A DNA stretch of 64,000 nt from NCBI GenBank assembly GCA_905479735.1, contig CAJQNS010000010.1:1-64000 (forward strand), given 5' to 3'. The DNA comes from an uncultured Desulfofustis sp. Its GTDB lineage: Bacteria > Desulfobacterota > Desulfobulbia > Desulfobulbales > Desulfocapsaceae. Numbering within the stretch: position 1 is the stretch's first letter; each line of letters opens with the position of its first letter. A model generated the notes under the pieces. The model saw only the letters and a program-made list of their open reading frames with translations. It ran no database searches and had not been told where the DNA came from. Shown piece by piece: positions 1 to 64,000 of this stretch. The translations under genes and the position numbers were made by a program.

Positions 1-2
1 CC

Positions 3-791
3 AATCTCCATACGGTCTGCAGCGAAGCCCGCTGTCCCAATCAGTTCGAGTGTTATGGCAAAGGTACGGCGACCTTTATGATTATGGGGGACCGCTGTAC
101 CAGAAACTGTCGGTTCTGTGCGGTGCAGCACGGCCCATTGGAAGGCCTCGACCTGGGTGAACCGGAGCGGATCGCGACAGCGGTGGCCGAAATGAATTTG
201 GATTATGCGGTGCTGACCTCGGTCACCAGGGATGATCTGCCCGACGGAGGGGCCGCTCATTTTGTGGCGACAATTCAGGCGATTCGGAAGCGCTGTCCAG
301 GCACCCTTGTTGAAGTTCTGATACCCGACCTGCAGGGAGATCTCGCTGCCCTTGAGTCGTTATGCAGCGGCGGACCTGCCGTTCTCAACCATAATATTGA
401 GACCGTAGCGGAACTCTATCCGATCGTACGGCCGCAGGCCATTTACCAGCGTTCGCTGGAGCTGTTAAGCCGGGCGCTCACCTTCGATACGTCCCTGGCG
501 ACCAAATCAGGAATAATGGTCGGTCTGGGTGAAAGCAGAGAGGCGCTCGTCGAGACCATGCGTGATCTGCGTAAAGCGGGCTGCCAAATTCTCACCATCG
601 GACAGTATCTCCAGCCGACCAGTAAGCATCTGCCGGTCACCCGGTTTGTCCCTCCGGAGGAGTTCGAAGAACTTAAAAAAATTGGTAGGGAGCTCGGTTT
701 TGGCGCCATTGCCGCTGGCCCGCACGTTCGCAGTTCATACCGGGCAGGACATCTTTTCCGCAGTCTGCAGAACCGAGCCGCCAAGGTCTGA
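3..791 (+). CDS. lipA: Lipoyl synthase, 5'-truncated by window edge
   Basis: Radical-SAM enzyme that inserts two sulfurs into protein-bound octanoyl groups to make lipoyl cofactors for 2-oxoacid dehydrogenases or the glycine cleavage system. The frame is already open at base 3. It shows the LipA-specific auxiliary cluster motif (CSEARCPNQFEC, C-x4-C-x5-C) followed by the radical-SAM CTRNCRFC motif (C-x3-C-x2-C) about 20 residues later, so both iron-sulfur sites are intact. The C-terminal part (GPHVRSSYRAGHLF) is also typical. Only some N-terminal residues lie outside the window. An ATG at base 78 is internal and would lose the auxiliary cluster, so it is not the start. Confidence 0.96.
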   Translation, partial: NLHTVCSEARCPNQFECYGKGTATFMIMGDRCTRNCRFCAVQHGPLEGLDLGEPERIATAVAEMNLDYAVLTSVTRDDLPDGGAAHFVATIQAIRKRCPGTLVEVLIPDLQGDLAALESLCSGGPAVLNHNIETVAELYPIVRPQAIYQRSLELLSRALTFDTSLATKSGIMVGLGESREALVETMRDLRKAGCQILTIGQYLQPTSKHLPVTRFVPPEEFEELKKIGRELGFGAIAAGPHVRSSYRAGHLFRSLQNRAAKV

Positions 792-914
792 TTCAGTACG
801 CCTCATTACCTCAGTCTGTTCGTTGCTCATATCAGGTCGCAGTACTATCCTTTAGCAGAGGCAGGAAAAAGTGGACAACAGCGGTGAAATTATCATTATT
901 AAAAAGGAAATTAG

Positions 915-1787
915 ATGACGGGCGGATTATTTGCAGTTCTGGATGATATTGCCTTACTCTTGGACGATGCGGCAGTCATGAGTAAGGTGGCAGCCAAAAA
1001 GACGGCCGGCATTCTTGGAGATGATCTGGCTGTCAATGCTGAACGAGCCACCGGATTTCGTGCTTCACGGGAACTGCCGGTACTTTGGGCTATTACCAAA
1101 GGATCGTTTATTAATAAAGTGATAATCGTTCCGCTGGCACTGCTGCTCAGCGCTTACGCTTCCTGGCTGATAATCCCTATTCTTCTTTTGGGCGGCTGCT
1201 ACCTGAGTTACGAAGGGGTAGAGAAAATCGTTCACTACATCACCCACAAAGGGCACGATAGAGGTTCGATCGAGCAGGCAACCAGCGAGAAAGAGCTGCT
1301 CCAGAAAGAGAAAGCCAAGATCAAGTCGGCAGTGCGCACCGATTTTATTCTCTCCATAGAGATCATCATGATCGCGCTGGGCACAGTTATGGAGCAGCCG
1401 CTGAGTTTGCAGGTTATCGTCGTCACCTTGATTGCGATCCTGGCGACGGTTGGCGTCTACGGGGTGGTGGCGTTGATCGTCAGGATGGATGATATGGGGC
1501 TTTTCCTCATTGCCCGGGCGAAACAATTGAAAGGTTTGCTGGCCAGAATACTCAGCGCTTTGGGTTCGTTTTTGGTTGCCTCACTGCCGTGGGTTATCCG
1601 GGCTCTGGGAGTGATCGGTACGATCGCCATGCTGTTGGTTGGGGGTGGAATGTTCACCCACAACCTGCATGCCCTGCATCACGCTGTCGAGGTGATGCCG
1701 GCCTTTTTCATCAACCTTCTGATCGGCGGAGCGGTCGGCCTTGTGCTGGTGGGTGCTCAGCAACTGGTGCTGAAAATTCGATCTTGA
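915..1787 (+). CDS. DUF808 (YedI-type) inner-membrane protein
   Basis: A 290-residue protein of the DUF808 family, whose E. coli member is YedI. Function is unknown. The diagnostic N-terminus is present: a run of LLDD motifs followed by a VAAKKTAGILGDDLAVNAE segment. About five or six hydrophobic segments follow, near residues 70-100, 142-160, 165-190, 215-250 and 265-288, so it should sit in the cytoplasmic membrane. AAGGAAA lies just before the ATG. The next gene starts four bases after the stop, so the two may be co-transcribed. Family assignment is firm, but no role can be read from the sequence. Confidence 0.9.
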   Translation: MTGGLFAVLDDIALLLDDAAVMSKVAAKKTAGILGDDLAVNAERATGFRASRELPVLWAITKGSFINKVIIVPLALLLSAYASWLIIPILLLGGCYLSYEGVEKIVHYITHKGHDRGSIEQATSEKELLQKEKAKIKSAVRTDFILSIEIIMIALGTVMEQPLSLQVIVVTLIAILATVGVYGVVALIVRMDDMGLFLIARAKQLKGLLARILSALGSFLVASLPWVIRALGVIGTIAMLLVGGGMFTHNLHALHHAVEVMPAFFINLLIGGAVGLVLVGAQQLVLKIRS

Positions 1788-1791
1788 ATGG

Positions 1792-2709
1792 GTGACTACC
1801 ATGAGTTCTAAGGCTGGTTCCACAATCTCCAATGAGACGTGTGAGAGGGTTTCAACCTATGGCCAGCCCTGGTCTGAACTGCTGCAGAATAAAGGGATCT
1901 GCCAGGAAACTCTTGAGGAGTTCAGCAGCAAGGTACTCAACTTTTACGACGAACAGGGCAGAAAGTTCAGCTGGCGATCGGAGATTTCGCCCTACCGGGT
2001 CCTCGTTTCGGAAATCATGCTTCAGCAGACCCAAACCGGACGAGTGGAGGAGAAGTTTGTTGCCTTTAACGGCAGATTTCCAGGATTCCATGAATTGGCT
2101 GCAGCCGACTTCAGCGAAGTACTGCGCCTCTGGAAGGGCTTGGGCTACAATCGCAGGGCCAAGTATCTGCATGATATATCGCGCACTGTCGTTGCAGAGT
2201 TTGACTCGGCCTTGCCGGATGATCCGGAAATCCTGGTGCGTTTTTCGGGCATAGGCAAGGCGACGGCGGCTTCCATCTGTGTGTTTGCCTTTAATAAACC
2301 TTATGCCTTCGTCGAAACCAATATCAGAACTGTGTTCATCCATTTCTTCTTCCCCGACCAGCTTGGGGTGAGTGATACGGAAATTTTCGCTTTGGTTGAA
2401 AAGACCATGGACAGGGAGAATCCGCGTCGATGGTTTTATGCGCTCATGGACTATGGGGTAATGCTCAAACAGACGGTAGGCAACCTCAGCCGAAAAAGCA
2501 GCACTTACAGGAAACAATCGCGATTCGAAGGTTCCGATCGCCAGTTGCGCGGCAGAATCCTCGACCTGCTTCTGAGCCGCACCCGTGTTGATGTCACGAC
2601 CGCGGCAATAATTCTCGAGCAACCCGAAGACCGGGTGCGTGCCCTGACCGGAGCGCTTCACTCCGAAGGCCTGTTAGTCGAGGACAACGGCTGGTTCAAG
2701 CTGGCCTAG
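1792..2709 (+). CDS. MutY/Nth-family DNA glycosylase lacking the iron-sulfur motif
   Basis: A HhH-GPD base-excision glycosylase resembling MutY, which removes adenine opposite 8-oxoguanine. The MutY-like SEIMLQQTQ motif (catalytic-type Glu at about residue 74) and the helix-hairpin-helix FSGIGKATAA (about 151-160) are clear. Two features differ from MutY. The catalytic Asp position in the 'V-D-T-N' strand is Glu (VETNIRTV, residue 175). The four-cysteine cluster loop that normally follows 'DYG' is replaced by a Lys/Arg/Ser-rich stretch (residues 221-250) without cysteines. A short C-terminal helical region replaces the NUDIX-like domain. The start is GTG at 1792, or ATG at 1801, and neither has a strong ribosome site. 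The 3' end overlaps the convergent gene by four bases. Substrate is uncertain. Confidence 0.85.
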   Translation: MTTMSSKAGSTISNETCERVSTYGQPWSELLQNKGICQETLEEFSSKVLNFYDEQGRKFSWRSEISPYRVLVSEIMLQQTQTGRVEEKFVAFNGRFPGFHELAAADFSEVLRLWKGLGYNRRAKYLHDISRTVVAEFDSALPDDPEILVRFSGIGKATAASICVFAFNKPYAFVETNIRTVFIHFFFPDQLGVSDTEIFALVEKTMDRENPRRWFYALMDYGVMLKQTVGNLSRKSSTYRKQSRFEGSDRQLRGRILDLLLSRTRVDVTTAAIILEQPEDRVRALTGALHSEGLLVEDNGWFKLA

Positions 2710-3854
2710 GAGGGGGGTGAGAGGTCTTGTTCCGTGAGTGTACCGGCGTTGTTTTCGGCGAAGTAAAGGTGCAGAAACAGGCAGAAGGATATCAGCGAAA
2801 CCACCGCGATCAAAACGTTGCTCTTACCCAGTGGCGCAAGAATACCGACGACCAGCCAGTGAAAGGAAATGATAGCCCAGGAATTGAGCTTGAGGGGAAA
2901 ATTGTTCCAGCGTATGAGAATCAGCAGGCCGCTGAGACTCCAGCCATAGAGGGAAAGGTAGGCATGGCTGTCGAGCAGAAGTCTGCCCCAGCGGTAGTAA
3001 AGATAGTTGTAGTTGGCCAGTTCGATATAGAAAATACCGGTGATACCGGTAAAGACCAGAAAGGTCATTCCTGAAAGCAGAAAATATTTTTGTTGTAGGT
3101 TGATACCCAGAAGCAAAAAGAAGGAGAAAATCATCAACACGGTGATGAAGAGGATGGTGGCGATGAGGAATTTGGCGATAGCCATTTCAAAAATAATAAA
3201 CAGGAAGAAAATTATCACGCCCAGGTTGACGAGCCAGAAAAACGATTGCTTGAGGTAGCGCAATTGCTGGGAAATATCTCTTCTGATAAAGGAAAACATC
3301 ACCGACATGGTTATCAATGAAACGGGAAAGGAGTAACCTAGAAAAAAGACATTGAGGGTCAAGTTCTTGTAGGGCAGCCAGTGCAGGGAGGTGTCGTTGA
3401 GTAGCACAAAAGTGGCGATGAAGAGCGCCAGTGAGAGGCAGAGTACAGAGGCGTGATGAAACTTGTCGACCACCGACACCTTGAGATCAAACAACTCCAG
3501 CGGCAGAAACGAGAACGCCCGTATGCGGATTGATTCCACAACTATTCCCAGGCTAAATGAGATAACTGCCGCGGCCGGATAGATCTGGAAAAAGGCCAGT
3601 AACGCGTATGCCAGGCTGAGCGCGAGGAAAAGATAACACCTCGGTGAGGGCGACGGTGTATTCTCGGTATGGTAGAGAATCGTGAATCCGCCGGCGCAGA
3701 GGTTGAACAGAAAGATGTGCAGCCGCTCAAAATTCTTGTCCCAGAGCTGGTCGGCGAATCCGAACATGAAGGCCGTCACCATCAGGGCAAGGACAAAGAA
3801 GCGCAGTCGTTTATCGAGAAAAAACTCTCTATTTATGGGTTGATCTATGCGCAT
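2706..3854 (-). CDS. Polytopic membrane protein with intramembrane histidines (NnrS/oxidase-like?)
   Basis: A 382-residue, very hydrophobic protein with roughly 11-12 predicted membrane spans and short loops. I do not recognise a named family with certainty. Histidines recur at helix ends or within helices (RLHIF, LYHTE, KFHHAS, SHAYLSLYGW, SFHWL). The SHAYLSLYGW segment recalls the HAHLNLLGW motif of NnrS and heme-copper-oxidase-like proteins, so heme or metal binding is possible but unproven. There is no signal peptide beyond the first membrane helix and no soluble domain. It is convergent with the MutY-like gene (four-base overlap) and divergent from the FGGY kinase. No operon partner is visible. 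Confidence 0.7.
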   Translation of the reverse strand: MRIDQPINREFFLDKRLRFFVLALMVTAFMFGFADQLWDKNFERLHIFLFNLCAGGFTILYHTENTPSPSPRCYLFLALSLAYALLAFFQIYPAAAVISFSLGIVVESIRIRAFSFLPLELFDLKVSVVDKFHHASVLCLSLALFIATFVLLNDTSLHWLPYKNLTLNVFFLGYSFPVSLITMSVMFSFIRRDISQQLRYLKQSFFWLVNLGVIIFFLFIIFEMAIAKFLIATILFITVLMIFSFFLLLGINLQQKYFLLSGMTFLVFTGITGIFYIELANYNYLYYRWGRLLLDSHAYLSLYGWSLSGLLILIRWNNFPLKLNSWAIISFHWLVVGILAPLGKSNVLIAVVSLISFCLFLHLYFAENNAGTLTEQDLSPPS

Positions 3855-3976
3855 GGCGGTTGGTCGGGGATAAGGTAATGGTGTGAACTATTGAACAATT
3901 ATTTACTAATTGCAACACTGGTGAGATAAAGTCTGGAAAAAGTTCCGTCCCAAATGATCTTGAAGGAACGTATGGC

Positions 3977-5323
3977 ATGAAGATATTGAGTGTGGATATC
4001 GGTACGACCTCCATGAAAATGGGTGTCTACGAAGGATCTGACAGCGGGCCCGAGCTGGTCGACAGCTTTTCCTGTGATTATGCAATCAACACCTATAACG
4101 ATGGGCTCTACGGAGACATTGAGCCGGAAAAGTGGCAGTCAGCCTTTGAGCAGGGCTGCAGCTATTTTAGCAACTTAACTGCTCAGATCGAGGTGATTTG
4201 CCTCTCTGGTACCACCCCGGGACTAACCGCCATGGATGGAAGTGGCAAAGCACTTGCCCCGGCCATCCTGATGCTTGATCAGCGCTCGAGGTCGCAGGCC
4301 CGGGAGATTATCGATTTACTTGGCCAGCAGTACCTGCTCGATCATACCGCAAACGTTCCGGTGGCGGGCGGCTGTTCGCTGGCGTCCATCCTTTGGATAA
4401 GAGAAAACCTCCCCGAGGTTTACCGAAAAACCAGAACATTTGGCCACTCCAACACCTTTTTCTGCAAATGGCTGACGGGCAAAAGCGCCATCGATCCCTC
4501 CTCCGCCTCCCTCACCGCCCTCTACAACACCTCCGCCAACGATTTGAGTTGGAATCGCTCCATTCTTGATACCTTTGATCTGTCTGAAGACCTGCTGCCG
4601 CACTTGCTCCGGGCTTATGAGAGCCCAGGGCGTTTGCAGCCGAAGCTTGCCGCCCAGACCGGTCTGCGCAAGGAGCCAGCGGTACTCATCGGTGGCAATG
4701 ACGCAGTGCTGGCAGCCTATTCGGTGGAAATCGACAGCCCCGGCCAAATATTCAATATCAATGGGACCTGTGAAATAACCATGGTCTGCCTGGACCAATG
4801 TGTACCTTCCAGGAACTATAATATCCGCACCCATGTGCTGCCTGAGCGCTGGTTCTCGTTCTATGTCATGAATGCCGGCGGCAAGGCTTTCGAGTGGTTT
4901 AAGGATCTGTTCTGCAGGGAAATGGACAACGACAAGTTTTTCAATGAATTCCTGCCCGACGCCGTCGATAGGTGGCTGGACAGAGACAGCGGGGTCAGCT
5001 ATATACCCTATCTGATGGGCTCGCGCTACTCACTGCAGCCGCTCAAGGCAGAGTTTCTCGGCCTGACCCAGGAGACGACCCGGGCAGAAATGCTGGCCGC
5101 GATGATTCGTGGACTTTGTCAATATCAGCGCCAGAACCTCAAAGATATAGGTCTCGAGCTGAGTCTTGACAATAAAATAGTAGTCTCCGGAGGGGCGGTT
5201 AATGAAGCGATATTGCGAGCCAAAAAGCGCTGGATGCGTAACTGCGAGTATCAGTTCGAAGCGGAATCGTCGATGCGGGGAGCGGCTATGCTTGGCTGGA
5301 AATATCTGAATTCGTCATCATGA
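3977..5323 (+). CDS. FGGY-family carbohydrate kinase
   Basis: An ATP-dependent sugar or polyol kinase of the FGGY (xylulokinase/gluconokinase/glycerol kinase) family, 448 residues. The N-terminal phosphate-binding loop (SVDIGTTSMKMGVY), a central IGGNDAVLAAY segment and the C-terminal ATP-site motif (VVSGGAVNEAILRAKK, then a small-residue AAMLGW helix) are present. The substrate cannot be assigned from sequence. The GhrB-type dehydrogenase 87 bases downstream suggests a sugar acid or related polyol. AAGGAA precedes the ATG by about ten bases. The upstream AT-rich divergent gap of 122 bases probably holds the promoter. Confidence 0.88.
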   Translation: MKILSVDIGTTSMKMGVYEGSDSGPELVDSFSCDYAINTYNDGLYGDIEPEKWQSAFEQGCSYFSNLTAQIEVICLSGTTPGLTAMDGSGKALAPAILMLDQRSRSQAREIIDLLGQQYLLDHTANVPVAGGCSLASILWIRENLPEVYRKTRTFGHSNTFFCKWLTGKSAIDPSSASLTALYNTSANDLSWNRSILDTFDLSEDLLPHLLRAYESPGRLQPKLAAQTGLRKEPAVLIGGNDAVLAAYSVEIDSPGQIFNINGTCEITMVCLDQCVPSRNYNIRTHVLPERWFSFYVMNAGGKAFEWFKDLFCREMDNDKFFNEFLPDAVDRWLDRDSGVSYIPYLMGSRYSLQPLKAEFLGLTQETTRAEMLAAMIRGLCQYQRQNLKDIGLELSLDNKIVVSGGAVNEAILRAKKRWMRNCEYQFEAESSMRGAAMLGWKYLNSSS

Positions 5324-5410
5324 GTAGCGCTGATCACCAGTTGGGAGGATACTCTCCACCAGAACGGTCCCCTTGTCGGGCACCTACACTACAACGAGCG
5401 AGGTAAGGAT

Positions 5411-6397
5411 ATGTCCTATTACATCCTTCAGTATGCAGATCTGCCAGCAGATCTCGAAGAAAAACTAGAGCAGCATTGTCGAATTACCAGGGTCAAGTCG
5501 CTGGATCCTAACCAGGGAGATGATTTCAGGTCGATTTTGGCCGAAACAGAAGGGCTGATCGGGGTAGGTCAGGAGGTCGGAGCTGAGTTTCTCCGCCACA
5601 CACCCAGATTGCAGGTCGCCTCCACTATTTCGGTGGGCTATGATCATTTTGAAGTGGCTGAGCTTACCCGCCAGGGCGTTATGCTGATGCATACTCCCGA
5701 GGTCCTGACAGAGACCACTGCCGATATGATTTTTACTCTGATTCTCTGCGCCGGACGGCGGGCTGCCGAGCTCCATATGATGGTCAAAAAGGGGGACTGG
5801 CAGGCCGCGGTCGGTCCTCAACATTTCGGCACAGACGTGTACGGAAAGACCCTGGGCATCATAGGGCTGGGCCGTATCGGTGAGGCAGTTGCCCGGCGGG
5901 CGCATCACGGTTTCAACATGAACATCCTTTACCACAACAGATCAGTCAACAAGGCGGCGGAGGCCGAGTTTGAAGCCAGGTTTTGTAACCTTGATGAGCT
6001 TTTGGGGCAGAGCGATTTTGTCTGCCTGGTGCTGCCGTTATCGGAACAGACGCACAAACTGATCGGTCCAGATGAGCTGCGAAAAATGAAAGCGGATGCT
6101 TTCCTGATAAATGGCGGTCGTGGACCGGTGATAGATGAACAGGCACTGATCGAAGCGCTTGAAAATGGAACCATAAGGGGAGCCGGGCTGGATGTATACG
6201 AACAGGAGCCGCTGCCGACAGATTCACCGCTAATGCGACTGCCCAATGTCGTTACCCTGCCCCATATAGGGTCGGCCACCCATGAAACCCGCTACGCCAT
6301 GGCTGAGCTGGCAGTCGATAATCTGTTGGCGGCGCTGCAGCAACGGGCAACCCGCAACTGCGTAAACCCCGAAGTTCTCAATAGAGATGATCAATGA
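5411..6397 (+). CDS. NAD(P)-dependent D-2-hydroxyacid dehydrogenase (GhrB-like)
   Basis: Interconverts a 2-oxo acid (glyoxylate, hydroxypyruvate or 2-ketogluconate are typical) and its D-2-hydroxy form in the cytoplasm. The 328-residue length, the Rossmann motif GIIGLGRIGEAVA in the middle, the substrate-binding GRGPVID segment and the catalytic Arg/Glu/His set (the last in TLPHIGSATHETR) fit the GhrB branch of this family. It follows the FGGY kinase on the same strand after a short gap containing a good ribosome site (GAGGTAAGGAT before ATG). Sugar-acid catabolism is the likely context, but the exact substrate is not resolved. Confidence 0.9.
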   Translation: MSYYILQYADLPADLEEKLEQHCRITRVKSLDPNQGDDFRSILAETEGLIGVGQEVGAEFLRHTPRLQVASTISVGYDHFEVAELTRQGVMLMHTPEVLTETTADMIFTLILCAGRRAAELHMMVKKGDWQAAVGPQHFGTDVYGKTLGIIGLGRIGEAVARRAHHGFNMNILYHNRSVNKAAEAEFEARFCNLDELLGQSDFVCLVLPLSEQTHKLIGPDELRKMKADAFLINGGRGPVIDEQALIEALENGTIRGAGLDVYEQEPLPTDSPLMRLPNVVTLPHIGSATHETRYAMAELAVDNLLAALQQRATRNCVNPEVLNRDDQ

Positions 6398-6409
6398 AGT
6401 ACATTGGGG

Positions 6410-6443
6410 TTTGAACCAGTTGGCTTCTGCCAATCGGTTCAAA
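6410..6443. terminator. Long hairpin between convergent ghrB-like and mscS genes
   Basis: TTTGAACC and GGTTCAAA form the base of a stem, with TTGGC/GCCAA closing a TTCT loop above it. Apart from one mismatch and one G-T pair the 15-base stem is complete. It lies 12 bases after the plus-strand gene and 20 bases after the minus-strand gene, so it could end both transcripts. Neither side has a real T tract, so intrinsic termination may be weak. Confidence 0.5.
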
Positions 6444-6463
6444 GTAAGACTCCTGCTGCAACA

Positions 6464-7303
6464 TCAGCCGGTTGGCTCAGAATGAACAAAGACTTCCTGC
6501 TGCGGCAAGGACATCGATATACTCTCATCGACGTTGAAAGTAGCTACCAGCTTTTGCCATAGATCAGTGCGGGTGGAAAGCCAGTCCTCATTCTTTACCC
6601 AGCAGTAAGCCACCATATCGACACCGGATGCCGTGGCATTTACTATATGGGTGAACGGGGGGCTGGGATCATTCACCACTCGCTCATCAGCGCCCATCAC
6701 CTCGACGAAAACCTGCCTGGTCTTGTCGATATCGCTGTCGTTGTTGACACTGAGCATTATTTCAATTCGCCGATGCGGGATCACACTGAAATTTTTTATG
6801 GTTGAGGCCATAACCGCCGCCGTGGGAATAGTCACGGAGGTTCCATCAAACTGCTTGATAGTAATTCGAAACACGTCTATGGCGGTGATTACACCAAAGA
6901 TACCGTTGACTTCAACGATATGACCGATGAAGAACGGCAGGCTGGGAATGAAAGGAACGAGGAAAAATACAACGACGGAGCCGATCAATACACCAGCAAG
7001 AGCAAGATGGGCGACGCCGTCCACTGGAACGCCTATCTTGTCAAGGACCAGCAATGCCATAATGATGAGCACGAACACATAAAGAGTGCCAAAAAATACC
7101 CTGATCAATCTCTTATTCTTGATGTGGGGATAGATAAGCTTTCCGGCGAGACGGTGAATTAAAAAAATCACCAGCATGGCCCCGATTACGAGATAGAGAC
7201 TTCCGGCAATCTGGGCACCGTAGTTACCTAGTTTATCGAAAACAAGTACGGTAGTATCAGCAATTTCTTCGATTTGTTCTTCAACCGGTAATTTTTCGGC
7301 CAT
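6464..7303 (-). CDS. Small-conductance mechanosensitive channel (MscS family)
   Basis: A pressure-relief channel of the inner membrane, 279 residues from the chosen start. Two N-terminal hydrophobic helices are followed by a third, glycine/alanine-rich pore-like helix (VAHLALAGVLIGSVVVFF) and a beta-rich domain (VEVNGIFGVITAIDVFRITIKQFDGTSVTIP) that matches the MscS vestibule. A longer open frame reaches 7375, but GGAGGAACACC sits directly before the ATG at 7303, so that start (MAEKLPVEEQ) is preferred. It stands alone on its strand and is convergent with the dehydrogenase gene. Confidence 0.88.
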   Translation of the reverse strand: MAEKLPVEEQIEEIADTTVLVFDKLGNYGAQIAGSLYLVIGAMLVIFLIHRLAGKLIYPHIKNKRLIRVFFGTLYVFVLIIMALLVLDKIGVPVDGVAHLALAGVLIGSVVVFFLVPFIPSLPFFIGHIVEVNGIFGVITAIDVFRITIKQFDGTSVTIPTAAVMASTIKNFSVIPHRRIEIMLSVNNDSDIDKTRQVFVEVMGADERVVNDPSPPFTHIVNATASGVDMVAYCWVKNEDWLSTRTDLWQKLVATFNVDESISMSLPQQEVFVHSEPTG

Positions 7304-7504
7304 GGTGTTCCTCCATTTTGCTAAACCTCCTGAAATGTCAAGGTGAGGCTGCTGAAAATCAATGCTCTGCTCCACACAGCTTGTGGGCTGCTGGCTGAAT
7401 CACTCTCCATTTTATCAGACAGCAGGGCGGGAGCAGCGGATTCAGGCCTAATCGGCAGGGGATAGCCTGGGTAAACTGAGGGCATGGTGAGCTGACTTGA
7501 GGTC

Positions 7505-8401
7505 CTATTTTTCAGGCAGGCTAATACCTTTAAAGATTTTTATCACGGCACTGTCGTCTTCACCACCGTGTCCGTCGTTGCTTGCCGATGTAAACATTTG
7601 ATAGGCGGTTGATCCCAGATAGAGCGGAAACTTCAGAGATTGAGCAGTATCTGTAACGATACCGAGGTCTTTGACAAATATATCAACCATTGATTTGGGC
7701 GAATAGTCCCCTTCTACCACATGCTGCATCCGGTTCTCGAACATCCATGAGTTGCCTGCTGCGTTGGTTACCACCTCATACATCAGATCCAGAGGTATAC
7801 CCGCCTTGGCGGCCATTGCCATTGCTTCTGCACCGGCGGCGATATGAACTCCCGCCAGCAGCTGATGGATTATTTTTACCATCGATCCCAGGCCGATTTC
7901 CTTGCCTATCCGAAATACTTTTATCGCGGTTGCCTCGAGAACGGGCTGTAATCGTTTAAAAGCCAGATCGGAGCCGGAAGCCATCACGGTCATCTCGCCC
8001 TGATCCGCTTTGGCCGCACCGCCCGAGACCGGCGCGTCAATCATGAGCAGATCTTTATCTGCCAACCGCGATTCGATTTCCCGGGCATCTTGAGCCGCAA
8101 TGGTAGCCGATACCATTACTGCCGTGCCGGGACGCAGGTGATCGATCAGTTCATTCTCGAAAAGCACCTGCTTGACCTGTGCAGCGTTGACAACCAGGAG
8201 GACTATTGAATCAAGCCGTTCGGCAAAATCCTGACAGTTTCTGGAAACACCGGCAGCGCCCGCCTCAGACAGAGCTTGCAGGGAGTCCGGACTGATATCA
8301 ATGCCGTAGGTTCTCAAGCCGGCCCTGATACAGGAGCGGGCCGCACCCATCCCCATTGAGCCAAGGCCGATCACTGCAACCGAGTGGGTTTGTTCGTTCA
8401 C
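7505..8401 (-). CDS. 3-hydroxyisobutyrate-dehydrogenase-family oxidoreductase, LtnD-like
   Basis: A beta-hydroxyacid dehydrogenase of 298 residues. The N-terminal dinucleotide site (VIGLGSMGMGAA), the substrate loop (DAPVSGGAAKA) and the catalytic Lys segment (GSMVKIIHQLLAG) are intact. The C-terminal pattern GNSWMFENR...VDIFVKDLGIV...GEDDSAVIKI is characteristic of the L-threonate dehydrogenase (LtnD) branch, so a four-carbon sugar acid is a reasonable substrate guess. No DUF1537 kinase or tetronate aldolase is adjacent, so the pathway is incomplete here. It lies downstream of the MscS promoter region and shows no tight operon link. Confidence 0.85.
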   Translation of the reverse strand: MNEQTHSVAVIGLGSMGMGAARSCIRAGLRTYGIDISPDSLQALSEAGAAGVSRNCQDFAERLDSIVLLVVNAAQVKQVLFENELIDHLRPGTAVMVSATIAAQDAREIESRLADKDLLMIDAPVSGGAAKADQGEMTVMASGSDLAFKRLQPVLEATAIKVFRIGKEIGLGSMVKIIHQLLAGVHIAAGAEAMAMAAKAGIPLDLMYEVVTNAAGNSWMFENRMQHVVEGDYSPKSMVDIFVKDLGIVTDTAQSLKFPLYLGSTAYQMFTSASNDGHGGEDDSAVIKIFKGISLPEK

Positions 8402-8680
8402 CTGTCACCTCTTATTCTCATTTAAATTTTTAGCGCTCTGTGCTGGAAAGCGGTAAAAGGTCACCCGCTGCTGCTGAACCTTGGCCGGTTTGGTATTTCT
8501 TACTCACCGATGCCTGGAGCAGCGTTGTAGGGTGTCACAATAGATTGAGTCTCTGGATACAAAAATAGATCAGAACATCTCTTTTACAACTAAAAGGTGA
8601 GCCAAAGCATTTTGTTATCGCAGCACATTATCCCAGCACCTCAGTTCCGAGAGCATCGACATTAGATCTCTGGTCTCGTT

Positions 8681-9307
8681 TTAGAAACGGTATCCGTAGC
8701 GGAGCCCCAGAGTGTCGAGCCCTTCATTGGGTTCTGTCAGATAGCCGTTGGAGATATGATCGAACATGATCGAAATGAGATGATGGTGACCAAAAGCAAA
8801 ACCTGTCTCGATCGCCAGCCGAAAGAGCACCGTTGAACCAAGCTGATTCATGTTTGCCACATCTCCCTGGTCGGTTTCACCATCGTGAACGGCAAGCCCC
8901 AGTGCCAGATCGATGAAGTAGCCTTTCGGCCAACGGTATTCCCAGACGCCTCCTCCGTATATTTTGGAAGTATCGCCGGTGGTATTCAGGGAAAAACCGA
9001 GGTTTGGTCTCAGCATCCCGCTGAAAAGGTCCAGGGAAGGGGAAAACACAAGTTCGGCGTTGACATCGAATCCCCCTTCATTGCTCGATCCACCCCAGAC
9101 ACCGAGATCGTGATACAATACACCGAACCGAATTTCAGCAATCGGGTCCGCAGAACAGATCGGTACCGTAAGTAGAGTGCCACAGGCAAACAGGAGCCCG
9201 AGCAGACTGCGTCCGAGGGCAGTCCTGATGCTGTGGCTACTTGGGTTGACTGGCGGAGTTCTCACCGTCTTTTTTGTTGAGATATCTAAGCAGCTGGCGG
9301 GCTGCAC
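8681..9307 (-). CDS. PagL-like lipid A 3-O-deacylase (acyloxyacyl hydrolase family)
   Basis: An exported, probably outer-membrane beta-barrel protein. After a signal peptide (hydrophobic GRSLLGLLFACGTLL, cleavage near CSADP) the chain alternates polar and hydrophobic residues and ends in an aromatic (RYGYRF), as barrels do. The active-site pattern of PagL is present near the C-terminus: FDHISNGY...EPNEG, giving the His-x-Ser and a following acidic residue. PagL removes the 3-O acyl chain of lipid A. The annotated start overlaps the end of meaB. A GTG at 9265 would give a shorter overlap and keep the signal peptide. It is the last gene of the propionate operon by position. Confidence 0.75.
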   Translation of the reverse strand: MQPASCLDISTKKTVRTPPVNPSSHSIRTALGRSLLGLLFACGTLLTVPICSADPIAEIRFGVLYHDLGVWGGSSNEGGFDVNAELVFSPSLDLFSGMLRPNLGFSLNTTGDTSKIYGGGVWEYRWPKGYFIDLALGLAVHDGETDQGDVANMNQLGSTVLFRLAIETGFAFGHHHLISIMFDHISNGYLTEPNEGLDTLGLRYGYRF

Positions 9308-10247
9308 TGGTTGGTGAAATCTCCTGCAGGGCGATCGCGGCGGTTAGTTTAGGAAGATTGGCCTCGATATCGGGATGGGTGAAAAACCAGGTCTTCAGTC
9401 CTTCTTCGAGCAGGAAATACATCCAGTCCAAGGCCTGTTTTTTCCGTTTTGAGTCCAGCTCCCCAGCCGCCTGCAGGGCGGTCCGATGCTGGTTGACGGT
9501 CTCCCATATTTCAGCGAGACCGCTCTTCTTGAGCGCGCTGCAGGTCAATACCAGGGGTGACCAATTGGCGCTGCCCGGAGTCAGTATGTGCAGGGCCCCT
9601 TCATATTCCCTGCGGGCCCGCTCAGCCCGGGTCACATTATCGCCGTCGGCTTTGTTGATGACGATAGTATCGGCTACCTCGAGTATTCCTTTCTTGATAC
9701 CCTGCAATTCGTCGCCGGCCCCGGCAATCATCAGGACCAGGAAGAAATCGACCATCGAGGCCACGGCGGTTTCTGATTGTCCAACTCCTACCGTTTCGAT
9801 GATGATCACGTCGAAACCGGCCGCCTCACAGGCCAGCATCGTCTCTCTCGTCTTTCTGGCCACGCCGCCCAGGGTGCCGCCCGATGGTGAGGGGCGGATG
9901 AAGGCATTGTCGTTTACCGAAAGCTCAAGCATTCTGGTTTTATCACCGAGCACAGAGCCTCCGCTCCGGGCGCTCGATGGGTCAATGGCAAGGACCGCCA
10001 CCCGGTGACCAAGATCGGTCAACAGGGTTCCGAAGCTCTCGATAAAGGTTGATTTTCCGGCTCCCGGTACACCGGTGATGCCAAGGCGGATGGCCTTGCC
10101 GGTGTAGGGCAGCAGCTTTTCGATGATGGTCCCAGCCATCTCCTGATGGCTCGGCAGGGAGCTTTCAATCAGGGTGATGGTTCTCGACAGCATTAGCCGG
10201 TTGGCGTCGAGTACACCCTGAATGTAATAGTCGGGATCTTTGTGCAT
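9237..10247 (-). CDS. meaB: Methylmalonyl-CoA mutase-associated GTPase MeaB
   Basis: A G3E-family GTPase (ArgK/MeaB) that gates cobalamin loading of methylmalonyl-CoA mutase and protects it from inactivation. The P-loop GVPGAGKST is at residues 59-67, the base-recognition NKAD motif is present, and the switch region (VIIIETVGVGQSETAVASMVD) is typical. Length 336 residues is normal. It lies 114 bases after mcm on the same strand, the usual arrangement, and its 3' end overlaps the PagL-like gene. A hairpin in the mcm-meaB gap may reduce its expression relative to mcm. Confidence 0.96.
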   Translation of the reverse strand: MHKDPDYYIQGVLDANRLMLSRTITLIESSLPSHQEMAGTIIEKLLPYTGKAIRLGITGVPGAGKSTFIESFGTLLTDLGHRVAVLAIDPSSARSGGSVLGDKTRMLELSVNDNAFIRPSPSGGTLGGVARKTRETMLACEAAGFDVIIIETVGVGQSETAVASMVDFFLVLMIAGAGDELQGIKKGILEVADTIVINKADGDNVTRAERARREYEGALHILTPGSANWSPLVLTCSALKKSGLAEIWETVNQHRTALQAAGELDSKRKKQALDWMYFLLEEGLKTWFFTHPDIEANLPKLTAAIALQEISPTSAARQLLRYLNKKDGENSASQPK

Positions 10248-10299
10248 GGAGGTTGTGAGCTAACCGATCAGCGTATCTGTTCTCTGTCTTTGACGACCA

Positions 10300-10328
10300 A
10301 ACGGGAGCCGGTGGACCGGACTCCCGTT
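10300..10328 (-). terminator. Hairpin in the mcm-meaB gap
   Basis: AACGGGAGCCGGT at 10300-10312 pairs with ACCGGACTCCCGTT at 10315-10328 through a stem with one bulged base and a two-base loop. Read on the minus strand it follows mcm by 34 bases but lacks a run of T. It is more likely a partial terminator or a stabilising 3' end than a strong stop. Confidence 0.45.
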
Positions 10329-10361
10329 AATAGTCGCTGGTGCCATATCGGCAGACGGCCC

Positions 10362-12497
<2,136 letters not shown>

Positions 12498-12541
12498 GGT
12501 TGACTCCTTGTGGATGACGGTCCTTAGGTATGCCGATGATT

Positions 12542-12946
12542 TTATGAACGTTCACAGAGTTCGACCAGGATGCCGCCGGTGGCTTTAGGGTGTAGAAAGG
12601 CGATACGGGCTCCTCCTGCCCCGATTCGTGGGGTCTGATCGATGAGCTGGACATTCTTTTCTTTGAGCTCTGCAAGCGCCGCATCGATGTCAGCGACCCG
12701 AAAGGCAATATGCTGAAACCCTGTACCTTTTTTGTCGATGAATTTGGCCACGGGGCCGTCGGGGGCAGTCGATTCGAGCAGTTCGACCTCGCTCTCACCA
12801 ACCGGGAAGAAGGCAGTAGTCACTTTCTGCTCGGTGACTGTCTCGGCTCCCTCGAACTCGAGGCCGAGCACGTCAGTCCAGAAATTTTTTCCCTCGTCGA
12901 TACTGTTTACGGCGATTCCAAGATGATCGATCTTGAGTATCTTCAT
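12542..12946 (-). CDS. mce: Methylmalonyl-CoA epimerase
   Basis: A vicinal-oxygen-chelate metalloenzyme that converts (S)- to (R)-methylmalonyl-CoA for the mutase. Length 134 residues is normal. The metal and catalytic positions are visible: H near the start (KIDHLGIAV), Q/H in FQHIAFRV, and the C-terminal Glu in ILVELCE. GGAGGG precedes the ATG. It starts 44 bases upstream of mcm and 48 bases downstream of the tetR gene, with a palindrome in that gap. Confidence 0.95.
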
Positions 12947-12971
12947 ACGTGCCCTCCAGGTTATTTCTATG

Positions 12972-12985
12972 ATTTAGATCTAAAT
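12972..12985. promoter_or_regulatory. 14-bp perfect palindrome between tetR and mce
   Basis: ATTTAGATCTAAAT is a perfect palindrome 26 bases upstream of the mce start and 9 bases after the tetR stop. Its size and symmetry suit a dimeric repressor, and the adjacent TetR-family gene is the obvious candidate. I found no second perfect copy in the window. A link to this TetR protein is inference. Confidence 0.45.
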
Positions 12986-12994
12986 TTAGTCGTT

Positions 12995-13606
12995 TCAGTG
13001 ATTACTCTGGCCGTTTTTATAGTCAGGATTGAGCATGCCCCGCCAGACCATTTCAAACATGGCGTTGGCCTGAGCCGACAAGCTTTCCTGCTGGCCCCGG
13101 AGGATCCACATGAAAAAGGATCGCTGGACGAAGCCCATCAGAAAGTCAAGCAGGGTGCCGGCCCTGACATCGGGATTCAAAATACCCTCTTTCTGGCCCT
13201 GCCGGAGCACATCGATCATCAGCCCCATCATTCTGGGCTGGGCAAAGGTCTTGTCAGCCATCCAGGTGTTCATCGGCAGGGTCATGAAGACGATGCGGCC
13301 GAGTCCAACGTGGCGTTCGTAATAGTCGAGTTGCAGCCAGAAGACTTTGCGGAGTTTCTCCTTAAGGTCTTCTATGCCCTGCAAATGATCAACGATACGA
13401 TCAGTGAGCTTGCCCATCCACACATCGACAAAGGCAAAGACCAGCCGTTCTTTACTGCCGTAATGCTTGTAGATGGTCGTGAAACTGACCCCGGCCTGCT
13501 CAGCGACATCTCTGATGCTCGCTTTGTGGAAATCGGAGTTGGAAAAGATCTCCAAAACCACCTTTTCCAGCCGCTGATGGACGTCGGGACGAAATGTTTC
13601 AGCCAT
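12995..13606 (-). CDS. TetR/AcrR-family transcriptional regulator
   Basis: A 203-residue one-component repressor. The N-terminal helix-turn-helix (SIRDVAEQAGVSFTTIYKHYGSKERL, about residues 23-48) is canonical, and the rest is a helical ligand-binding and dimerisation domain. It is encoded inside the propionate operon, 30 bases after the carboxyltransferase gene and 48 bases before mce. It probably senses an acyl-CoA or related intermediate and controls part of the block. Ligand and operator are not known from the sequence. Confidence 0.92.
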   Translation of the reverse strand: MAETFRPDVHQRLEKVVLEIFSNSDFHKASIRDVAEQAGVSFTTIYKHYGSKERLVFAFVDVWMGKLTDRIVDHLQGIEDLKEKLRKVFWLQLDYYERHVGLGRIVFMTLPMNTWMADKTFAQPRMMGLMIDVLRQGQKEGILNPDVRAGTLLDFLMGFVQRSFFMWILRGQQESLSAQANAMFEMVWRGMLNPDYKNGQSNH

Positions 13607-13636
13607 GATCAGTCGTTAGTCGTCAGAACCTAAATT

Positions 13637-15601
13637 TCAGCCAATTACGCAGAGAACAGCACCTTTGGTAATCGTGTCACCGCTGTCGAAGTCGATGGCT
13701 TTGATGGTGCCGTCGCAGGGTGCCGGCAGTGCATTTTCCATCTTCATGGCCTCCAGGACGACAACCGTATCCCCCTGCTTGACACTGTCACCAACCTTCT
13801 TTTCATACTTGACGATCATGCCAGGCATGGGTGCCAGCAGCAGGGTGCCGGTAGGCGAAGCTGCCGGTGCGGGGGCCGCTGGTTCTGGATTCGATGCCGT
13901 TGCCGCCGGCGCCGCTGGTGAGGGGGCAGCGGGAGCCGCTGCGGTTACCGGGGCCGCGAATATTGCCGGGCCGCCTACCGGGTCGACATCGACGCTAAAG
14001 AACTCCTGGTCGACAAAGACATTGAAGGTTCGGGCCGATTCACTCTTGGCCGGGGCATCCTGTTTCTTCTCGACCAGTTCTCCGGCCTTGGCTTTCTTCA
14101 GTATTTCATCTTTCTTTTTCACCTCTTCCATGGTGATCGGCTGGACATTGTCCGGAGCGGGAGTGATGCCGTATTTCCATTCCAGGAACTTCTTGCCGGT
14201 GACCGGAAACTGAGCATAGAGAATCACGTCGTCCAGATCCTTGGCCAGATCGCCGACCTCTTCCTTGGCTTTCTCAAGTTCGGGTTCGAGTACCTCGGCC
14301 GGCCGGCAGGTGATCGGTTCCTCGCCTCGCGGGTAACCTTTGAGCGCTTTTTTCTGAACTTCCGGATTGATCGGCGTGGCGGTTTTACCATAAAGCCCGT
14401 AGCAAAGATCCTTAACCTGGCCGGTGATCATCTTGTAGCGCTCATCAGGGGTGTCGTGCAGCACGTTGTTGACCGTCTGCACACCAACGATCTGAGAAGT
14501 CGGAGTGACCAGAGGAATCTGGCCGAGATCCTTACGAACGCGGGGCAGCTCTTTGTAGACCTCGCCGATCTTGTCCAGTGCATCCATTTCGCGGAGCTGG
14601 TTGACCAGGTTGGAGAGCATGCCGCCAGGCGTCTGGTGCAGCAGTACATTGATGTCGATGATCGATACCTTGGAATCGTCAAGCAGGTGCTTGTATTTCG
14701 GCAGTACTTCTTTTTCCAGGATTTCGTTGATGCTGGCCAGTTTCTTGATATCGAAACCGGTGTCGCGGTTGGTACCGAGCAGGGTCATGACCAGAGGTTC
14801 CACCGCTGCGTGGGACGTTCGGTAGGCATAGGGCGTCATACAGGTATCAATGATGTCGACTCCAGCCTCGATGGCTTTGAGATGCGTCATCGGTGACATA
14901 CCTGAAGTGAAATGGCTGTGCAGATGAAGCGGAATCGAGACAGCCTCTTTCATCGATTTAACCAGATTATAGGCGTCGTAGGGAGCCAGCAGGCCTGCCA
15001 TATCCTTGATGCAGATTGAATCAGCGCCCATCGATTCAAGGTCTTTGGCCTTGGTGAGATAATAGTCGAGATTATAGACTTCACCTCCCAGCCGGGGCTC
15101 GGTCATCGTGTAACAGATACAGCCCTGAAAGTGCTTGCCGCTTTTCTTGATTTGGCTGACTACCGTCTCAAAATTGCGATAGTCGTTAAGGGCGTCGAAG
15201 GTACGGAAAATATCCATACCGTTTTCCGCGGCTCTGTCAACAAAGGCCAGGGCCAGATCATCTGCATAGTTACGGTAGCCCACCAGGTTCTGGGCTCTCA
15301 GCAGCATCGAAAACGGGGTTTTTTTGATGTAGCGTTTTAAGGTCCGGAGGCGCTCCCATGGGTCTTCGTTGAGAAAGCGGTGCATGGTATCAAAAGTTGC
15401 ACCACCCCAGGTTTCAACAGCCCAGAAACCGACTTCGTCAATCAGCTCGGCCACCGGTATCATATCCTCAGTTCTACCGCGGGTGGCAAACAGGGACTGA
15501 TGCCCATCGCGCAGAGACAGATCCATGATTTTTACTGGATTTTCCGCTGCCGGGCGGTCACTGTCATAATTCATTTCAGTCATTTGAACTTGGTCGCTCA
15601 T
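13637..15601 (-). CDS. Carboxyltransferase/biotin carrier subunit (PycB/OadA/5S type)
   Basis: Removes the carboxyl group from oxaloacetate and places it on its own biotin, giving pyruvate. The protein has 654 residues. It contains an HMGL-like TIM barrel with the DLSLRDGHQS metal-site motif (residues 27-36), a conserved carboxylase domain, an Ala/Pro-rich linker (about 540-585), and a C-terminal biotinyl domain with EAMKMEN, biotin Lys at about residue 620. With the MmdA subunit encoded upstream it would form a methylmalonyl-CoA:oxaloacetate transcarboxylase. It could also act as a pyruvate carboxylase B subunit, but no biotin carboxylase gene is present here. AAGGAG precedes the ATG. Confidence 0.92.
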   Translation of the reverse strand: MSDQVQMTEMNYDSDRPAAENPVKIMDLSLRDGHQSLFATRGRTEDMIPVAELIDEVGFWAVETWGGATFDTMHRFLNEDPWERLRTLKRYIKKTPFSMLLRAQNLVGYRNYADDLALAFVDRAAENGMDIFRTFDALNDYRNFETVVSQIKKSGKHFQGCICYTMTEPRLGGEVYNLDYYLTKAKDLESMGADSICIKDMAGLLAPYDAYNLVKSMKEAVSIPLHLHSHFTSGMSPMTHLKAIEAGVDIIDTCMTPYAYRTSHAAVEPLVMTLLGTNRDTGFDIKKLASINEILEKEVLPKYKHLLDDSKVSIIDINVLLHQTPGGMLSNLVNQLREMDALDKIGEVYKELPRVRKDLGQIPLVTPTSQIVGVQTVNNVLHDTPDERYKMITGQVKDLCYGLYGKTATPINPEVQKKALKGYPRGEEPITCRPAEVLEPELEKAKEEVGDLAKDLDDVILYAQFPVTGKKFLEWKYGITPAPDNVQPITMEEVKKKDEILKKAKAGELVEKKQDAPAKSESARTFNVFVDQEFFSVDVDPVGGPAIFAAPVTAAAPAAPSPAAPAATASNPEPAAPAPAASPTGTLLLAPMPGMIVKYEKKVGDSVKQGDTVVVLEAMKMENALPAPCDGTIKAIDFDSGDTITKGAVLCVIG

Positions 15602-15642
15602 CGTCTCTATCTCCTTATGCCTGTACGTTGGCTTTTATTAGC

Positions 15643-15852
15643 TTAGCGAAAGCTGGTAAATGTCCGCAGTTGAACGAGCCTGCGCATGGTCATCATGTCC
15701 TGCCGGCCGCTCTGGCTCCATAAACTCTGAGACTGGCGTGCCGCCTGATCTTCCTGCTGTGCGGCAGCATCCGCCGCTGCCTGCTCTTCCATTTGCAGGT
15801 AGGCATTTACAGCTGCCAGGGCCGCTGCCATTTTCTTTTGCATGTCTGCCAT
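15643..15852 (-). CDS. Small conserved-looking protein of the carboxyltransferase operon
   Basis: A 69-residue protein between the ABM gene and the biotin-subunit gene. The N-terminal half is an Ala/Gln/Glu-rich amphipathic helix (KKMAAALAAVNAYLQMEEQ). The C-terminal part is a basic motif, SLWSQSGRQDMMTMRRLVQLR. From memory, similar 'W...GRQ.MM..R' tails occur in short proteins next to acyl-CoA decarboxylase/transcarboxylase genes in anaerobes, so an assembly or structural role in that complex is plausible. No enzymatic motif is visible. A weak ribosome site (GAGAAG) precedes the ATG. Longer frames in this gap lack this pattern. Confidence 0.7.
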   Translation of the reverse strand: MADMQKKMAAALAAVNAYLQMEEQAAADAAAQQEDQAARQSQSLWSQSGRQDMMTMRRLVQLRTFTSFR

Positions 15853-15934
15853 TGTCTTCTCGATTGCCTTCAGTTTTCAGGTCTTGATTCCTTCGGATGG
15901 CCTTGTCTCCCACCGGTGGGTATGAAGGCGGGAA

Positions 15935-16216
15935 TCACTCATATATTTCATAATCTGTTGATGTTCCGAGCAGATCGTCTATTTCTTTCTGGATAGCGAT
16001 CCGCTTGTCGTTTTTCACCCAGTCGTTCCAGTCCTCGATCGAACGCCAGGTGCTGATCACCATACACTCTCCCGGCTGGTCCAGCCGTTTGAGGGTCTGG
16101 CCGGAGATGTAGCCCGGCTGCATCAAAGTGACGCTTCTCAGTCGTTTGAGCAGGACGGTGAGTTCCGGAATATTGGCTTCGGATACGTTACGTTTGATAA
16201 AAATTTTAACGCTCAT
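15935..16216 (-). CDS. ABM-domain (antibiotic biosynthesis monooxygenase-like) protein
   Basis: A 93-residue dimeric alpha/beta-barrel protein of the ABM superfamily. The pattern of an N-terminal strand (MSVKIFIKRNV), a helix, PGYISGQTL, then a strand with STWRSIEDWNDW is typical. Members include monooxygenases, heme-degrading enzymes and proteins with no known activity. The function here is unknown. It starts 21 bases after mmdA and lies 82 bases before the 69-residue protein, so it is co-transcribed with the transcarboxylase genes. Confidence 0.85.
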   Translation of the reverse strand: MSVKIFIKRNVSEANIPELTVLLKRLRSVTLMQPGYISGQTLKRLDQPGECMVISTWRSIEDWNDWVKNDKRIAIQKEIDDLLGTSTDYEIYE

Positions 16217-16237
16217 TGTTGTCCCCTTCTGTGCTGT

Positions 16238-17788
16238 TTATAATGGAATGTTTCCGTGTTTCTTCATCGGGTTGGTATCGCGTTTGGTCTCAACGATCTT
16301 CAGGGCGTTGATAATTCTGATCCGGGTCCGGGCCGGCTCGATGATATCATCGATATAGCCCCGCTGGGCTGCCACGTAGGGGTTGGCTACGGCGTCCTGA
16401 TACTCCTGCTCCCGTTCCTGCAGGTACTTCTCAGGATCAGCCTCTTTTTTAGCCTGTCTGCCGTAAAGTACTTCAACGGCGCCTTTGGCTCCCATCACCG
16501 CGATCTCGGCTGTCGGCCAGGCGTAGTTGATATCGCCCCGCAGATGTTTGGAGGACATCACGCAATAGGCGCCGCCATATGCTTTACGAGTGATAACCGT
16601 GACTTTGGGGATGGTTGCCTCGGCGTAAGCATAGAGAATCTTGGCCCCGTTTCGGATGACACCGCCATACTCCTGAGCAGTACCAGGCAGAAATCCGGGC
16701 ACATCGACAAAGGTGACGACGGGGATGTTGAAGCAGTCGCAGAACCTTACAAAGCGGGCTCCCTTGACCGAGCTGTCAATGTCGAGCACACCAGAGTAGT
16801 GGGCCGGCTGGTTGGCCACGATGCCGACGCTTCTGCCATTGTAACGACCAAAACCGACAATCAGGTTCGGAGCGAAGTTTTCCTTGATTTCGAAGAAATC
16901 ACCGTTATCGACCGTTGCCAGGATGATATCCTTCATATCGTAGGCTTCGTTCGGATTGGTCGGTATTATAGTGTTGAGTTCCTCGGTACGGCGCTCAGCT
17001 GGATCCGCACAGGGGATCATTGGCGGATCTTCCATGTTGTTCTGCGGTAGAAAAGAGACCAGCTTGCGTACGTAAGCAATGGCATCCGCCCCTGTATCGG
17101 CGGCGAAGTCGGAAACCCCGCTGCGTGAGGAATGCATATCTGCACCCCCCAGTTCCTCAACAGTCACATCTTCGTGAGTTACCGATTTCACTACTTTGGG
17201 GCCGGTCAGAAACATATAAGAATTGTTCTTCACCATGACCACAAAGTCGGTCAATGCTGGTGAATAAACTGCACCACCGGCACAAGGACCGAAGATTGCA
17301 GAAATCTGCGGGATGACACCTGAAGACATGACATTTCTGAGAAAGATGTCGGTATAACCCGCAAGGCTTTCTATCCCCTCTTGAATCCTGGCACCACCGC
17401 TGTCATTCAATCCGATAACCGGGGCCCCGTTTTTCATTGCCAGGTCCATTATTTTGCAGATTTTCTCGGCAAATGTCTCCGACAATGATCCACCCAGAAC
17501 GGTAAAATCCTGGGCAAACACATAGACGATACGTCCATCGATGGTGCCGTGGCCGGTGACAACGCCGTCGCCTGGATACTTTTGTTGATCCATGCCAAAA
17601 TCGGTGCATCGATGGGTCTTGAACATGTCGAATTCTTCAAACGACCCCTTATCCAAAAGAAGATCGATCCGTTCTCTGGCGGTCATTCTGCCGAGCGAAT
17701 GCAGTTTGTCGATTCGCTTCTGACCACCGCCGAGTTTGGCCTCGGCCCTGAGTTGTTTCAGATATTCGAGTCTTTCGATGGTATCCAT
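16238..17788 (-). CDS. mmdA: Acyl-CoA carboxyltransferase (MmdA/PccB/12S type)
   Basis: Transfers the carboxyl group from biotin to propionyl-CoA to form methylmalonyl-CoA. The 516-residue crotonase-fold tandem protein has both CoA/oxyanion regions: [13 protein letters not shown] in the first half and [17 protein letters not shown] with [10 protein letters not shown] in the second. It is the first gene of the long minus-strand propionate operon, with AAGGAGAA before the ATG and a 480-base leader region that holds promoter and operator candidates. The biotin it uses is carried by the subunit encoded at 13637-15601. Confidence 0.95.
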
Positions 17789-17928
17789 GGGTTCTCCTTA
17801 GCGAAATGAATGCGGGTAATGGGGGTGCGACAGGCGGATTGACTGGAGTTGCATTAGCATCTTTACTGATCGTAATTGTCTGTATTAACAATTAAAAACA
17901 AAAACAAGCTGTCAACAAATCAACTTGC

Positions 17929-17942
17929 AAAAGAACATTGTT
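17929..17942. promoter_or_regulatory. Element AAAAGAACATTGTT upstream of mmdA
   Basis: The same 14 bases recur at 23737-23750 upstream of prpE, where the symmetry extends to AGAACA-T-TGTTCT. Here it lies about 140 bases before the mmdA start and, if the promoter at 17952-17980 is right, spans roughly +3 to +16, a repressor position. A partial copy (AAAAGAACAT, opposite orientation) is at 18002-18011. Confidence 0.5.
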
Positions 17943-17951
17943 ACTCTAGCA

Positions 17952-17980
17952 TTTTTAGGTAATTAATCAGATATTGTCAA
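17952..17980 (-). promoter_or_regulatory. Candidate sigma70 promoter of the mmdA operon
   Basis: On the minus strand a perfect -35 TTGACA (17975-17980) is followed after 17 bases by TAAAAA (17952-17957), a four-of-six match to the -10 box. It would start an RNA near 17945, with a leader of about 157 bases before mmdA. The gap from 17789 to 18268 holds this promoter, the shared element, an inverted repeat (AATTAGTT/AACTAATT, 17992-18023) and the sucD terminator. I see no gene in it. Confidence 0.5.
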
Positions 17981-17991
17981 GGGAAAAGATA

Positions 17992-18023
17992 AATTAGTTA
18001 GATGTTCTTTTGAAAAACTAATT
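17992..18023. repeat. Inverted repeat upstream of the mmdA promoter
   Basis: Perfect 8-base arms AATTAGTT (17992-17999) and AACTAATT (18016-18023) enclose a 16-base centre that contains the reversed AAAAGAACAT copy. The site lies upstream of the candidate -35 box and could bind an activator, or it could be incidental in this AT-rich stretch. Confidence 0.35.
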
Positions 18024-18196
18024 ATAACAGCTCTATAATGATTCTATAAAGAGATTCTCTGAGGGGAAAATCAGCAGAGAGCTTAAAGGTCAGATGGGGT
18101 AGATAAAAGTGTCAATGGCCACTTGATGGCTAAATAATAACAGCGTTATTCTTCCTGCAATTCTTTAGTAAAGTAAATGATACTGATAGCTTGAAT

Positions 18197-18238
18197 AAAA
18201 CACGGTGTGCTGAAGAAGCGAGTTTCACACCGTGTTTT
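18197..18238 (-). terminator. Intrinsic terminator after sucD
   Basis: Perfect 13-base arms AAAACACGGTGTG (18197-18209) and CACACCGTGTTTT (18226-18238) lie 30 bases after the sucD stop. On the minus strand the stem ends in TTTT followed by ATT. The A/T flanks make it usable in both directions. It separates the suc operon from the mmdA operon. Confidence 0.8.
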
Positions 18239-18268
18239 TCCTTTTCAGAATTTGACTCGATACGGATG

Positions 18269-19141
18269 TTACTCGTAGACTTCTTTGCAGAGTCTTCCCA
18301 GAGTACCGAGATCGCGACAGACATAGATACCAGCAGCCTCCATTGCCTCGATCTTGGCGGCTGCAGTGCCTGAACCGCCGCTGACGATGGCTCCGGCATG
18401 CCCCATTCTTCTGCCCGGAGGTGCGGTCAGACCGGCAATGAAACCCACCACAGGTTTACTCATATGGGCTTTGATCCAGGCAGCGGCTTCCTCTTCTGCG
18501 CTGCCGCCGATTTCACCGACCATTACCACCGCCTTGGTGTGGGCATCGGCTTCGAATGCTTCAAGGCAATCGATAAAGCCAGTTCCGTTTACGGGATCTC
18601 CGCCGATCCCCACACAGGTCGTCTGACCGAATCCTTCCTGGCTGAGCTGATGAACCACTTCATAGGTCAGGGTGCCTGAGCGGGAAACCACTCCAAAAGG
18701 GCCTCCCTCCTGGTGAATTGAGGCAGGCATAATGCCGATCTTGCAGGCCCCAGGGGTAATAATCCCGGGACAGTTAGGTCCGATGAGCCGGCTGCTCGTG
18801 GTAGCCAGGTAATTCTTGACCCGGAGCATATCCATGACGGGGATGCCTTCGGTGATACAGACTATCAGCTCTATGCCGGCATCGGCCGCTTCGAGAATCG
18901 CCTCAGCTGCAAAGGGTGGCGGAACAAATATCATCGAAGTATTGGCGCCGGTTGCCTGGCGCGCTTCGTGGACAGAATTGAAAACGTCCACTTCATCCAT
19001 TTTCTGGCCGCCCTTTCCCGGGGTGACACCAGCGACCACATTGGTTCCATAAGCAATGCACTGCCTGGTGTGAAACTGTCCTTCCTGGCCGGTGATGCCC
19101 TGCACAATCAAGCGAGTCGAACTGTCTGCAAAAATAGCCAT
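18269..19141 (-). CDS. sucD: Succinyl-CoA synthetase alpha subunit
   Basis: Forms succinyl-CoA synthetase with SucC, converting succinyl-CoA, ADP or GDP and phosphate to succinate and a nucleoside triphosphate. This is the substrate-level phosphorylation step of propionate oxidation. The CoA-binding Rossmann motif ([15 protein letters not shown], residues 13-27) and the phosphohistidine loop (RRMGHAGAI, His at about 248) are intact. Length 290 residues is normal. Unusually, it is separated from sucC by the GlpQ-like gene at 19166-20335, with a 24-base gap to that gene. Confidence 0.97.
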
Positions 19142-19165
19142 GAGTTTCTACCGCCTTCTATAAAT

Positions 19166-20335
19166 TTACCTGGTTGTATCCGATTCAATCGGGTACGGCG
19201 GCTTGCTGCCGCTTTTCTCGACCCGATCAATCAGACGTTCTATTGTATTATTCTGTTCGTAACTGGGGGGCGCCATTCGATTGTCTAGCCAGTCCCGCGC
19301 CAAACGGTCTTGGTCAGTGACAATACCGTCAAAACCGATGGTAAACAGCAGGTGTTCAAACAGCGCTTCCGGTCCTGAACCTTGCGGCGCGAAACCGGGA
19401 GGGATTGAATCCACCCGACAGCAGACAATCTGCAGCCCCAGAGTGTGTGCATCATCGAGGAATTGTGGGCGGTTGAGAGCAGCTGAATCATCCATGACCG
19501 CCTGGGGGTCCAAGCCGATACTGTCGGCATAGCTCGACACCGATTTGAGACCGAATCGGGTAAACAGCAGATCGTAGCTGTAGGGTTGAAAGGTACCAAA
19601 TTCGAGCCGTTGTACTTCTTCACCGTTATTACTTCCGATAAGCTGCATGAAGCCGATATCCTCTGCCTGTCCGGCTCCTCTGCCCAGAGCGAGCTGCTGC
19701 AGTTCCTCTGGGTCGTAGGAAGCAATTACCACAGAAGCGTTGGCCTTGGTTGACTGGTAGTCTTCAAGTGTTTGCAGGACAATGGCTCCCAGGTTTTTGT
19801 CTTGCTGTTGATGCAGCCAGCCGTGCTTCAAGGTGCAAATGAGGGTGGGCCTGGCAGCGAGCTCGGTGAAAACAATATCCAGGTAGCCTAAGAAGTCATC
19901 AAGAGCCGTAACAGGCAGGTGTGACCGGAACAGCGAATTGGCGCTAACGGTTCCCGCAGGCGCAACCGGTAGATGAGATAAGCCACGTAATTCCTCAAGG
20001 GTAAAGTCGAAACTGTAGTAGCTGCCGTCTGGACGAGATCGATCGGGGTAAATCTCTTTGACATCGGTCAGTTGGTCGATTTTGGTATCGGCCAGCAGGA
20101 CGATCTGATTGTCTTTGGATAAGACCAGATCAAGCCATACAGTTTCAGCCCCTCGTTCCAGGGCTAGCGCCAGGGAGAGCAAGCTGCCGGACGGCAGATT
20201 TGCGCTACTGCCGCTGCTGATTATCCATTTCGCCTGGTTGGTGGCGATACCGTTTCCGGTCTCAGCCATAATTGGCAGACCAGGGAAGCCCAGCACAACC
20301 AGCAGGATCAGCGTCTGGATAAAGCCCCTACCCAT
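19166..20335 (-). CDS. Exported GlpQ-like protein with catalytic residues replaced
   Basis: A 389-residue protein with a signal peptide (cleavage near PIMA-ETG) and clear overall similarity to periplasmic glycerophosphodiester phosphodiesterase GlpQ. The TDVKEIYPDRSRPDGSYY block (about 90-107), FDFTLEELRGL (109-119), a 'K..W.H' strand (170-175) and the terminal DGIVTD match. Residues needed for catalysis are changed. The HRG position reads SSG (about 40-42), the metal-binding Glu is Trp67 (WLD), the HD histidine is Ala82, and the Glu of 'PEIK' is Thr168. It is probably not an active phosphodiesterase. It begins 10 bases after sucC with an AAAGG ribosome site, so it is translated from the suc mRNA. 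Confidence 0.82.
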   Translation of the reverse strand: MGRGFIQTLILLVVLGFPGLPIMAETGNGIATNQAKWIISSGSSANLPSGSLLSLALALERGAETVWLDLVLSKDNQIVLLADTKIDQLTDVKEIYPDRSRPDGSYYSFDFTLEELRGLSHLPVAPAGTVSANSLFRSHLPVTALDDFLGYLDIVFTELAARPTLICTLKHGWLHQQQDKNLGAIVLQTLEDYQSTKANASVVIASYDPEELQQLALGRGAGQAEDIGFMQLIGSNNGEEVQRLEFGTFQPYSYDLLFTRFGLKSVSSYADSIGLDPQAVMDDSAALNRPQFLDDAHTLGLQIVCCRVDSIPPGFAPQGSGPEALFEHLLFTIGFDGIVTDQDRLARDWLDNRMAPPSYEQNNTIERLIDRVEKSGSKPPYPIESDTTR

Positions 20336-20345
20336 GATTAACCTT

Positions 20346-21506
20346 TTAGCTGCCGCTGATGGCGGCCACCTTCTCTGCGGCGTCTGAGAGGGTCACCGCG
20401 TTGATCAGATCCAGCCCCGAATCGGCTAGAATCCTGCGTCCTTCTTCGACGTTGGTACCTTCCATTCGGACCACCACGGGAACCTCGAGACCAATCGACT
20501 GGGCGGCTTGAACCACGCCCTGGGCAAGCACATCGCAGCGTAAAATGCCGCCGAAAATGTTGATCAATATGCCTTTGACATTGGGGTCGCTGAGGATGAT
20601 TCGAAAACCGTTTTCGACTTTCTCGGCATCGGCGCCGCCGCCTACATCAAGGAAATTTGCCGGCTCCGCCCCTGCCTGCTTGATGATATCCATGGTGGCC
20701 ATGGCCAGTCCGGCACCGTTTACCATGTTGCCAATGGTTCCATCGAGTTTGATGTAGTTCAGGTCGTATTTGGCCGCCTCAAGTTCGTTGGGGTCCTCTT
20801 CGAGCGGATCCCGCATAGCAGCGATGTCCTTGTGCCGGTAAAGCGCATTGGAGTCGATATCGATTTTGGCGTCCAGGGCGATTATTTCGTCTTCTTCGGT
20901 GATGATTAAAGGGTTTATTTCCAGCAGAGAACAGTCGGCATTGGTGAAGAGCCGGTAGAGATTTCTCAACATCGCCCCGCATTTCTTGGCAACCGCAGGT
21001 TCGAGTGCCAATCCCAGACAGACAAGGCGAACATGATAACCCTGGATGCCAAGCAGCGGGTTGATGCCGACCTTTATGATGCGCTCGGGTGTGGCGGCGG
21101 CAACTTCTTCGATATCCATGCCTCCGTCCCGGCTGGCCATGATGGTGACGGTGGCGTCATCTCGATTGACGATAAAAGAGAGATAAAGCTCGTTTTTGAT
21201 AGATACGCCTTCCTCGGCCAGCACTTTGTTAACAGTTCTGCCTTCTGCTCCAGTCTGCAGAGTGACGAGTTTCATACCAAGAATTGCCTCTGCCGCTTCT
21301 CTTGCTTCTTCAGGAGTTCGAGCTACCCGGACTCCACCGCCCTTGCCGCGGCCTCCGGCATGAACCTGGGCCTTGACTGCCAGTGGCAGCCCCAGCTGCT
21401 CGACCGCCTGGTCTATGGCCTCCGGTGCTTCGCATAAGACTCCGGCCGGCACGGGAATGTCATACGATCTGAATAGTTCCTTTGCCTGGTATTCATGGAT
21501 TTTCAT
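20346..21506 (-). CDS. sucC: Succinyl-CoA synthetase beta subunit
   Basis: Nucleotide-grasp subunit that partners SucD. The 386-residue chain starts with the standard [12 protein letters not shown] and carries the ATP-grasp glycine loop ([15 protein letters not shown]), the metal-binding LEINPLI segment and the C-terminal [11 protein letters not shown] and [11 protein letters not shown] motifs. The nucleotide preference (ATP or GTP) cannot be told by eye. It is the first gene of the suc operon. A perfect inverted repeat lies 30 bases before its ATG and a hairpin separates it from prpE. Confidence 0.97.
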
Positions 21507-21535
21507 GGCAGTAACACACTCCTTGATGTTCAGAA

Positions 21536-21553
21536 GACAAGACCAGTCTTGTC
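21536..21553. promoter_or_regulatory. Inverted repeat in the sucC leader
   Basis: GACAAGAC-CA-GTCTTGTC is a perfect 8-base inverted repeat about 30 bases upstream of the sucC start. The two-base spacer is too short for a stable hairpin loop, so a dimeric operator is more likely. The cognate regulator is unknown. Confidence 0.4.
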
Positions 21554-21584
21554 AATTGTTGTCGTGTGGAATCATCGGTGGATC

Positions 21585-21621
21585 AGAAGACGGCCCCGCT
21601 GAAGAGACCGGGCCGTCTTCT
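21585..21621 (-). terminator. GC-rich hairpin between prpE and sucC
   Basis: AGAAGACGGCCC (21585-21596) and GGGCCGTCTTCT (21610-21621) form a perfect 12-base stem with a 13-base loop, starting 16 bases after the prpE stop. No T run follows on the minus strand, so read-through into sucC is possible and the site may act as an attenuator or mRNA 3' stabiliser. Confidence 0.6.
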
Positions 21622-21637
21622 GGTTGGAAAAGATCGA

Positions 21638-23533
21638 TTATTTGGGTGGGTATCCCATTTCGTTCAAAGATTCGGTAATTTCATCGAGAATCGTCGGGTC
21701 GTCGATGGTGGAGGGCATGCGGTATTCCTTGCCGGCGGCAATTGAGCGCATGGTTCCGCGCAGAATCTTGCCCGACCTGGTTTTCGGCAGCCTTGCCACG
21801 CAACTGGACTCGCGGAAGCAGGCAATAGCGCCGATTTTTTCTCTTACCATCTTGACCAGTTCGGTCTGGATTTCCTCCACGTCCCTGTCCACGCCAGATT
21901 TGAGGACGAAGAGGCCAACAGGCAACTGCCCTTTGAGTTGATCATCGGTACCGATGACAGCGCACTCGGCGATATCGGGATGGGTGGCGATAACCTCTTC
22001 CATGGCCCCGGTGGAGAGGCGGTGGCCAGCGATGTTGATGACATCGTCCATACGGCCCATGACATAGACATAGTCGTCCTCGTCAATATATCCGCCGTCA
22101 CTGGTTTCGTAGTAGCCGGGAAAGGTGGACATGTAGGATTCGATAAACCGTTTTTCGTTCTTCCATAGAGTGGGCAGGGTTCCCGGCGGCAACGGTAGTT
22201 TAATAACGATATTGCCTTCGGTGTTGGGACCAACTTCATTGCCCTCGTCATCGAGGACCATGACGTTGTAGCCTGGCACTGCCGTGGTCGGTGACCCCGC
22301 CTTGACCGGCAGCTCTTCGATACCGCGGCAGTTGGCAACGATTGCCCAACCGGTTTCAGTCTGCCACCAGTGATCGATGACCGGTACTTTGAGCAGGTTT
22401 GAAGCCCAGAAATAGGTGTCTGGATCGAGCCGTTCGCCAGCCAGGTAAAGACACTCGAAGCAGGAAATGTCATACTTGCCGATAAATACGCCGTCAGGAT
22501 CTTCCTTCTTAATGGCCCGGAAGGCGGTAGGGGCGGTGAACAGCGATTTGACCTGGTGTTCTGAGATGAGGCGCCAGAACGCTCCGGCATCCGGGGTGCC
22601 AATGGGTTTACCTTCATAGAAAACCGTAGTTGCTCCTTTGAGCAATGGACCGTAGACGATATAGGAGTGACCGACCACCCAGCCGACGTCGGAGGCCGAC
22701 CACCACACATCGCCGGCATCAATGTCGTAAATTGCCTTCATACTCCAGTGCAGCGACACCGCATGGCCGCCGTTGTCGCGAATGACTCCTTTGGGCATGC
22801 CGGTGGTACCGGAAGTGTAAAGAATGTAAAGTGGATCGGTGGCCTCGACCGGAACGCAGTCGGCCAGAGGAGCGTCGGAAACGAAATCGCTCCAGTCTAG
22901 ATCGCGACCTTCCTGCATATCAGATTGCAGAAACGGGCGCTGAAAGAGTACGACTTTTTCAATTTTGTGGTCGGCGATTTCAATGGCTTCGTCGACGATG
23001 GGTTTGTAGGCCAGTGTCTTGGCGCCTTCGATGGCTCCAGAGGCGGTGATGATAATTTTGGGTTCAGCGTGGTTGATCCTGATGGCCAGCTCGTTGGCAG
23101 CGAAACCGCCGAAAACCACTGAATGGATAGCTCCAAGTCTGGCACAGGCGAGCATCGCATAGGCTGCCTCAAGAATCATCGGCATGTAGATGATGACCGT
23201 ATCGCCTTTGGTGATGCCGATTGACTGCAGGGCCCCGGCAAGTTGGGCCACTTTTTGCTGAAGTTCCTTATAGGTTACCTTGGTAATGGTGTCGGTAACC
23301 GGACTGTCGTGGATGATGGCGACCTGGTCCCCTCGGCCGCCCTCAACATGGCGATCGATCGCATTGTAGCAAGTGTTCATTTTGGCGCCGGGAAACCAGC
23401 GGTAAAAGGGAGGATTGGAATCGTCGAGCACTTTGTCCCATTTCTGGTACCAGTCGATTCCTTCTGCAGCTTCAGCCCAGAATCCTTCCGGGTTTTCAAC
23501 ACTTTTTGCAAAGACGTCTTTATAATTCGCCAT
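21638..23533 (-). CDS. prpE: Propionyl-CoA synthetase (AMP-forming)
   Basis: Activates propionate, and more slowly acetate, with ATP and CoA to the acyl-CoA via an acyl-adenylate. The 631-residue protein has the adenylation motif YTSGTTGMPKGV (240-250), the acyl-pocket/hinge region (VIDHWWQTETGW) and the C-terminal catalytic Lys motif RSGKILRGTMR. The N-terminus and overall pattern favour PrpE over Acs. An upstream in-frame ATG at 23545 exists, but GAGGTGG sits just before the ATG at 23533, so that start is used. It begins the minus-strand propionate block and supplies propionyl-CoA to the transcarboxylase encoded downstream. Confidence 0.92.
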   Translation of the reverse strand: MANYKDVFAKSVENPEGFWAEAAEGIDWYQKWDKVLDDSNPPFYRWFPGAKMNTCYNAIDRHVEGGRGDQVAIIHDSPVTDTITKVTYKELQQKVAQLAGALQSIGITKGDTVIIYMPMILEAAYAMLACARLGAIHSVVFGGFAANELAIRINHAEPKIIITASGAIEGAKTLAYKPIVDEAIEIADHKIEKVVLFQRPFLQSDMQEGRDLDWSDFVSDAPLADCVPVEATDPLYILYTSGTTGMPKGVIRDNGGHAVSLHWSMKAIYDIDAGDVWWSASDVGWVVGHSYIVYGPLLKGATTVFYEGKPIGTPDAGAFWRLISEHQVKSLFTAPTAFRAIKKEDPDGVFIGKYDISCFECLYLAGERLDPDTYFWASNLLKVPVIDHWWQTETGWAIVANCRGIEELPVKAGSPTTAVPGYNVMVLDDEGNEVGPNTEGNIVIKLPLPPGTLPTLWKNEKRFIESYMSTFPGYYETSDGGYIDEDDYVYVMGRMDDVINIAGHRLSTGAMEEVIATHPDIAECAVIGTDDQLKGQLPVGLFVLKSGVDRDVEEIQTELVKMVREKIGAIACFRESSCVARLPKTRSGKILRGTMRSIAAGKEYRMPSTIDDPTILDEITESLNEMGYPPK

Positions 23534-23921
23534 GTTCCACCTCATATTAAGGTTAGTGGGTTGTGATGGTTTTAACGCTTGTTACATCCGTTACAGGCCT
23601 CCTGATCAGTAAAAAAATCGCTATGACCCAACCACATATACTAAATATTTACAAGGACTTCAAGTCTTTGGGCAAAAAACAATTACCACGGTGTGATTGT
23701 TGGAAAAGTTCTGTAATACAAGTGATCTATGAAAAAAAAAGAACATTGTTCTGGTCTGTTGATAGGTCAGGAGAGCAGGACTGTGCCTCAGTTCTTGTAA
23801 GGTTTCGGAACAGATTGATGAAAACCTCAATCTAGCAGTGTGTACTTATACGAATGACAGAAAAACCAGTTTGTTATGCCAATCACTTCTCTTCAAAAGA
23901 GCAGGAAAAATCGATCTTAGA
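23534..23921. other. 388-base gene-free leader of prpE
   Basis: AT-rich stretch between yrfG and prpE. It holds the element shared with mmdA (23737-23752) and several A or T runs. A weak minus-strand promoter candidate, TTGAAG (23658-23663) and TATATG (23635-23640) with a 17-base spacer, would give a leader of about 95 bases. I see no RNA gene or protein gene in it. Confidence 0.5.
23737..23752. promoter_or_regulatory. Element AAAAGAACATTGTTCT upstream of prpE
   Basis: It contains the 14-base sequence also found upstream of mmdA, here extended to the inverted repeat AGAACA-T-TGTTCT. It lies about 205 bases before the prpE start. The repeated occurrence in front of two propionate transcription units suggests a common regulator. 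Whether it represses or activates here is not clear. Confidence 0.5.
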
Positions 23922-23933
23922 TCAGTTTTTCCT
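23903..23933 (-). terminator. Hairpin overlapping the yrfG stop
   Basis: AGGAAAAA (23903-23910) and TTTTTCCT (23926-23933) with inner GATC/GATC arms form an imperfect hairpin around the yrfG stop codon. On the minus strand a TTTTTCCT tail follows. It is a plausible weak terminator for the mfd-yrfG transcript. Confidence 0.4.
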
Positions 23934-24629
23934 GGCACCGATGGAATCCGCAAACGGAGTTAGCAACTCGTCAAAGGCGCCTACTGAGGTGAACTCGTCA
24001 CAGTAGCTGGTCGGTTGCCGAGAGCTTGGCTTGGCGATATGCAGCAAATATCTGATACCGTGGCTGCGGGCCGCTCTGAGGACATTGACATTGTCGTCAA
24101 CGAACAGGGTGTGATCCCGCTCGAAGCCAAGTTTTTCTTCAAGGATGCCCCAGAACTGGGCATCCTCTTTGGGTCTGCCCAGTTCCTCGGCACAGATCAA
24201 ATCTTGGAAGTAGTTTCGCAGATCAACCTTGTTCATTTTTATATCCAGCGCAGAGCGGTGGGCAGCGGTTACCAGATAGACTGATTTGGACTGGCTTTGG
24301 AGAAACTGGAGAAAGTCAATGACGTGTGGATTTACGCTGATCAAATGATCAACCTGTTTTTTCAGACCGACAATATCGAGCTCGAGTTCTTTTGACCAGT
24401 AATTCAAGTCCGTCCACATCAGGGTTTTCTCGACCGATCGATAACGATGAAAGAGCTCCTCTTGGGCCGCTTTTTCGTTGAGGCCCTTCTGTTTTCCATA
24501 GACCAGCGGGAGAAACTGCTCCCAAAAATAATCATCATAATATTTGTCCAGTAAGGTGCCGTCCATATCGAGCAGCACGGTGCTGATTTGCTGCCACCTC
24601 AGAGGGGGATTCAATTCTTTATTGTACAT
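23922..24629 (-). CDS. yrfG: HAD-family GMP/IMP 5'-nucleotidase (YrfG-like)
   Basis: A haloacid-dehalogenase-type phosphatase of 235 residues with the nucleophile motif LLDMDGTLLD (Asp21, Asp23), a helical cap containing a D-x-x-Y-F-W segment, the motif II Thr (LVTAAH), Lys in RPKED and the final acidic motif FVDDN. The D-x-Y-x-x-x-F-W cap and overall length match E. coli YrfG, which dephosphorylates purine nucleotides. Substrate is inferred from family only. Its start overlaps the mfd stop by 11 bases, which implies translational coupling. Confidence 0.82.
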   Translation of the reverse strand: MYNKELNPPLRWQQISTVLLDMDGTLLDKYYDDYFWEQFLPLVYGKQKGLNEKAAQEELFHRYRSVEKTLMWTDLNYWSKELELDIVGLKKQVDHLISVNPHVIDFLQFLQSQSKSVYLVTAAHRSALDIKMNKVDLRNYFQDLICAEELGRPKEDAQFWGILEEKLGFERDHTLFVDDNVNVLRAARSHGIRYLLHIAKPSSRQPTSYCDEFTSVGAFDELLTPFADSIGARKN

Positions 24630-27600
24630 GTTCTTCGGTCAGCTTGTGAAATTGGGCGATTATCCGTTCAATCTTCTCAAAAAGCTTGGTGTCAGTTTCC
24701 TGGTCCGCCGCCACGATCAACCGTCCATCCGGTGTCAAACGCAGTGTGCTGGAGTTTCCAGCCACCAGTGGCAGCATTAGTTCCGGTTTGACGGGAGTAT
24801 CGGTCATGAAAGAAAAAACCAGATTGCCTGGTCCCCTCTCAAGTTTTTCGATTCTCAGTGGAATCAATGCTTTTTTGATGGCTACTACCTCGAAAAGATT
24901 AATCACTTCATCGGGCAGTGTACCGTAGCGGTCTGTCAGTTCTGCGCGCAGGTCTGCACTTTCCTCAACACTGTTATGGCTCTGTTGGGCTATGCGCCGG
25001 TACATGATATAACGCTGTTCGATATCGGCGATGTAGCTTTCAGGTATATAGGCCGAAACCTTGAGATGGATCTCTGGATCGATATCGTCGGACAGGCCGG
25101 CGGGGCCGTCGCCGCTTTTTTGCGCCTTGAGATCGGAGACTGTTTTTTGGAGCAGATCGAGATAGAGATCGTAACCGATGGCAGCGATGTGGCCGCTTTG
25201 CGAAACGCCGAGGAGATTTCCCCCACCTCGTATCTGCAGATCGGACATGGCCAGTTTAAAGCCGCCGCCCAACTCATTATATTCCATCAGCGCCTTGAGC
25301 CGCTCCCTCGAATCCTTGGAGAGATGATCGACAGAAGGGACCAGCAGATAGGCGAACGACTGGGTTGAGCTGCGACCCACCCGGCCGCGCAGCTGGTATA
25401 TCTCGGCCAGCCCGAGACGGTCGGCTCTGTTGATGATGATGGTGTTGGCGCTGGGAATGTCGAGCCCCGATTCGATAATGGTGGTGCTGATCAACACGTC
25501 GATTTTATTGTTGACGAAGGCCACCATGATATCCTCGAGTTCTTTGCCGGCCATCTGACCGTGGGCTGCTGCAATTCGGGCCTGGGGCGCGAGTTTTTGT
25601 ACGGTCTGGGCCATCCGGTGAATTGATTTGACCCTGTTGTGGACGACAAAAACCTGACCGCCCCTCAAGAGCTCACGATTGACCGCCTCTTTGATAACCA
25701 GGTCGTCGTAGCGGGCCACAAATGTTTTAACCGGCCGCCGGTGCTCAGGCGGAGTGGAAATTACGGAAAGATCACGAATACCGAGTAGTGAGAGCTGCAA
25801 GGTTCTGGGGATCGGGGTTGCGGTCAGGGTCAACACATCTACTTCGGCCTTTATCCGTTTGATTTTCTCTTTGTGGGCAACACCGAAGCGGTGTTCTTCA
25901 TCAATGATCAGCAGCCCGAGGTTGCCAAAGCGAACGTCATTGGAGAGCAGTCGGTGGGTACCGATAACGATATCGATCGATGAATCTGTCAAGCCGGCGA
26001 TGATCTCTTTCTGTTCCTTCTGGGATCTGAAACGGTTGAGACAGGCGATCCTGACCGGGAAGTCTTTGAGCCGTTCCCTGAAAGTCTTGACATGTTGTTC
26101 CGCCAGCACCGTGGTCGGTACCAGGATGGCAACCTGACATGAGTCCTCGACAACCTTGAAGGCGGCCCTGACAGCCACTTCAGTTTTTCCATAGCCAACG
26201 TCACCGCAGATCAGTCTGTCCATAGGCTGGGCAGTGGTGAGGTCGGTGATGGTATCGTTGATGGCCTGGTATTGACCTGGGGTCTCATCGTATGAAAATG
26301 ATTCTTCAAGTTCCTTGAAAAATTCTCCCGGAGGCGAGAATGCCCTGCCGCTGCGAATCTCTCTCTGGGCGTAGATGTCGAGGAGCTCCTGGGCCACTTT
26401 CCAGACCTCGTCGGACACTTTCTGTTTGGTGGTCTTCCAGGACTGGCTGCCGAGTCTGTCGATTTTGGGCACTTTATCGGAGAGCCCTTCATAGCGGCTG
26501 ACAAGGTTGAGACGGTCAACCGGTACATAAAGTTTGTCGCCGTCGCGGTATTCGAGCAGGAGATAATCGTTGGTGATCCGCTGCAGCTCGATGGTCTCCA
26601 GACCACGGTAGATGCCCAGGCCATGCTCCCGGTGAACGACTACATCTCCCTGTTGCAGCTGGGCAAAAGAAATCGGTTCGCCGACAGCCTTTTGGGTTCG
26701 TTTCTTGTAACCGATTCTTCTCTCGCCGAACAGTTCGCTTTCCGAGATCAGATGCAGCCGTTTCTCTTCCAGACTGAAGCCGCTTTGAAGCGGGTATTCG
26801 CAGAGATAAATGCAACGCCCCTCCTGCGGTTCCAAGCGATCCAGATCAAGCGGCGGGGTAAGCAGCTCAAATGAGAAATCGAATCTGCTCAATAGCTCAG
26901 CCAGATTTTTACAGCGTTGGGCCGAGCGGCAGCAGATCACCACCAAGTCTGATCGTTCGAGCCAGTTGTCTATATTGGAGGCGAGAACCTTGAGCAGACC
27001 GTGCTGCTTTCTGCTATAGGCTATTTCCTGTTTAAGCAGTTGATGGTTGCTCGTCCTGACGGACAGGGCTGTCCCTTCATCGGCGGAAAAATCGGTGATC
27101 CCAAACTGCTCGAATTTTTCCAGATAGCCGCTCAGCTGATCTTCCATCACAAAAAGATCATCGGGGGGAAGACATGGCTGTCTGTTTTCAACACCGCTTG
27201 CATAATTGGCCGCGATTCGTTCGTGTATGAGTTTGGCCTGGCCGCTTATCGCCTCCGGTTCGATAATCAGCAGACCACTGTTGTCGGGTAAAAAATCAAG
27301 TACAGTGGCGCTTGTTTCGGCTCCACAGAAAAGGGGCAGGAAAAATTCGATACCGGCGAAGCGACGACCGCTTCTGATCCGCTCAGCCAGTTCGTGAGAT
27401 TTTTCAGACGACCAGCCGCTGTTCTCCGACAGCTCAAGCCACTGGTTGCTGAGCTTGCGTAAACCGGACTCATCATCAACCGGCAGCAGCGCGTCACTGA
27501 CCGGTAGGATCACCGCTTCCTCACATCGGCCCTGCGAACGCTGGTTGAGAGGGTCGAAAGGTTTAATGGACTCGATGAAATCTCCAAAAAAATCGAGTCG

Positions 27601-28149
27601 GATGGGACTGTCCAGAAGTGACCCGTCAGGAAGATAAAAAGGAGGTGGATAGATATCGACGACCCCACCTCTGACTGAGAAATCACCATAGCTTTTCACC
27701 AGAGACACCGATTCATAGCCCATGGTGACAAGAGAAGTCTGCAGATCGGAGAGGTCACATTCCTCACCCTCCATAATCAGCTCCGCCTGATTCTGCAGTA
27801 CCGTTTTGCCCATGACCCGGCGCAACAGTGCTTCTATGGAAATGACCAGGATAAATGGATCGTTGCTCTGGGTCAGGTGAAACAGGGTTGAAATCCTTGA
27901 GGCTGTTGTGTGCTGGTCAGGGGAAAGCGGTGTATAGGGAGGTATCTCATAACCAGGATAGGAGATGACCGGACGGTCTGCAAACAACATAAGATCGCGC
28001 TCCAGTCCATCTGTCATCTGTTCGTCAGGTACGATGCAGCAGACAGGCCTGTCGGGAGCGCTGGTTGCACAGAACCAGGCAACCGCAGATCCTCGCAGAC
28101 CGCTGATGATACGGGCGTCCTGGTTAAGTAATGGTGAGAGTAAGGTCAT
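24619..28149 (-). CDS. mfd: Transcription-repair coupling factor
   Basis: Removes RNA polymerase stalled at lesions and recruits UvrA. The 1176-residue protein has the UvrB-like N-terminal module (SGLRGSAVAWF, TPLSPDQHTTASR), the RNA-polymerase-interaction domain (GDVVVHREHGLGIYRGLETI), a RecG-like translocase with Walker A GDVGYGKTE around residue 650 and DEEHRFGV, and the C-terminal regulatory domain. All parts seem intact. The start codon is odd: eight T plus one C lie directly before it, these T being the tail of the bamA terminator, so no ribosome site is present. The N-terminus nevertheless fits the family. Confidence 0.96.
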   Translation of the reverse strand: MTLLSPLLNQDARIISGLRGSAVAWFCATSAPDRPVCCIVPDEQMTDGLERDLMLFADRPVISYPGYEIPPYTPLSPDQHTTASRISTLFHLTQSNDPFILVISIEALLRRVMGKTVLQNQAELIMEGEECDLSDLQTSLVTMGYESVSLVKSYGDFSVRGGVVDIYPPPFYLPDGSLLDSPIRLDFFGDFIESIKPFDPLNQRSQGRCEEAVILPVSDALLPVDDESGLRKLSNQWLELSENSGWSSEKSHELAERIRSGRRFAGIEFFLPLFCGAETSATVLDFLPDNSGLLIIEPEAISGQAKLIHERIAANYASGVENRQPCLPPDDLFVMEDQLSGYLEKFEQFGITDFSADEGTALSVRTSNHQLLKQEIAYSRKQHGLLKVLASNIDNWLERSDLVVICCRSAQRCKNLAELLSRFDFSFELLTPPLDLDRLEPQEGRCIYLCEYPLQSGFSLEEKRLHLISESELFGERRIGYKKRTQKAVGEPISFAQLQQGDVVVHREHGLGIYRGLETIELQRITNDYLLLEYRDGDKLYVPVDRLNLVSRYEGLSDKVPKIDRLGSQSWKTTKQKVSDEVWKVAQELLDIYAQREIRSGRAFSPPGEFFKELEESFSYDETPGQYQAINDTITDLTTAQPMDRLICGDVGYGKTEVAVRAAFKVVEDSCQVAILVPTTVLAEQHVKTFRERLKDFPVRIACLNRFRSQKEQKEIIAGLTDSSIDIVIGTHRLLSNDVRFGNLGLLIIDEEHRFGVAHKEKIKRIKAEVDVLTLTATPIPRTLQLSLLGIRDLSVISTPPEHRRPVKTFVARYDDLVIKEAVNRELLRGGQVFVVHNRVKSIHRMAQTVQKLAPQARIAAAHGQMAGKELEDIMVAFVNNKIDVLISTTIIESGLDIPSANTIIINRADRLGLAEIYQLRGRVGRSSTQSFAYLLVPSVDHLSKDSRERLKALMEYNELGGGFKLAMSDLQIRGGGNLLGVSQSGHIAAIGYDLYLDLLQKTVSDLKAQKSGDGPAGLSDDIDPEIHLKVSAYIPESYIADIEQRYIMYRRIAQQSHNSVEESADLRAELTDRYGTLPDEVINLFEVVAIKKALIPLRIEKLERGPGNLVFSFMTDTPVKPELMLPLVAGNSSTLRLTPDGRLIVAADQETDTKLFEKIERIIAQFHKLTEEHVQ

Positions 28150-28150
28150 G

Positions 28151-28184
28151 AAAAAAAAGCGCCGGCTGCAGTAATGCAGCCGGC
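28151..28184 (-). terminator. Strong intrinsic terminator after bamA
   Basis: GCCGGCTGCA (28161-28170) and TGCAGCCGGC (28175-28184) form a perfect stem with a four-base loop. On the minus strand it is followed by GC and eight T (28151-28158). It starts 31 bases after the bamA stop, and its T tract ends one base before the mfd ATG. Confidence 0.9.
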
Positions 28185-28215
28185 ACCTGATGTTGAATAA
28201 TTCGGGGAATCCGTA

Positions 28216-30903
28216 TCAGAACGACCCTCCAATGCTGAAATCCCAAACACTTGTGTCTTCATCCTCCAGCGGATCGGGATTGTAACCCCAGACCAACCGC
28301 AGAGGCCCCATCGGGGAAAGCCAGCGAATCTCAAGACCGGTGCCGACGGCAACGTCGGCGCTGTCCCAATCGACTTCTGTGGCAATGGAGTCGCCGGCAT
28401 CCAGAAAGATCACCCCGTAAAAGCCCTGATCCTTGAGAAGAGGCACCACGATTTCAGTATTGACATACCACATCTGATCACCGCCGACCCGGTCTCCGGT
28501 AAGCGGATCGATCGGACTGACCTTACCGAATTCGTGCCCTCTGATTGTATTGATGCCGCCCAGATAGAAGCGTTCGTAGACCGGCAGTTTTCCGGTCTCA
28601 TTTTCCCAGGCCTGGCCGGCAGCACCAAGGACATGAAAGACCGTGCCGTAGACGATTGGAAAATACCAGCTCGAATTGACTTCGCCTTTGGTAAACTGGG
28701 AATCACCGCCAAGTGGTCCACCGGCGTATTTGACGGACAACGAATTTCTCGAACCTTCAGTGGCGCCGTAGAGACGATCTCTGGAGTCTCTGACGAAGGA
28801 GACTTTGACCGCAGAGGTAACGGGCACATTCTGAGATTCCCTGATAATAAAGGAAGCATCATCGGCCACGTCGGTCAACTCGGTATCGGTATAACTGTAT
28901 GCCTCAAACATACGCCACTTTTCCCAGAGAGGATGGCCGAAGCGGATGGCGCCACCTTTGGAATCCTTGGTATAATCATCAAATTCCCGGGTCCAGTTAA
29001 ACAGATCTACACCTGTTGATACCTTAGAATCGTTGATTCTGGGGTTGGTCCAACTCAAATTAAACCTGCTGCTCTTGCCGCCGATGTTAGCGGCCAACGA
29101 TAATCGGTGGCCCATGCCCAGAAAGTTGTTCTCGGATATCTCGCCCATCAGGATAACGCTGTCCACCGAAGAATAGCCTGCACCGATACTGAACTGGCCG
29201 GTACTTTTTTCTTTGACATCGACCGTGACATTCATCTTGGAGGGGTCCAGCGCCGGATCAGGTGTTATGTTGACCTCTTCGAAAAAATCGACTCGCTGCA
29301 AATTTCTGGAACTGTCCCTTATTCCTTTGGTATTGAAGACACCGCCCTCGGCAATCTCCAGTTCGCGCCGGATTACATTGTCACGGGTTCTGGTATTGCC
29401 TCGAATGGCGATTCTGTTGATATAGACTAGATCACCCCGTTCGATACTGAGCGAGATGTCGACCCGTGAGCCCGACTCGGATATGTCCATCATGGGTCGG
29501 ACTTCGGCAAAGGCATAACCCTGTTCGGCATAGTAATCCTGGAGCCTCAAGATGTCGTCGCGCAGAGTTTTGCGGCTCAAATATTCTTCGCTTCGAATAG
29601 CAAGCATATCCAGGAAAACTTCCTTGTCGGCAATGAGATCACCCTCGAGGCTAACGGTGCCTACCTTGAAGCGGGGACCTTCCTCAATTATAAATTTTAC
29701 ATAAAGCCATTCCTCTTCCTGAGTAATTATCGGTTCGCCGACCTTGGCCTCAAGATAGCCGTTGTTGTTGTAGAAGGCGACAATTCTGGCTGAATCCTGT
29801 TCAAGCAAATCCCGGTTGAGCAGCCCCGATTCGGTCAGCCAGGAGAGGAACCCTTTGGTCGAAGTTTCAATGACATCCTCGAGATCGCCACTGTCAAAAC
29901 TGCTGTTGCCCTCGAAACCGATCTCCTTGATGTAGATCTTCTCTCCTTCTTCAATAACGAAACGAACGGCAGCGGTCTCGGGAGTTGGGTAACTGATATT
30001 GGGGGTGACGGTTGTATTGTAATAACCTTTCGACTTATACAACGTCATTATTGCCGCCGCCGCCTCGTTGACCCGGGCCGGGTTGAGAATCGAATTTTCC
30101 TTTATGCCGACTACTTCTGTGACATCGTCGTCATCCAGTTCATCGATACCCGAGTAACTGATTGAAGAAATAGCCGGTTTTTCGACAACTCTGAAAGTTA
30201 CTATTTTGCCGCTGTCACCATCTTTGACGTCGATCTGAACGTCATCGAAATAACCCATCGTGTAGATGGCTTTAAGGTCATCGCGCAAGATTGCAGGGTC
30301 GTAAACATCACCGACTTTGGACTGGATCTTTCTGAGGATCGCTCCGGAGTCGATGCGAGTATTGCCGTCAGGGGCAATGACCCCGATGAACTGGTCTCGT
30401 TCCGCATAGGTGATGACCTCGTCCATCACCTGATCGATAATCAGTCCGAGTTCCGCAATCGATCCGGCTTCTTTGTAGAAATATTTGGGATTTTCCGGGT
30501 CGAGCACATCGTAGACTTTGACATCGATACTTATCTGACTGCCGATGATAGTGACTGACCCGGCGGCAACACTGTCTAAACCTGTGGCTTTAGCAATTGA
30601 GTCAAGAGCCTCGGTTCCGGGTGGCCATTTATCGTAATCCACCAGATCTTCTGCGAGGGCCCGGTCCAGCATCTGAAAATCATTGCGCAGCAGTACCTTG
30701 GTAAGGTTGTCGTCAACCTTTGCGGTTAGGCTCTCGTCAACGCTCTGGGCAATGATCTGAAAGGGCAGAAAGGCGGTGTTCTGATCGACTGCTGAGGCAG
30801 GTGCAGCCACAAAGAAGGCCATTACCCAACAGCAAACAGCAGCGGAGAGAAAGAGACGATATGCGGATGGATAAATCCTCGAGAAATTTCTGGGTGCGGT
30901 CAT
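28216..30903 (-). CDS. bamA: Outer-membrane protein assembly factor BamA
   Basis: Essential Omp85-family insertase that folds beta-barrel proteins into the outer membrane. After a signal peptide (AVCCWVMAFFVAAPASA) there is an extended N-terminal region, then POTRA repeats (for example FRVVEKPAISSISYSGI, GEKIYIKEIGFEGNSSF, RGDLVYINRIAIRGNTRTRD) and a C-terminal 16-strand barrel with the VRGF-like loop IRGHEFG and a final aromatic (IGGSF). From the chosen start it has 895 residues, longer than E. coli BamA because of the N-terminal segment. The longer frame to 30990 is not used because AAGGAAC sits before the ATG at 30903. It stands alone, with no skp or lpx genes beside it. Confidence 0.95.
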   Translation of the reverse strand: MTAPRNFSRIYPSAYRLFLSAAVCCWVMAFFVAAPASAVDQNTAFLPFQIIAQSVDESLTAKVDDNLTKVLLRNDFQMLDRALAEDLVDYDKWPPGTEALDSIAKATGLDSVAAGSVTIIGSQISIDVKVYDVLDPENPKYFYKEAGSIAELGLIIDQVMDEVITYAERDQFIGVIAPDGNTRIDSGAILRKIQSKVGDVYDPAILRDDLKAIYTMGYFDDVQIDVKDGDSGKIVTFRVVEKPAISSISYSGIDELDDDDVTEVVGIKENSILNPARVNEAAAAIMTLYKSKGYYNTTVTPNISYPTPETAAVRFVIEEGEKIYIKEIGFEGNSSFDSGDLEDVIETSTKGFLSWLTESGLLNRDLLEQDSARIVAFYNNNGYLEAKVGEPIITQEEEWLYVKFIIEEGPRFKVGTVSLEGDLIADKEVFLDMLAIRSEEYLSRKTLRDDILRLQDYYAEQGYAFAEVRPMMDISESGSRVDISLSIERGDLVYINRIAIRGNTRTRDNVIRRELEIAEGGVFNTKGIRDSSRNLQRVDFFEEVNITPDPALDPSKMNVTVDVKEKSTGQFSIGAGYSSVDSVILMGEISENNFLGMGHRLSLAANIGGKSSRFNLSWTNPRINDSKVSTGVDLFNWTREFDDYTKDSKGGAIRFGHPLWEKWRMFEAYSYTDTELTDVADDASFIIRESQNVPVTSAVKVSFVRDSRDRLYGATEGSRNSLSVKYAGGPLGGDSQFTKGEVNSSWYFPIVYGTVFHVLGAAGQAWENETGKLPVYERFYLGGINTIRGHEFGKVSPIDPLTGDRVGGDQMWYVNTEIVVPLLKDQGFYGVIFLDAGDSIATEVDWDSADVAVGTGLEIRWLSPMGPLRLVWGYNPDPLEDEDTSVWDFSIGGSF

Positions 30904-31141
30904 GTGCTGTTCCTTTCGCAGTAAACGATTTTCAGCAATATCAGCTTGATAATCAAATGAAAATATAAAAGAGAACCTGAAAAAAAACATTATGCCATGT
31001 TTGCTGAAAAATGCAACGCGGGGGACGTCCAGCTAAGTCATAAACGATAGCTGAGAATTCCACACTATTTGGCGTGCGGGTTGACGAATTGACAACGCTG
31101 ACAGTGACGGAGCGCGCGGTATGAATGGAGGGAGAAATCAT

Positions 31142-31864
31142 ATGCTAGATCAGATCTGGGCAAACCTGATGCTAATTCTGTTTCCGCCCAGATGTTGTGG
31201 CTGCGGTGATCCGATTCCCATGCAGAGAAACCGGAACTTCTGCTCCTTATGCGCGGCTCGGGTGGTATTTATAAGCTCCCCATTATGCCCTGTCTGTGGA
31301 ATTGGCTTGAGCAGTGATGGTGGCGGCGAAGATCGGTTCTGTCATGGTTGTCTGCGGTGTCTGCCAACATTTGATTCGGCCCGATCCCTGGTTTATTATC
31401 GTGACCCGGTACGCACCCTGTTGCACCAACTTAAGTTCAAAGCTGACACTAGGGCAGTACCCGGGCTGCGCAGTGTGATATATGAAGGTGGCGATTGGTA
31501 TAGGAAAGAGGATTATGACCTCATTATTCCTGTACCGCTTTTTCCTGCCCGCCTTAAAAAGCGGGGCCTGAACCAGGCCCTGGTGCTGGCTCGCTTGTTC
31601 TTTACCGAGGAATCGGAGAAAATCGATCCGACTGTACTTATAAAGGTCGAAAACACGCCAGCCCAGAGCGAGCTTAACGGGATTGAAAGGAGAAAAAACC
31701 TCGCCGGTACTATCCGGGCGAGACCAAACGCAGACCTGGTCGGCAGCAGGATATGTCTGGTCGATGACATCCTCACTACTGGTACGACCGTGTCTGAGTG
31801 CAGCTTGATTTTAAAGGAAAATGGCGCCAAGATCGTCGACGTGTTAACTTTTGCCCGGGCCTGA
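31142..31864 (+). CDS. comF: ComF-family phosphoribosyltransferase-like protein
   Basis: ComF/GntX-type protein, linked to DNA uptake or use in other bacteria but of unclear biochemical role. The N-terminus has paired zinc-binding cysteines (RCCGCGDPI, FCSLC, CPVCG, CHGC). The C-terminal half is a type-I phosphoribosyltransferase fold with the PRPP loop CLVDDILTTGTTV, and PVPLFPARLKKRGLNQA is the family signature. ATG at 31142 is preceded by GGAGGG and is preferred to the ATG at 31121. It is divergent from bamA across a 240-base gap. Confidence 0.92.
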   Translation: MLDQIWANLMLILFPPRCCGCGDPIPMQRNRNFCSLCAARVVFISSPLCPVCGIGLSSDGGGEDRFCHGCLRCLPTFDSARSLVYYRDPVRTLLHQLKFKADTRAVPGLRSVIYEGGDWYRKEDYDLIIPVPLFPARLKKRGLNQALVLARLFFTEESEKIDPTVLIKVENTPAQSELNGIERRKNLAGTIRARPNADLVGSRICLVDDILTTGTTVSECSLILKENGAKIVDVLTFARA

Positions 31865-32421
31865 TAATCGTCAGGCAGACCCAATAAATTATTTTTTAAA
31901 AAAACCTGTGTGCCGAATTTGGCTGGATACCCCCGCGAATAGTAAGAGAGCCATCATCTGATATAGAAATATAGAGTAATTTGTATCTATTTGTAATAAA
32001 TTTTCATTATTTTGAATTTAATATTATTATTAAGTTGTTGAAAAGTCGCTCGTTATATTTCTAAAATGTTAGGATAGCGTTGAAAAACCCGATCGGTTTC
32101 AAATCCTTTCATAACAAAAGATTGACGACCAGCAGAGTTGTTATCCCAGCGCCCTTGCGTCTTTAGGCGCAGTGTTGTTAACACTCCTTCATCTCGGAAA
32201 AATCTTGATAAATCGTCTTTGACCTTAATTTTAAAATAGAGTTTATCAGCAAACATATTCTTATTTCTTGGTTGTGTTCTTGGAGAGAAGCACATCTGAT
32301 GTCGATACCTGTTGGTGTATTTGTGATAGGTGGGGTTTTGATTAGTCCTGCTCTGAATGATTTCATATCCGTTTCCGGTTAAATGACCTGAAATAGCGAT
32401 TATTGATTAAATTTCTGTGCG
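31865..32421. other. AT-rich gap before dnaA
   Basis: 557 bases, clearly richer in A and T than the surroundings, especially 31960-32080. It begins with TTTTTTAAAAAAA (31892-31904), possibly a weak comF terminator. I looked for TTATCCACA-type DnaA boxes on both strands and found none close to consensus, so there is no evidence for oriC here. One uncertain minus-strand reading frame (32053-32406) is described separately. Part of the gap must hold the dnaA promoter, but no convincing -35/-10 pair stands out. Confidence 0.5.
32053..32295 (-). CDS. Doubtful AT-rich reading frame, possible gene remnant
   Basis: An 80-residue frame that I do not recognise. It is basic and aromatic-rich, with a stretch (YFKIKVKDDLSRFFRDEG) that looks like real protein. 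The same frame is open upstream to 32406 without an ATG or GTG, as a 5'-truncated gene might be. No ribosome site is evident. It may be a degraded acquired gene or chance. The base composition differs from its neighbours. Confidence 0.25.
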   Translation of the reverse strand: MCFSPRTQPRNKNMFADKLYFKIKVKDDLSRFFRDEGVLTTLRLKTQGRWDNNSAGRQSFVMKGFETDRVFQRYPNILEI

Positions 32422-33741
32422 ATGATGGTCTGGGAAAAAGCGAAAACAGCGTTACAGGATGTACTATCCGAGTCGGTTTACAGTCTCTGGATCGAACCGC
32501 TCGATCTGCACTGCAAGGATGACTCGAAGCTCGTGCTGTCCTGCCCCGATCGCTATTTTGGTGCTTACGTAAATCAAAACTATCTCGATTTGATCAGCCG
32601 GATAATCGGAGAGATTGATGCTTCGATAAAGACGGTTGTGGTCAGGGACTGCGGTCTGTCGCCTGCCGACGTTCAACCGGTTCAGATGCGATTACCGTCA
32701 GTTCCGGAGGGTAAATCGGCGGTGCGCGCTCTTCATCCGCGCTACACCTTCGATGATTTCATGGTCGGCCAGTCCAATATCCTGGCCCAATCGGCCTGCC
32801 GCTCGATGTCACTGCTCGATGACGCCATCGGTCCCTGCCTGTATATCAACAGCAGCACAGGACTGGGCAAAACCCATCTGACCCATGCCATCGCCCATCA
32901 ACTCCTCGAGACCCAGCCACTGGTCCGCCTCCATTATCTGACTGCCCAGCAGTTCGCCTCGGAAATGGTCATGAACATCAAGACCAACGCGATGGACCGG
33001 TTCAAACGGAAATACCAGGAACAGTGTGATGTTCTGCTGGTGGAGGATATGCAAAGCCTGACCGGCAAGAACAAGACCCAAGAAGAGCTGAACGAAGTTC
33101 TTGACTGTCTGATCAAGTCGGGCAAACGGGTCGTCATGACTGCCAACACAGCACCGAGAGAACTCACGGGAATCGACGATGATTTCATCTCCCGGATGTC
33201 CTCCGGGCTTGTCACTTCGATTCAGAAACCAGACCTGGAAACCCGACGGCGGATCATCAGCGGGAAAGCCCAGCAGCAAAATATTGCGCTCTCTCAGGTG
33301 TTTATCGATTATCTGGCCAGGCATGTAAAAGGCGATGTCCGTAGAATCGAGTCGACCATCATCGCCATCGGGGCCCGGGCCGCGCTCAACAACAATGAGG
33401 TCGATGAGAAACTGGTGGAAGAGGTGGTAAAATTTCTCACTGGCTCTACCCCCGAGGTGACCTCCCGGGCTGTCAGCGAACTAGTCTCGGCCCAATACAA
33501 GCTTAGCCTTGACGATCTGCGTTCGAGATCAAGAAAACGGGCCATCGCTTTTCCGCGCCAGGTGGCCATGTTCTTGTGCCGCAAGCATACGGAAGAGACC
33601 CTTGCCGACATAGGCAAGCTGTTTAACCGCGATCACTCTACCGTCATGCATGCGGTAAAAGTGGTCAGCACCATGAACAGGCGTGATACCTCAGTCGCTT
33701 CACAATTGAAGCTTCTCAGCGACAAACTGAAGCGACTCTGA
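32422..33741 (+). CDS. dnaA: Chromosomal replication initiator DnaA
   Basis: AAA+ initiator that binds DnaA boxes and opens the origin. The 439-residue chain has domain I (VWEKAKTALQDVLSESVYSLWIEPL), a short linker, the AAA+ core with P-loop STGLGKTHL (145-153) and Walker B LLVEDMQSL, where the usual DD is ED, sensor 2 and the domain IV DNA-binding signature NRDHSTVMHAVK. It is complete. The next gene is hemG on the other strand, not dnaN, so this is not the classical dnaA-dnaN-oriC arrangement. Two ATGs (32422, 32425) compete and neither has a clear ribosome site. It could be one of two DnaA paralogues in the genome. Confidence 0.93.
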   Translation: MMVWEKAKTALQDVLSESVYSLWIEPLDLHCKDDSKLVLSCPDRYFGAYVNQNYLDLISRIIGEIDASIKTVVVRDCGLSPADVQPVQMRLPSVPEGKSAVRALHPRYTFDDFMVGQSNILAQSACRSMSLLDDAIGPCLYINSSTGLGKTHLTHAIAHQLLETQPLVRLHYLTAQQFASEMVMNIKTNAMDRFKRKYQEQCDVLLVEDMQSLTGKNKTQEELNEVLDCLIKSGKRVVMTANTAPRELTGIDDDFISRMSSGLVTSIQKPDLETRRRIISGKAQQQNIALSQVFIDYLARHVKGDVRRIESTIIAIGARAALNNNEVDEKLVEEVVKFLTGSTPEVTSRAVSELVSAQYKLSLDDLRSRSRKRAIAFPRQVAMFLCRKHTEETLADIGKLFNRDHSTVMHAVKVVSTMNRRDTSVASQLKLLSDKLKRL

Positions 33742-33756
33742 TCGACACAATCCTGA

Positions 33757-35157
33757 CTAGAAATAGATCTTTTTTGCCTCTGCCTGCTCCTGGGTTTGTA
33801 CTTCCTTGGAGAGGATTGTATCACCTATCAGGCAGGCGCTCTTAATCATATCGTTGAGACCGATTCCCTCCCAGCCAAAGCCGCAGACATAAAGTCCGGG
33901 GTTCTTATGGACCAGCTCGTTTCGCCAGTGCAGCAGGCGACTGTAACCTTTTTCCAGTTGAGGAATACCGCCAGAGGGGCGCAGTACTCTGCTGAACAGG
34001 GGTGTGTCCGGAAGCTCGATCAGCGCTTTGACATCGGCCAGCGCCTGCTCTATGAGGGTTTCATCGTCAAGTTCGAGTCGCTCGGGATGCCTTCTGCCGC
34101 CGATCAGTGTCTCGAAGACTACATGTCCGTCTGGAGCCCGGTTGGGGAACATGTTTGAGGAGAACAAGGTACCCAGGGTGAAGCGCTGTTCCCGCTCCGG
34201 GTTCAGGTATCCGAAGCCGGGCGGTAGTGCAGCCTGGCCGAAGCCAAATACAACGGTGGCGATCCAGGCTTCTGGAATCTTTTTGAGAGGCGGTTCGCCA
34301 GCGAGTGTGCTAAGAAGTTTAAGGCTTTGATTGACTGGAAGCGCCAGGACCAGATTGGCAGCCCGAAAGGTTTCCTGCGCCGTTTCAACCAGCCATTCTC
34401 CCTGAGGGCTTTGGTGAATGGTGGTGACCTCGCAATTGAGACGGATTCTTTCCTGCCCCAGCAGCTCGGTCAGGCGCTGGGGCAGCCGCTGCATTCCATC
34501 GGGAAAACTGGTCATTGAGGGCATTTGCAGTTTCTGTCCCTTGCCCCTGGATTTCCGAGCCTGTCGGGCCTTGGCGATCGCCCCCCGGATAATCGAGCCG
34601 TGCTCCTTTTCCATCTGGCGCAGACCAGGCATCACCGCATCTATTTTAAGCTCATTGTAATCACCCGCATAGGTCCCGGTGAAGACCGCATCGACATAGG
34701 GGAGCAAAGCGCTGCCAAAACGATATTCCGCCCATTTGGCAACGGTTGGTTCTCCTGACAGAGGTTTTTTGAATAACTCACTGACGACCCTGAGTTTGTC
34801 CGACCAGGGGATCAGTGGTGCCTTGATGATTTTTAGTGGTGACTGGGGTATCAACATCAATTTTGAATCGATGCAGACATAACGGACAAAGGTTTTCAGC
34901 GGGGCCCGGACACATTCGGCTTCAAGGCCGGTTTCCTCGAGCAGTTCTCTACTTTCCGCACAATTGTCCAGAAAGCCGTGTGGGCCGTATTCGGCCAAAT
35001 AGCCGCTCTCGCTGAACGAGCTGATAACGCCGCCGGTAGAGGCCGATTTTTCGAGTAAAAGAACTTGGTGTTCCGGGTGACGCTTGTTGATTTTATGGCC
35101 AATGACCAGCCCGGTAAGGCCGGCGCCGATGATGATGGTATCTTTAAAATGAGTCAT
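33757..35157 (-). CDS. hemG: Protoporphyrinogen/coproporphyrinogen oxidase (HemY type)
   Basis: FAD-dependent enzyme that oxidises (copro)porphyrinogen III late in heme synthesis. The 466-residue amine-oxidase-like protein has the N-terminal dinucleotide site IIIGAGLTGLVIGHKI, the LEKS...GGVISSF segment, YGPHGFLDN, and the C-terminal FAD motif (GLYVCGFGWEGIGLNDMIKSA). In organisms of this type it may serve the classical or the coproporphyrin route. The sequence does not decide. It overlaps the phosphoesterase gene upstream by 14 bases, so the two are one transcription unit, and it is convergent with dnaA. Confidence 0.9.
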   Translation of the reverse strand: MTHFKDTIIIGAGLTGLVIGHKINKRHPEHQVLLLEKSASTGGVISSFSESGYLAEYGPHGFLDNCAESRELLEETGLEAECVRAPLKTFVRYVCIDSKLMLIPQSPLKIIKAPLIPWSDKLRVVSELFKKPLSGEPTVAKWAEYRFGSALLPYVDAVFTGTYAGDYNELKIDAVMPGLRQMEKEHGSIIRGAIAKARQARKSRGKGQKLQMPSMTSFPDGMQRLPQRLTELLGQERIRLNCEVTTIHQSPQGEWLVETAQETFRAANLVLALPVNQSLKLLSTLAGEPPLKKIPEAWIATVVFGFGQAALPPGFGYLNPEREQRFTLGTLFSSNMFPNRAPDGHVVFETLIGGRRHPERLELDDETLIEQALADVKALIELPDTPLFSRVLRPSGGIPQLEKGYSRLLHWRNELVHKNPGLYVCGFGWEGIGLNDMIKSACLIGDTILSKEVQTQEQAEAKKIYF

Positions 35158-35836
35158 GTAGTGTGGCTCGAAGCTCCGAGTTTACGATATCGATTTCCAG
35201 CCAGCCGCCATTGATCAGTGCACCCGGGTTGTAGATAGCGGTCCGGCCGATATAATCAGAGCCGGCAGCTTCATGGATGTGGCCGCAGACGCAAAGATCG
35301 GGCTGGCTGTCCTCGATGAATTTTCTGATCGCCTGCGACCCGACCGAAGTACCGTCGTGCAGACGGTCGACTCTGGTGCCGATTGGAGGCGTGTGGCTGA
35401 CCAGAATAAGAGGAATTTTATTTTTTGCAACCGCTGTTGAGGTTTCGAGCAGGGACCGGGCATGATCATAGCCGCTTTTGGTGAACTCGAGAAGTCGCTT
35501 CTCTGAAAATTCAGATGGTGTCGAAAATGGTGTCGGGTTGGACCCTCCGACCCCGATCACACATATCTGATCGTTGATCAGTCTCGCCTGTCTATGCAGG
35601 TTGAGGCCGGCGGCTTCAAGGTAGTCATTCACTTCGGGACGATCGAGGTTGCCAAACTGGGCCAGAACACAAGGACTTACCGCTCGGGCATGTTGCACTA
35701 CCTGGTCAGCGTCGGCCGCACTGCCGAAATTGGTTAAATCTCCATTTAAAAGGAGGACATCTGCCTGCCCGGCCGGGCTCAGCCGGTCCAAACAATGGCC
35801 AGCCATGTGGATGTCGCCCACCGCCAGAATCTTCAC
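35144..35836 (-). CDS. Calcineurin-like metallophosphoesterase
   Basis: A 230-residue dimetal phosphoesterase. The motifs are in order: GDIH (7-10), NGDLTNFG, GNLD where GNHD is usual, VSHTPP and CGHIHEA. The His-to-Leu change in the GNHD motif removes one catalytic proton donor but occurs in some subfamilies of small archaeal or bacterial phosphoesterases. Substrate unknown. The gene precedes hemG with a 14-base overlap. A short hairpin (AAGGTT/AACCTT, 35868-35882) lies upstream, near the divergent htpG promoter. Confidence 0.85.
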   Translation of the reverse strand: MKILAVGDIHMAGHCLDRLSPAGQADVLLLNGDLTNFGSAADADQVVQHARAVSPCVLAQFGNLDRPEVNDYLEAAGLNLHRQARLINDQICVIGVGGSNPTPFSTPSEFSEKRLLEFTKSGYDHARSLLETSTAVAKNKIPLILVSHTPPIGTRVDRLHDGTSVGSQAIRKFIEDSQPDLCVCGHIHEAAGSDYIGRTAIYNPGALINGGWLEIDIVNSELRATLHDSF

Positions 35837-35894
35837 TTGTTGAGTCTCCGAAAAGATCTAGATGAATAAGGTTCAAAACCTTTCAAACCGGTGG

Positions 35895-35922
35895 TTGACA
35901 GCGATTCATACATGGTTAAAAT
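35895..35922 (+). promoter_or_regulatory. Candidate sigma70 promoter of htpG
   Basis: TTGACA (35895-35900), a 16-base spacer and TAAAAT (35917-35922) make a near-consensus vegetative promoter, leaving a leader of about 80 bases before the htpG ATG. I see no CIRCE element or clear sigma32-type sequence nearby. Confidence 0.6.
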
Positions 35923-36007
35923 GTTGGCCGACTTTGGATAAAATTTCGGGTGGAGCCGAGGTGGCCGGAACCCGGGTAATGTTATGTAAGTACAATAAGA
36001 GGTGAAT

Positions 36008-37882
36008 ATGAGCAAAGCAACAACCCACGAATTTCAGGCGGAAACAAAAAAGCTACTCGATATCGTCATCAATTCGCTCTACACCGAGCGCAATGTGTTC
36101 ATTCGAGAGCTGATATCAAATGGGGCAGACGCTCTGGAAAAGTATCGTCACGAAAGTCTCACCAGGGACCAGGAAGATCTCTTCGATTCCCATGTACCGC
36201 TGGAGATCAGCATAGACCTCGATGAGGAGAACAAGGAACTGACCATAACCGACACCGGCATAGGTATGACCGGTGAAGAACTCGTCGCCAATCTCGGAAC
36301 CATAGCCCACTCTGGTTCCAACAGTTTTCTGGCCGACCTGGCTGAGGCGGCTCGTAAGGACGTCAGCCTCATCGGTCAGTTCGGGGTCGGATTTTACTCG
36401 GCGTTTATGGCAGGGTCCAAGGTGCGTGTGCAGAGTCGCTCCTGGGATGGCACGGAAGGGCATGAATGGGTTTCCGACGGTACCGGTTCGTTTGAAATCA
36501 GCGAGTGTCCGGGACTTCATCGAGGCACGAAAATAATCATCTCACTCAAGGAAGGCTGCGAGGATTATGCCAAAAAGTGGAAAGTGGAATCGATCATCAA
36601 GCAGTATTCCTCCTTCGTCCCGTTCCCCATCAAACTGGAAGGAGATACGGTCAATACCGTTCAAGCTCTGTGGGCCAGGAACAAATCGGAAATCAGTGAC
36701 GATGAGTACCTCGAGTTCTACAAGTTCATTGCCAATGCAGCCGATGATCCTCTCTACCGGCTTCATTTTTCCACCGATGCACCGCTGTCTATTAATTCCC
36801 TGTTGTTCGTACCCAAGGAAAACTTCGAAATCATGGGGTTCGGCCGGGTCAGTCCGGGGGTCAATCTCTATTGCCAGCGGATTCTCATCGACCAGCACTC
36901 GGAATCGATTCTGCCCGAGTGGCTCAGGTTTCTCAAGGGTGTCGTCGACAGTGAGGACCTGCCGCTCAATATCTCCCGGCAGGCATTGCAGGACAATGCT
37001 CTGGTAGCCAAGATCAGGAGGGTGCTTACCAAAAGGTTCCTTAAATTTCTGGCCGAAGAGGCCAAAAAGGACGAGGAGGCTTACCTGAAATTCTGGGAGA
37101 CCTTCGGCATCTACCTGAAAGAGGGGGTGGCGAGTGATTTCGAGTATCGAACCGAGCTTGGTAAATTGCTGCGTTTTGAGTCATCAAAATCGAAAGAATC
37201 GACGCCTGTCGGTCTTGACGAGTATCTCCTTCGCATGAGTCCCGACCAGGAGGAAATCTACTACATAAACGGTTCCAGTCGGGCGGCCATCGAAGCTGGC
37301 CCCTATGTGGAGATGTTCAGGAAGAAGGACATAGAAATCATCTATACCACTGAGCCCATTGACGATTTCGTGCTCAGTCATCTCGCTGAGTACGAGGGCA
37401 AGAAGTTCGTTTCGGCCGACCGGGCCGATCTATCCCTTGAAGATAAAAGCGAATCCAAAGAGGAGGAGCAGGAAAAAAGTGCTCAGCAGCTTGATGATAA
37501 AAAGAGTGAAGAACTGATAAGCTGGCTCAAGAAGACCTTGAACGAAAAAGTAGCCGACGTGTCAATATCATCCCGGCTGGTCGAGTCCCCGGCAATGATC
37601 GTCAATCCCGATGGGTATATGACTTCATCGATGGAGCGGGTCATGGCCGTCGGACGGATGGAAAAAGGTTTGACCGGGGAAATTTCCAAAAAAAATCTGG
37701 AGATCAATACTGCTAATACGCTGATTTGCAGGCTGGCAGAGTTGATTGACTCAGATGAAATGTTTGCTGCAGAGGTTGCTTTACAGATTTACGACAACGC
37801 CATGATTCAAGCCGGTCTGAGTGTGGATCCTCAGGAAATGGTTGAGCGCAATTACCGGATCCTGCAGAAGGCCGTCGACTGA
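36008..37882 (+). CDS. htpG: Chaperone protein HtpG (Hsp90)
   Basis: Cytosolic ATP-dependent Hsp90 dimer. The 624-residue protein contains the GHKL ATPase motifs (ELISNGADAL, TDTGIGMT, GTIAHSGS, GQFGVGFYSAFM), the middle-domain segment with the conserved NISRQ-type motif and the C-terminal dimerisation region. A charged linker (EDKSESKEEEQEKS) precedes the last domain. AGAGGTG lies directly before the ATG at 36008, so the GTG at 36002 is not the likely start. It is followed by 244 bases without a gene. Confidence 0.96.
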   Translation: MSKATTHEFQAETKKLLDIVINSLYTERNVFIRELISNGADALEKYRHESLTRDQEDLFDSHVPLEISIDLDEENKELTITDTGIGMTGEELVANLGTIAHSGSNSFLADLAEAARKDVSLIGQFGVGFYSAFMAGSKVRVQSRSWDGTEGHEWVSDGTGSFEISECPGLHRGTKIIISLKEGCEDYAKKWKVESIIKQYSSFVPFPIKLEGDTVNTVQALWARNKSEISDDEYLEFYKFIANAADDPLYRLHFSTDAPLSINSLLFVPKENFEIMGFGRVSPGVNLYCQRILIDQHSESILPEWLRFLKGVVDSEDLPLNISRQALQDNALVAKIRRVLTKRFLKFLAEEAKKDEEAYLKFWETFGIYLKEGVASDFEYRTELGKLLRFESSKSKESTPVGLDEYLLRMSPDQEEIYYINGSSRAAIEAGPYVEMFRKKDIEIIYTTEPIDDFVLSHLAEYEGKKFVSADRADLSLEDKSESKEEEQEKSAQQLDDKKSEELISWLKKTLNEKVADVSISSRLVESPAMIVNPDGYMTSSMERVMAVGRMEKGLTGEISKKNLEINTANTLICRLAELIDSDEMFAAEVALQIYDNAMIQAGLSVDPQEMVERNYRILQKAVD

Positions 37883-38126
37883 GATCAACAGGTCTCAAGC
37901 CACCTGAAGTGCCGAGATATCTCCTTGTAGCAAAGGGATAATCGGCGCTTTTCCATCTTCCGCGCCAACTCATATTAGAGTTGAAAAATGCGCTGCTACA
38001 GGCTATAGAGCGTGTGTATTTGCAGATCAGCTCACTGAGCCTCGGGCTTTCGGTCCGCAGGGTACAGCCCCACGGCTTGACTTCCGCGCAAAAAGTGCGG
38101 CCAGAGGAATTTCCCGGAGATCGTCT

Positions 38127-38513
38127 ATGGCGGTAGCAAAGAGTATTGTCCTGTTCTGTCTGGCAGCGCTGTTGTTGTCAGGCTGTGTCCACCAGCCGGT
38201 CAGGCATCTGGCTTCCGATGCCAGCCTGATCACTCCGGGGAGGTCGACCAAAACCGATGTCTTGACCTATCTCGGCGACCCCGATGAACGGCAGGAAAAC
38301 GGATCGGAGCTGGAGCGCTGGCTCTATTACGAAGAACAGCTTAGTGCCGTGCAGCGAACATTTTACGTGGGGAAATGGTTTGGCCCCAAGAGCGTCAGTC
38401 GAATCATCGTTATTTTTGACGGTGAGACTGTCTCCGATATCCAGTACAATGCCTCAGAGTCCGGCGAGTTCGAGCAGGAAGGCGGCAAGCCCGGACAAGA
38501 GCAAGCGCAGTGA
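38127..38513 (+). CDS. BamE/SmpA-like lipoprotein
   Basis: A 128-residue lipoprotein with a lipobox ending at Cys20 (LLLSGC). The following LITPGRSTKTDVLTYLGDPDER matches the SmpA/OmlA (BamE-like) fold, in which 'pG.tk.dV...lG.P' is conserved. A linked role in outer-membrane assembly or envelope maintenance is possible but not proven, as this fold is used by several small lipoproteins. The acidic Gln/Gly tail looks disordered. Its stop overlaps the pcm GTG start (GTGA), so translation is coupled. The 244 bases upstream contain no other gene. Confidence 0.8.
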   Translation: MAVAKSIVLFCLAALLLSGCVHQPVRHLASDASLITPGRSTKTDVLTYLGDPDERQENGSELERWLYYEEQLSAVQRTFYVGKWFGPKSVSRIIVIFDGETVSDIQYNASESGEFEQEGGKPGQEQAQ

Positions 38514-39154
38514 ACGACAGATTCGCGACCATTCGAGACCGAATGGTGCAGGAACAGCTTATTCCGCGGGGAATTTCAGACCCGCGGGTAATTGATGCCA
38601 TGCGGGAGGTGCCCAGGCATTGTTTTGTGGATGATGCTCTGCAATCCCGCGCCTACGGTGATTTCCCCCTGCCAATTTCAGCAGGCCAGACAATCTCCCA
38701 ACCTTACATTGTTGCCTTGATGACCGAGGCGCTGGGGCTTACCGGGTCTGAACGGGTACTTGAGATAGGCACCGGCTCTGGGTATCAGGCAGCGGTTCTT
38801 TCCCGACTCTGCAGTCAGGTCTACACGGTGGAGCGCATAAATGTGCTGCTGGCCGGGTCGCGAAGGGTATTCGATCAGCTCAGATATTTTAATATCATCG
38901 CCAAATTGGATGACGGTACTCTGGGCTGGCCCGAGCACGGTCCTTATGATGCGATTATCGTTACAGCCGGGGGGCCGGAGATACCTGAGCCTCTGGTCGA
39001 ACAACTTGGTGATGGAGGACGGCTGGTGATCCCGGTTGGAGACCAGCATCTGCAGGCACTGCAAGTGCTTGAGAAAGGAGAAGATGAAGTGCAGGTAAGG
39101 GAGCTAGAGAAAGTGCGATTCGTCGACTTGGTTGGTGAGCATGGCTGGAAATAG
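38510..39154 (+). CDS. pcm: Protein-L-isoaspartate O-methyltransferase
   Basis: SAM-dependent repair enzyme that methylates isoaspartyl residues in aged proteins. The 214-residue chain has the substrate-side motif (SAGQTISQPYIVALMTEAL), the SAM-binding loop EIGTGSGYQAAVLS and the later motif IVTAGGPEIPEPLVEQL, where many homologues have ...AAP. It starts with GTG overlapping the lipoprotein stop and ends inside the start region of the YqaA gene, so all three are one operon. Confidence 0.95.
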   Translation: MNDRFATIRDRMVQEQLIPRGISDPRVIDAMREVPRHCFVDDALQSRAYGDFPLPISAGQTISQPYIVALMTEALGLTGSERVLEIGTGSGYQAAVLSRLCSQVYTVERINVLLAGSRRVFDQLRYFNIIAKLDDGTLGWPEHGPYDAIIVTAGGPEIPEPLVEQLGDGGRLVIPVGDQHLQALQVLEKGEDEVQVRELEKVRFVDLVGEHGWK

Positions 39155-39758
39155 CGTTACGGACAGGGCCGGTGGCCCGCTGAAGCGGCTCTATGACTAT
39201 TGCATGGAATGGATCGCCGGGCCCTACGGGGCCTGGACCCTGTTCTTCATTGCCTTTGTTGAGTCATCTTTTTTCCCAATACCGCCGGATGTTTTTCTCA
39301 TTGCCATGTGCATATCGGCTCCCACCCGCGCCTTCAAATACGCAGCGATTTGTGCGGCCGGCTCCGTACTTGGCGGGATGTTGGGCTACGGGCTTGGTTT
39401 CTGGTTCATGGAGTCGCTGGGACAACAGATAATTGGCTGGTACGGACTAGAAGACAAATATATGAGTGTCCAGGATCTTTACCAGAAATATGACGCCTGG
39501 GCGGTGGGAGCGGCCGGCTTTACACCTTTGCCTTACAAATTGTTCACTATCACCGCAGGCGCCTTTGAGATAAATTTCATAACCTTTGTGGTGGCCTCTT
39601 TGATCTCACGTTCGGCCCGTTTCTTCCTCGTTGCCGCCTTTATCTGGAAATTTGGGGCCCCGGTGAAAGGGTTAATTGACAGATATTTCAATATTATTTC
39701 CATCGTTTTCATGATCCTTCTGATCGGCGGCTTCGTGCTAATCAAATACCTGCTTTGA
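39141..39758 (+). CDS. YqaA/DedA-family inner-membrane protein
   Basis: A SNARE-associated (DedA superfamily) membrane protein of about 205 residues. The re-entrant motif is clear (FIAFVESSFFPIPPDVFLIAMC), followed by a glycine-rich helix (GSVLGGMLGYGLGFWFM) and the second conserved region, FTPLPYKLFTITAGAF. DedA proteins include polyprenyl-phosphate and phospholipid transporters. The YqaA branch has no settled function. ATG at 39141 is chosen; TTG at 39132 is in frame and gives a slightly longer protein. It overlaps pcm by 14 bases. Confidence 0.88.
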   Translation: MAGNSVTDRAGGPLKRLYDYCMEWIAGPYGAWTLFFIAFVESSFFPIPPDVFLIAMCISAPTRAFKYAAICAAGSVLGGMLGYGLGFWFMESLGQQIIGWYGLEDKYMSVQDLYQKYDAWAVGAAGFTPLPYKLFTITAGAFEINFITFVVASLISRSARFFLVAAFIWKFGAPVKGLIDRYFNIISIVFMILLIGGFVLIKYLL

Positions 39759-39916
39759 TAGTGGTGCTGGACCTCTTGTGGGTATCCTTTAAGCTCTGAG
39801 CGCAACTGTGCTATACTGGTGTAGACCTGTTGCTGCAGCAGTCTTGCTGTTCTATTCCTTGCTCGCTGTCTGCGGCTTCTGATTGCAACGATTTAAGGGA
39901 ATTGGTGGCACCATAA

Positions 39917-41104
39917 ATGAAACGACTTGTTGCCCTGAGCACCGTTCTGCTGCTCCTGGCTGTGCCGATGTCCGCAGCACCCCATGAACTGCACCTCAAG
40001 GATGGCAGAATCATCCATACCGATTCGATCACCAGAGAAGGTCCCCGGCTGAGTTATCAGCAATTCGGCGGCACGATCACCATCGACCTTTCCGAGGTCG
40101 AGAAAATCCAGTACAAGCGGTTGCCAGAACCCACGGACATCAGTGTCAAAGACTCTGAGAATGGCGGCGTCCGGGGTACACCAGAGGGCAATGATCTGAT
40201 TCAGGTCCTCAACACAACACTCGACCCGTCAACTCCTATTGAGACCGCCAATCTTGCAGTGGTTACCATCGTCACCGAGGCCGGTTACGGATCGGGATTC
40301 TTTGTCAGCGATGACGGCCTGATCGTCACCAACCGCCATGTGGTTCGGGGCAGCCGGACGACCGATCAGAAGATCAGGGGGAAGATGAATGAATCGGCAC
40401 AGCGTCTACAGAAACTGCAGAGCAGCCTGGATCAGGAAAAAGTCCGGCTTGATAATTACAAGAAGGAACTAGACGACTACAAAAAACGTTTCAGTCAGGC
40501 AGTGGCGGATAGCCAGAACCGTATTGACCCAAATCAGAAGGCCGAGGTCGAATCAGATCTCAACCAGCGTGAGCGCAATCTAAACCAGTGGAACTCGGAT
40601 TATACAAGCAGAAGGCAAACCTACCAGAAGGCGCTGACGGAGTTCAAGCGCAACCAGCGAGATTATAATCAGAGCTCCCAGAAACTTGCAGCCCAGACCA
40701 GGTTTGAGGTGGTACTGGCAGATGGACGTCGAGAGTCGGCGATATTCTACCGGGTTAGTGAAAACTACGATCTCGCCCTATTGAAACTCGATGGTTATAA
40801 AACCCCCTATCTGCGTCACCAGAATGACGATGAGCTCAAACTGGGCCAGGATGTCTATGCCATCGGTTCACCACTAAAACTCAACAATACGGTTACTTCT
40901 GGCGTTGTTTCCAACAGCAGGGGCGATTTCGTTCAGACCAACGCCGAGATCTATCCAGGAAATTCGGGTGGCCCGCTGATCACCGGGGACGGTCTCGTGG
41001 TTGGAGTCAATACCATGAAAAGGATTACCGAAAAGTTTGAAGGACTGGGTTTTGCGATTAAATTTTCCCGCGTCCAGGCTGAGTTCGGTAATTATTTGAA
41101 TTGA
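39917..41104 (+). CDS. Exported trypsin-like serine protease with inserted coiled coil
   Basis: A 395-residue secreted or periplasmic protein with a signal peptide (cleavage near PMSA-AP). A small beta domain (about 23-68, HLKDGRIIHTDSI...EKIQY) precedes a trypsin-fold protease with His141 (TNRHVV), Asp285 (DLALLKL) and Ser350 (PGNSGGPL), the full triad. Between His and Asp lies a highly charged coiled coil of about 110 residues (roughly 150-260), far longer than in DegP-type proteases. There is no PDZ domain. The substrate is unknown. It is convergent with yaaA with no base between the stops. Confidence 0.85.
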   Translation: MKRLVALSTVLLLLAVPMSAAPHELHLKDGRIIHTDSITREGPRLSYQQFGGTITIDLSEVEKIQYKRLPEPTDISVKDSENGGVRGTPEGNDLIQVLNTTLDPSTPIETANLAVVTIVTEAGYGSGFFVSDDGLIVTNRHVVRGSRTTDQKIRGKMNESAQRLQKLQSSLDQEKVRLDNYKKELDDYKKRFSQAVADSQNRIDPNQKAEVESDLNQRERNLNQWNSDYTSRRQTYQKALTEFKRNQRDYNQSSQKLAAQTRFEVVLADGRRESAIFYRVSENYDLALLKLDGYKTPYLRHQNDDELKLGQDVYAIGSPLKLNNTVTSGVVSNSRGDFVQTNAEIYPGNSGGPLITGDGLVVGVNTMKRITEKFEGLGFAIKFSRVQAEFGNYLN

Positions 41105-41878
41105 TCAAGAATCAAGGTCGGTGATAAACACCAGTTCGGTTTCGCTTGATAACTCCTCAACAAAATGATAACCGCTCCGGTCGAATTTCTTGAGCTGACG
41201 GCGGGAGGCAATGCGCCTGGTGATAAACCAGTCAACGAACATACCCCGGGCCCGTTTGGCATAAATGGCAATAGATCTGACGCTGCCGTTCTTTTTTTGT
41301 TTGAAAGTCAGGGTCAATATCGTGCCGTCCAGATGGCGGGGGAGAACGGTGCGGGAATACTCTTTTGATGCACAATTCAAGATGATTGAGCTGCCTGTGC
41401 TCTGCAAATCCTGATTCAATTGAGTGGTAACCGCCTCAGACCAGAAATCATAGAGGTTAGCGGCCTCCCCGATCTTCATCTTGTAACCCATTTCAAGACG
41501 GTAGAGCTGCATTAGATCGAGAGGGCGCAGAATGCCGTAGAGTCCGGAAAGTATCCTGAGCCGCTCATGGGCATAGAGAAATTCCTCCCGAGTATAATTA
41601 TGGTAACGGATCTCAGAGAAGATGTCGCCCGCAAAGGTGGAAAGAACAGGGCTGGAAGAGGTCTCATGATGAGGGAAGATAAAGTCCTGGAATCTTGAGA
41701 ACGTGGTGTCGGCAATTTTCTCGCTGACCTTCATGACTGCTCTTATCTCTTCCCTGCTCATTTGTTGGCAACGGCTGACGAGATCACGGGTTTTGTCAAG
41801 CAGCGAAGGCTGCGACACCGGCAGGTCATTCAATGGAGCGTAATTCTGGGTTTTGGCGGAGTTTATGATAACGATCAT
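41105..41878 (-). CDS. yaaA: Peroxide-stress protein YaaA
   Basis: UPF0246/YaaA family, 257 residues. E. coli YaaA lowers free iron and limits Fenton damage under hydrogen peroxide. The N-terminal strand and SAKTQNY motif (usual form SPAKT), the LSGLYGILRPLDLMQLYRLEMG block and the C-terminal YHFVEELS region are characteristic. The longer frame to 41920 adds a non-family extension. The start at 41878 (MIVIINSAK) gives the usual length. It is divergent from the cNMP/PilZ gene. Confidence 0.92.
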   Translation of the reverse strand: MIVIINSAKTQNYAPLNDLPVSQPSLLDKTRDLVSRCQQMSREEIRAVMKVSEKIADTTFSRFQDFIFPHHETSSSPVLSTFAGDIFSEIRYHNYTREEFLYAHERLRILSGLYGILRPLDLMQLYRLEMGYKMKIGEAANLYDFWSEAVTTQLNQDLQSTGSSIILNCASKEYSRTVLPRHLDGTILTLTFKQKKNGSVRSIAIYAKRARGMFVDWFITRRIASRRQLKKFDRSGYHFVEELSSETELVFITDLDS

Positions 41879-41913
41879 AGTACCAGTACGGGATAAGAAG
41901 ATTTTCTGAGTTT

Positions 41914-41943
41914 TTGACATATTTCAGGATTTTATGCAATAAT
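41914..41943 (+). promoter_or_regulatory. Candidate promoter of the cNMP/PilZ gene
   Basis: TTGACA (41914-41919) and AATAAT (41938-41943) with an 18-base spacer form a good sigma70 match about 50 bases before the start at 41994. It overlaps the divergent yaaA leader. Confidence 0.45.
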
Positions 41944-41993
41944 GACAAAAGTTGATTAGGAACCATAACCACGTGTGGTCCGAGGAGCAGGTC

Positions 41994-43007
41994 ATGTCTA
42001 GAGAAGACATCAACCCGGTTGAGTCTGGCCCGGGAAGTGATACTAATAGCAGCGAGGATCTGGCGGCCGCAATTAAAAAGGCAGCCCTGGCTGGGAACTT
42101 CAGAGAGGCTGAAACCCTTCGGGCACAGCTGATGAAAAACGATCAGATGAATCTGAAGCTGATTGTCTCGACCGGAGAAATAATCGAACAACAGAAGACC
42201 AAGCTGCTGGACAGGGATCATCTGGCTGTCTGGGACAACCTTTATGAGGATCTCACCGAAGAAGAGGCCAACGGTCTGTTCTACAGTATGGAACCGGCCC
42301 TGATCAAAACCAACAAGCTGCTGCAGGTCCAGGGTAAGATCAGCAACAGGCTTTTTTTTCTCGACAGTGGCAAAGTGGTCCTGTTCTATCGCAAAGAAGG
42401 CAAAAATATCGTAGTCGCCCAGCTTGGGCGTGGAGATCTGGTCGGTGAGTCAAGCTTTTTCGAGATTTCTCTTTGTCCTCTTTCGGCGGCGACCCAAGCC
42501 GAAACCAAGCTCTTCAGTCTGACCCGTGGAGCGGCGGAGCAGTGGCAGAAAGATCACCCCGGTCTGTCTGAGAAAGTGGCTGAATTTTGTCGAAAACATG
42601 GAAGAAGCGCTGAAGCGATAGCCAGCAGTGAACTCGACAGGCGAACCACAAAAAGGTATCCGATTTCAGGTGTTGCTGCTGCGGTGGTTCTGCAAAAAGA
42701 CGGCAGCCCCGGTGACAACCGTTTCAAGGGAGCATTGTCTGATATCTCCCAGTCAGGGCTCTGTTTCGATATAAAATGTTCCAGACAGGAAGCGGCTCGA
42801 GCGCTGCTGGCTGCAGAGGTTGATCTGTCTCTGGTTTTGGATGGCCAAGAAGAAACTCCTCTGCACCTGAAGGGTCAGATCACCAAAGTCAGCTATCATC
42901 TCCACAATGATTACAGTGCTCACGTCAAGTTTATAGAGCCGATTGAAGCCGGGACCTTCAAAATGCTGCCCTGCGACTGGTCGGCAGAAGATGAGAATGA
43001 AGAATAA
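41994..43007 (+). CDS. Cyclic-nucleotide-binding plus PilZ domain protein
   Basis: A 337-residue cytoplasmic protein combining a short helical N-terminus, a Crp-type cyclic-nucleotide-binding fold (about 65-190, with LLQVQGKISNRLFFLDSGKVVLFY and GRGDLVGESSFFE) and a C-terminal PilZ domain. The PilZ c-di-GMP motif is complete: RTTKR at its start and DISQSG further on. There is no helix-turn-helix, so it is not a Crp-like regulator. It may link two nucleotide signals or act as an effector for motility or envelope functions. GAGGAG precedes the ATG at 41994. A longer frame from 41952 is less likely. Confidence 0.85.
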   Translation: MSREDINPVESGPGSDTNSSEDLAAAIKKAALAGNFREAETLRAQLMKNDQMNLKLIVSTGEIIEQQKTKLLDRDHLAVWDNLYEDLTEEEANGLFYSMEPALIKTNKLLQVQGKISNRLFFLDSGKVVLFYRKEGKNIVVAQLGRGDLVGESSFFEISLCPLSAATQAETKLFSLTRGAAEQWQKDHPGLSEKVAEFCRKHGRSAEAIASSELDRRTTKRYPISGVAAAVVLQKDGSPGDNRFKGALSDISQSGLCFDIKCSRQEAARALLAAEVDLSLVLDGQEETPLHLKGQITKVSYHLHNDYSAHVKFIEPIEAGTFKMLPCDWSAEDENEE

Positions 43008-43031
43008 CCTTCGCGACGACGGATTACCCAA

Positions 43032-43427
43032 ATGGAAATAAAGGTGAGCGTGGAGCAGGCCTCGGGGTCAACTTCGAGGGGGCAGGCACGGAATCACACC
43101 GTTCTCTGCGACCGACCGCAATCCAAAGGCGGTGAAGATGCAGGAGCGATGGGGGGGGAGCTTTTTCTGATGGGCCTGGGGGGGTGCTTTATGAGCAACC
43201 TGCTGGCCGCGGCCAAAGTCCGTGAATCGACGGCGACTGATTTCAGGGTGGCGATCACCGCCCAGCTCGAAGGAACTCCACCACGGTTCACCGAGATCGA
43301 AATGGTGGTTTCCGCCGATGGTCCGGATCGGCAGGAGCTCGAGAAATTGTCGCTCATCGCCGAGCGCGGCTGTATCGTGGCCAATACCATCAAGGATGCA
43401 GTGGTCTTGACGATCACCGTCGCTTAA
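43032..43427 (+). CDS. OsmC-family protein
   Basis: A 131-residue OsmC/Ohr-type thiol protein with the two expected cysteines, Cys52 (GLGGCFMSNLLAAAK) and Cys114 (ERGCIVANTI). Family members reduce organic hydroperoxides. This short member belongs to the YhfA/general OsmC branch rather than clear Ohr. It begins 24 bases after the PilZ gene on the same strand and its last four bases overlap the end of the convergent putA gene. Confidence 0.88.
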   Translation: MEIKVSVEQASGSTSRGQARNHTVLCDRPQSKGGEDAGAMGGELFLMGLGGCFMSNLLAAAKVRESTATDFRVAITAQLEGTPPRFTEIEMVVSADGPDRQELEKLSLIAERGCIVANTIKDAVVLTITVA

Positions 43428-46420
43428 TCTATCCAGTCATCATCGTCCTGAATAGGTGCAAACCCCCTCCGCATGGTATTTTCCGAGACCAGTTTTGGGT
43501 CCATGAACTGGAGCAGGTAATCCGGTCCACCGGCCTTTGAGCCGACGCCGGACATCTTGAATCCGCCGAAGGGGTGCCGTTCAACCAGGGCGCCCGTGGA
43601 GCCTCGATTGAGATAGAGGTTACCCACATTAAATGTTTTTCGGGCTCGATCGAGATGCTCAGGGCTTCGTGAAAATACGCTTCCGGTGAGCGCAAACCGG
43701 GTGGCGTTGGCCCACTCCAGTGCCTGGTCAAAGTCTTTCACTTTCATCACTGCCAGCACCGGTCCAAAGATCTCCTCCTGGGCGATGCGGTGCTCCGGCG
43801 TAATGCCTTCAACGATGGTAAGCGGAACGTAGTAGCCAGTATCGGGAACGTCGCGACTGAGCAGAAGACGGCCTTCCCGTTTGGCAATATCGACATAGGC
43901 AACGTTATTTTTGTAAGCCGCCGCATCAACTACCGGTCCCATAAAATAGGCCGGGTTCTCTGCCGGACCGATGGCGATTGATCGAGCCGCTTCAACCAGA
44001 CGGTTGATAAAACGTTCGTAGATCGGCTCGACGACAATGACCCGGGAGCAGGCCGAACACTTCTGTCCCTGGAAACCGAAGGCCGAGTAGATCACCTGTC
44101 CGACCGCTTCGTCCAGATCAGCATCATCGTCTATGATGATACCGTTCTTGCCCCCCAGTTCAGCGATGACCCGCTTGATCTGCGGTTGATCATCTCCTAC
44201 CTTCGAGGCTCTGGCCAGGATCCTGTGTCCGGTTTCCATCGAACCGGTAAAGGCGATCATGGCAATATCGGGGTGTTCGACCAGATAGTCGCCGATCACC
44301 GCCCCTCTGCCCGGCAGATAGTTGAAGACGCCGTCCGGCAGCCCAGCTTCGAGAAAAATCTCCTGCAAAGTGTTGCCGACCACCGAGGCCGAACCGGCAG
44401 GCTTGAACAGCACCGGGTTGCCAGCGACGATGGCGGCGGCCGACATGCCGCAGCTTATGGCCAGGGGGAAGTTCCAGGGCGCAATTACCGCTGCGATTCC
44501 CTTGGCCTGATAGGAGAGCCGATTGTCTTCACCAGGCGCACGGCCCATCCGCCGGGGCGAGTCAAGCCTGATCATTTCACGGCCGTAATATTCGAGAAAA
44601 TCGATGGCCTCGGCCACGTCGGCGTAGGCTTGATCCCATTGTTTACCGACTTCCAGGATCTGCCAGGCGCACAGTTCATAGATGCGCCGGCGGGCAATAT
44701 CGGCTGCCTTGAAAAGGTAGCCGGCCCGCTCCGAGCCCGCAAGCGCAGCCCAGGAGATCTGAGCTGTTCGTGCCGCCTCAATGGCCTGATCGACTTCGGG
44801 GGTGCCGGCTTGACAGATGGTGCCAATTACCTCGGTCGGTTCCGCCGGGTTCACTGACTCGAGTGTATCGTCGGTTCTCACCTCTTTGCCACCAATATAA
44901 AGTGGGTAGAGTCGTCCCAGTTTTGTTCTGATCCCGCTCAGAGCTGATTCGAATTTGTCTCGGACTTCGGCTCTGGTAAAATCGGCCATCGGCTCGTTGA
45001 GAAATGGCGGAATCGAGACGGCGTCTGCAGGGGCGGCCGCTTCCGGGACCAGTTTTTCAAGCGTGTCGAGTGGATTCTCAACCAGTGCCTCAATATCGGC
45101 TTCTTCAACGAAGGTTTGACGCAGAAAGGACTCGTTGGCGGTGTTTTCCAGAAGCCTTCTGACCAGATAGGCCATGCCCGGCAGCAGATCGCCGTAGGGA
45201 GCGTAGAGACGAACCCGTTTGGCAACCTTGAGCAAGCCTTTACGGACAGGCTCAGCCATCCCGTAGAGGACCTGGAATTCATAACGGTCTTCGGGGACTC
45301 CGATCTGCCGGGCCATTTCCAGGGCAGCGGCTACAGAGCGGATGTTGTGGGAGCCGCAGGCGTAAGAGCAGATATCGTGATTTTCAAGGATCAGCCGGGT
45401 ATGTCGCTCGAAGGCGGCATCGCTCTCGGCCTTCACGGTGTATACCGGTATTTCCCAGCCGTTCTGGCGGGCGATCACCGTTTCATAATCCCAATAGGCT
45501 CCCTTAACCAGACGAATGGAAATAGGCAGCTCGTGTGAGCGGGCCCAGTCGAGCAGTTCCGCAAGATCCTGGTCGGTATCTCTGAGATAGGACTGCAGGG
45601 CCAGGCGCAGACCGGGATAATCTTTGAATTCAGGATCGGACCTCAGTCTGCGGTAGAGCTCCAGGGTTATGTTCTTATGGTGATATGATTCCATGTCGAT
45701 GCACATGAACCCATCGAGTTCTTTTACCCGCCTGTAGATGGGCGCCAGGCGTGCCATGATGCCCCGCACCGAGCCTTCGAAATCTTTCGGGTCTACCTGA
45801 GAGAACAGAGCTGACGGTTTCACCGAGACATTGATCAGCGGGGCATAGCCCCAGTCCTTGTCACCTTCCCCTCCCAGTGGATGCCAGGAAAATCGAGCCG
45901 CTTCCAGAGCATCGAACAGCTCAAGGTATTGCTGCATGTAGGCGTCTGCCTCGGCTTCATTCACCGTTGCTTCGCCAAGGATGTCGACGGTAAAGGCAAA
46001 TCCGTCCCGGCGCAGTTTATGGATCGATTTTACCGCCTCTTTGGTGGTTTCTCCGATGATGAAGGAGCGGGCCATTTTTTCGATATTGGCCCGTATCGTG
46101 CGTCCGAGAATGGCTCCTGTCAGGCTGCCGCCGATACCGGCGCTCTTGGCGCCCCATTTTAGTATCGATGGAATCTCATCGCTATCGGCTGTGAAGTACT
46201 CCTTGATATGCCTGGTCAGAGAGGATGAGGTGTTGAGGTAGGGCAGAACATCGACAAAGCGAAACATCTGGACCTTGAACTGCTCATTGCGCATACACCA
46301 GTCCATCACTTTTCCGGTCCAGAAATTCTTGTTGAATACCGAGGGGGCCTCGCCCTTGATGCTGAGCATGAATTCCCTGCTCTTTTCACCAATGCGGGTA
46401 TCTAGATGGTTCTTACTCAT
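43424..46420 (-). CDS. putA: Proline dehydrogenase / glutamate semialdehyde dehydrogenase
   Basis: Bifunctional catabolic flavoenzyme that oxidises proline to glutamate. The 998-residue protein has the proline dehydrogenase barrel in the N-terminal half (SIRLVKGAYWDYETV and the flavin-site QVLYGMAEPVRKGL) and the NAD aldehyde dehydrogenase in the C-terminal half (VIAPWNFPLAIS, ELGGKNGIIIDDDAD with the general-base Glu, GFQGQKCSACSRVIV with the catalytic Cys). It lacks the N-terminal ribbon-helix-helix DNA-binding domain of E. coli PutA, so regulation must be by another factor. The Lrp-type gene 24 bases upstream is the obvious one. GAGGAG precedes the ATG. Confidence 0.95.
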   Translation of the reverse strand: MSKNHLDTRIGEKSREFMLSIKGEAPSVFNKNFWTGKVMDWCMRNEQFKVQMFRFVDVLPYLNTSSSLTRHIKEYFTADSDEIPSILKWGAKSAGIGGSLTGAILGRTIRANIEKMARSFIIGETTKEAVKSIHKLRRDGFAFTVDILGEATVNEAEADAYMQQYLELFDALEAARFSWHPLGGEGDKDWGYAPLINVSVKPSALFSQVDPKDFEGSVRGIMARLAPIYRRVKELDGFMCIDMESYHHKNITLELYRRLRSDPEFKDYPGLRLALQSYLRDTDQDLAELLDWARSHELPISIRLVKGAYWDYETVIARQNGWEIPVYTVKAESDAAFERHTRLILENHDICSYACGSHNIRSVAAALEMARQIGVPEDRYEFQVLYGMAEPVRKGLLKVAKRVRLYAPYGDLLPGMAYLVRRLLENTANESFLRQTFVEEADIEALVENPLDTLEKLVPEAAAPADAVSIPPFLNEPMADFTRAEVRDKFESALSGIRTKLGRLYPLYIGGKEVRTDDTLESVNPAEPTEVIGTICQAGTPEVDQAIEAARTAQISWAALAGSERAGYLFKAADIARRRIYELCAWQILEVGKQWDQAYADVAEAIDFLEYYGREMIRLDSPRRMGRAPGEDNRLSYQAKGIAAVIAPWNFPLAISCGMSAAAIVAGNPVLFKPAGSASVVGNTLQEIFLEAGLPDGVFNYLPGRGAVIGDYLVEHPDIAMIAFTGSMETGHRILARASKVGDDQPQIKRVIAELGGKNGIIIDDDADLDEAVGQVIYSAFGFQGQKCSACSRVIVVEPIYERFINRLVEAARSIAIGPAENPAYFMGPVVDAAAYKNNVAYVDIAKREGRLLLSRDVPDTGYYVPLTIVEGITPEHRIAQEEIFGPVLAVMKVKDFDQALEWANATRFALTGSVFSRSPEHLDRARKTFNVGNLYLNRGSTGALVERHPFGGFKMSGVGSKAGGPDYLLQFMDPKLVSENTMRRGFAPIQDDDDWID

Positions 46421-46444
46421 GGTCTCCTCTCTAAGTGAAAGCGA

Positions 46445-46927
46445 TTAGCCACCGCCGCGGTTCAGATGGCGGGTCAGTTGCTCTGCGGGAATGGCCTGGC
46501 TTTCCTTGACGGTTTCCAGGACCAGGGTTGTTCTAGTATCACTCAAGCCTTCGATCTGCCCGCATTTTTTGAGCAGAGCCCGGAGGTCTGAGGCATCCTT
46601 CAGTTTGGTCTTGACAAGATAGTTGTAATCGCCGGCAATCCAGTGGACCTCTTGGATTTCAGGAAATTCTGCCAGCTTCTCGCCGACGCTTGTGCTACCA
46701 ACACTATCGGATGTCAGTATATGGATGAAAGCAGTGACGGTCAGGCCGAGTTTGGCAGGGTTGAGACGTACTTCATAGCCTTCGAGGATGCCTTTTTGTT
46801 CAAGCTTGCGCACTCGCTCAAGCACACCCGAGGGAGCCATCTGCAGTCGCCGGGCGAGTTTGGCATTGGAGATCCTCCCATCGTTTTGAATTATATTCAA
46901 AATATGGAGATCTATTCCGTCTATCAT
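46445..46927 (-). CDS. Lrp/AsnC-family transcriptional regulator
   Basis: A 160-residue feast/famine regulator. The N-terminal helix-turn-helix (DGRISNAKLARRLQMAPSGVLERVRKLEQKG region) is followed by an RAM ligand-binding domain (VHWIAGDYNYLVKTKLKDASDLRALL). It forms an operon with putA and probably controls it in response to proline or another amino acid. Its own promoter overlaps a near-palindromic operator that matches the E. coli Lrp consensus, so autoregulation is likely. AGAGGAAA lies before the ATG. Confidence 0.93.
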   Translation of the reverse strand: MIDGIDLHILNIIQNDGRISNAKLARRLQMAPSGVLERVRKLEQKGILEGYEVRLNPAKLGLTVTAFIHILTSDSVGSTSVGEKLAEFPEIQEVHWIAGDYNYLVKTKLKDASDLRALLKKCGQIEGLSDTRTTLVLETVKESQAIPAEQLTRHLNRGGG

Positions 46928-46944
46928 TCGGTTTCCTCTGTTCT

Positions 46945-46962
46945 TTGTAGAATATTATACAA
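46945..46962. promoter_or_regulatory. Lrp-like operator upstream of lrp-putA
   Basis: TTGTAGAATATTATACAA is a near-palindrome in which 16 of 18 bases are symmetric. Within it, TAGAATATTATACAA fits 14 of 15 positions of the E. coli Lrp consensus YAGHAWATTWTDCTR. It covers the -10 box, so binding should block the promoter. Confidence 0.65.
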
Positions 46963-46981
46963 AAAAAGGGGGGAGTGTCAA
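46954..46981 (-). promoter_or_regulatory. Consensus sigma70 promoter of lrp-putA
   Basis: On the minus strand, perfect TTGACA (46976-46981) and perfect TATAAT (46954-46959) are separated by 16 bases. Transcription would begin about 20 bases before the lrp start, just upstream of the ribosome site. Confidence 0.8.
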
Positions 46982-47019
46982 GATTGCCTTCATCCCTGGA
47001 GCAGTACCGATGCGGATGA

Positions 47020-48738
47020 CTAATTTGAGGGTTGTGGAGTCTCTCGCGATGGCAAGTGGAAAAGGACAAATCCACCGTCTCGTGCCAGCTCTAACGGATT
47101 CAGCCCTAGATTCTGCAGTCTTTCGAAATAGAAAGCGGTGGTCAGACCTACTTCGATGTCGTCGCCAGCAAAAAGTTTGCTCAGGTCCGACCAGTCGCGC
47201 CGGTCATGATCGATGGTCTGCCGGCCCGATACAAAGTTGACGCTTGGACGGTCGTCGATCTCGTACATGACGATCCTGCCCTGTGGTGGGGTGTGGCGGG
47301 CCGCCTCTTCGGCCAGCCGGGCCAGCGGGGCGTCCAGCAATCGGTCGTAGAGGGGGATGATGAGGAAAAAGAGGGCGGCGCCGTTGATGAAGGCACAAAG
47401 GAGGAGGGACTCGAAGTGTTTAGCGGGAACATAGTTGCTTGTGCGCAGGACCAGAAAGGCGGAGACGATGAACAGCAGCCCGGCAAGATAGGGGGTAAAA
47501 CCGAATTTAACTGGCTCGAAAAGGGCCGGCACCTTGTAGGCGTCCTCACCGAGGAGTTCCGCAAGATACGGAAAAAGAAGAGGCAGCATCAGGCAGATCA
47601 AGCCCAGCGCAAAGGCGGGGAGTGCCCCGAGCCAGGCGGCCAGACGCCAGCTGAAGCCAGCGGGTCCACTGGGCTGATCCTTTTGGGTCTGTTTTTCGAA
47701 GAACTGAGTGACCAGCAGGGCAAAGCCGGGCAGAACCGGCAGAATGTAGTTGGGTAGCTTGGTGGCGGCAACCGAGAAAAATATCAGGACGATGAGAGAG
47801 AATATGGTGAACAATCTCAGATAACGGAGCGAAGGGTCCCCCTTGGTGGTCAGTGGTAAGCGGAGCAAGGCAAGCAGCAGATAGCCGAACCACGGCATAA
47901 AGCCGACGAACAGAATGACCAGATAGTAAAATATCGGTCCGCTGTGGCCTTCCATGGCGTTGGAGAACCTGCCGACATGATGTTTAATAAAAAGCTCCTT
48001 CATGAACCCGAAGCCATCCGGATGAAAAAAGCCGAGCAGCAGATACCAGGAAAATCCCGAGAGAATCAGGATGGCGGCGCCGGGCAACAACCAGTTTCTT
48101 CTGAATAGCAGTGTGGGCTTGCCAATGGAGATCAGATAGATGAGTGCGGTCAAAATTGGAAACAGGGCCCCGATCGCGCCCTTGCTCAACATGGCCAGGC
48201 CTGCAGCCAGGCAGCCTAGCCAGAAAAGCGGGGCACCGTCTTTGTCTACCAGGAAACGCTCAACACCGTGCCAGGAGAATATCAGACAGCTGACCAGAAA
48301 GAAGGTCAGGAACATGTCGGTCATGGCCACCCGGGCCAGGTAGAGAAAAATTACTGAGCTGCCCAACAGCAGCGTCGCCTGAAAGGCACTGCGTTTTCCC
48401 AAAGGATGGGCTGATCCGAAATAAAATACCAGCAGTGTGAGAAGTGCCGCAACGCCATTGAAGATCCTCGCTCCCATGGGATTGACACCGAATATCTTGT
48501 AGCCAAGCATCTGCGCCCAGTAAAGCATGGGCGGCTTTTCGAAGAAGCCCTCGCCGTTGAGTTCAGGGATGATGAACTCCTGCCGCTCGAACATTGCACG
48601 TGAGACCTCGGCGTAGACGCCTTCGTCATAGTCGATGACCGTGGGTTTGTGCAGCGAGGTGAAAAACAGCAGCGAAAACACAAGCAGCAGAGCCGCCGGG
48701 TAGACAATCGTGAGTACTCTGTTCATGGTCGGTTTCAA
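47020..48738 (-). CDS. Glycosyltransferase family 39 (ArnT/PMT-like) membrane protein
   Basis: A 572-residue polytopic membrane glycosyltransferase that would use a polyprenyl-phosphate sugar donor. The first periplasmic loop has the catalytic-type acidic pair DYDEGVYAEVSRAM, followed by GEGFFEKPPMLYW, which is typical of ArnT-like enzymes. About 11-12 hydrophobic spans and a C-terminal soluble domain follow. The acceptor may be lipid A, another glycolipid or a protein, which the sequence does not settle. TTG start overlaps the stop of the GT2 gene (TTGA), so both are coupled and probably act in one pathway. ATG at 48726 is an alternative. Confidence 0.88.
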   Translation of the reverse strand: MKPTMNRVLTIVYPAALLLVFSLLFFTSLHKPTVIDYDEGVYAEVSRAMFERQEFIIPELNGEGFFEKPPMLYWAQMLGYKIFGVNPMGARIFNGVAALLTLLVFYFGSAHPLGKRSAFQATLLLGSSVIFLYLARVAMTDMFLTFFLVSCLIFSWHGVERFLVDKDGAPLFWLGCLAAGLAMLSKGAIGALFPILTALIYLISIGKPTLLFRRNWLLPGAAILILSGFSWYLLLGFFHPDGFGFMKELFIKHHVGRFSNAMEGHSGPIFYYLVILFVGFMPWFGYLLLALLRLPLTTKGDPSLRYLRLFTIFSLIVLIFFSVAATKLPNYILPVLPGFALLVTQFFEKQTQKDQPSGPAGFSWRLAAWLGALPAFALGLICLMLPLLFPYLAELLGEDAYKVPALFEPVKFGFTPYLAGLLFIVSAFLVLRTSNYVPAKHFESLLLCAFINGAALFFLIIPLYDRLLDAPLARLAEEAARHTPPQGRIVMYEIDDRPSVNFVSGRQTIDHDRRDWSDLSKLFAGDDIEVGLTTAFYFERLQNLGLNPLELARDGGFVLFHLPSRETPQPSN

Positions 48739-49469
48739 TGCAGTTCTTTTCGATATTTCCAGTAAATTTTAGAGAGCTCGACCGGAATCTTGGGAAGATA
48801 ACCAGCAGATATCTTGGAATCACCTACATCGGTCCAGCGCTGCAGCGGTATTTCATAGATCATTTGTGAGGCCTGTTGTCTGCCGTACAGTGCTATGATT
48901 CTGGCAAACAGCTCAACATCGAATAGCCAGGAGGAAATGAACGGCTCGGCAAAGATCTGGCGGGCCAGATTGGCGTCGATCAGTTTGGCTCCACACTGGG
49001 TATCATGGACCGGCAGTTTTAAGATTGCGTTGATCCAGAAGGCAATGATTCGACCGGGGTAGTGACGATACCAATGGCGCTTGATATCGGCGCCGAGCCG
49101 TTGGATTCTTGAGCCGAAAATCATTTTCCGTGCAGGGTCGGTGCTGAAATTGATGAAAGTCGGGATTTCCGACAATGGGGTGGCAAGATCTCCATCCCAA
49201 TAGCCGACATGGCTGACCTCTTTTGGCAATGCTCTGAGGATGCCCTGCCTTACCGCCTCAGCCTTGCCCTGGTTTTCAGAAAATTTCAAAACAGAGCTTT
49301 TCGATCCGGTCAGTGAGCTTATCTTCTCGAGTTTCTCAGCGGTGTGATCGGTGGAGCCGTCATCGACAAACAGGAAGCACAGATCCGAAACATCGTCCAG
49401 AAATGAGACAAACGGGCCATAACTCAGCCGATGGGCCTCGTTGAAACAGGGGATGACTATGGTGATCAA
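48735..49469 (-). CDS. Glycosyltransferase family 2 (dolichyl-phosphate glucosyltransferase-like)
   Basis: A 244-residue cytoplasmic GT-A enzyme. Motifs: ITIVIPCFNEAHRL at the N-terminus, FLFVDDGSTDHTAEKLE, and GYWDGDLATPLSEIP, the DxD-like metal site. It ends with a QCGAKLI and a basic region as in enzymes that charge polyprenyl phosphate with a sugar. It would make the donor lipid used by the GT39 protein encoded next. A TTG start is used, preceded by AAGGAG. Confidence 0.88.
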   Translation of the reverse strand: MITIVIPCFNEAHRLSYGPFVSFLDDVSDLCFLFVDDGSTDHTAEKLEKISSLTGSKSSVLKFSENQGKAEAVRQGILRALPKEVSHVGYWDGDLATPLSEIPTFINFSTDPARKMIFGSRIQRLGADIKRHWYRHYPGRIIAFWINAILKLPVHDTQCGAKLIDANLARQIFAEPFISSWLFDVELFARIIALYGRQQASQMIYEIPLQRWTDVGDSKISAGYLPKIPVELSKIYWKYRKELH

Positions 49470-49746
49470 AGGGCTCCTTTTGGGGTTGCCGGAAGAAACT
49501 CGGGACAGGATAAACCTTGTAATTGATCAGAAAGTATTAAAATACGAATTGAAGCGCAAGAGATTAACTCTACCTTTGGATCTGGCCTCCCCCCATTGCA
49601 CCTGTGGTGGCAGCTGACGATCCGACCTTGCGAGTCATCTTTTTGGTTGCAGTGAAGCAGAGAATACGCTAGTTGGAAGCAGTTAATGGTGCCTGTTCTA
49701 AAAGACAAAATATTTGAAGGCTACCCCGGATTTCCCTGATACGTCA

Positions 49747-50742
49747 ATGGTCAAATTTCTACTACTTTGTGCCGTTATAGCGATCGGAGCTTTCTGCATG
49801 GCGCTTGTCACCCCGTACGACATCGCTCTGACAACATGGCTCTACGGACATAAAAGTCAGTGGTTTGTCGACCTGATGTCCGATTCCATGTTCGAGCTCG
49901 AGATGTTTGGCGGCGGAGATCTGATCGTCTTCTTCAGCGCCGCATGTCTGCTGCTCTATCTCTGTTCAAGCCTAATAGATGCGGACTGCAGTACAAGGCC
50001 AGCGCTCAACAACCTGCAGGCCAGGCTGAGGGCCAGATCAGGTTGGGCGGACTGGCTGCGTCGCAATCGCCTTCGGCTCGAGTTTCTGGTGGTTGCGACC
50101 TTCTGTTGTTCAACCTTGATGGTCAAATTGCTGAAATGGACCATGGCACGGCCGCGGCCCAAGAAATATTTCTGGGGAACAAGGCCATTTAACGAATGGT
50201 GGGAAGTGGGACCATATTTCCTCGACGAAGGGACCTATCGAGCAAGTTTTCCAAGTGGCCACACCGCCTCGGCCATTACTTTGATGGGACTCGTCTATGT
50301 ATTATCTTTCAGTCTTTACGATAAACGCTATCGACGTCTGGGGGCAGCGCTGTTCCTGTTCACGATCGCCTTTGGACTGACCATGGCCATTGCCCGGATC
50401 ATGACCCGGGCCCATTGGCCCACCGATGTAACCTTTTCGATCTTTGGCGGCTGGGCCTTGATTCACCTGCTGTTCTTTTACGGTATAAAGGTGACAGGCG
50501 GTGATCAGAGCGGAGCCTACCGACTGGCTGAGCTCTCTCCCCCTCCTCCCTTCAGGGGGATCAGGATCTGCTGGTATCTGAGCCTCTTCTGCCTGGCCCT
50601 GGTCGGCCTGTTTTTAGGACTAAAACATTTCCTTCACGAGCGCTGGCCCTGGCTGATCATCTTCTCCATCGCATCCGTCCCTTTACTGGTCTATGCGGCC
50701 CTAAAGAGTTTTGGAGAGGGGCTTTTTAGAGCGGATGATTGA
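49747..50742 (+). CDS. PAP2-family membrane phosphatase
   Basis: A type-2 phosphatidic acid phosphatase-like protein with the three active-site motifs: K(x)...RPRP (KWTMARPRP), PSGHTAS (SFPSGHTASA) and R..A.H...D (ARIMTRAHWPTD). Six or more hydrophobic spans make it an inner-membrane enzyme acting on lipid phosphates such as undecaprenyl pyrophosphate or phosphatidylglycerol phosphate. Lipid A phosphatases are also in the family. A TTG at 49714 is in frame, but the ATG at 49747 gives the expected short N-terminus. Neither has a good ribosome site. It is divergent from the glycosyltransferases, consistent with an envelope role. Confidence 0.88.
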   Translation: MVKFLLLCAVIAIGAFCMALVTPYDIALTTWLYGHKSQWFVDLMSDSMFELEMFGGGDLIVFFSAACLLLYLCSSLIDADCSTRPALNNLQARLRARSGWADWLRRNRLRLEFLVVATFCCSTLMVKLLKWTMARPRPKKYFWGTRPFNEWWEVGPYFLDEGTYRASFPSGHTASAITLMGLVYVLSFSLYDKRYRRLGAALFLFTIAFGLTMAIARIMTRAHWPTDVTFSIFGGWALIHLLFFYGIKVTGGDQSGAYRLAELSPPPPFRGIRICWYLSLFCLALVGLFLGLKHFLHERWPWLIIFSIASVPLLVYAALKSFGEGLFRADD

Positions 50743-50755
50743 CGAGGTCGGCGGC

Positions 50756-51257
50756 TCATTCCAGCGGCAGTCTGAGATCGGCAGCGATCCCTGCTTTCTG
50801 GCAGTAGGAGCGGTTGAGGGCGGCCAGTCTAAAGTTGAAAGGATCGAGCAGAAGCAGGTCGTCATATTCAAATGGATGATCTTCTGAAAAATTCAGGGGG
50901 CAGGCTGACACCTCGATCTGCTCGTTTGTTTCATCGACATAGCCGATCGGCAGTCCCTGGGTGCGGCAAATGAGTGGTCGCTGCTGGTAGATCGTGCAAC
51001 GGTTATCGTCCAGCAGAGGGCACTGCTCTTCACCGCCGATTGAACGAACAGAAGGTCTTGGCGACCCGGCGATAAGTGTGGCTTCCAATGGCAAAAACGG
51101 TAAATTTACGGCAGCAGGACGAGCAGCCGGGGGCGCAGTTGATGAAGCTTCGCAAGCGTTGGCTCAAGGTGACAATAAGGCGGTCAAGGTCTAAAACCAG
51201 AGCTCCATATTCGTCTCTTATGGTATTCGGAACCGGTGGCAGGGGGGCAGGGATCAT
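50756..51257 (-). pseudogene. YkgJ-family cysteine-cluster protein, frameshifted
   Basis: The N-terminal part (51257 down to about 51100) carries the CAPGCSSCC motif and then KFTV. The C-terminal part is in another frame and continues the family pattern as PLEATLIAG, then CPLLDDNRCTIYQQRPLICR. The two frames meet at a run of five T on the minus strand (51093-51097). Removing one T gives KFTVLPLEATLIAG, a normal family sequence. So the gene is either disrupted by a one-base insertion or the run is a sequencing error. YkgJ proteins bind zinc or an iron-sulfur cluster. Function is unknown. Confidence 0.8.
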
Positions 51258-51271
51258 TATAAAACTCTAGC

Positions 51272-51299
51272 AATGGGTGCCAAAAAATGGGTGCCAAAA
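51272..51299. repeat. Tandem 14-base direct repeat
   Basis: AATGGGTGCCAAAA occurs twice without a gap (51272-51285 and 51286-51299), between the YkgJ pseudogene and the RluA-type gene. Two copies are too few to suggest a repeat family. A regulatory or slippage origin is possible. Confidence 0.7.
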
Positions 51300-51423
51300 T
51301 TGGCTTTCAAAATTTCGTTCAAGAAACGGGATAGTATCGTTTAATGCTTCCACACTACCAGATAAACGCAGATTCACCAATTCATGACATGTACCTTGTC
51401 GCCCCTGCTACCGACTGACTATT

Positions 51424-52329
51424 ATGGTTAACCGCTACGTCTGTGCCGCCGACGATGTAGGAAGACGACTCGATCAATTTCTGGCCGAGCACAGTCCGGA
51501 TCTATCCCGTACGCTCATCAGAAAAATCATTGACATCGGTGGTGTCCAGATCGACGGCCGCCGGGTCAGAAAGGCTGGTACAACCCTTTCCGAGGGCTGG
51601 CGGATAGAGATGCACCGTGACCGTGGTGCGCTTGAACCCTTCAGGATTACCGATGATCATGTGCTCTTCCAGGACAACTATCTCATTGTCCTGAACAAGC
51701 CGGCCGGTATTGAAACCCAGCCCACTCCTGCCCGTTATAAAGGGACCCTTTTTGAGGCTCTGCAAGTGTGGTTGAAAAGAGACCGTAGATTCGGTCGCCG
51801 GCTGGAGATAGGCATGGCTCAGCGGCTGGACCGCGACACCAGCGGGGTGATAGCCTTCTCTATTCACCCGCAGGCTCACAAGTCACTCACCGGCCAGTTG
51901 CAGTCACGTTCGGCCAAGAAAAGCTATCTGGCCTTGATCGAGGGCAGACCTGAGCCGGAAACGGGGTCCTATGTCTCGAGCCTGATCAGGGATCGCTATT
52001 CAAACAGGGTGAAATCGGTCGACTGGGGCGGAAAAAAGGCCATCACCAATTATCGGGTGGTGAAAACAATCGAGATTCCCACTCAAATCAGCCTGATCGA
52101 ACTCGATTTAATCACCGGCAGGACTCACCAGATTCGGGCCCACCTCTCAGAAGCCGGTCATCCGCTGTTGGGCGATATTCGCTATGGTGGCTGCAGCCGC
52201 CTCGGTGATCGCCAGTTCTCCAGACACTGTCTTCATTCCCACCGGCTTGAGTTGAGCCACCCGCTCAGCGCTAAAGTTGTCTCCTTCAGTGCCAAGATGC
52301 CAGAGGAAATGGACCCGGATCGTTGGTGA
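51424..52329 (+). CDS. RluA-family RNA pseudouridine synthase
   Basis: Isomerises uridine in rRNA or tRNA. The 301-residue protein has an N-terminal S4 domain (GRRLDQFLAEHSPDLSRTLIRKIID), a catalytic domain with NKPAGIETQP and RLDRDTSGV (catalytic Asp at about 136), and TGRTHQIRAHLSEAGHPLLGD. The residue before RLD is Gln, not the usual His. The target site cannot be assigned. RluC or RluD are the nearest general types. It is convergent with the PFL gene. Confidence 0.93.
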   Translation: MVNRYVCAADDVGRRLDQFLAEHSPDLSRTLIRKIIDIGGVQIDGRRVRKAGTTLSEGWRIEMHRDRGALEPFRITDDHVLFQDNYLIVLNKPAGIETQPTPARYKGTLFEALQVWLKRDRRFGRRLEIGMAQRLDRDTSGVIAFSIHPQAHKSLTGQLQSRSAKKSYLALIEGRPEPETGSYVSSLIRDRYSNRVKSVDWGGKKAITNYRVVKTIEIPTQISLIELDLITGRTHQIRAHLSEAGHPLLGDIRYGGCSRLGDRQFSRHCLHSHRLELSHPLSAKVVSFSAKMPEEMDPDRW

Positions 52330-52369
52330 GTAAACTGATTTCTGACAGGTGCCTCAGGGTGATGGCTTT

Positions 52370-53755
52370 CTAATTTTTGAAACTGTGCACCGGAGCTGGA
52401 ATTCGTCCGCCCCAGCCGATGAAACGTGACGATTTTCCGACGTTGCGAACCGGCATGATCGGACTGGCTCCGAACAGGCCGCCGAAACTGATTGAATCAC
52501 CGACTTCCTTCCCGGGAACCGGGATGAGTCTTACCGCAGTGGTCTTGTTGTTGACCATCCCCAGGGCCATTTCATCGGCTATGATGGCTGAAATAGTGTC
52601 GCCGTCAACCGATCCCGGAATGGCCACCATGTCGATGCCGACCGAACAGACGCAGGTCATGGCTTCGAGTTTTTCCAGGCAGAGATGACCCTTGCCCACC
52701 GCTTCGGCCAGGACCGAATCTTCCATCACTGGAATGAAAGCGCCGCTCAAACCGCCCACGGTCTTTGAGGCGAAGATACCACCCTTTTTCACCGCATCGT
52801 TTAGCATGGCCAGAATTGCCGTGGAGCCGGGAGCCCCGATGGCGTCGACACCGAGGATATGAAGGATTTCACCGACGCTGTCGCCCACGGTGGGAGTTGG
52901 AGCCAGGGACAGGTCGACGACGCCGAAACTGACGCCTAAGATATCTGAGACCTGCCTGCCTACCAGTTCCCCGCAGCGGGTCACACGAAAGGTCGTCTGT
53001 TTGATCTCTTCGGCAATTTCGTCGAGCTTGAGACCGATTTCGTCACTTTGTCGAGAAGTGATCAGCTTTTCAAGGGAACGGGCAATTACCCCCGGGCCGG
53101 AGACGCCGACATTGAGCACCGTATCCGCCTCTTCGACACCGTGGATAGCTCCTGCCATAAAGGGGTTGTCTCCGGGCTGGTTGCAGAAGACCACGAACTT
53201 GGCTGCCCCGAAACCGCCTTGGTCTGCAGTCTGTTCGGCTATGTCTTTTATGGTTGGGCCGAGCATGGCCAGGGCATCCATGTTGATGCCTTTCTGAGAG
53301 GAGGCAATGTTGATTGAGGCGCACACTGTTTTCGACTCGCGCAGTGCCTCGGGCAAGCTGTGAATGTATTCCCGATCGGTCCTGGTCATACCCTTTTCCA
53401 CCTGGGCCGAAAAACCTCCCAGGATATCGACCTCTACGACGGCGGCGGCCCGATCCAGGGATTTCGCCAGAGCGACAAAATCATCGCGGTTGAAACCGGC
53501 CCCAACCAGGGAGATCGGGGTAATAGAGATGCGTTTGTTGACCACCGGTATACCGAGCTTGCGCGAAACAAAATTACAGGTTTCAACGAATTTTCCAGCC
53601 CTCTCCGAAATACGCTCCTCTATGTTGCGGCAGGTTTGGCCGATGGAGGAAGCCCGGCAGTCGAGAAGGTTGATACCCATGGTAACGGTGCGGACATCAA
53701 GGTTTTCCTTCTGGATCATCTCGACGGTAGCCAGAATCTGGTCTGAGCGCAGCAT
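52370..53755 (-). CDS. PFL family (UPF0210/DUF711) protein
   Basis: A 461-residue member of UPF0210, a glycyl-radical-enzyme-like fold whose function is not established. The sequence runs LLDCRASSIGQTCRNIEERI, GINMDALAMLGPTIKDIAEQT, DLSLAPTPTVGDSVGEILHILG and ends with the conserved FIGWGGRIPAPVHSFKN. It is co-directional with and 38 bases after the ACT-domain gene, a pairing that is common for these two families and suggests the ACT protein controls or partners it. Confidence 0.9.
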   Translation of the reverse strand: MLRSDQILATVEMIQKENLDVRTVTMGINLLDCRASSIGQTCRNIEERISERAGKFVETCNFVSRKLGIPVVNKRISITPISLVGAGFNRDDFVALAKSLDRAAAVVEVDILGGFSAQVEKGMTRTDREYIHSLPEALRESKTVCASINIASSQKGINMDALAMLGPTIKDIAEQTADQGGFGAAKFVVFCNQPGDNPFMAGAIHGVEEADTVLNVGVSGPGVIARSLEKLITSRQSDEIGLKLDEIAEEIKQTTFRVTRCGELVGRQVSDILGVSFGVVDLSLAPTPTVGDSVGEILHILGVDAIGAPGSTAILAMLNDAVKKGGIFASKTVGGLSGAFIPVMEDSVLAEAVGKGHLCLEKLEAMTCVCSVGIDMVAIPGSVDGDTISAIIADEMALGMVNNKTTAVRLIPVPGKEVGDSISFGGLFGASPIMPVRNVGKSSRFIGWGGRIPAPVHSFKN

Positions 53756-53793
53756 GTAAACTCCTTGATCGTCAGATCGTAAATTGTCCTGGT

Positions 53794-54348
53794 TTAAAAG
53801 GGGATCTCATTGGTGACTTTGAACAGGTCATGATGCTGAAGCACCACCTGAAGCCCCTCTTCGTGGGCATAGGTGTCCAGAGCACTGCGGACCTCGGCGA
53901 TGGACTCCACCCTGCTCAAATCGAGCTGGAGGACCATCGTGTAGGTATCTGCCATGATGGTAGTGGCAAGATCGAGGATGTTGATATCATGTCGGAAACA
54001 GAAAGAACTGATGCCATAGACGAGCCCTTTACGATTCAGTCCCTGAGTGGTCATGATGTAGGTTTTTCGGGGCAGTTCAGAATGTTCTGAACTGGGAGCG
54101 GGGGTGATCTCCCTGGCCACCACATCCAGGGTGGTTGGGCTGTCGATGGCGTCGATTTTTTCCCTCAACATGGCCGGGCTGACCCCCTCATCGAAGGTGG
54201 CGAAGAGGATCATGGTCAAATAGCCGCCCAGAGTGGATTGGTTGAGATCAGCCAGATCGCCGCCGAGCTCGTATATGGCCCCGGTAATGTCGGCGACTAT
54301 GCCGGTGCGGTCTTTGGACATGACCGATATGACCATCTCTCTGCTCAT
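53794..54348 (-). CDS. ACT-domain protein (UPF0237 type, tandem)
   Basis: A 184-residue protein with two ACT domains. The first begins VISVMSKDRTGIVADITGAIYELGGDL, the second RKTYIMTTQGLNRKGLVYGISSFCFRHDINILDL. ACT domains bind amino acids and act as sensors. It precedes the PFL gene by 38 bases on the same strand. The ligand is unknown. Confidence 0.88.
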   Translation of the reverse strand: MSREMVISVMSKDRTGIVADITGAIYELGGDLADLNQSTLGGYLTMILFATFDEGVSPAMLREKIDAIDSPTTLDVVAREITPAPSSEHSELPRKTYIMTTQGLNRKGLVYGISSFCFRHDINILDLATTIMADTYTMVLQLDLSRVESIAEVRSALDTYAHEEGLQVVLQHHDLFKVTNEIPF

Positions 54349-54388
54349 TGTCTGGTACTCCAGTTGAATGTCTTGTGATTAGGTTATT

Positions 54389-55696
54389 TCAAGCTGCCCG
54401 TGCTACGGTTTCCGCCAAGATTTTCATTTTTTCGATAACTTCATCGACCTCAAATGTGAGGATTTTTTTGTCGTGCATAACCAGTCTGCCGTCGATGATG
54501 ACACTGTCAACATCGCTCCCGGTTGCCCCGTATACCAGTGTATCCTGGCTGTAGAAGGGCACCAGGTGCGATCGATGGATATCGAGCAGGATTAAATCAG
54601 CGGCCATACCCGGAGTTATACTGCCGATCGAATCGAGGCCGACTGCTCGAGCTCCGGAGTCGGTCGCGCAGTTCAGTACCTCTTTGGCGCTCATTGCCGT
54701 AGCGTCTTTATTGGAGAGTTTCTGAAGTTTGGCCAGCATGTCCATTTCTCTAAATAGGTCGAGGCTGTTGTTTGAGGCACAGCCGTCGGTACCCAGGCCT
54801 ACGGTAGCTCCCTGGTCGAGCAAAGCGGTAACCGGGGCGATGCCCGAGGCGAGTTTGGCATTGCTTTGCGGACAGGTAACGATGCCGACCCGACGGGCGG
54901 CCAGGGTGGCGATGTCCTCGTTATCCAGCCAGATGGTGTGGATGCAGGTGCAGTTGCGATCCAGCAGGCCAAGGGCTTCGAGGTGGTTGGTCGGTGAGCT
55001 GCCCCGGGGATCGATAATTTGCTGCTGCTCTTCCTCCGACTCAGCCAGGTGAATAAAGAATCGCACTCCTTTGCGGTCGGCCAGACGTTTGGCCTCAACC
55101 AGAGTGGCCGGTGAACAGGTATAGGGGCTATGGGCAAAAACCGCCGGGGTGACCAGCGGGCTTCTGCCCTGCCAGTGATCGATAAAGCTTTCGACGGTTT
55201 CGATGTTTTTGCTTGGATCAGGGACGCTGGGAACGGAAAAATCGACGATACCGTGGCCCACCACCGCCCGCACCCCTGCATCGGAAAAGGCTTGGGCTGC
55301 GTGGTTCGAATAAAAATAACCGTCGGCAACGCAGGTGGTGCCGGAGCTGATCATTTCCGCGGCTGCCAGTTTGGCAGACCAGTAGACCATTTCCGGGTTG
55401 ACGTGGGCTGCTTCAGCTGGGAAGATATGGTCATGCAGCCAGCTGTGCAGGCTCAAGTCGTCGGCAAAGCCGCGGAAGAGAGTCATGGCACTGTGGTTAT
55501 GACCATTTACCAGACCTGGCATCACTAAATTCGAATGGGCATCGATGACCAGATAATCATCTGTCCCGGGACATTGGGCCATCGATCCCAGCGAGGACAC
55601 CAACGGCCCCTCGATGGTTACAAAATGGTCGTTGCGTAAAGGGGCTGCGGCTTCGGTTAACAGGGTGCAGCCGCGTATGAGGATTTTCTTTGTCAT
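54389..55696 (-). CDS. mtaD: Amidohydrolase, MTA/SAH deaminase type
   Basis: A zinc- or iron-dependent deaminase of the TrzN/ATZ superfamily, 435 residues from the chosen start. Metal ligands and family motifs are visible: PGLVNGHNHSAMTLFRGFADD, the later HSPYTCSP, FFIHLAESEEE and LGTDGCASNN. This matches 5'-methylthioadenosine/S-adenosylhomocysteine deaminases. A guanine-deaminase-like use is an alternative. A longer frame to 55981 would overlap the DUF2452 gene and add a non-family extension. CCAGGA before the ATG at 55696 supports the shorter start. Confidence 0.88.
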   Translation of the reverse strand: MTKKILIRGCTLLTEAAAPLRNDHFVTIEGPLVSSLGSMAQCPGTDDYLVIDAHSNLVMPGLVNGHNHSAMTLFRGFADDLSLHSWLHDHIFPAEAAHVNPEMVYWSAKLAAAEMISSGTTCVADGYFYSNHAAQAFSDAGVRAVVGHGIVDFSVPSVPDPSKNIETVESFIDHWQGRSPLVTPAVFAHSPYTCSPATLVEAKRLADRKGVRFFIHLAESEEEQQQIIDPRGSSPTNHLEALGLLDRNCTCIHTIWLDNEDIATLAARRVGIVTCPQSNAKLASGIAPVTALLDQGATVGLGTDGCASNNSLDLFREMDMLAKLQKLSNKDATAMSAKEVLNCATDSGARAVGLDSIGSITPGMAADLILLDIHRSHLVPFYSQDTLVYGATGSDVDSVIIDGRLVMHDKKILTFEVDEVIEKMKILAETVARAA

Positions 55697-55915
55697 CGAT
55701 CCTGGCCCACAACCAAAAAACTGGGTGAGATTTGAGTAATAATCGTTACTATAATACTGATCTGGGGAGACGTGTGAAATGTTAATCACCAGCCGGATTA
55801 TAGGAGTAAGGGTATAAAATATAAAGGTGAAAATGTCAGCCAGCCCGGTCATCGGTCGCCGTATCCGGTAAGCCGGCTGGCTCCTTCGATCGAACTGGTC
55901 GAACTGGCAAAACAG

Positions 55916-56227
55916 GTGAGTGAGGCCGACGATATGCTGACCGTGCAGGCTACTGCCAAGTTGCGGCTGCTGGCCGAGCAAATGGAGCAGCTTCGAGCCA
56001 AAGCCCGCCGGATCCTTTCAGAAACCAGGGAGCATCAGGAACTTCACCGGGCCCAATGCGGGTTCAGTAAAAAAGTGGGACAGGCTTATCATCTATATCG
56101 AAAACCAAGCGGTGAGCTGCTGTTTTCCCTGGTTGACCCATCTGAGTGGAGAGCAGAACCGCCGTTCGAATATGTCGGGACTTACCGGCTCGAGCTGGAT
56201 AAGACATGGAAAAAATTAAAAGGATAA
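55916..56227 (+). CDS. DUF2452-family protein, N-terminal frame uncertain
   Basis: The visible frame from GTG 55916 gives 103 residues ending in a YHLYRKPSGELLFSLVDPSEW...YVGTYRLELDKTWKKL pattern that fits DUF2452. Function is unknown. The same frame upstream encodes the family-like PYPVSRLAP at 55859-55885 but has no start codon there. In another frame an ATG at 55833 with AAGGTG ahead of it reads MSASPVIG and then stops. One missing base near 55851-55858 would join them. So the gene has a non-ATG start, a frameshift or a sequencing error. It leads the operon that ends with dnaG. Confidence 0.8.
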   Translation: MSEADDMLTVQATAKLRLLAEQMEQLRAKARRILSETREHQELHRAQCGFSKKVGQAYHLYRKPSGELLFSLVDPSEWRAEPPFEYVGTYRLELDKTWKKLKG

Positions 56228-56262
56228 TCGGATATTCGCGCCAGCGGAATCCGCTTAAATAG

Positions 56263-57294
56263 ATGGAAAAAAAACGATACATACAGAGCCTTGAAGAAGG
56301 TCAACAAGTAGATGATCTGTTTATGGTGAAATCGGTGCGTCTGGCCGAAACACGTGCGGGTAAACCGTATCTGTCGCTGGTTTTTGCAGACAAGAGCGGC
56401 GAGATCGGTGGTCCGGTCTGGGACAACGCCGAAACACTTGAAAAAATTTGCGCACCGGGCGGGGTCGTTCGAGTCCGCGGTGCGGTCCAGAGCTACCGCG
56501 ACAGGTTGCAGTTGAAAGTGGACCACCTCGAAACCGCGGAGCAGCAGTCACTCGAGATGAGTGATTTCCTGGCCGCCAGCAGCAGAAATCCGGCCTCGAT
56601 GGAATCGGAGCTTGATCGGCGCCTAAACGACATAGCGGACCCCTTCCTCAGAAAGCTGCTGGACAGGATCTTTAATGAAACAGAAGTGGGCGCTCGTTTT
56701 CAGCACGCTCCTGCAGCCAAAGGGATTCATCACGCCTACCGGGGAGGACTGCTCGAGCATTCGCTGTCCATGGCCGGGGTGGCTTCGTTGCTGGCCGATC
56801 ATTATCGCGGTATTGACAAGGATCTGGTGATTGCCGGCGCCCTTCTGCATGATATCGGTAAAACAGTGGAGCTCCAAAACGAGGTCGGCGTCATTGATTA
56901 TACCGATGTCGGCAGGCTCAAGGGGCACGTGGTGATCGGCAGCGAATTCATCGCCAGAACTGCAGAAGAGATAGACGGCTTTCCCAAGCCATTGCTGACC
57001 CACCTCCAGCACTTGGTGTTGAGCCACCACGGTAAGCAGGAGTTTGGGTCGCCGGTGGTGCCAATGACCGCCGAAGCGCTGCTGTTGAGTTTCATCGATG
57101 ACATGGACGCCAAGATGAGTCTAATCGATCAATTAAGCAGCAAGTTAAAATCGGAGGAACCGGCCTGGAGCGACTATCAAAGGAGCCTGGAACGATATCT
57201 GCTGCTCAAACCGTCAGCAAAGGCCCAGGAGTCCAATGAAGCCCAGTCGGAGGACAGCGGGCTGGGCTTAACCCGACAACACACTCTTTTCTAA
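56263..57294 (+). CDS. yhaM: 3'-5' exoribonuclease YhaM-like (OB + HD domains)
   Basis: A 343-residue protein with an N-terminal OB-fold (residues about 15-95, nucleic-acid binding) and a C-terminal HD phosphohydrolase domain with YRGGLLEHSLSM, ALLHDIGK and the downstream SHHGKQEFGSP. This matches the YhaM family, first described as an RNA 3'-5' exonuclease in Bacillus. The start is close to the DUF2452 stop (35 bases), and holB begins two bases after its stop, so it is co-transcribed with replication and RNA-related genes. Confidence 0.9.
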   Translation: MEKKRYIQSLEEGQQVDDLFMVKSVRLAETRAGKPYLSLVFADKSGEIGGPVWDNAETLEKICAPGGVVRVRGAVQSYRDRLQLKVDHLETAEQQSLEMSDFLAASSRNPASMESELDRRLNDIADPFLRKLLDRIFNETEVGARFQHAPAAKGIHHAYRGGLLEHSLSMAGVASLLADHYRGIDKDLVIAGALLHDIGKTVELQNEVGVIDYTDVGRLKGHVVIGSEFIARTAEEIDGFPKPLLTHLQHLVLSHHGKQEFGSPVVPMTAEALLLSFIDDMDAKMSLIDQLSSKLKSEEPAWSDYQRSLERYLLLKPSAKAQESNEAQSEDSGLGLTRQHTLF

Positions 57295-57296
57295 TC

Positions 57297-58235
57297 ATGC
57301 GAGACAATCTCTCCTTTGTTTCTCTGGCCGGTCAGGAGAAGGTCAAAGCGGTGCTCAGCCGCAGCTTGGCCTCCGGCAGGATTCCGCACGCTTACCTGTT
57401 TCGCGGGCCGGACGGGGTCGGTAAAAAACTGACCGCTCTGCTGACAGCCGCCCGGCTGAACTGTCTTACCCCGGAGGGCGGCAGTGGCTGCGGCGCTTGT
57501 TCGTCCTGCAAAAAGCTTGTTTCCGGAAACCACCCAGACGTCGTCGTCGTCTCTCCGGAGAACGGTACCATCAAAATAGATCGGATAAGGGAATTGTGCC
57601 GCTCGCTCTCTTACCCTCCCTACGAGTCTGAAATGCGGATAGTGATCATCGAGGACGTTCACACGATGACCCCGCAGGCGGCCAACAGCCTGCTCAAGAC
57701 GCTGGAGGAACCACCCGAGAGAAACCTCCTGATTCTTACCGCAGAGTCGAGCAGGGAGTTGCTGCCGACCATCGTGTCGCGCTGTCAGGCCGTGACATTC
57801 TATGGGCTGCCGGTTGAAGATTGCCGCCGCGTGATTGAGCATAATCAGCCGGAAATCGGTTATGCAGAAGCCCGGCTGCTGGCCGAAATGGCCGGAGGCA
57901 GTCCTGGCACTGCGCTGGTTTTGCAGCAAAAAGAACTGGTAGGACACTACCGTTCGATCGTCGCCTTGCTGGAATCCGACTTATCCGCCGACCAGGACGC
58001 GATAACACCGGTACTGGAAACCGCTGCTCGACTGGCAGCGCTGAAAGAGGATATGCCCCTGGTACTGGGGCTGCTGAGGATCTGGGCGAGAGATCAGTTG
58101 GCGGCAGCGGAGCAGGGAGCGGATTTTGAGAGCCAGAAACTGAAGCTTTTGGCGTTGGACAGAGCTCAGCGGCAACTGGACAGAAACTGCAACCGGACAC
58201 TGGTCTCCGAGGTCCTCCTTTTTAATTTACAATAA
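57297..58235 (+). CDS. holB: DNA polymerase III subunit delta'
   Basis: Clamp-loader subunit, 312 residues. The AAA+ N-terminal region has a P-loop-like RGPDGVGKK (39-47), a zinc-binding four-cysteine cluster (CLTPEGGSGCGACSSCKK), the IEDVHTMTPQAANSLLKTLEEPPE segment and the SRC motif (IVSRCQA). Delta' normally lacks ATPase activity, and the loop here ends in KKL rather than GKT, in line with that. It starts two bases after yhaM. Confidence 0.93.
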   Translation: MRDNLSFVSLAGQEKVKAVLSRSLASGRIPHAYLFRGPDGVGKKLTALLTAARLNCLTPEGGSGCGACSSCKKLVSGNHPDVVVVSPENGTIKIDRIRELCRSLSYPPYESEMRIVIIEDVHTMTPQAANSLLKTLEEPPERNLLILTAESSRELLPTIVSRCQAVTFYGLPVEDCRRVIEHNQPEIGYAEARLLAEMAGGSPGTALVLQQKELVGHYRSIVALLESDLSADQDAITPVLETAARLAALKEDMPLVLGLLRIWARDQLAAAEQGADFESQKLKLLALDRAQRQLDRNCNRTLVSEVLLFNLQ

Positions 58236-58301
58236 CCAGTGGCTGAAGTACCATAAACAGTTTGGTCTGCATCGAATTGGACAGGATTGGCTGATATAAA
58301 T

Positions 58302-59231
58302 ATGAGTGAGCAGAACGCAGAACAGAATAGTAAGCCTGAAGAAACCAAGTTTCATTATTACCGAATGCGGTTTCGTCACGACGGCCAGGAATTTACGGCC
58401 CTGGCGAAGATGCCGAACCTGCGGCGTGAGGAGATGGTCATGGTCAAGACCGACCATGGTCTCGAACCTGCTGTCGTTTATGGCTTTGCACCAGCCAACC
58501 CTCAACCTGACGTGGACCGCAGGGCAAGTTTTGAGATATCAAGGCGGCCCACATCAGACGAAGAGATTCGTTATAAAAAGCTCGCTGCTCATGAAGACTC
58601 TGCTTTTGAGATCTGTCAGAAACTCATCGACAAGCATGAGTTGATCATGCGACTGATCAAGGTGGAAAAATTTTTCAACGGCAGTAAGATGATCTTCTAT
58701 TTCACCGCCGATTCCAGAGTTGACTTCAGAGCCCTGGTCAAGGATCTGGTCCAGGAGTTCCGTACCCGGGTAGAGATGCGCCAGGTGGGAGTCCGACATG
58801 AGACCAAAATGATTGGCGGAATAGGGGTCTGCGGCAGAGAACTGTGTTGCTCATCATTTATGAAAAAGTTCGATTCTGTGTCAATCAAGATGGCCAAAGA
58901 ACAGGACCTGCCGCTCAACCCGACCAAAATTTCAGGAGTCTGCAATCGTTTGCTCTGTTGTCTGACTTACGAATATGACAACTACAAGACCCAACGCAGA
59001 AAAATGCCCCGAGTCGGCCGCCGATTGAAGATAGAGGGGGAAATCTTCCGGGTGAAACGACAGATCCCTCTGCAGCAGGCGATTGTCGTCAGTGGCAGTG
59101 ATGGGGAGGAGAAGCTGCTTGTCGAACCTGATTGGACGGCGGCGGAAATTCTCAAAGCGGAAAAGGCACCAAGGAAAAGCGATAAAAAGGGTGCTGGCGA
59201 GAGCTCAGATAAGCCCGAGAAAAAGGCTTGA
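58302..59231 (+). CDS. ricT: PSP1-domain protein (RicT/YaaT type)
   Basis: A 309-residue PSP1-domain protein. The family signature is complete: CGRELCCSSFM and SGVCNRLLCCLTYEYDNY, giving a set of cysteines that ligate an iron-sulfur cluster in Bacillus RicT. There, RicT acts with RicA and RicF to modulate RNase Y. Gram-negative members usually stand next to holB and metG, as here. The charged Lys/Glu tail is probably disordered. ATG at 58302 is chosen; TTG at 58287 is in frame. It lies 66 bases after holB and 6 bases before metG. Confidence 0.92.
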   Translation: MSEQNAEQNSKPEETKFHYYRMRFRHDGQEFTALAKMPNLRREEMVMVKTDHGLEPAVVYGFAPANPQPDVDRRASFEISRRPTSDEEIRYKKLAAHEDSAFEICQKLIDKHELIMRLIKVEKFFNGSKMIFYFTADSRVDFRALVKDLVQEFRTRVEMRQVGVRHETKMIGGIGVCGRELCCSSFMKKFDSVSIKMAKEQDLPLNPTKISGVCNRLLCCLTYEYDNYKTQRRKMPRVGRRLKIEGEIFRVKRQIPLQQAIVVSGSDGEEKLLVEPDWTAAEILKAEKAPRKSDKKGAGESSDKPEKKA

Positions 59232-59237
59232 TCAATC

Positions 59238-61184
59238 ATGAGTAAGAAAACTACCTATATCACCACACCGATTTATTATGTAAACGCCCAGCCCCATCTG
59301 GGACACGCCTACTCGACTGTGGTTGCCGACACCTACAGCAGGTTCTGCAAACTTCGAGGCGACGACGTCAGGTTTCAGACCGGAACCGATGAACACGGTG
59401 ATAAAATAGTTGAGGCCGCCGCCAAAGAAGATGTTGAGCCGCACCAATATGTGGACAGGATCTCGGCCATGTTCAGGGATACCTGGCCACCGCTCGATAT
59501 CGATTACGATCGTTTTATCAGGACCACCGATGAAGATCATGTGGCGGTGGTCAAGCATATCCTGCAGACCGTTTACGAAGGCGGCGACATCTATTTCGAT
59601 GAGTACAGCGGCCTCTACTGCACGGGCTGTGAAAGGTTTCTGATCGAGCGTGAGCTGGTTGACGGCAAATGTCCTGATCACCTGGTAGAACCCAAAGAGA
59701 TCACTGAACAAAACTATTTTTTCAGGATGTCCAGGTACCAGGAACAGCTCATCGAGCACATCAAAAACAATCCGCAATTCGTCAGCCCCGAACGCTACCG
59801 TAACGAAGTGCTTTCATTTCTGAGTGATCCCCTCGAAGACCTCTGTATTTCCCGGCCGACGAGCAGGCTGAATTGGGGTATCAGGCTGCCTTTCGATGAC
59901 AATTATGTGACCTATGTCTGGTTTGATGCGTTGATAAACTACCTGACCGGTATCGGCTATCCGAAAGGCGGCAAGTTTGAGCATTACTGGGCGGGTGCCG
60001 AGCATCTCATCGCCAAGGATATTCTCAAGCCGCATGCCATTTATTGGCCCACCATGCTGATGGCGGCCGGGGTGCCGCTCTACCAGAAGCTTCACGTACA
60101 CGGTTACTGGAACGTTGACGAGACCAAAATGTCCAAGAGTTTAGGTAATGTGATCAGACCATCCCAACTGGTTGAGGATTACGGGGTGGACACCTTTCGC
60201 TATTTCAGTCTGCGAGAGATGTCTTTCGGGCTCGATGCCTCGTTCAACAGCACCGCTGTAATTGCCAGAAACAACGCCGATCTGGCCAACGATCTCGGCA
60301 ATCTGTTCAGCAGGTCGGTGTCGATGATCGATAAATATTGTGAGCTGGTCCTGCCCAAACCTGACAGTGCTGAGGCTGATGATCATCTTCAAAAAGCATC
60401 TGAGGAAATGATCAGTGCCTATATCGTCCATATGGGTGATTTTAAGTTCCATCTCGGGCTGCAGGCGGTCTGGGAATTTGTCGGAGCCGCAAACCGCTAC
60501 ATCGTCCAAAATGAGCCGTGGTCCTTGGCCAAGGATGAAACTATGAAGCCCCGGCTGCACACCGTACTCTACAACCTGGGCGAGAGTCTGCGGCTGCTTG
60601 CTCTGCTGCTCAAGCCGGTGATGCCACAGACGGCGGAGAAAATGATGAGCGGCTTGGGTATCGATCCTGCCAGCAAAATAATGCAGACTCTGGAACAGGG
60701 AGGAGCCTGGGGATTGTCCATTCCCGGGACCAGAATGAGCAGGGTTGCAAATCTCTTTCCACGGATCGACACTAAAAAACAGTCGGATGACAGAAAAGAA
60801 CGTCCCAAGAAAGCGAAAAAAGGTGATAACAGCGCTAAAAAAGCGGAGTCGCAGATCAGTTTCGAGCAGTTCAAGGACATCGATCTAAGGGTAGCAAAGA
60901 TCATTTCTGCCGAACGGGTAGAGAAATCGAACAAACTTCTAAAACTCACCGTGCTGGCACCGGAGGAGAGGACCATCGTTTCGGGTATTGCTGGAAGTCA
61001 CAGGCCTGAAGATCTGGTGGGCGAAAAGGTGATTATCGTAGCCAATCTGAAACCGGCCAAACTCATGGGAATCCTCTCTGAAGGGATGGTACTCACGGCT
61101 GAATTCAAGGATGGTGACACCAATGAACGTCTCTCCTTGGCCACGGTGGCCGCAGCGGTTGAGCCGGGAACGAAAATAGCCTAA
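59238..61184 (+). CDS. metG: Methionyl-tRNA synthetase
   Basis: Class-I aminoacyl-tRNA synthetase, 648 residues. The HIGH-type motif is QPHLGH (about 17-22), a zinc knuckle follows (CTGC...GKCPDH), the KMSKS motif is DETKMSKSLGN and the anticodon-binding helical domain is intact. A Lys-rich linker (KKAKKGDN) leads to a C-terminal EMAP-like tRNA-binding domain (FKDIDLRVAKIISAERV). One Zn ligand appears to be His instead of Cys (CPDH), a change seen in some families. Confidence 0.97.
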   Translation: MSKKTTYITTPIYYVNAQPHLGHAYSTVVADTYSRFCKLRGDDVRFQTGTDEHGDKIVEAAAKEDVEPHQYVDRISAMFRDTWPPLDIDYDRFIRTTDEDHVAVVKHILQTVYEGGDIYFDEYSGLYCTGCERFLIERELVDGKCPDHLVEPKEITEQNYFFRMSRYQEQLIEHIKNNPQFVSPERYRNEVLSFLSDPLEDLCISRPTSRLNWGIRLPFDDNYVTYVWFDALINYLTGIGYPKGGKFEHYWAGAEHLIAKDILKPHAIYWPTMLMAAGVPLYQKLHVHGYWNVDETKMSKSLGNVIRPSQLVEDYGVDTFRYFSLREMSFGLDASFNSTAVIARNNADLANDLGNLFSRSVSMIDKYCELVLPKPDSAEADDHLQKASEEMISAYIVHMGDFKFHLGLQAVWEFVGAANRYIVQNEPWSLAKDETMKPRLHTVLYNLGESLRLLALLLKPVMPQTAEKMMSGLGIDPASKIMQTLEQGGAWGLSIPGTRMSRVANLFPRIDTKKQSDDRKERPKKAKKGDNSAKKAESQISFEQFKDIDLRVAKIISAERVEKSNKLLKLTVLAPEERTIVSGIAGSHRPEDLVGEKVIIVANLKPAKLMGILSEGMVLTAEFKDGDTNERLSLATVAAAVEPGTKIA

Positions 61185-61199
61185 CGCGATGGGGTTTCT

Positions 61200-61499
61200 A
61201 TGTTTGTAGCTTCCAACTTTCTAATGGCCGTAGCCTCCATTCTCGATTTTCTGCTGACCGCCTACATGTGGGTTATTATTGGACGGGCGGTGATTTCCTG
61301 GGTGAACGCCGACCCTTACAATCCGATTGTACGCTTTCTCTATGAGATAACCGAACCGCTGCTGGGCAGGATCAGAAGGTATCTACCGGTGAGCATGGGA
61401 TCAATGGATTTCTCCCCGGTTATTCTGATTGTTATTATTATGTTTCTCCAGAGCTTTCTTGTTCCGACCATAAAGCAGATGGCCCATGGCATGGGTTGA
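61200..61499 (+). CDS. yggT: YggT-family membrane protein
   Basis: A 99-residue YggT/Ycf19 protein with two hydrophobic hairpin regions and the conserved NPIVRFLYEITEPLLGRIRRYLP between them. Related to cell division or envelope function in other bacteria. Found here between metG and divIVA, the same order as in many Gram-positive ylm/divIVA clusters. Confidence 0.92.
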   Translation: MFVASNFLMAVASILDFLLTAYMWVIIGRAVISWVNADPYNPIVRFLYEITEPLLGRIRRYLPVSMGSMDFSPVILIVIIMFLQSFLVPTIKQMAHGMG

Positions 61500-61536
61500 T
61501 ATAAACAATGACGCCTGACCAGCGTGGAGTTCCGAA

Positions 61537-62478
61537 ATGGCTTTGACTCCCGAGGAAATTACCCAGAAATCCTTCACCACCCGGTTCAGGGGGATTGACC
61601 CTGAAGAGGTAACGGAATTTCTTAAACTTGCGGCTGCGCAGATGGCTGAACTGCAGGAGCGGCTCAGGCAGCAGAGCAAAAAGATTGGCGAGCAGGACAA
61701 GGAACTGGAACTGGCTGCCGATGACAAGAAATCGTTCGAAGATGTGCTCGATGTCTTCAAGAAGAAAATTGAAACGCTCACCGAAGAACTCGGTGAAACC
61801 AAACAGCGTGATGAGAAGCGGGCGGAAGAGTTTGAGCGGCTCAGACAAATGGTTGAAGGACTGCAGCAGGAACGGGACAGCCTGAAATCCGAGCTCAGCC
61901 GTGCTCAGGTCGCGCTGTCTGAAGCCGAGAGTAAATCGAGAATGTCCCAGGCCGCCGTTGAGGGGCTGCGCAACAAGATCGTGGTGATCGAGGCCGAAAA
62001 GTCAGAACTGCTGGCTGAAACAGAGCAGTTGCAGAGGACGATCGCAGAGACCCGGCACCACTCCGATGAGTTCATGGAAGAAAGCAGACGGCAGGCGGAA
62101 CAGGTCACAGACGCCGCTAGAGAGGAAATAGCACAGCTGCGAGAACGGGCATCGGAGGAGTTGAAAGGGCTCAGAGAGGATATCGAAAATCTCAGTTTGC
62201 AGCGCCGACAGCTGCAGACTGATCTGCGGGAACTTCTCCATGCGCACCTGGACAGGCTCAGCGAATTTTCTACCGGTACTGCCGGTCCCAGCAGGTCTGA
62301 ATACGACGATCTGTTCCAGAAAATCGATTTCACCGAACTGTCCGAGTTCGAAGAAAATCAGGCGCCCGGTGAGACGCTTTTAAGCCCTCCAGGAGATGAA
62401 GCGCATCCCGAGGAGAGTGAAGAGATCCTGCGATCCAAACTGAAAGACGGCGGTATTGCCTATCTAAGCGACGAATAG
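61537..62478 (+). CDS. DivIVA-domain protein
   Basis: A 313-residue coiled-coil protein. The N-terminal DivIVA domain is clear (LTPEEITQKSFTTRFRGIDPEEVTEFLKLAA), including the membrane-tip region. About 200 residues of heptad-repeat coiled coil follow, then an acidic C-terminus. DivIVA homologues mark curved membranes and guide septum or polar growth proteins. A Gram-negative copy is less common but known. It is between yggT and yggU. Confidence 0.9.
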   Translation: MALTPEEITQKSFTTRFRGIDPEEVTEFLKLAAAQMAELQERLRQQSKKIGEQDKELELAADDKKSFEDVLDVFKKKIETLTEELGETKQRDEKRAEEFERLRQMVEGLQQERDSLKSELSRAQVALSEAESKSRMSQAAVEGLRNKIVVIEAEKSELLAETEQLQRTIAETRHHSDEFMEESRRQAEQVTDAAREEIAQLRERASEELKGLREDIENLSLQRRQLQTDLRELLHAHLDRLSEFSTGTAGPSRSEYDDLFQKIDFTELSEFEENQAPGETLLSPPGDEAHPEESEEILRSKLKDGGIAYLSDE

Positions 62479-62480
62479 AG

Positions 62481-62789
62481 GTGCACCCTATCGGCAGGTC
62501 AAAGCATGGCTATCCGACTCTGGATGTGTATGTCCAACCGCGTTCTTCAAGGAACAGATGCTGCGGACAGCATGAAAACTGCTTGAAACTTATGGTAACT
62601 GCGCCGCCGGTCGACGGCAAGGCCAACAAGGCGGTAAAGGCCTACCTGGCTGAGCTGTTCAAGGTGAAATGCAACACCATCGTTCTGGCAGCCGGTGAGC
62701 ATGCCAGACGAAAGACATTCTATTTCAAATCATTATCAGAAGAATCACTGGCCGATCGGCTGCATTCTCTTCTCCAAAAATCATGCTGA
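62481..62789 (+). CDS. YggU/DUF167-family protein
   Basis: A 102-residue YggU protein: VYVQPRSSRNR, then LKLMVTAPPVDGKANKAVKAYLAELF and the C-terminal GEHARRKTF. Function is unknown. The GTG at 62481 begins three bases after the divIVA stop. The next gene starts 34 bases after its stop. Confidence 0.9.
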   Translation: MHPIGRSKHGYPTLDVYVQPRSSRNRCCGQHENCLKLMVTAPPVDGKANKAVKAYLAELFKVKCNTIVLAAGEHARRKTFYFKSLSEESLADRLHSLLQKSC

Positions 62790-62823
62790 CTTCTCTGACG
62801 GACATAGACAGGAGCCGGGCCCT

Positions 62824-63552
62824 ATGAAGAAGCGGGACACCTCAAAGACCCGGCGTTTTGTTATCGGCAACTGGAAATGTACTAAGTCCATTGCTGAAGC
62901 ACGTTCCTGGATCGACACCTTCAGGCGGGGTTATGTACCGGTTGAGGATGTGGAGGTGGTGATAGCACCTCCTCTGATAGTCCTGGCCAAGCTCGCCGAT
63001 ATTCTTGAAGAAGCAGCCCTGGAGCAGTTCTCGCTGGCAGCCCAGGATGTCTCACCTTTCCCTCTGGGAAGCTACACCGGGGCAACTGCGGCTGACATGC
63101 TGAAAGGGATCTGCCGCTATGCCATCGTCGGCCACTCCGAGCGCAGGCGATATTTTCATGAGACAGCCCAGGATGCGGTCAACAAGGTAAGCGAGGCGGC
63201 CGACGCCTCCATAGCCCCCATTATCTGTGTCGATGAAAAAAAGGCGATGTCCCAGCTCACTGCCTTGAGAGATATAGATTGCGACAACATGATCATCGGC
63301 TACACACCAGTCGATGCCGCGAGTTATCGGGAACCCCAGAATCCTGAAAAAATAGCAGAAATCGCCTCCTTTATCTCCCAGGTCTATCCGACACGTCCGA
63401 TTATCTATGGCGGCAGCGTCGGTACCAGGAATTACCATCATTACCTCTCCATCGAAGGGGTTTCCGGATTGTTTCTGGGCGCTGCCAGTCTGCAAGCCGA
63501 ATCATTTTTAGAAATAGTCCGGGCCTTTCAGGAGAAAGCGCCGGTCGCCTGA
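62824..63552 (+). CDS. Triosephosphate-isomerase-like protein lacking the catalytic Glu
   Basis: A 242-residue TIM barrel with the N-terminal motif FVIGNWKCTKS (Lys18), the His-loop IVGHSERRRYF (His104) and the C-terminal phosphate loop IIYGGSV with GLFLGAASLQAESFL. Loop 6, which carries the catalytic base in all classical isomerases as Y-E-P-V-W-A-I-G-T-G, reads YTPVDAASYRE here, so the Glu is Thr161 and the lid is rewritten. The protein should not isomerise triose phosphates in the normal way. AGGAG precedes the ATG. An open frame reaches 62695 but would overlap yggU. It is followed by dnaG, 15 bases away. Confidence 0.88.
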   Translation: MKKRDTSKTRRFVIGNWKCTKSIAEARSWIDTFRRGYVPVEDVEVVIAPPLIVLAKLADILEEAALEQFSLAAQDVSPFPLGSYTGATAADMLKGICRYAIVGHSERRRYFHETAQDAVNKVSEAADASIAPIICVDEKKAMSQLTALRDIDCDNMIIGYTPVDAASYREPQNPEKIAEIASFISQVYPTRPIIYGGSVGTRNYHHYLSIEGVSGLFLGAASLQAESFLEIVRAFQEKAPVA

Positions 63553-63567
63553 GCCACGAGCCTTATA

Positions 63568-64000
63568 ATGCGCAATACCGATTCATGGGAAGAGGCCAAA
63601 AACCTCGTAAAAGAGCGGGCGGACATCGTTGAGATCGTCCGTGAGCACGTTGATCTCAAACGCAGTGGTTTCCGGTTCCTGGGCTCCTGTCCGTTTCATC
63701 AGGAAAAAACCCCTTCATTCACCGTACATCCGGATCAGCAGTTCTACCACTGTTTTGGCTGCAAGGCGTCGGGAGATGTGTTTTCGTTTATGATGGAATA
63801 CCACCAGATGGATTTTCCCGAGGCGCTGAAGAGTCTGGCCCAGCGGTATCAGGTAGACCTGCCGGAGAAAAAACGTTCAGCGGTCGAGATCGAACAGGAA
63901 AAACGGCGCCAGAAAATGTATGGTTTGAACAGCAAGGCGGCGGAGCTCTTCCATGACTACCTGATGAACCATAAGGGGGCTGCAGCGGCCCGCGAATACC
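63568..64000 (+). CDS. dnaG: DNA primase, 3'-truncated by window edge
   Basis: N-terminal part of DnaG. The CHC2 zinc-binding domain is complete: CPFH (Cys41, His44) and CFGC (Cys62, Cys65), with the intervening EKTPSFTVHPDQQFYH and the following ASGDVFSFMMEY. The frame stays open to base 64000. It ends the visible operon. Confidence 0.97.
   Translation, partial: MRNTDSWEEAKNLVKERADIVEIVREHVDLKRSGFRFLGSCPFHQEKTPSFTVHPDQQFYHCFGCKASGDVFSFMMEYHQMDFPEALKSLAQRYQVDLPEKKRSAVEIEQEKRRQKMYGLNSKAAELFHDYLMNHKGAAAAREY

Follow-up and report, generated by a model that had tools for sequence, protein, structure and literature searches.

A GlpQ-fold pseudoenzyme encoded between sucC and sucD in Desulfocapsaceae

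Why should a gene for an exported protein lie between the genes for the two subunits of succinyl-CoA synthetase, and what would such a protein be retained for once its active site was lost? These questions are raised by a 64,000-nucleotide stretch of DNA from an uncultured Desulfofustis sp., which is referred to here as the window. All of the genes described lie on its minus strand. The sucC (beta subunit, 20346..21506) and sucD (alpha subunit, 18269..19141) genes both matched the domains expected of them, and the gene between them (19166..20335; 389 amino acids, ATG start) encodes a GlpQ-like protein. Its start codon is located 10 nt past the sucC stop, with an AAAGG overlapping the sucC stop codon, and its own stop is 24 nt ahead of the sucD ATG. 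Upstream of sucC are acs, encoding an AMP-forming acyl-CoA synthetase by sequence (21638..23545), a HAD-like hydrolase gene (23922..24629), an mfd-like transcription-repair coupling factor gene (24619..28149), and a bamA-like outer-membrane assembly gene read from the sequence (28216..30990). The order is bamA-mfd-HAD-acs-sucC-GDPD-sucD, in which an mfd-HAD string and an acs-sucC-GDPD-sucD string are merged. No structured RNA was found in the region with Rfam. A preliminary description of this DNA had proposed an exported GlpQ-fold pseudoenzyme, perhaps retained as a binding protein whose expression is linked to that of succinyl-CoA synthetase.

Fold, export signal, and catalytic residues of the window protein

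The window protein matched the Pfam GDPD model (PF03009) with 61.3 bits against a cut-off of 23.6 (E value of 2e-16), which places it in the superfamily, and E. coli GlpQ (1ydy) aligned with it over residues 26 to 341 (phmmer, 8e-31). Its score against the NCBIfam equivalog NF008354, 146.6 bits, was below the cut-off of 254. An AlphaFold model computed from the window protein and 23 homologues had a mean pLDDT of 81 and a pTM of 0.77. Its best PDB matches with Foldseek were 1t8q (E. coli GlpQ; E value of 4e-25, TM score of 0.83 by target length) and 8cwp (Haemophilus influenzae protein D), indicating that the predicted fold is a GDPD-type TIM barrel. The full-length fold and the export signal are shared with E. 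coli GlpQ (26% identity in structural alignment), as are Y252, W173, and the GDPD insertion segment running from F96-P97-x-R99-x-R101-x-D103-G104 to D110-F111.

A probable signal peptide, residues 1 to about 24 (MGRGFIQTLILLVVLGFPGLPIMA, followed by E; 20264..20335), was read from the sequence as a hydrophobic N-terminus, and residues 1 to 33 of the model have a pLDDT below 50. Hydrophobic export-type N-termini of this kind recur across the family, as judged from a simple hydropathy scan and by eye. At the other end, a C-terminal tail follows the barrel (residues 356 to 389; 19166..19270), with a predicted helix at residues 360 to 375 and a remainder that is Pro-rich or variable. The tail motif QxxxIERLIE recurs among Desulfofustis-like genera. 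The IERLIE helix was considered as a specially constrained motif and rejected, as its conservation is above average yet it lies outside the most conserved segments of the clade.

GDPD chemistry requires two histidines, a substrate-contacting arginine and lysine, and three acidic metal ligands (PMC4926365, PMC10404611), and active members carry the motif HR...EN...ExD...HD with two catalytic histidines (PMC4926365). In the alignment, the catalytic His-Arg site of the window protein is occupied by Ser-Ser (codons 40 and 41, 20213..20218); depending on the choice of alignment, the HR of HRG corresponds to S40-S41 or to S41 plus a one-residue gap. Trp stands at the first metal-binding Glu of ExD (codon 67, 20135..20137), Ala at the second catalytic His (codon 82, 20090..20092), and Thr at the third metal ligand Glu (codon 168, 19832..19834). 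The same four changes had been listed in the preliminary description, and the alignment agrees with each of them. D69 still supplies the metal Asp of ExD, and K170 the Lys of EIK. One of the three acidic metal ligands is kept (W67, D69, T168), and the HR...ExD...HD motif reads S-S, W-x-D, and A-D. The window protein differs from E. coli GlpQ in lacking HR, the first metal Glu, the second His, and the third metal Glu. In the alignment, HRG and ExD are both present in protein D of H. influenzae, also an exported GlpQ fold, whereas the window protein has neither. As a homologue without essential catalytic residues, the window protein is a pseudoenzyme, and from these residues it is expected to be catalytically inactive.

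Distribution and active-site loss within the family

Homologues were present in 42 of 97 relatives, all from the window's own family, with open frames and no internal stops, and were absent from all 37 genomes of other families of the order. The named loci belong to Desulfofustis sp., Desulfofustis glycolicus DSM 9705, Desulfocapsa sp., and unclassified Desulfobulbaceae records, pointing to Desulfocapsaceae. At the phylum level (395 genomes, E value of 1e-20), the matches were limited to family members and a single distant homologue, whose HRG and HE/ExD-type motif are intact. The gene directly follows sucC for 23 nonidentical proteins from genera g1, g3, g6, g7, g9, g10, g12, and g16. It is followed by sucD in 22 of these 23 loci (seven genera); the g16 contig ends inside the GDPD gene. 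Spacing across the sucC-linked loci is -4 to +15 nt (once 27) after sucC and 3 to 26 nt (once 84) before sucD. The sucC-GDPD-sucD order is also present in the isolate D. glycolicus DSM 9705 (L083). An assembly or binning artefact is ruled out, since the arrangement is seen in many independent assemblies including that of the isolate. What was proposed for the window holds well beyond it: a full-length pseudoenzyme with a GlpQ fold and an export signal, whose position between sucC and sucD and active-site loss are conserved over seven genera, with an eighth at a contig end.

The nearest relatives outside the pseudoenzyme clade are GlpQ-type proteins of g5, in the same family, with the full catalytic set (L008, L009, L012, and others). 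They share the signal peptide and the QLI-x-x-N-x-G-x-E and YNYDW segments with the pseudoenzymes but have the catalytic His pair, ExD, and the third Glu, and their genes are in another neighborhood, not by sucCD or mfd. In L102 and L103, the intact g5 gene lies between genes for a speA-like arginine decarboxylase and a metallo-beta-lactamase-like hydrolase. The window's own genome has two further GDPD genes with intact HRG, ExD, and HD, one of them encoding a membrane domain and the other lacking a signal peptide.

The full core set of five residues was found in none of the 42 aligned pseudoenzymes, which have lost two to four of the five. Nor did any of the 23 sucC-linked proteins, where an intact homologue would have spoken against the preliminary description, retain the set: H1, R, E1, and H2 are kept in none, D1 in 65%, and E2 in 74%. 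Over the 42 pseudoenzymes, the median retention was 0.12 for the five core positions versus 0.52 for other positions invariant in active proteins; the active proteins compared are few and mostly from one genus. The lower core retention has a one-sided p of 0.006, which is indicative, as the rows are related. The scaffold, by comparison, is well kept: E115, Q231, and G262 in all pseudoenzymes, and D75, R99, D110, D208, E211, and Y252 in 90 to 98%. Twelve positions invariant in active proteins carry a new majority residue in the pseudoenzymes (among them Leu for Q68, Phe for H304, and Phe for Y318), several of the changes being from polar to hydrophobic. Such new majority residues are what changed, and not merely absent, constraint would be expected to produce.

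The kept fold and the twelve new majority residues would also suit a protein that is still an enzyme, with an active site rebuilt for a different reaction, and so would some mfd-linked copies, above all in g14 and g15, in which E, H, and E remain at three core positions and only the other two of the five are lost. This is nevertheless unlikely, as pocket residues vary widely within the clade (S, N, D, Q, E, G, K, R, A, or W at the H1 position and S, G, R, D, P, Q, H, or A at the H2 position), there is no new conserved polar set, and three of the core places in the window copy are filled by W, A, and T. These statements on pocket and surface rest on alignment to GlpQ and not on model coordinates. 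Among sucC-linked proteins, Asp and the third Glu are kept together in 9 of the 11 with Lys at the first metal Glu and in 0 of the 12 without it. This covariation of positions 67, 69, and 168 has a Fisher p of 7e-5, inflated by shared ancestry, and most of the Lys rows are from g7. It hints that Lys may take the place of the metal in those copies and that more of the site may have been lost in the lineage of the window.

Gene order and the link to succinyl-CoA synthetase

In g2, g8, g13, g14, and g15, the pseudoenzyme gene directly follows mfd-HAD, the HAD gene adjoining it, and sucC-sucD lies elsewhere. At these mfd-linked loci, the HAD ORF was not called in two cases, and a bamA-like C-terminal fragment is often found upstream of mfd. 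Adjacency of mfd and HAD, with mfd upstream, is itself widespread in Desulfocapsaceae, and the outgroup families checked have HAD without an adjoining mfd (the corresponding window region is 23922-30990). Loci with sucC-sucD and no GDPD gene are common in the family, even within one genus (G009 of g6). Across the family, acs is found upstream of sucC whether the GDPD gene is present or absent, and among the loci checked that lack the GDPD gene this is so in nearly all. Both G009 and g18 have the order mfd-HAD-acs-sucC-sucD; no GDPD remnant was seen in G009, where only the sucC and sucD ends were matched. In two genomes of g7 and g10, mfd-HAD lies about 17 to 20 kb from sucC-GDPD-sucD on the same strand. 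Put most simply, the GDPD gene has long neighbored both strings, and either linkage can go while the protein stays. Several g13 genomes and one g2 genome (G016, G029, G034, and G046) have two or three sucC copies, and such extra copies could account for acs-sucC and sucD moving away from the GDPD gene.

The pseudoenzyme persists in five genera away from sucCD, and its function therefore needs no linkage to succinyl-CoA synthetase. Thus, retention on account of expression tied to this enzyme is not supported as it was put forward, and functional dependence on sucCD is weakened by the mfd-HAD-linked copies. A more specific form of the idea holds that the protein binds glycerophosphodiesters or some related small ligand and that its expression is deliberately coupled to that of succinyl-CoA synthetase. 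It could draw on the tight spacing on both sides of the gene and on the Lys copies, where Asp and Glu kept in 9 of 11 would fit a salt bridge replacing the metal. However, phosphate in GDPDs is held by His, Arg, and the metal ligands (PMC4926365, PMC10404611), and these are gone; the window copy lacks the Lys too, and sucCD without the GDPD gene is common. We consider this form improbable. What the locus does illustrate is that an unrelated exported protein can occupy the operon of a heteromeric cytoplasmic enzyme over long evolutionary times.

Descent, selection, and probable role

A tree was rooted with E. coli GlpQ and the distant active homologue as outgroups, and three very long rows were omitted from it. 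The 39 pseudoenzymes that remained fall into a single clade (support of 98/97.9), apart from the active g5 clade and both outgroups. Three changes of label are needed to accommodate the sucC-linked rows in this tree, although the AU test does not clearly reject their forming a single clade (p of 0.0545). The g7 and g10 sucC-linked groups branch first, at a weak fork (84/49); such early branching would make the sucC-GDPD-sucD order old.

The dN/dS values of pseudoenzyme pairs with usable dS were 0.07 to 0.27 (Nei-Gojobori counts), compared with 0.06 to 0.08 for the active g5 proteins and about 0.01 to 0.16 for sucC and sucD; some pairs have a dS above 1, so that single values are rough, and all are far below 1. 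Identity between the window and its nearest relative was 63% for the pseudoenzyme, 92% for sucC, and 96% for sucD. Since dN/dS is far below 1 and identity is lower than that of the neighbors, the pseudoenzyme gene is selected but less constrained than they are, and the constraint is moderate. Relaxed selection, which would have counted against the preliminary description, was likewise not seen. A decaying former glpQ whose loss is still pending might account for the fast divergence, the scattered absences (g4, g11, g17, g18, and G009), and the idiosyncratic active sites. Such decay is very unlikely, being contradicted by frames that are open in 42 of 42 genomes with a match and by the dN/dS values, as well as by the recurrent hydrophobic export-type N-terminus and persistence in many genera since one ancestral loss. 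Because the genes are intact and dN/dS is 0.07 to 0.27, the protein is very probably a retained pseudoenzyme and not a decaying one.

The retained pseudoenzyme is probably a family-specific periplasmic protein that uses the GlpQ fold in a noncatalytic scaffold or binding role. An ancestral periplasmic glycerophosphodiester phosphodiesterase would have lost the catalytic His pair and the metal site, while its fold, its export signal, and two accessory segments persisted, presumably under purifying selection ever since. The exported protein may then work without catalysis, as a protein-protein or ligand-binding scaffold in the periplasm. This role would use surfaces retained from GlpQ (residues about 92 to 119 and about 231 to 275) and not the old phosphodiester pocket, several polar positions of which appear to have turned hydrophobic. 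A place in sucCD may provide steady expression with the acs-sucC-sucD operon, and the linkage would be an inherited gene order, not a functional requirement. A bolder version is doubtful: that catalysis disappeared from the GlpQ fold a single time, at the root of Desulfocapsaceae and at or close to its insertion between sucC and sucD, and that the protein then served this family as a dedicated envelope protein with a newly gained binding function, a Lys-Asp-Glu triad occupying the metal site in Desulfocapsa-type copies.

The GDPD fold is used outside simple phosphodiester turnover in the plant GDPD-like (SHV3) proteins, which are eukaryotic and GPI anchored. They provide a precedent for noncanonical GDPD folds, and their genomic context is unrelated to that of the window gene. 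Searches of the literature for GDPD/GlpQ pseudoenzymes, Desulfocapsa GDPD, and genes between sucC and sucD found nothing relevant; subscription papers were mostly outside these searches, which are not proof of novelty. Pseudoenzymes are already known as a kind, and what appears new is that an exported one of GlpQ type is encoded within sucCD across a family. In this clear example, a whole family has preserved the fold of an exported enzyme and given up its chemistry, and the full-set relatives in the same family make the step from enzyme to pseudoenzyme open to direct study.

Three further observations were made among the homologues. In g14 and g15, the mfd-linked pseudoenzyme gene is followed by a short gene for a glycine-zipper lipoprotein resembling the 17-kDa antigen (loci with a lipoprotein gene downstream of the GDPD gene are L078, L088, L098, L099, L100, L101, L104, and L105), and its product might be an envelope partner. 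Seven loci, L117, L118, L119, L120, L121, L122, and L123 (Desulfocapsa-type g7 and one g14), score above the curated NF008354 cut-off. Those members that were aligned here lack both catalytic His (G180 of g7 was outside the alignment), and automatic annotation of these copies as active phosphodiesterases is likely wrong. Finally, L069:4226-5212, from a MAG labeled Desulfocapsa sulfexigens, groups with the active g5 proteins, yet Ser and Arg occupy the places of its two catalytic histidines; this points to activity having been lost a second time, independently of the main clade.
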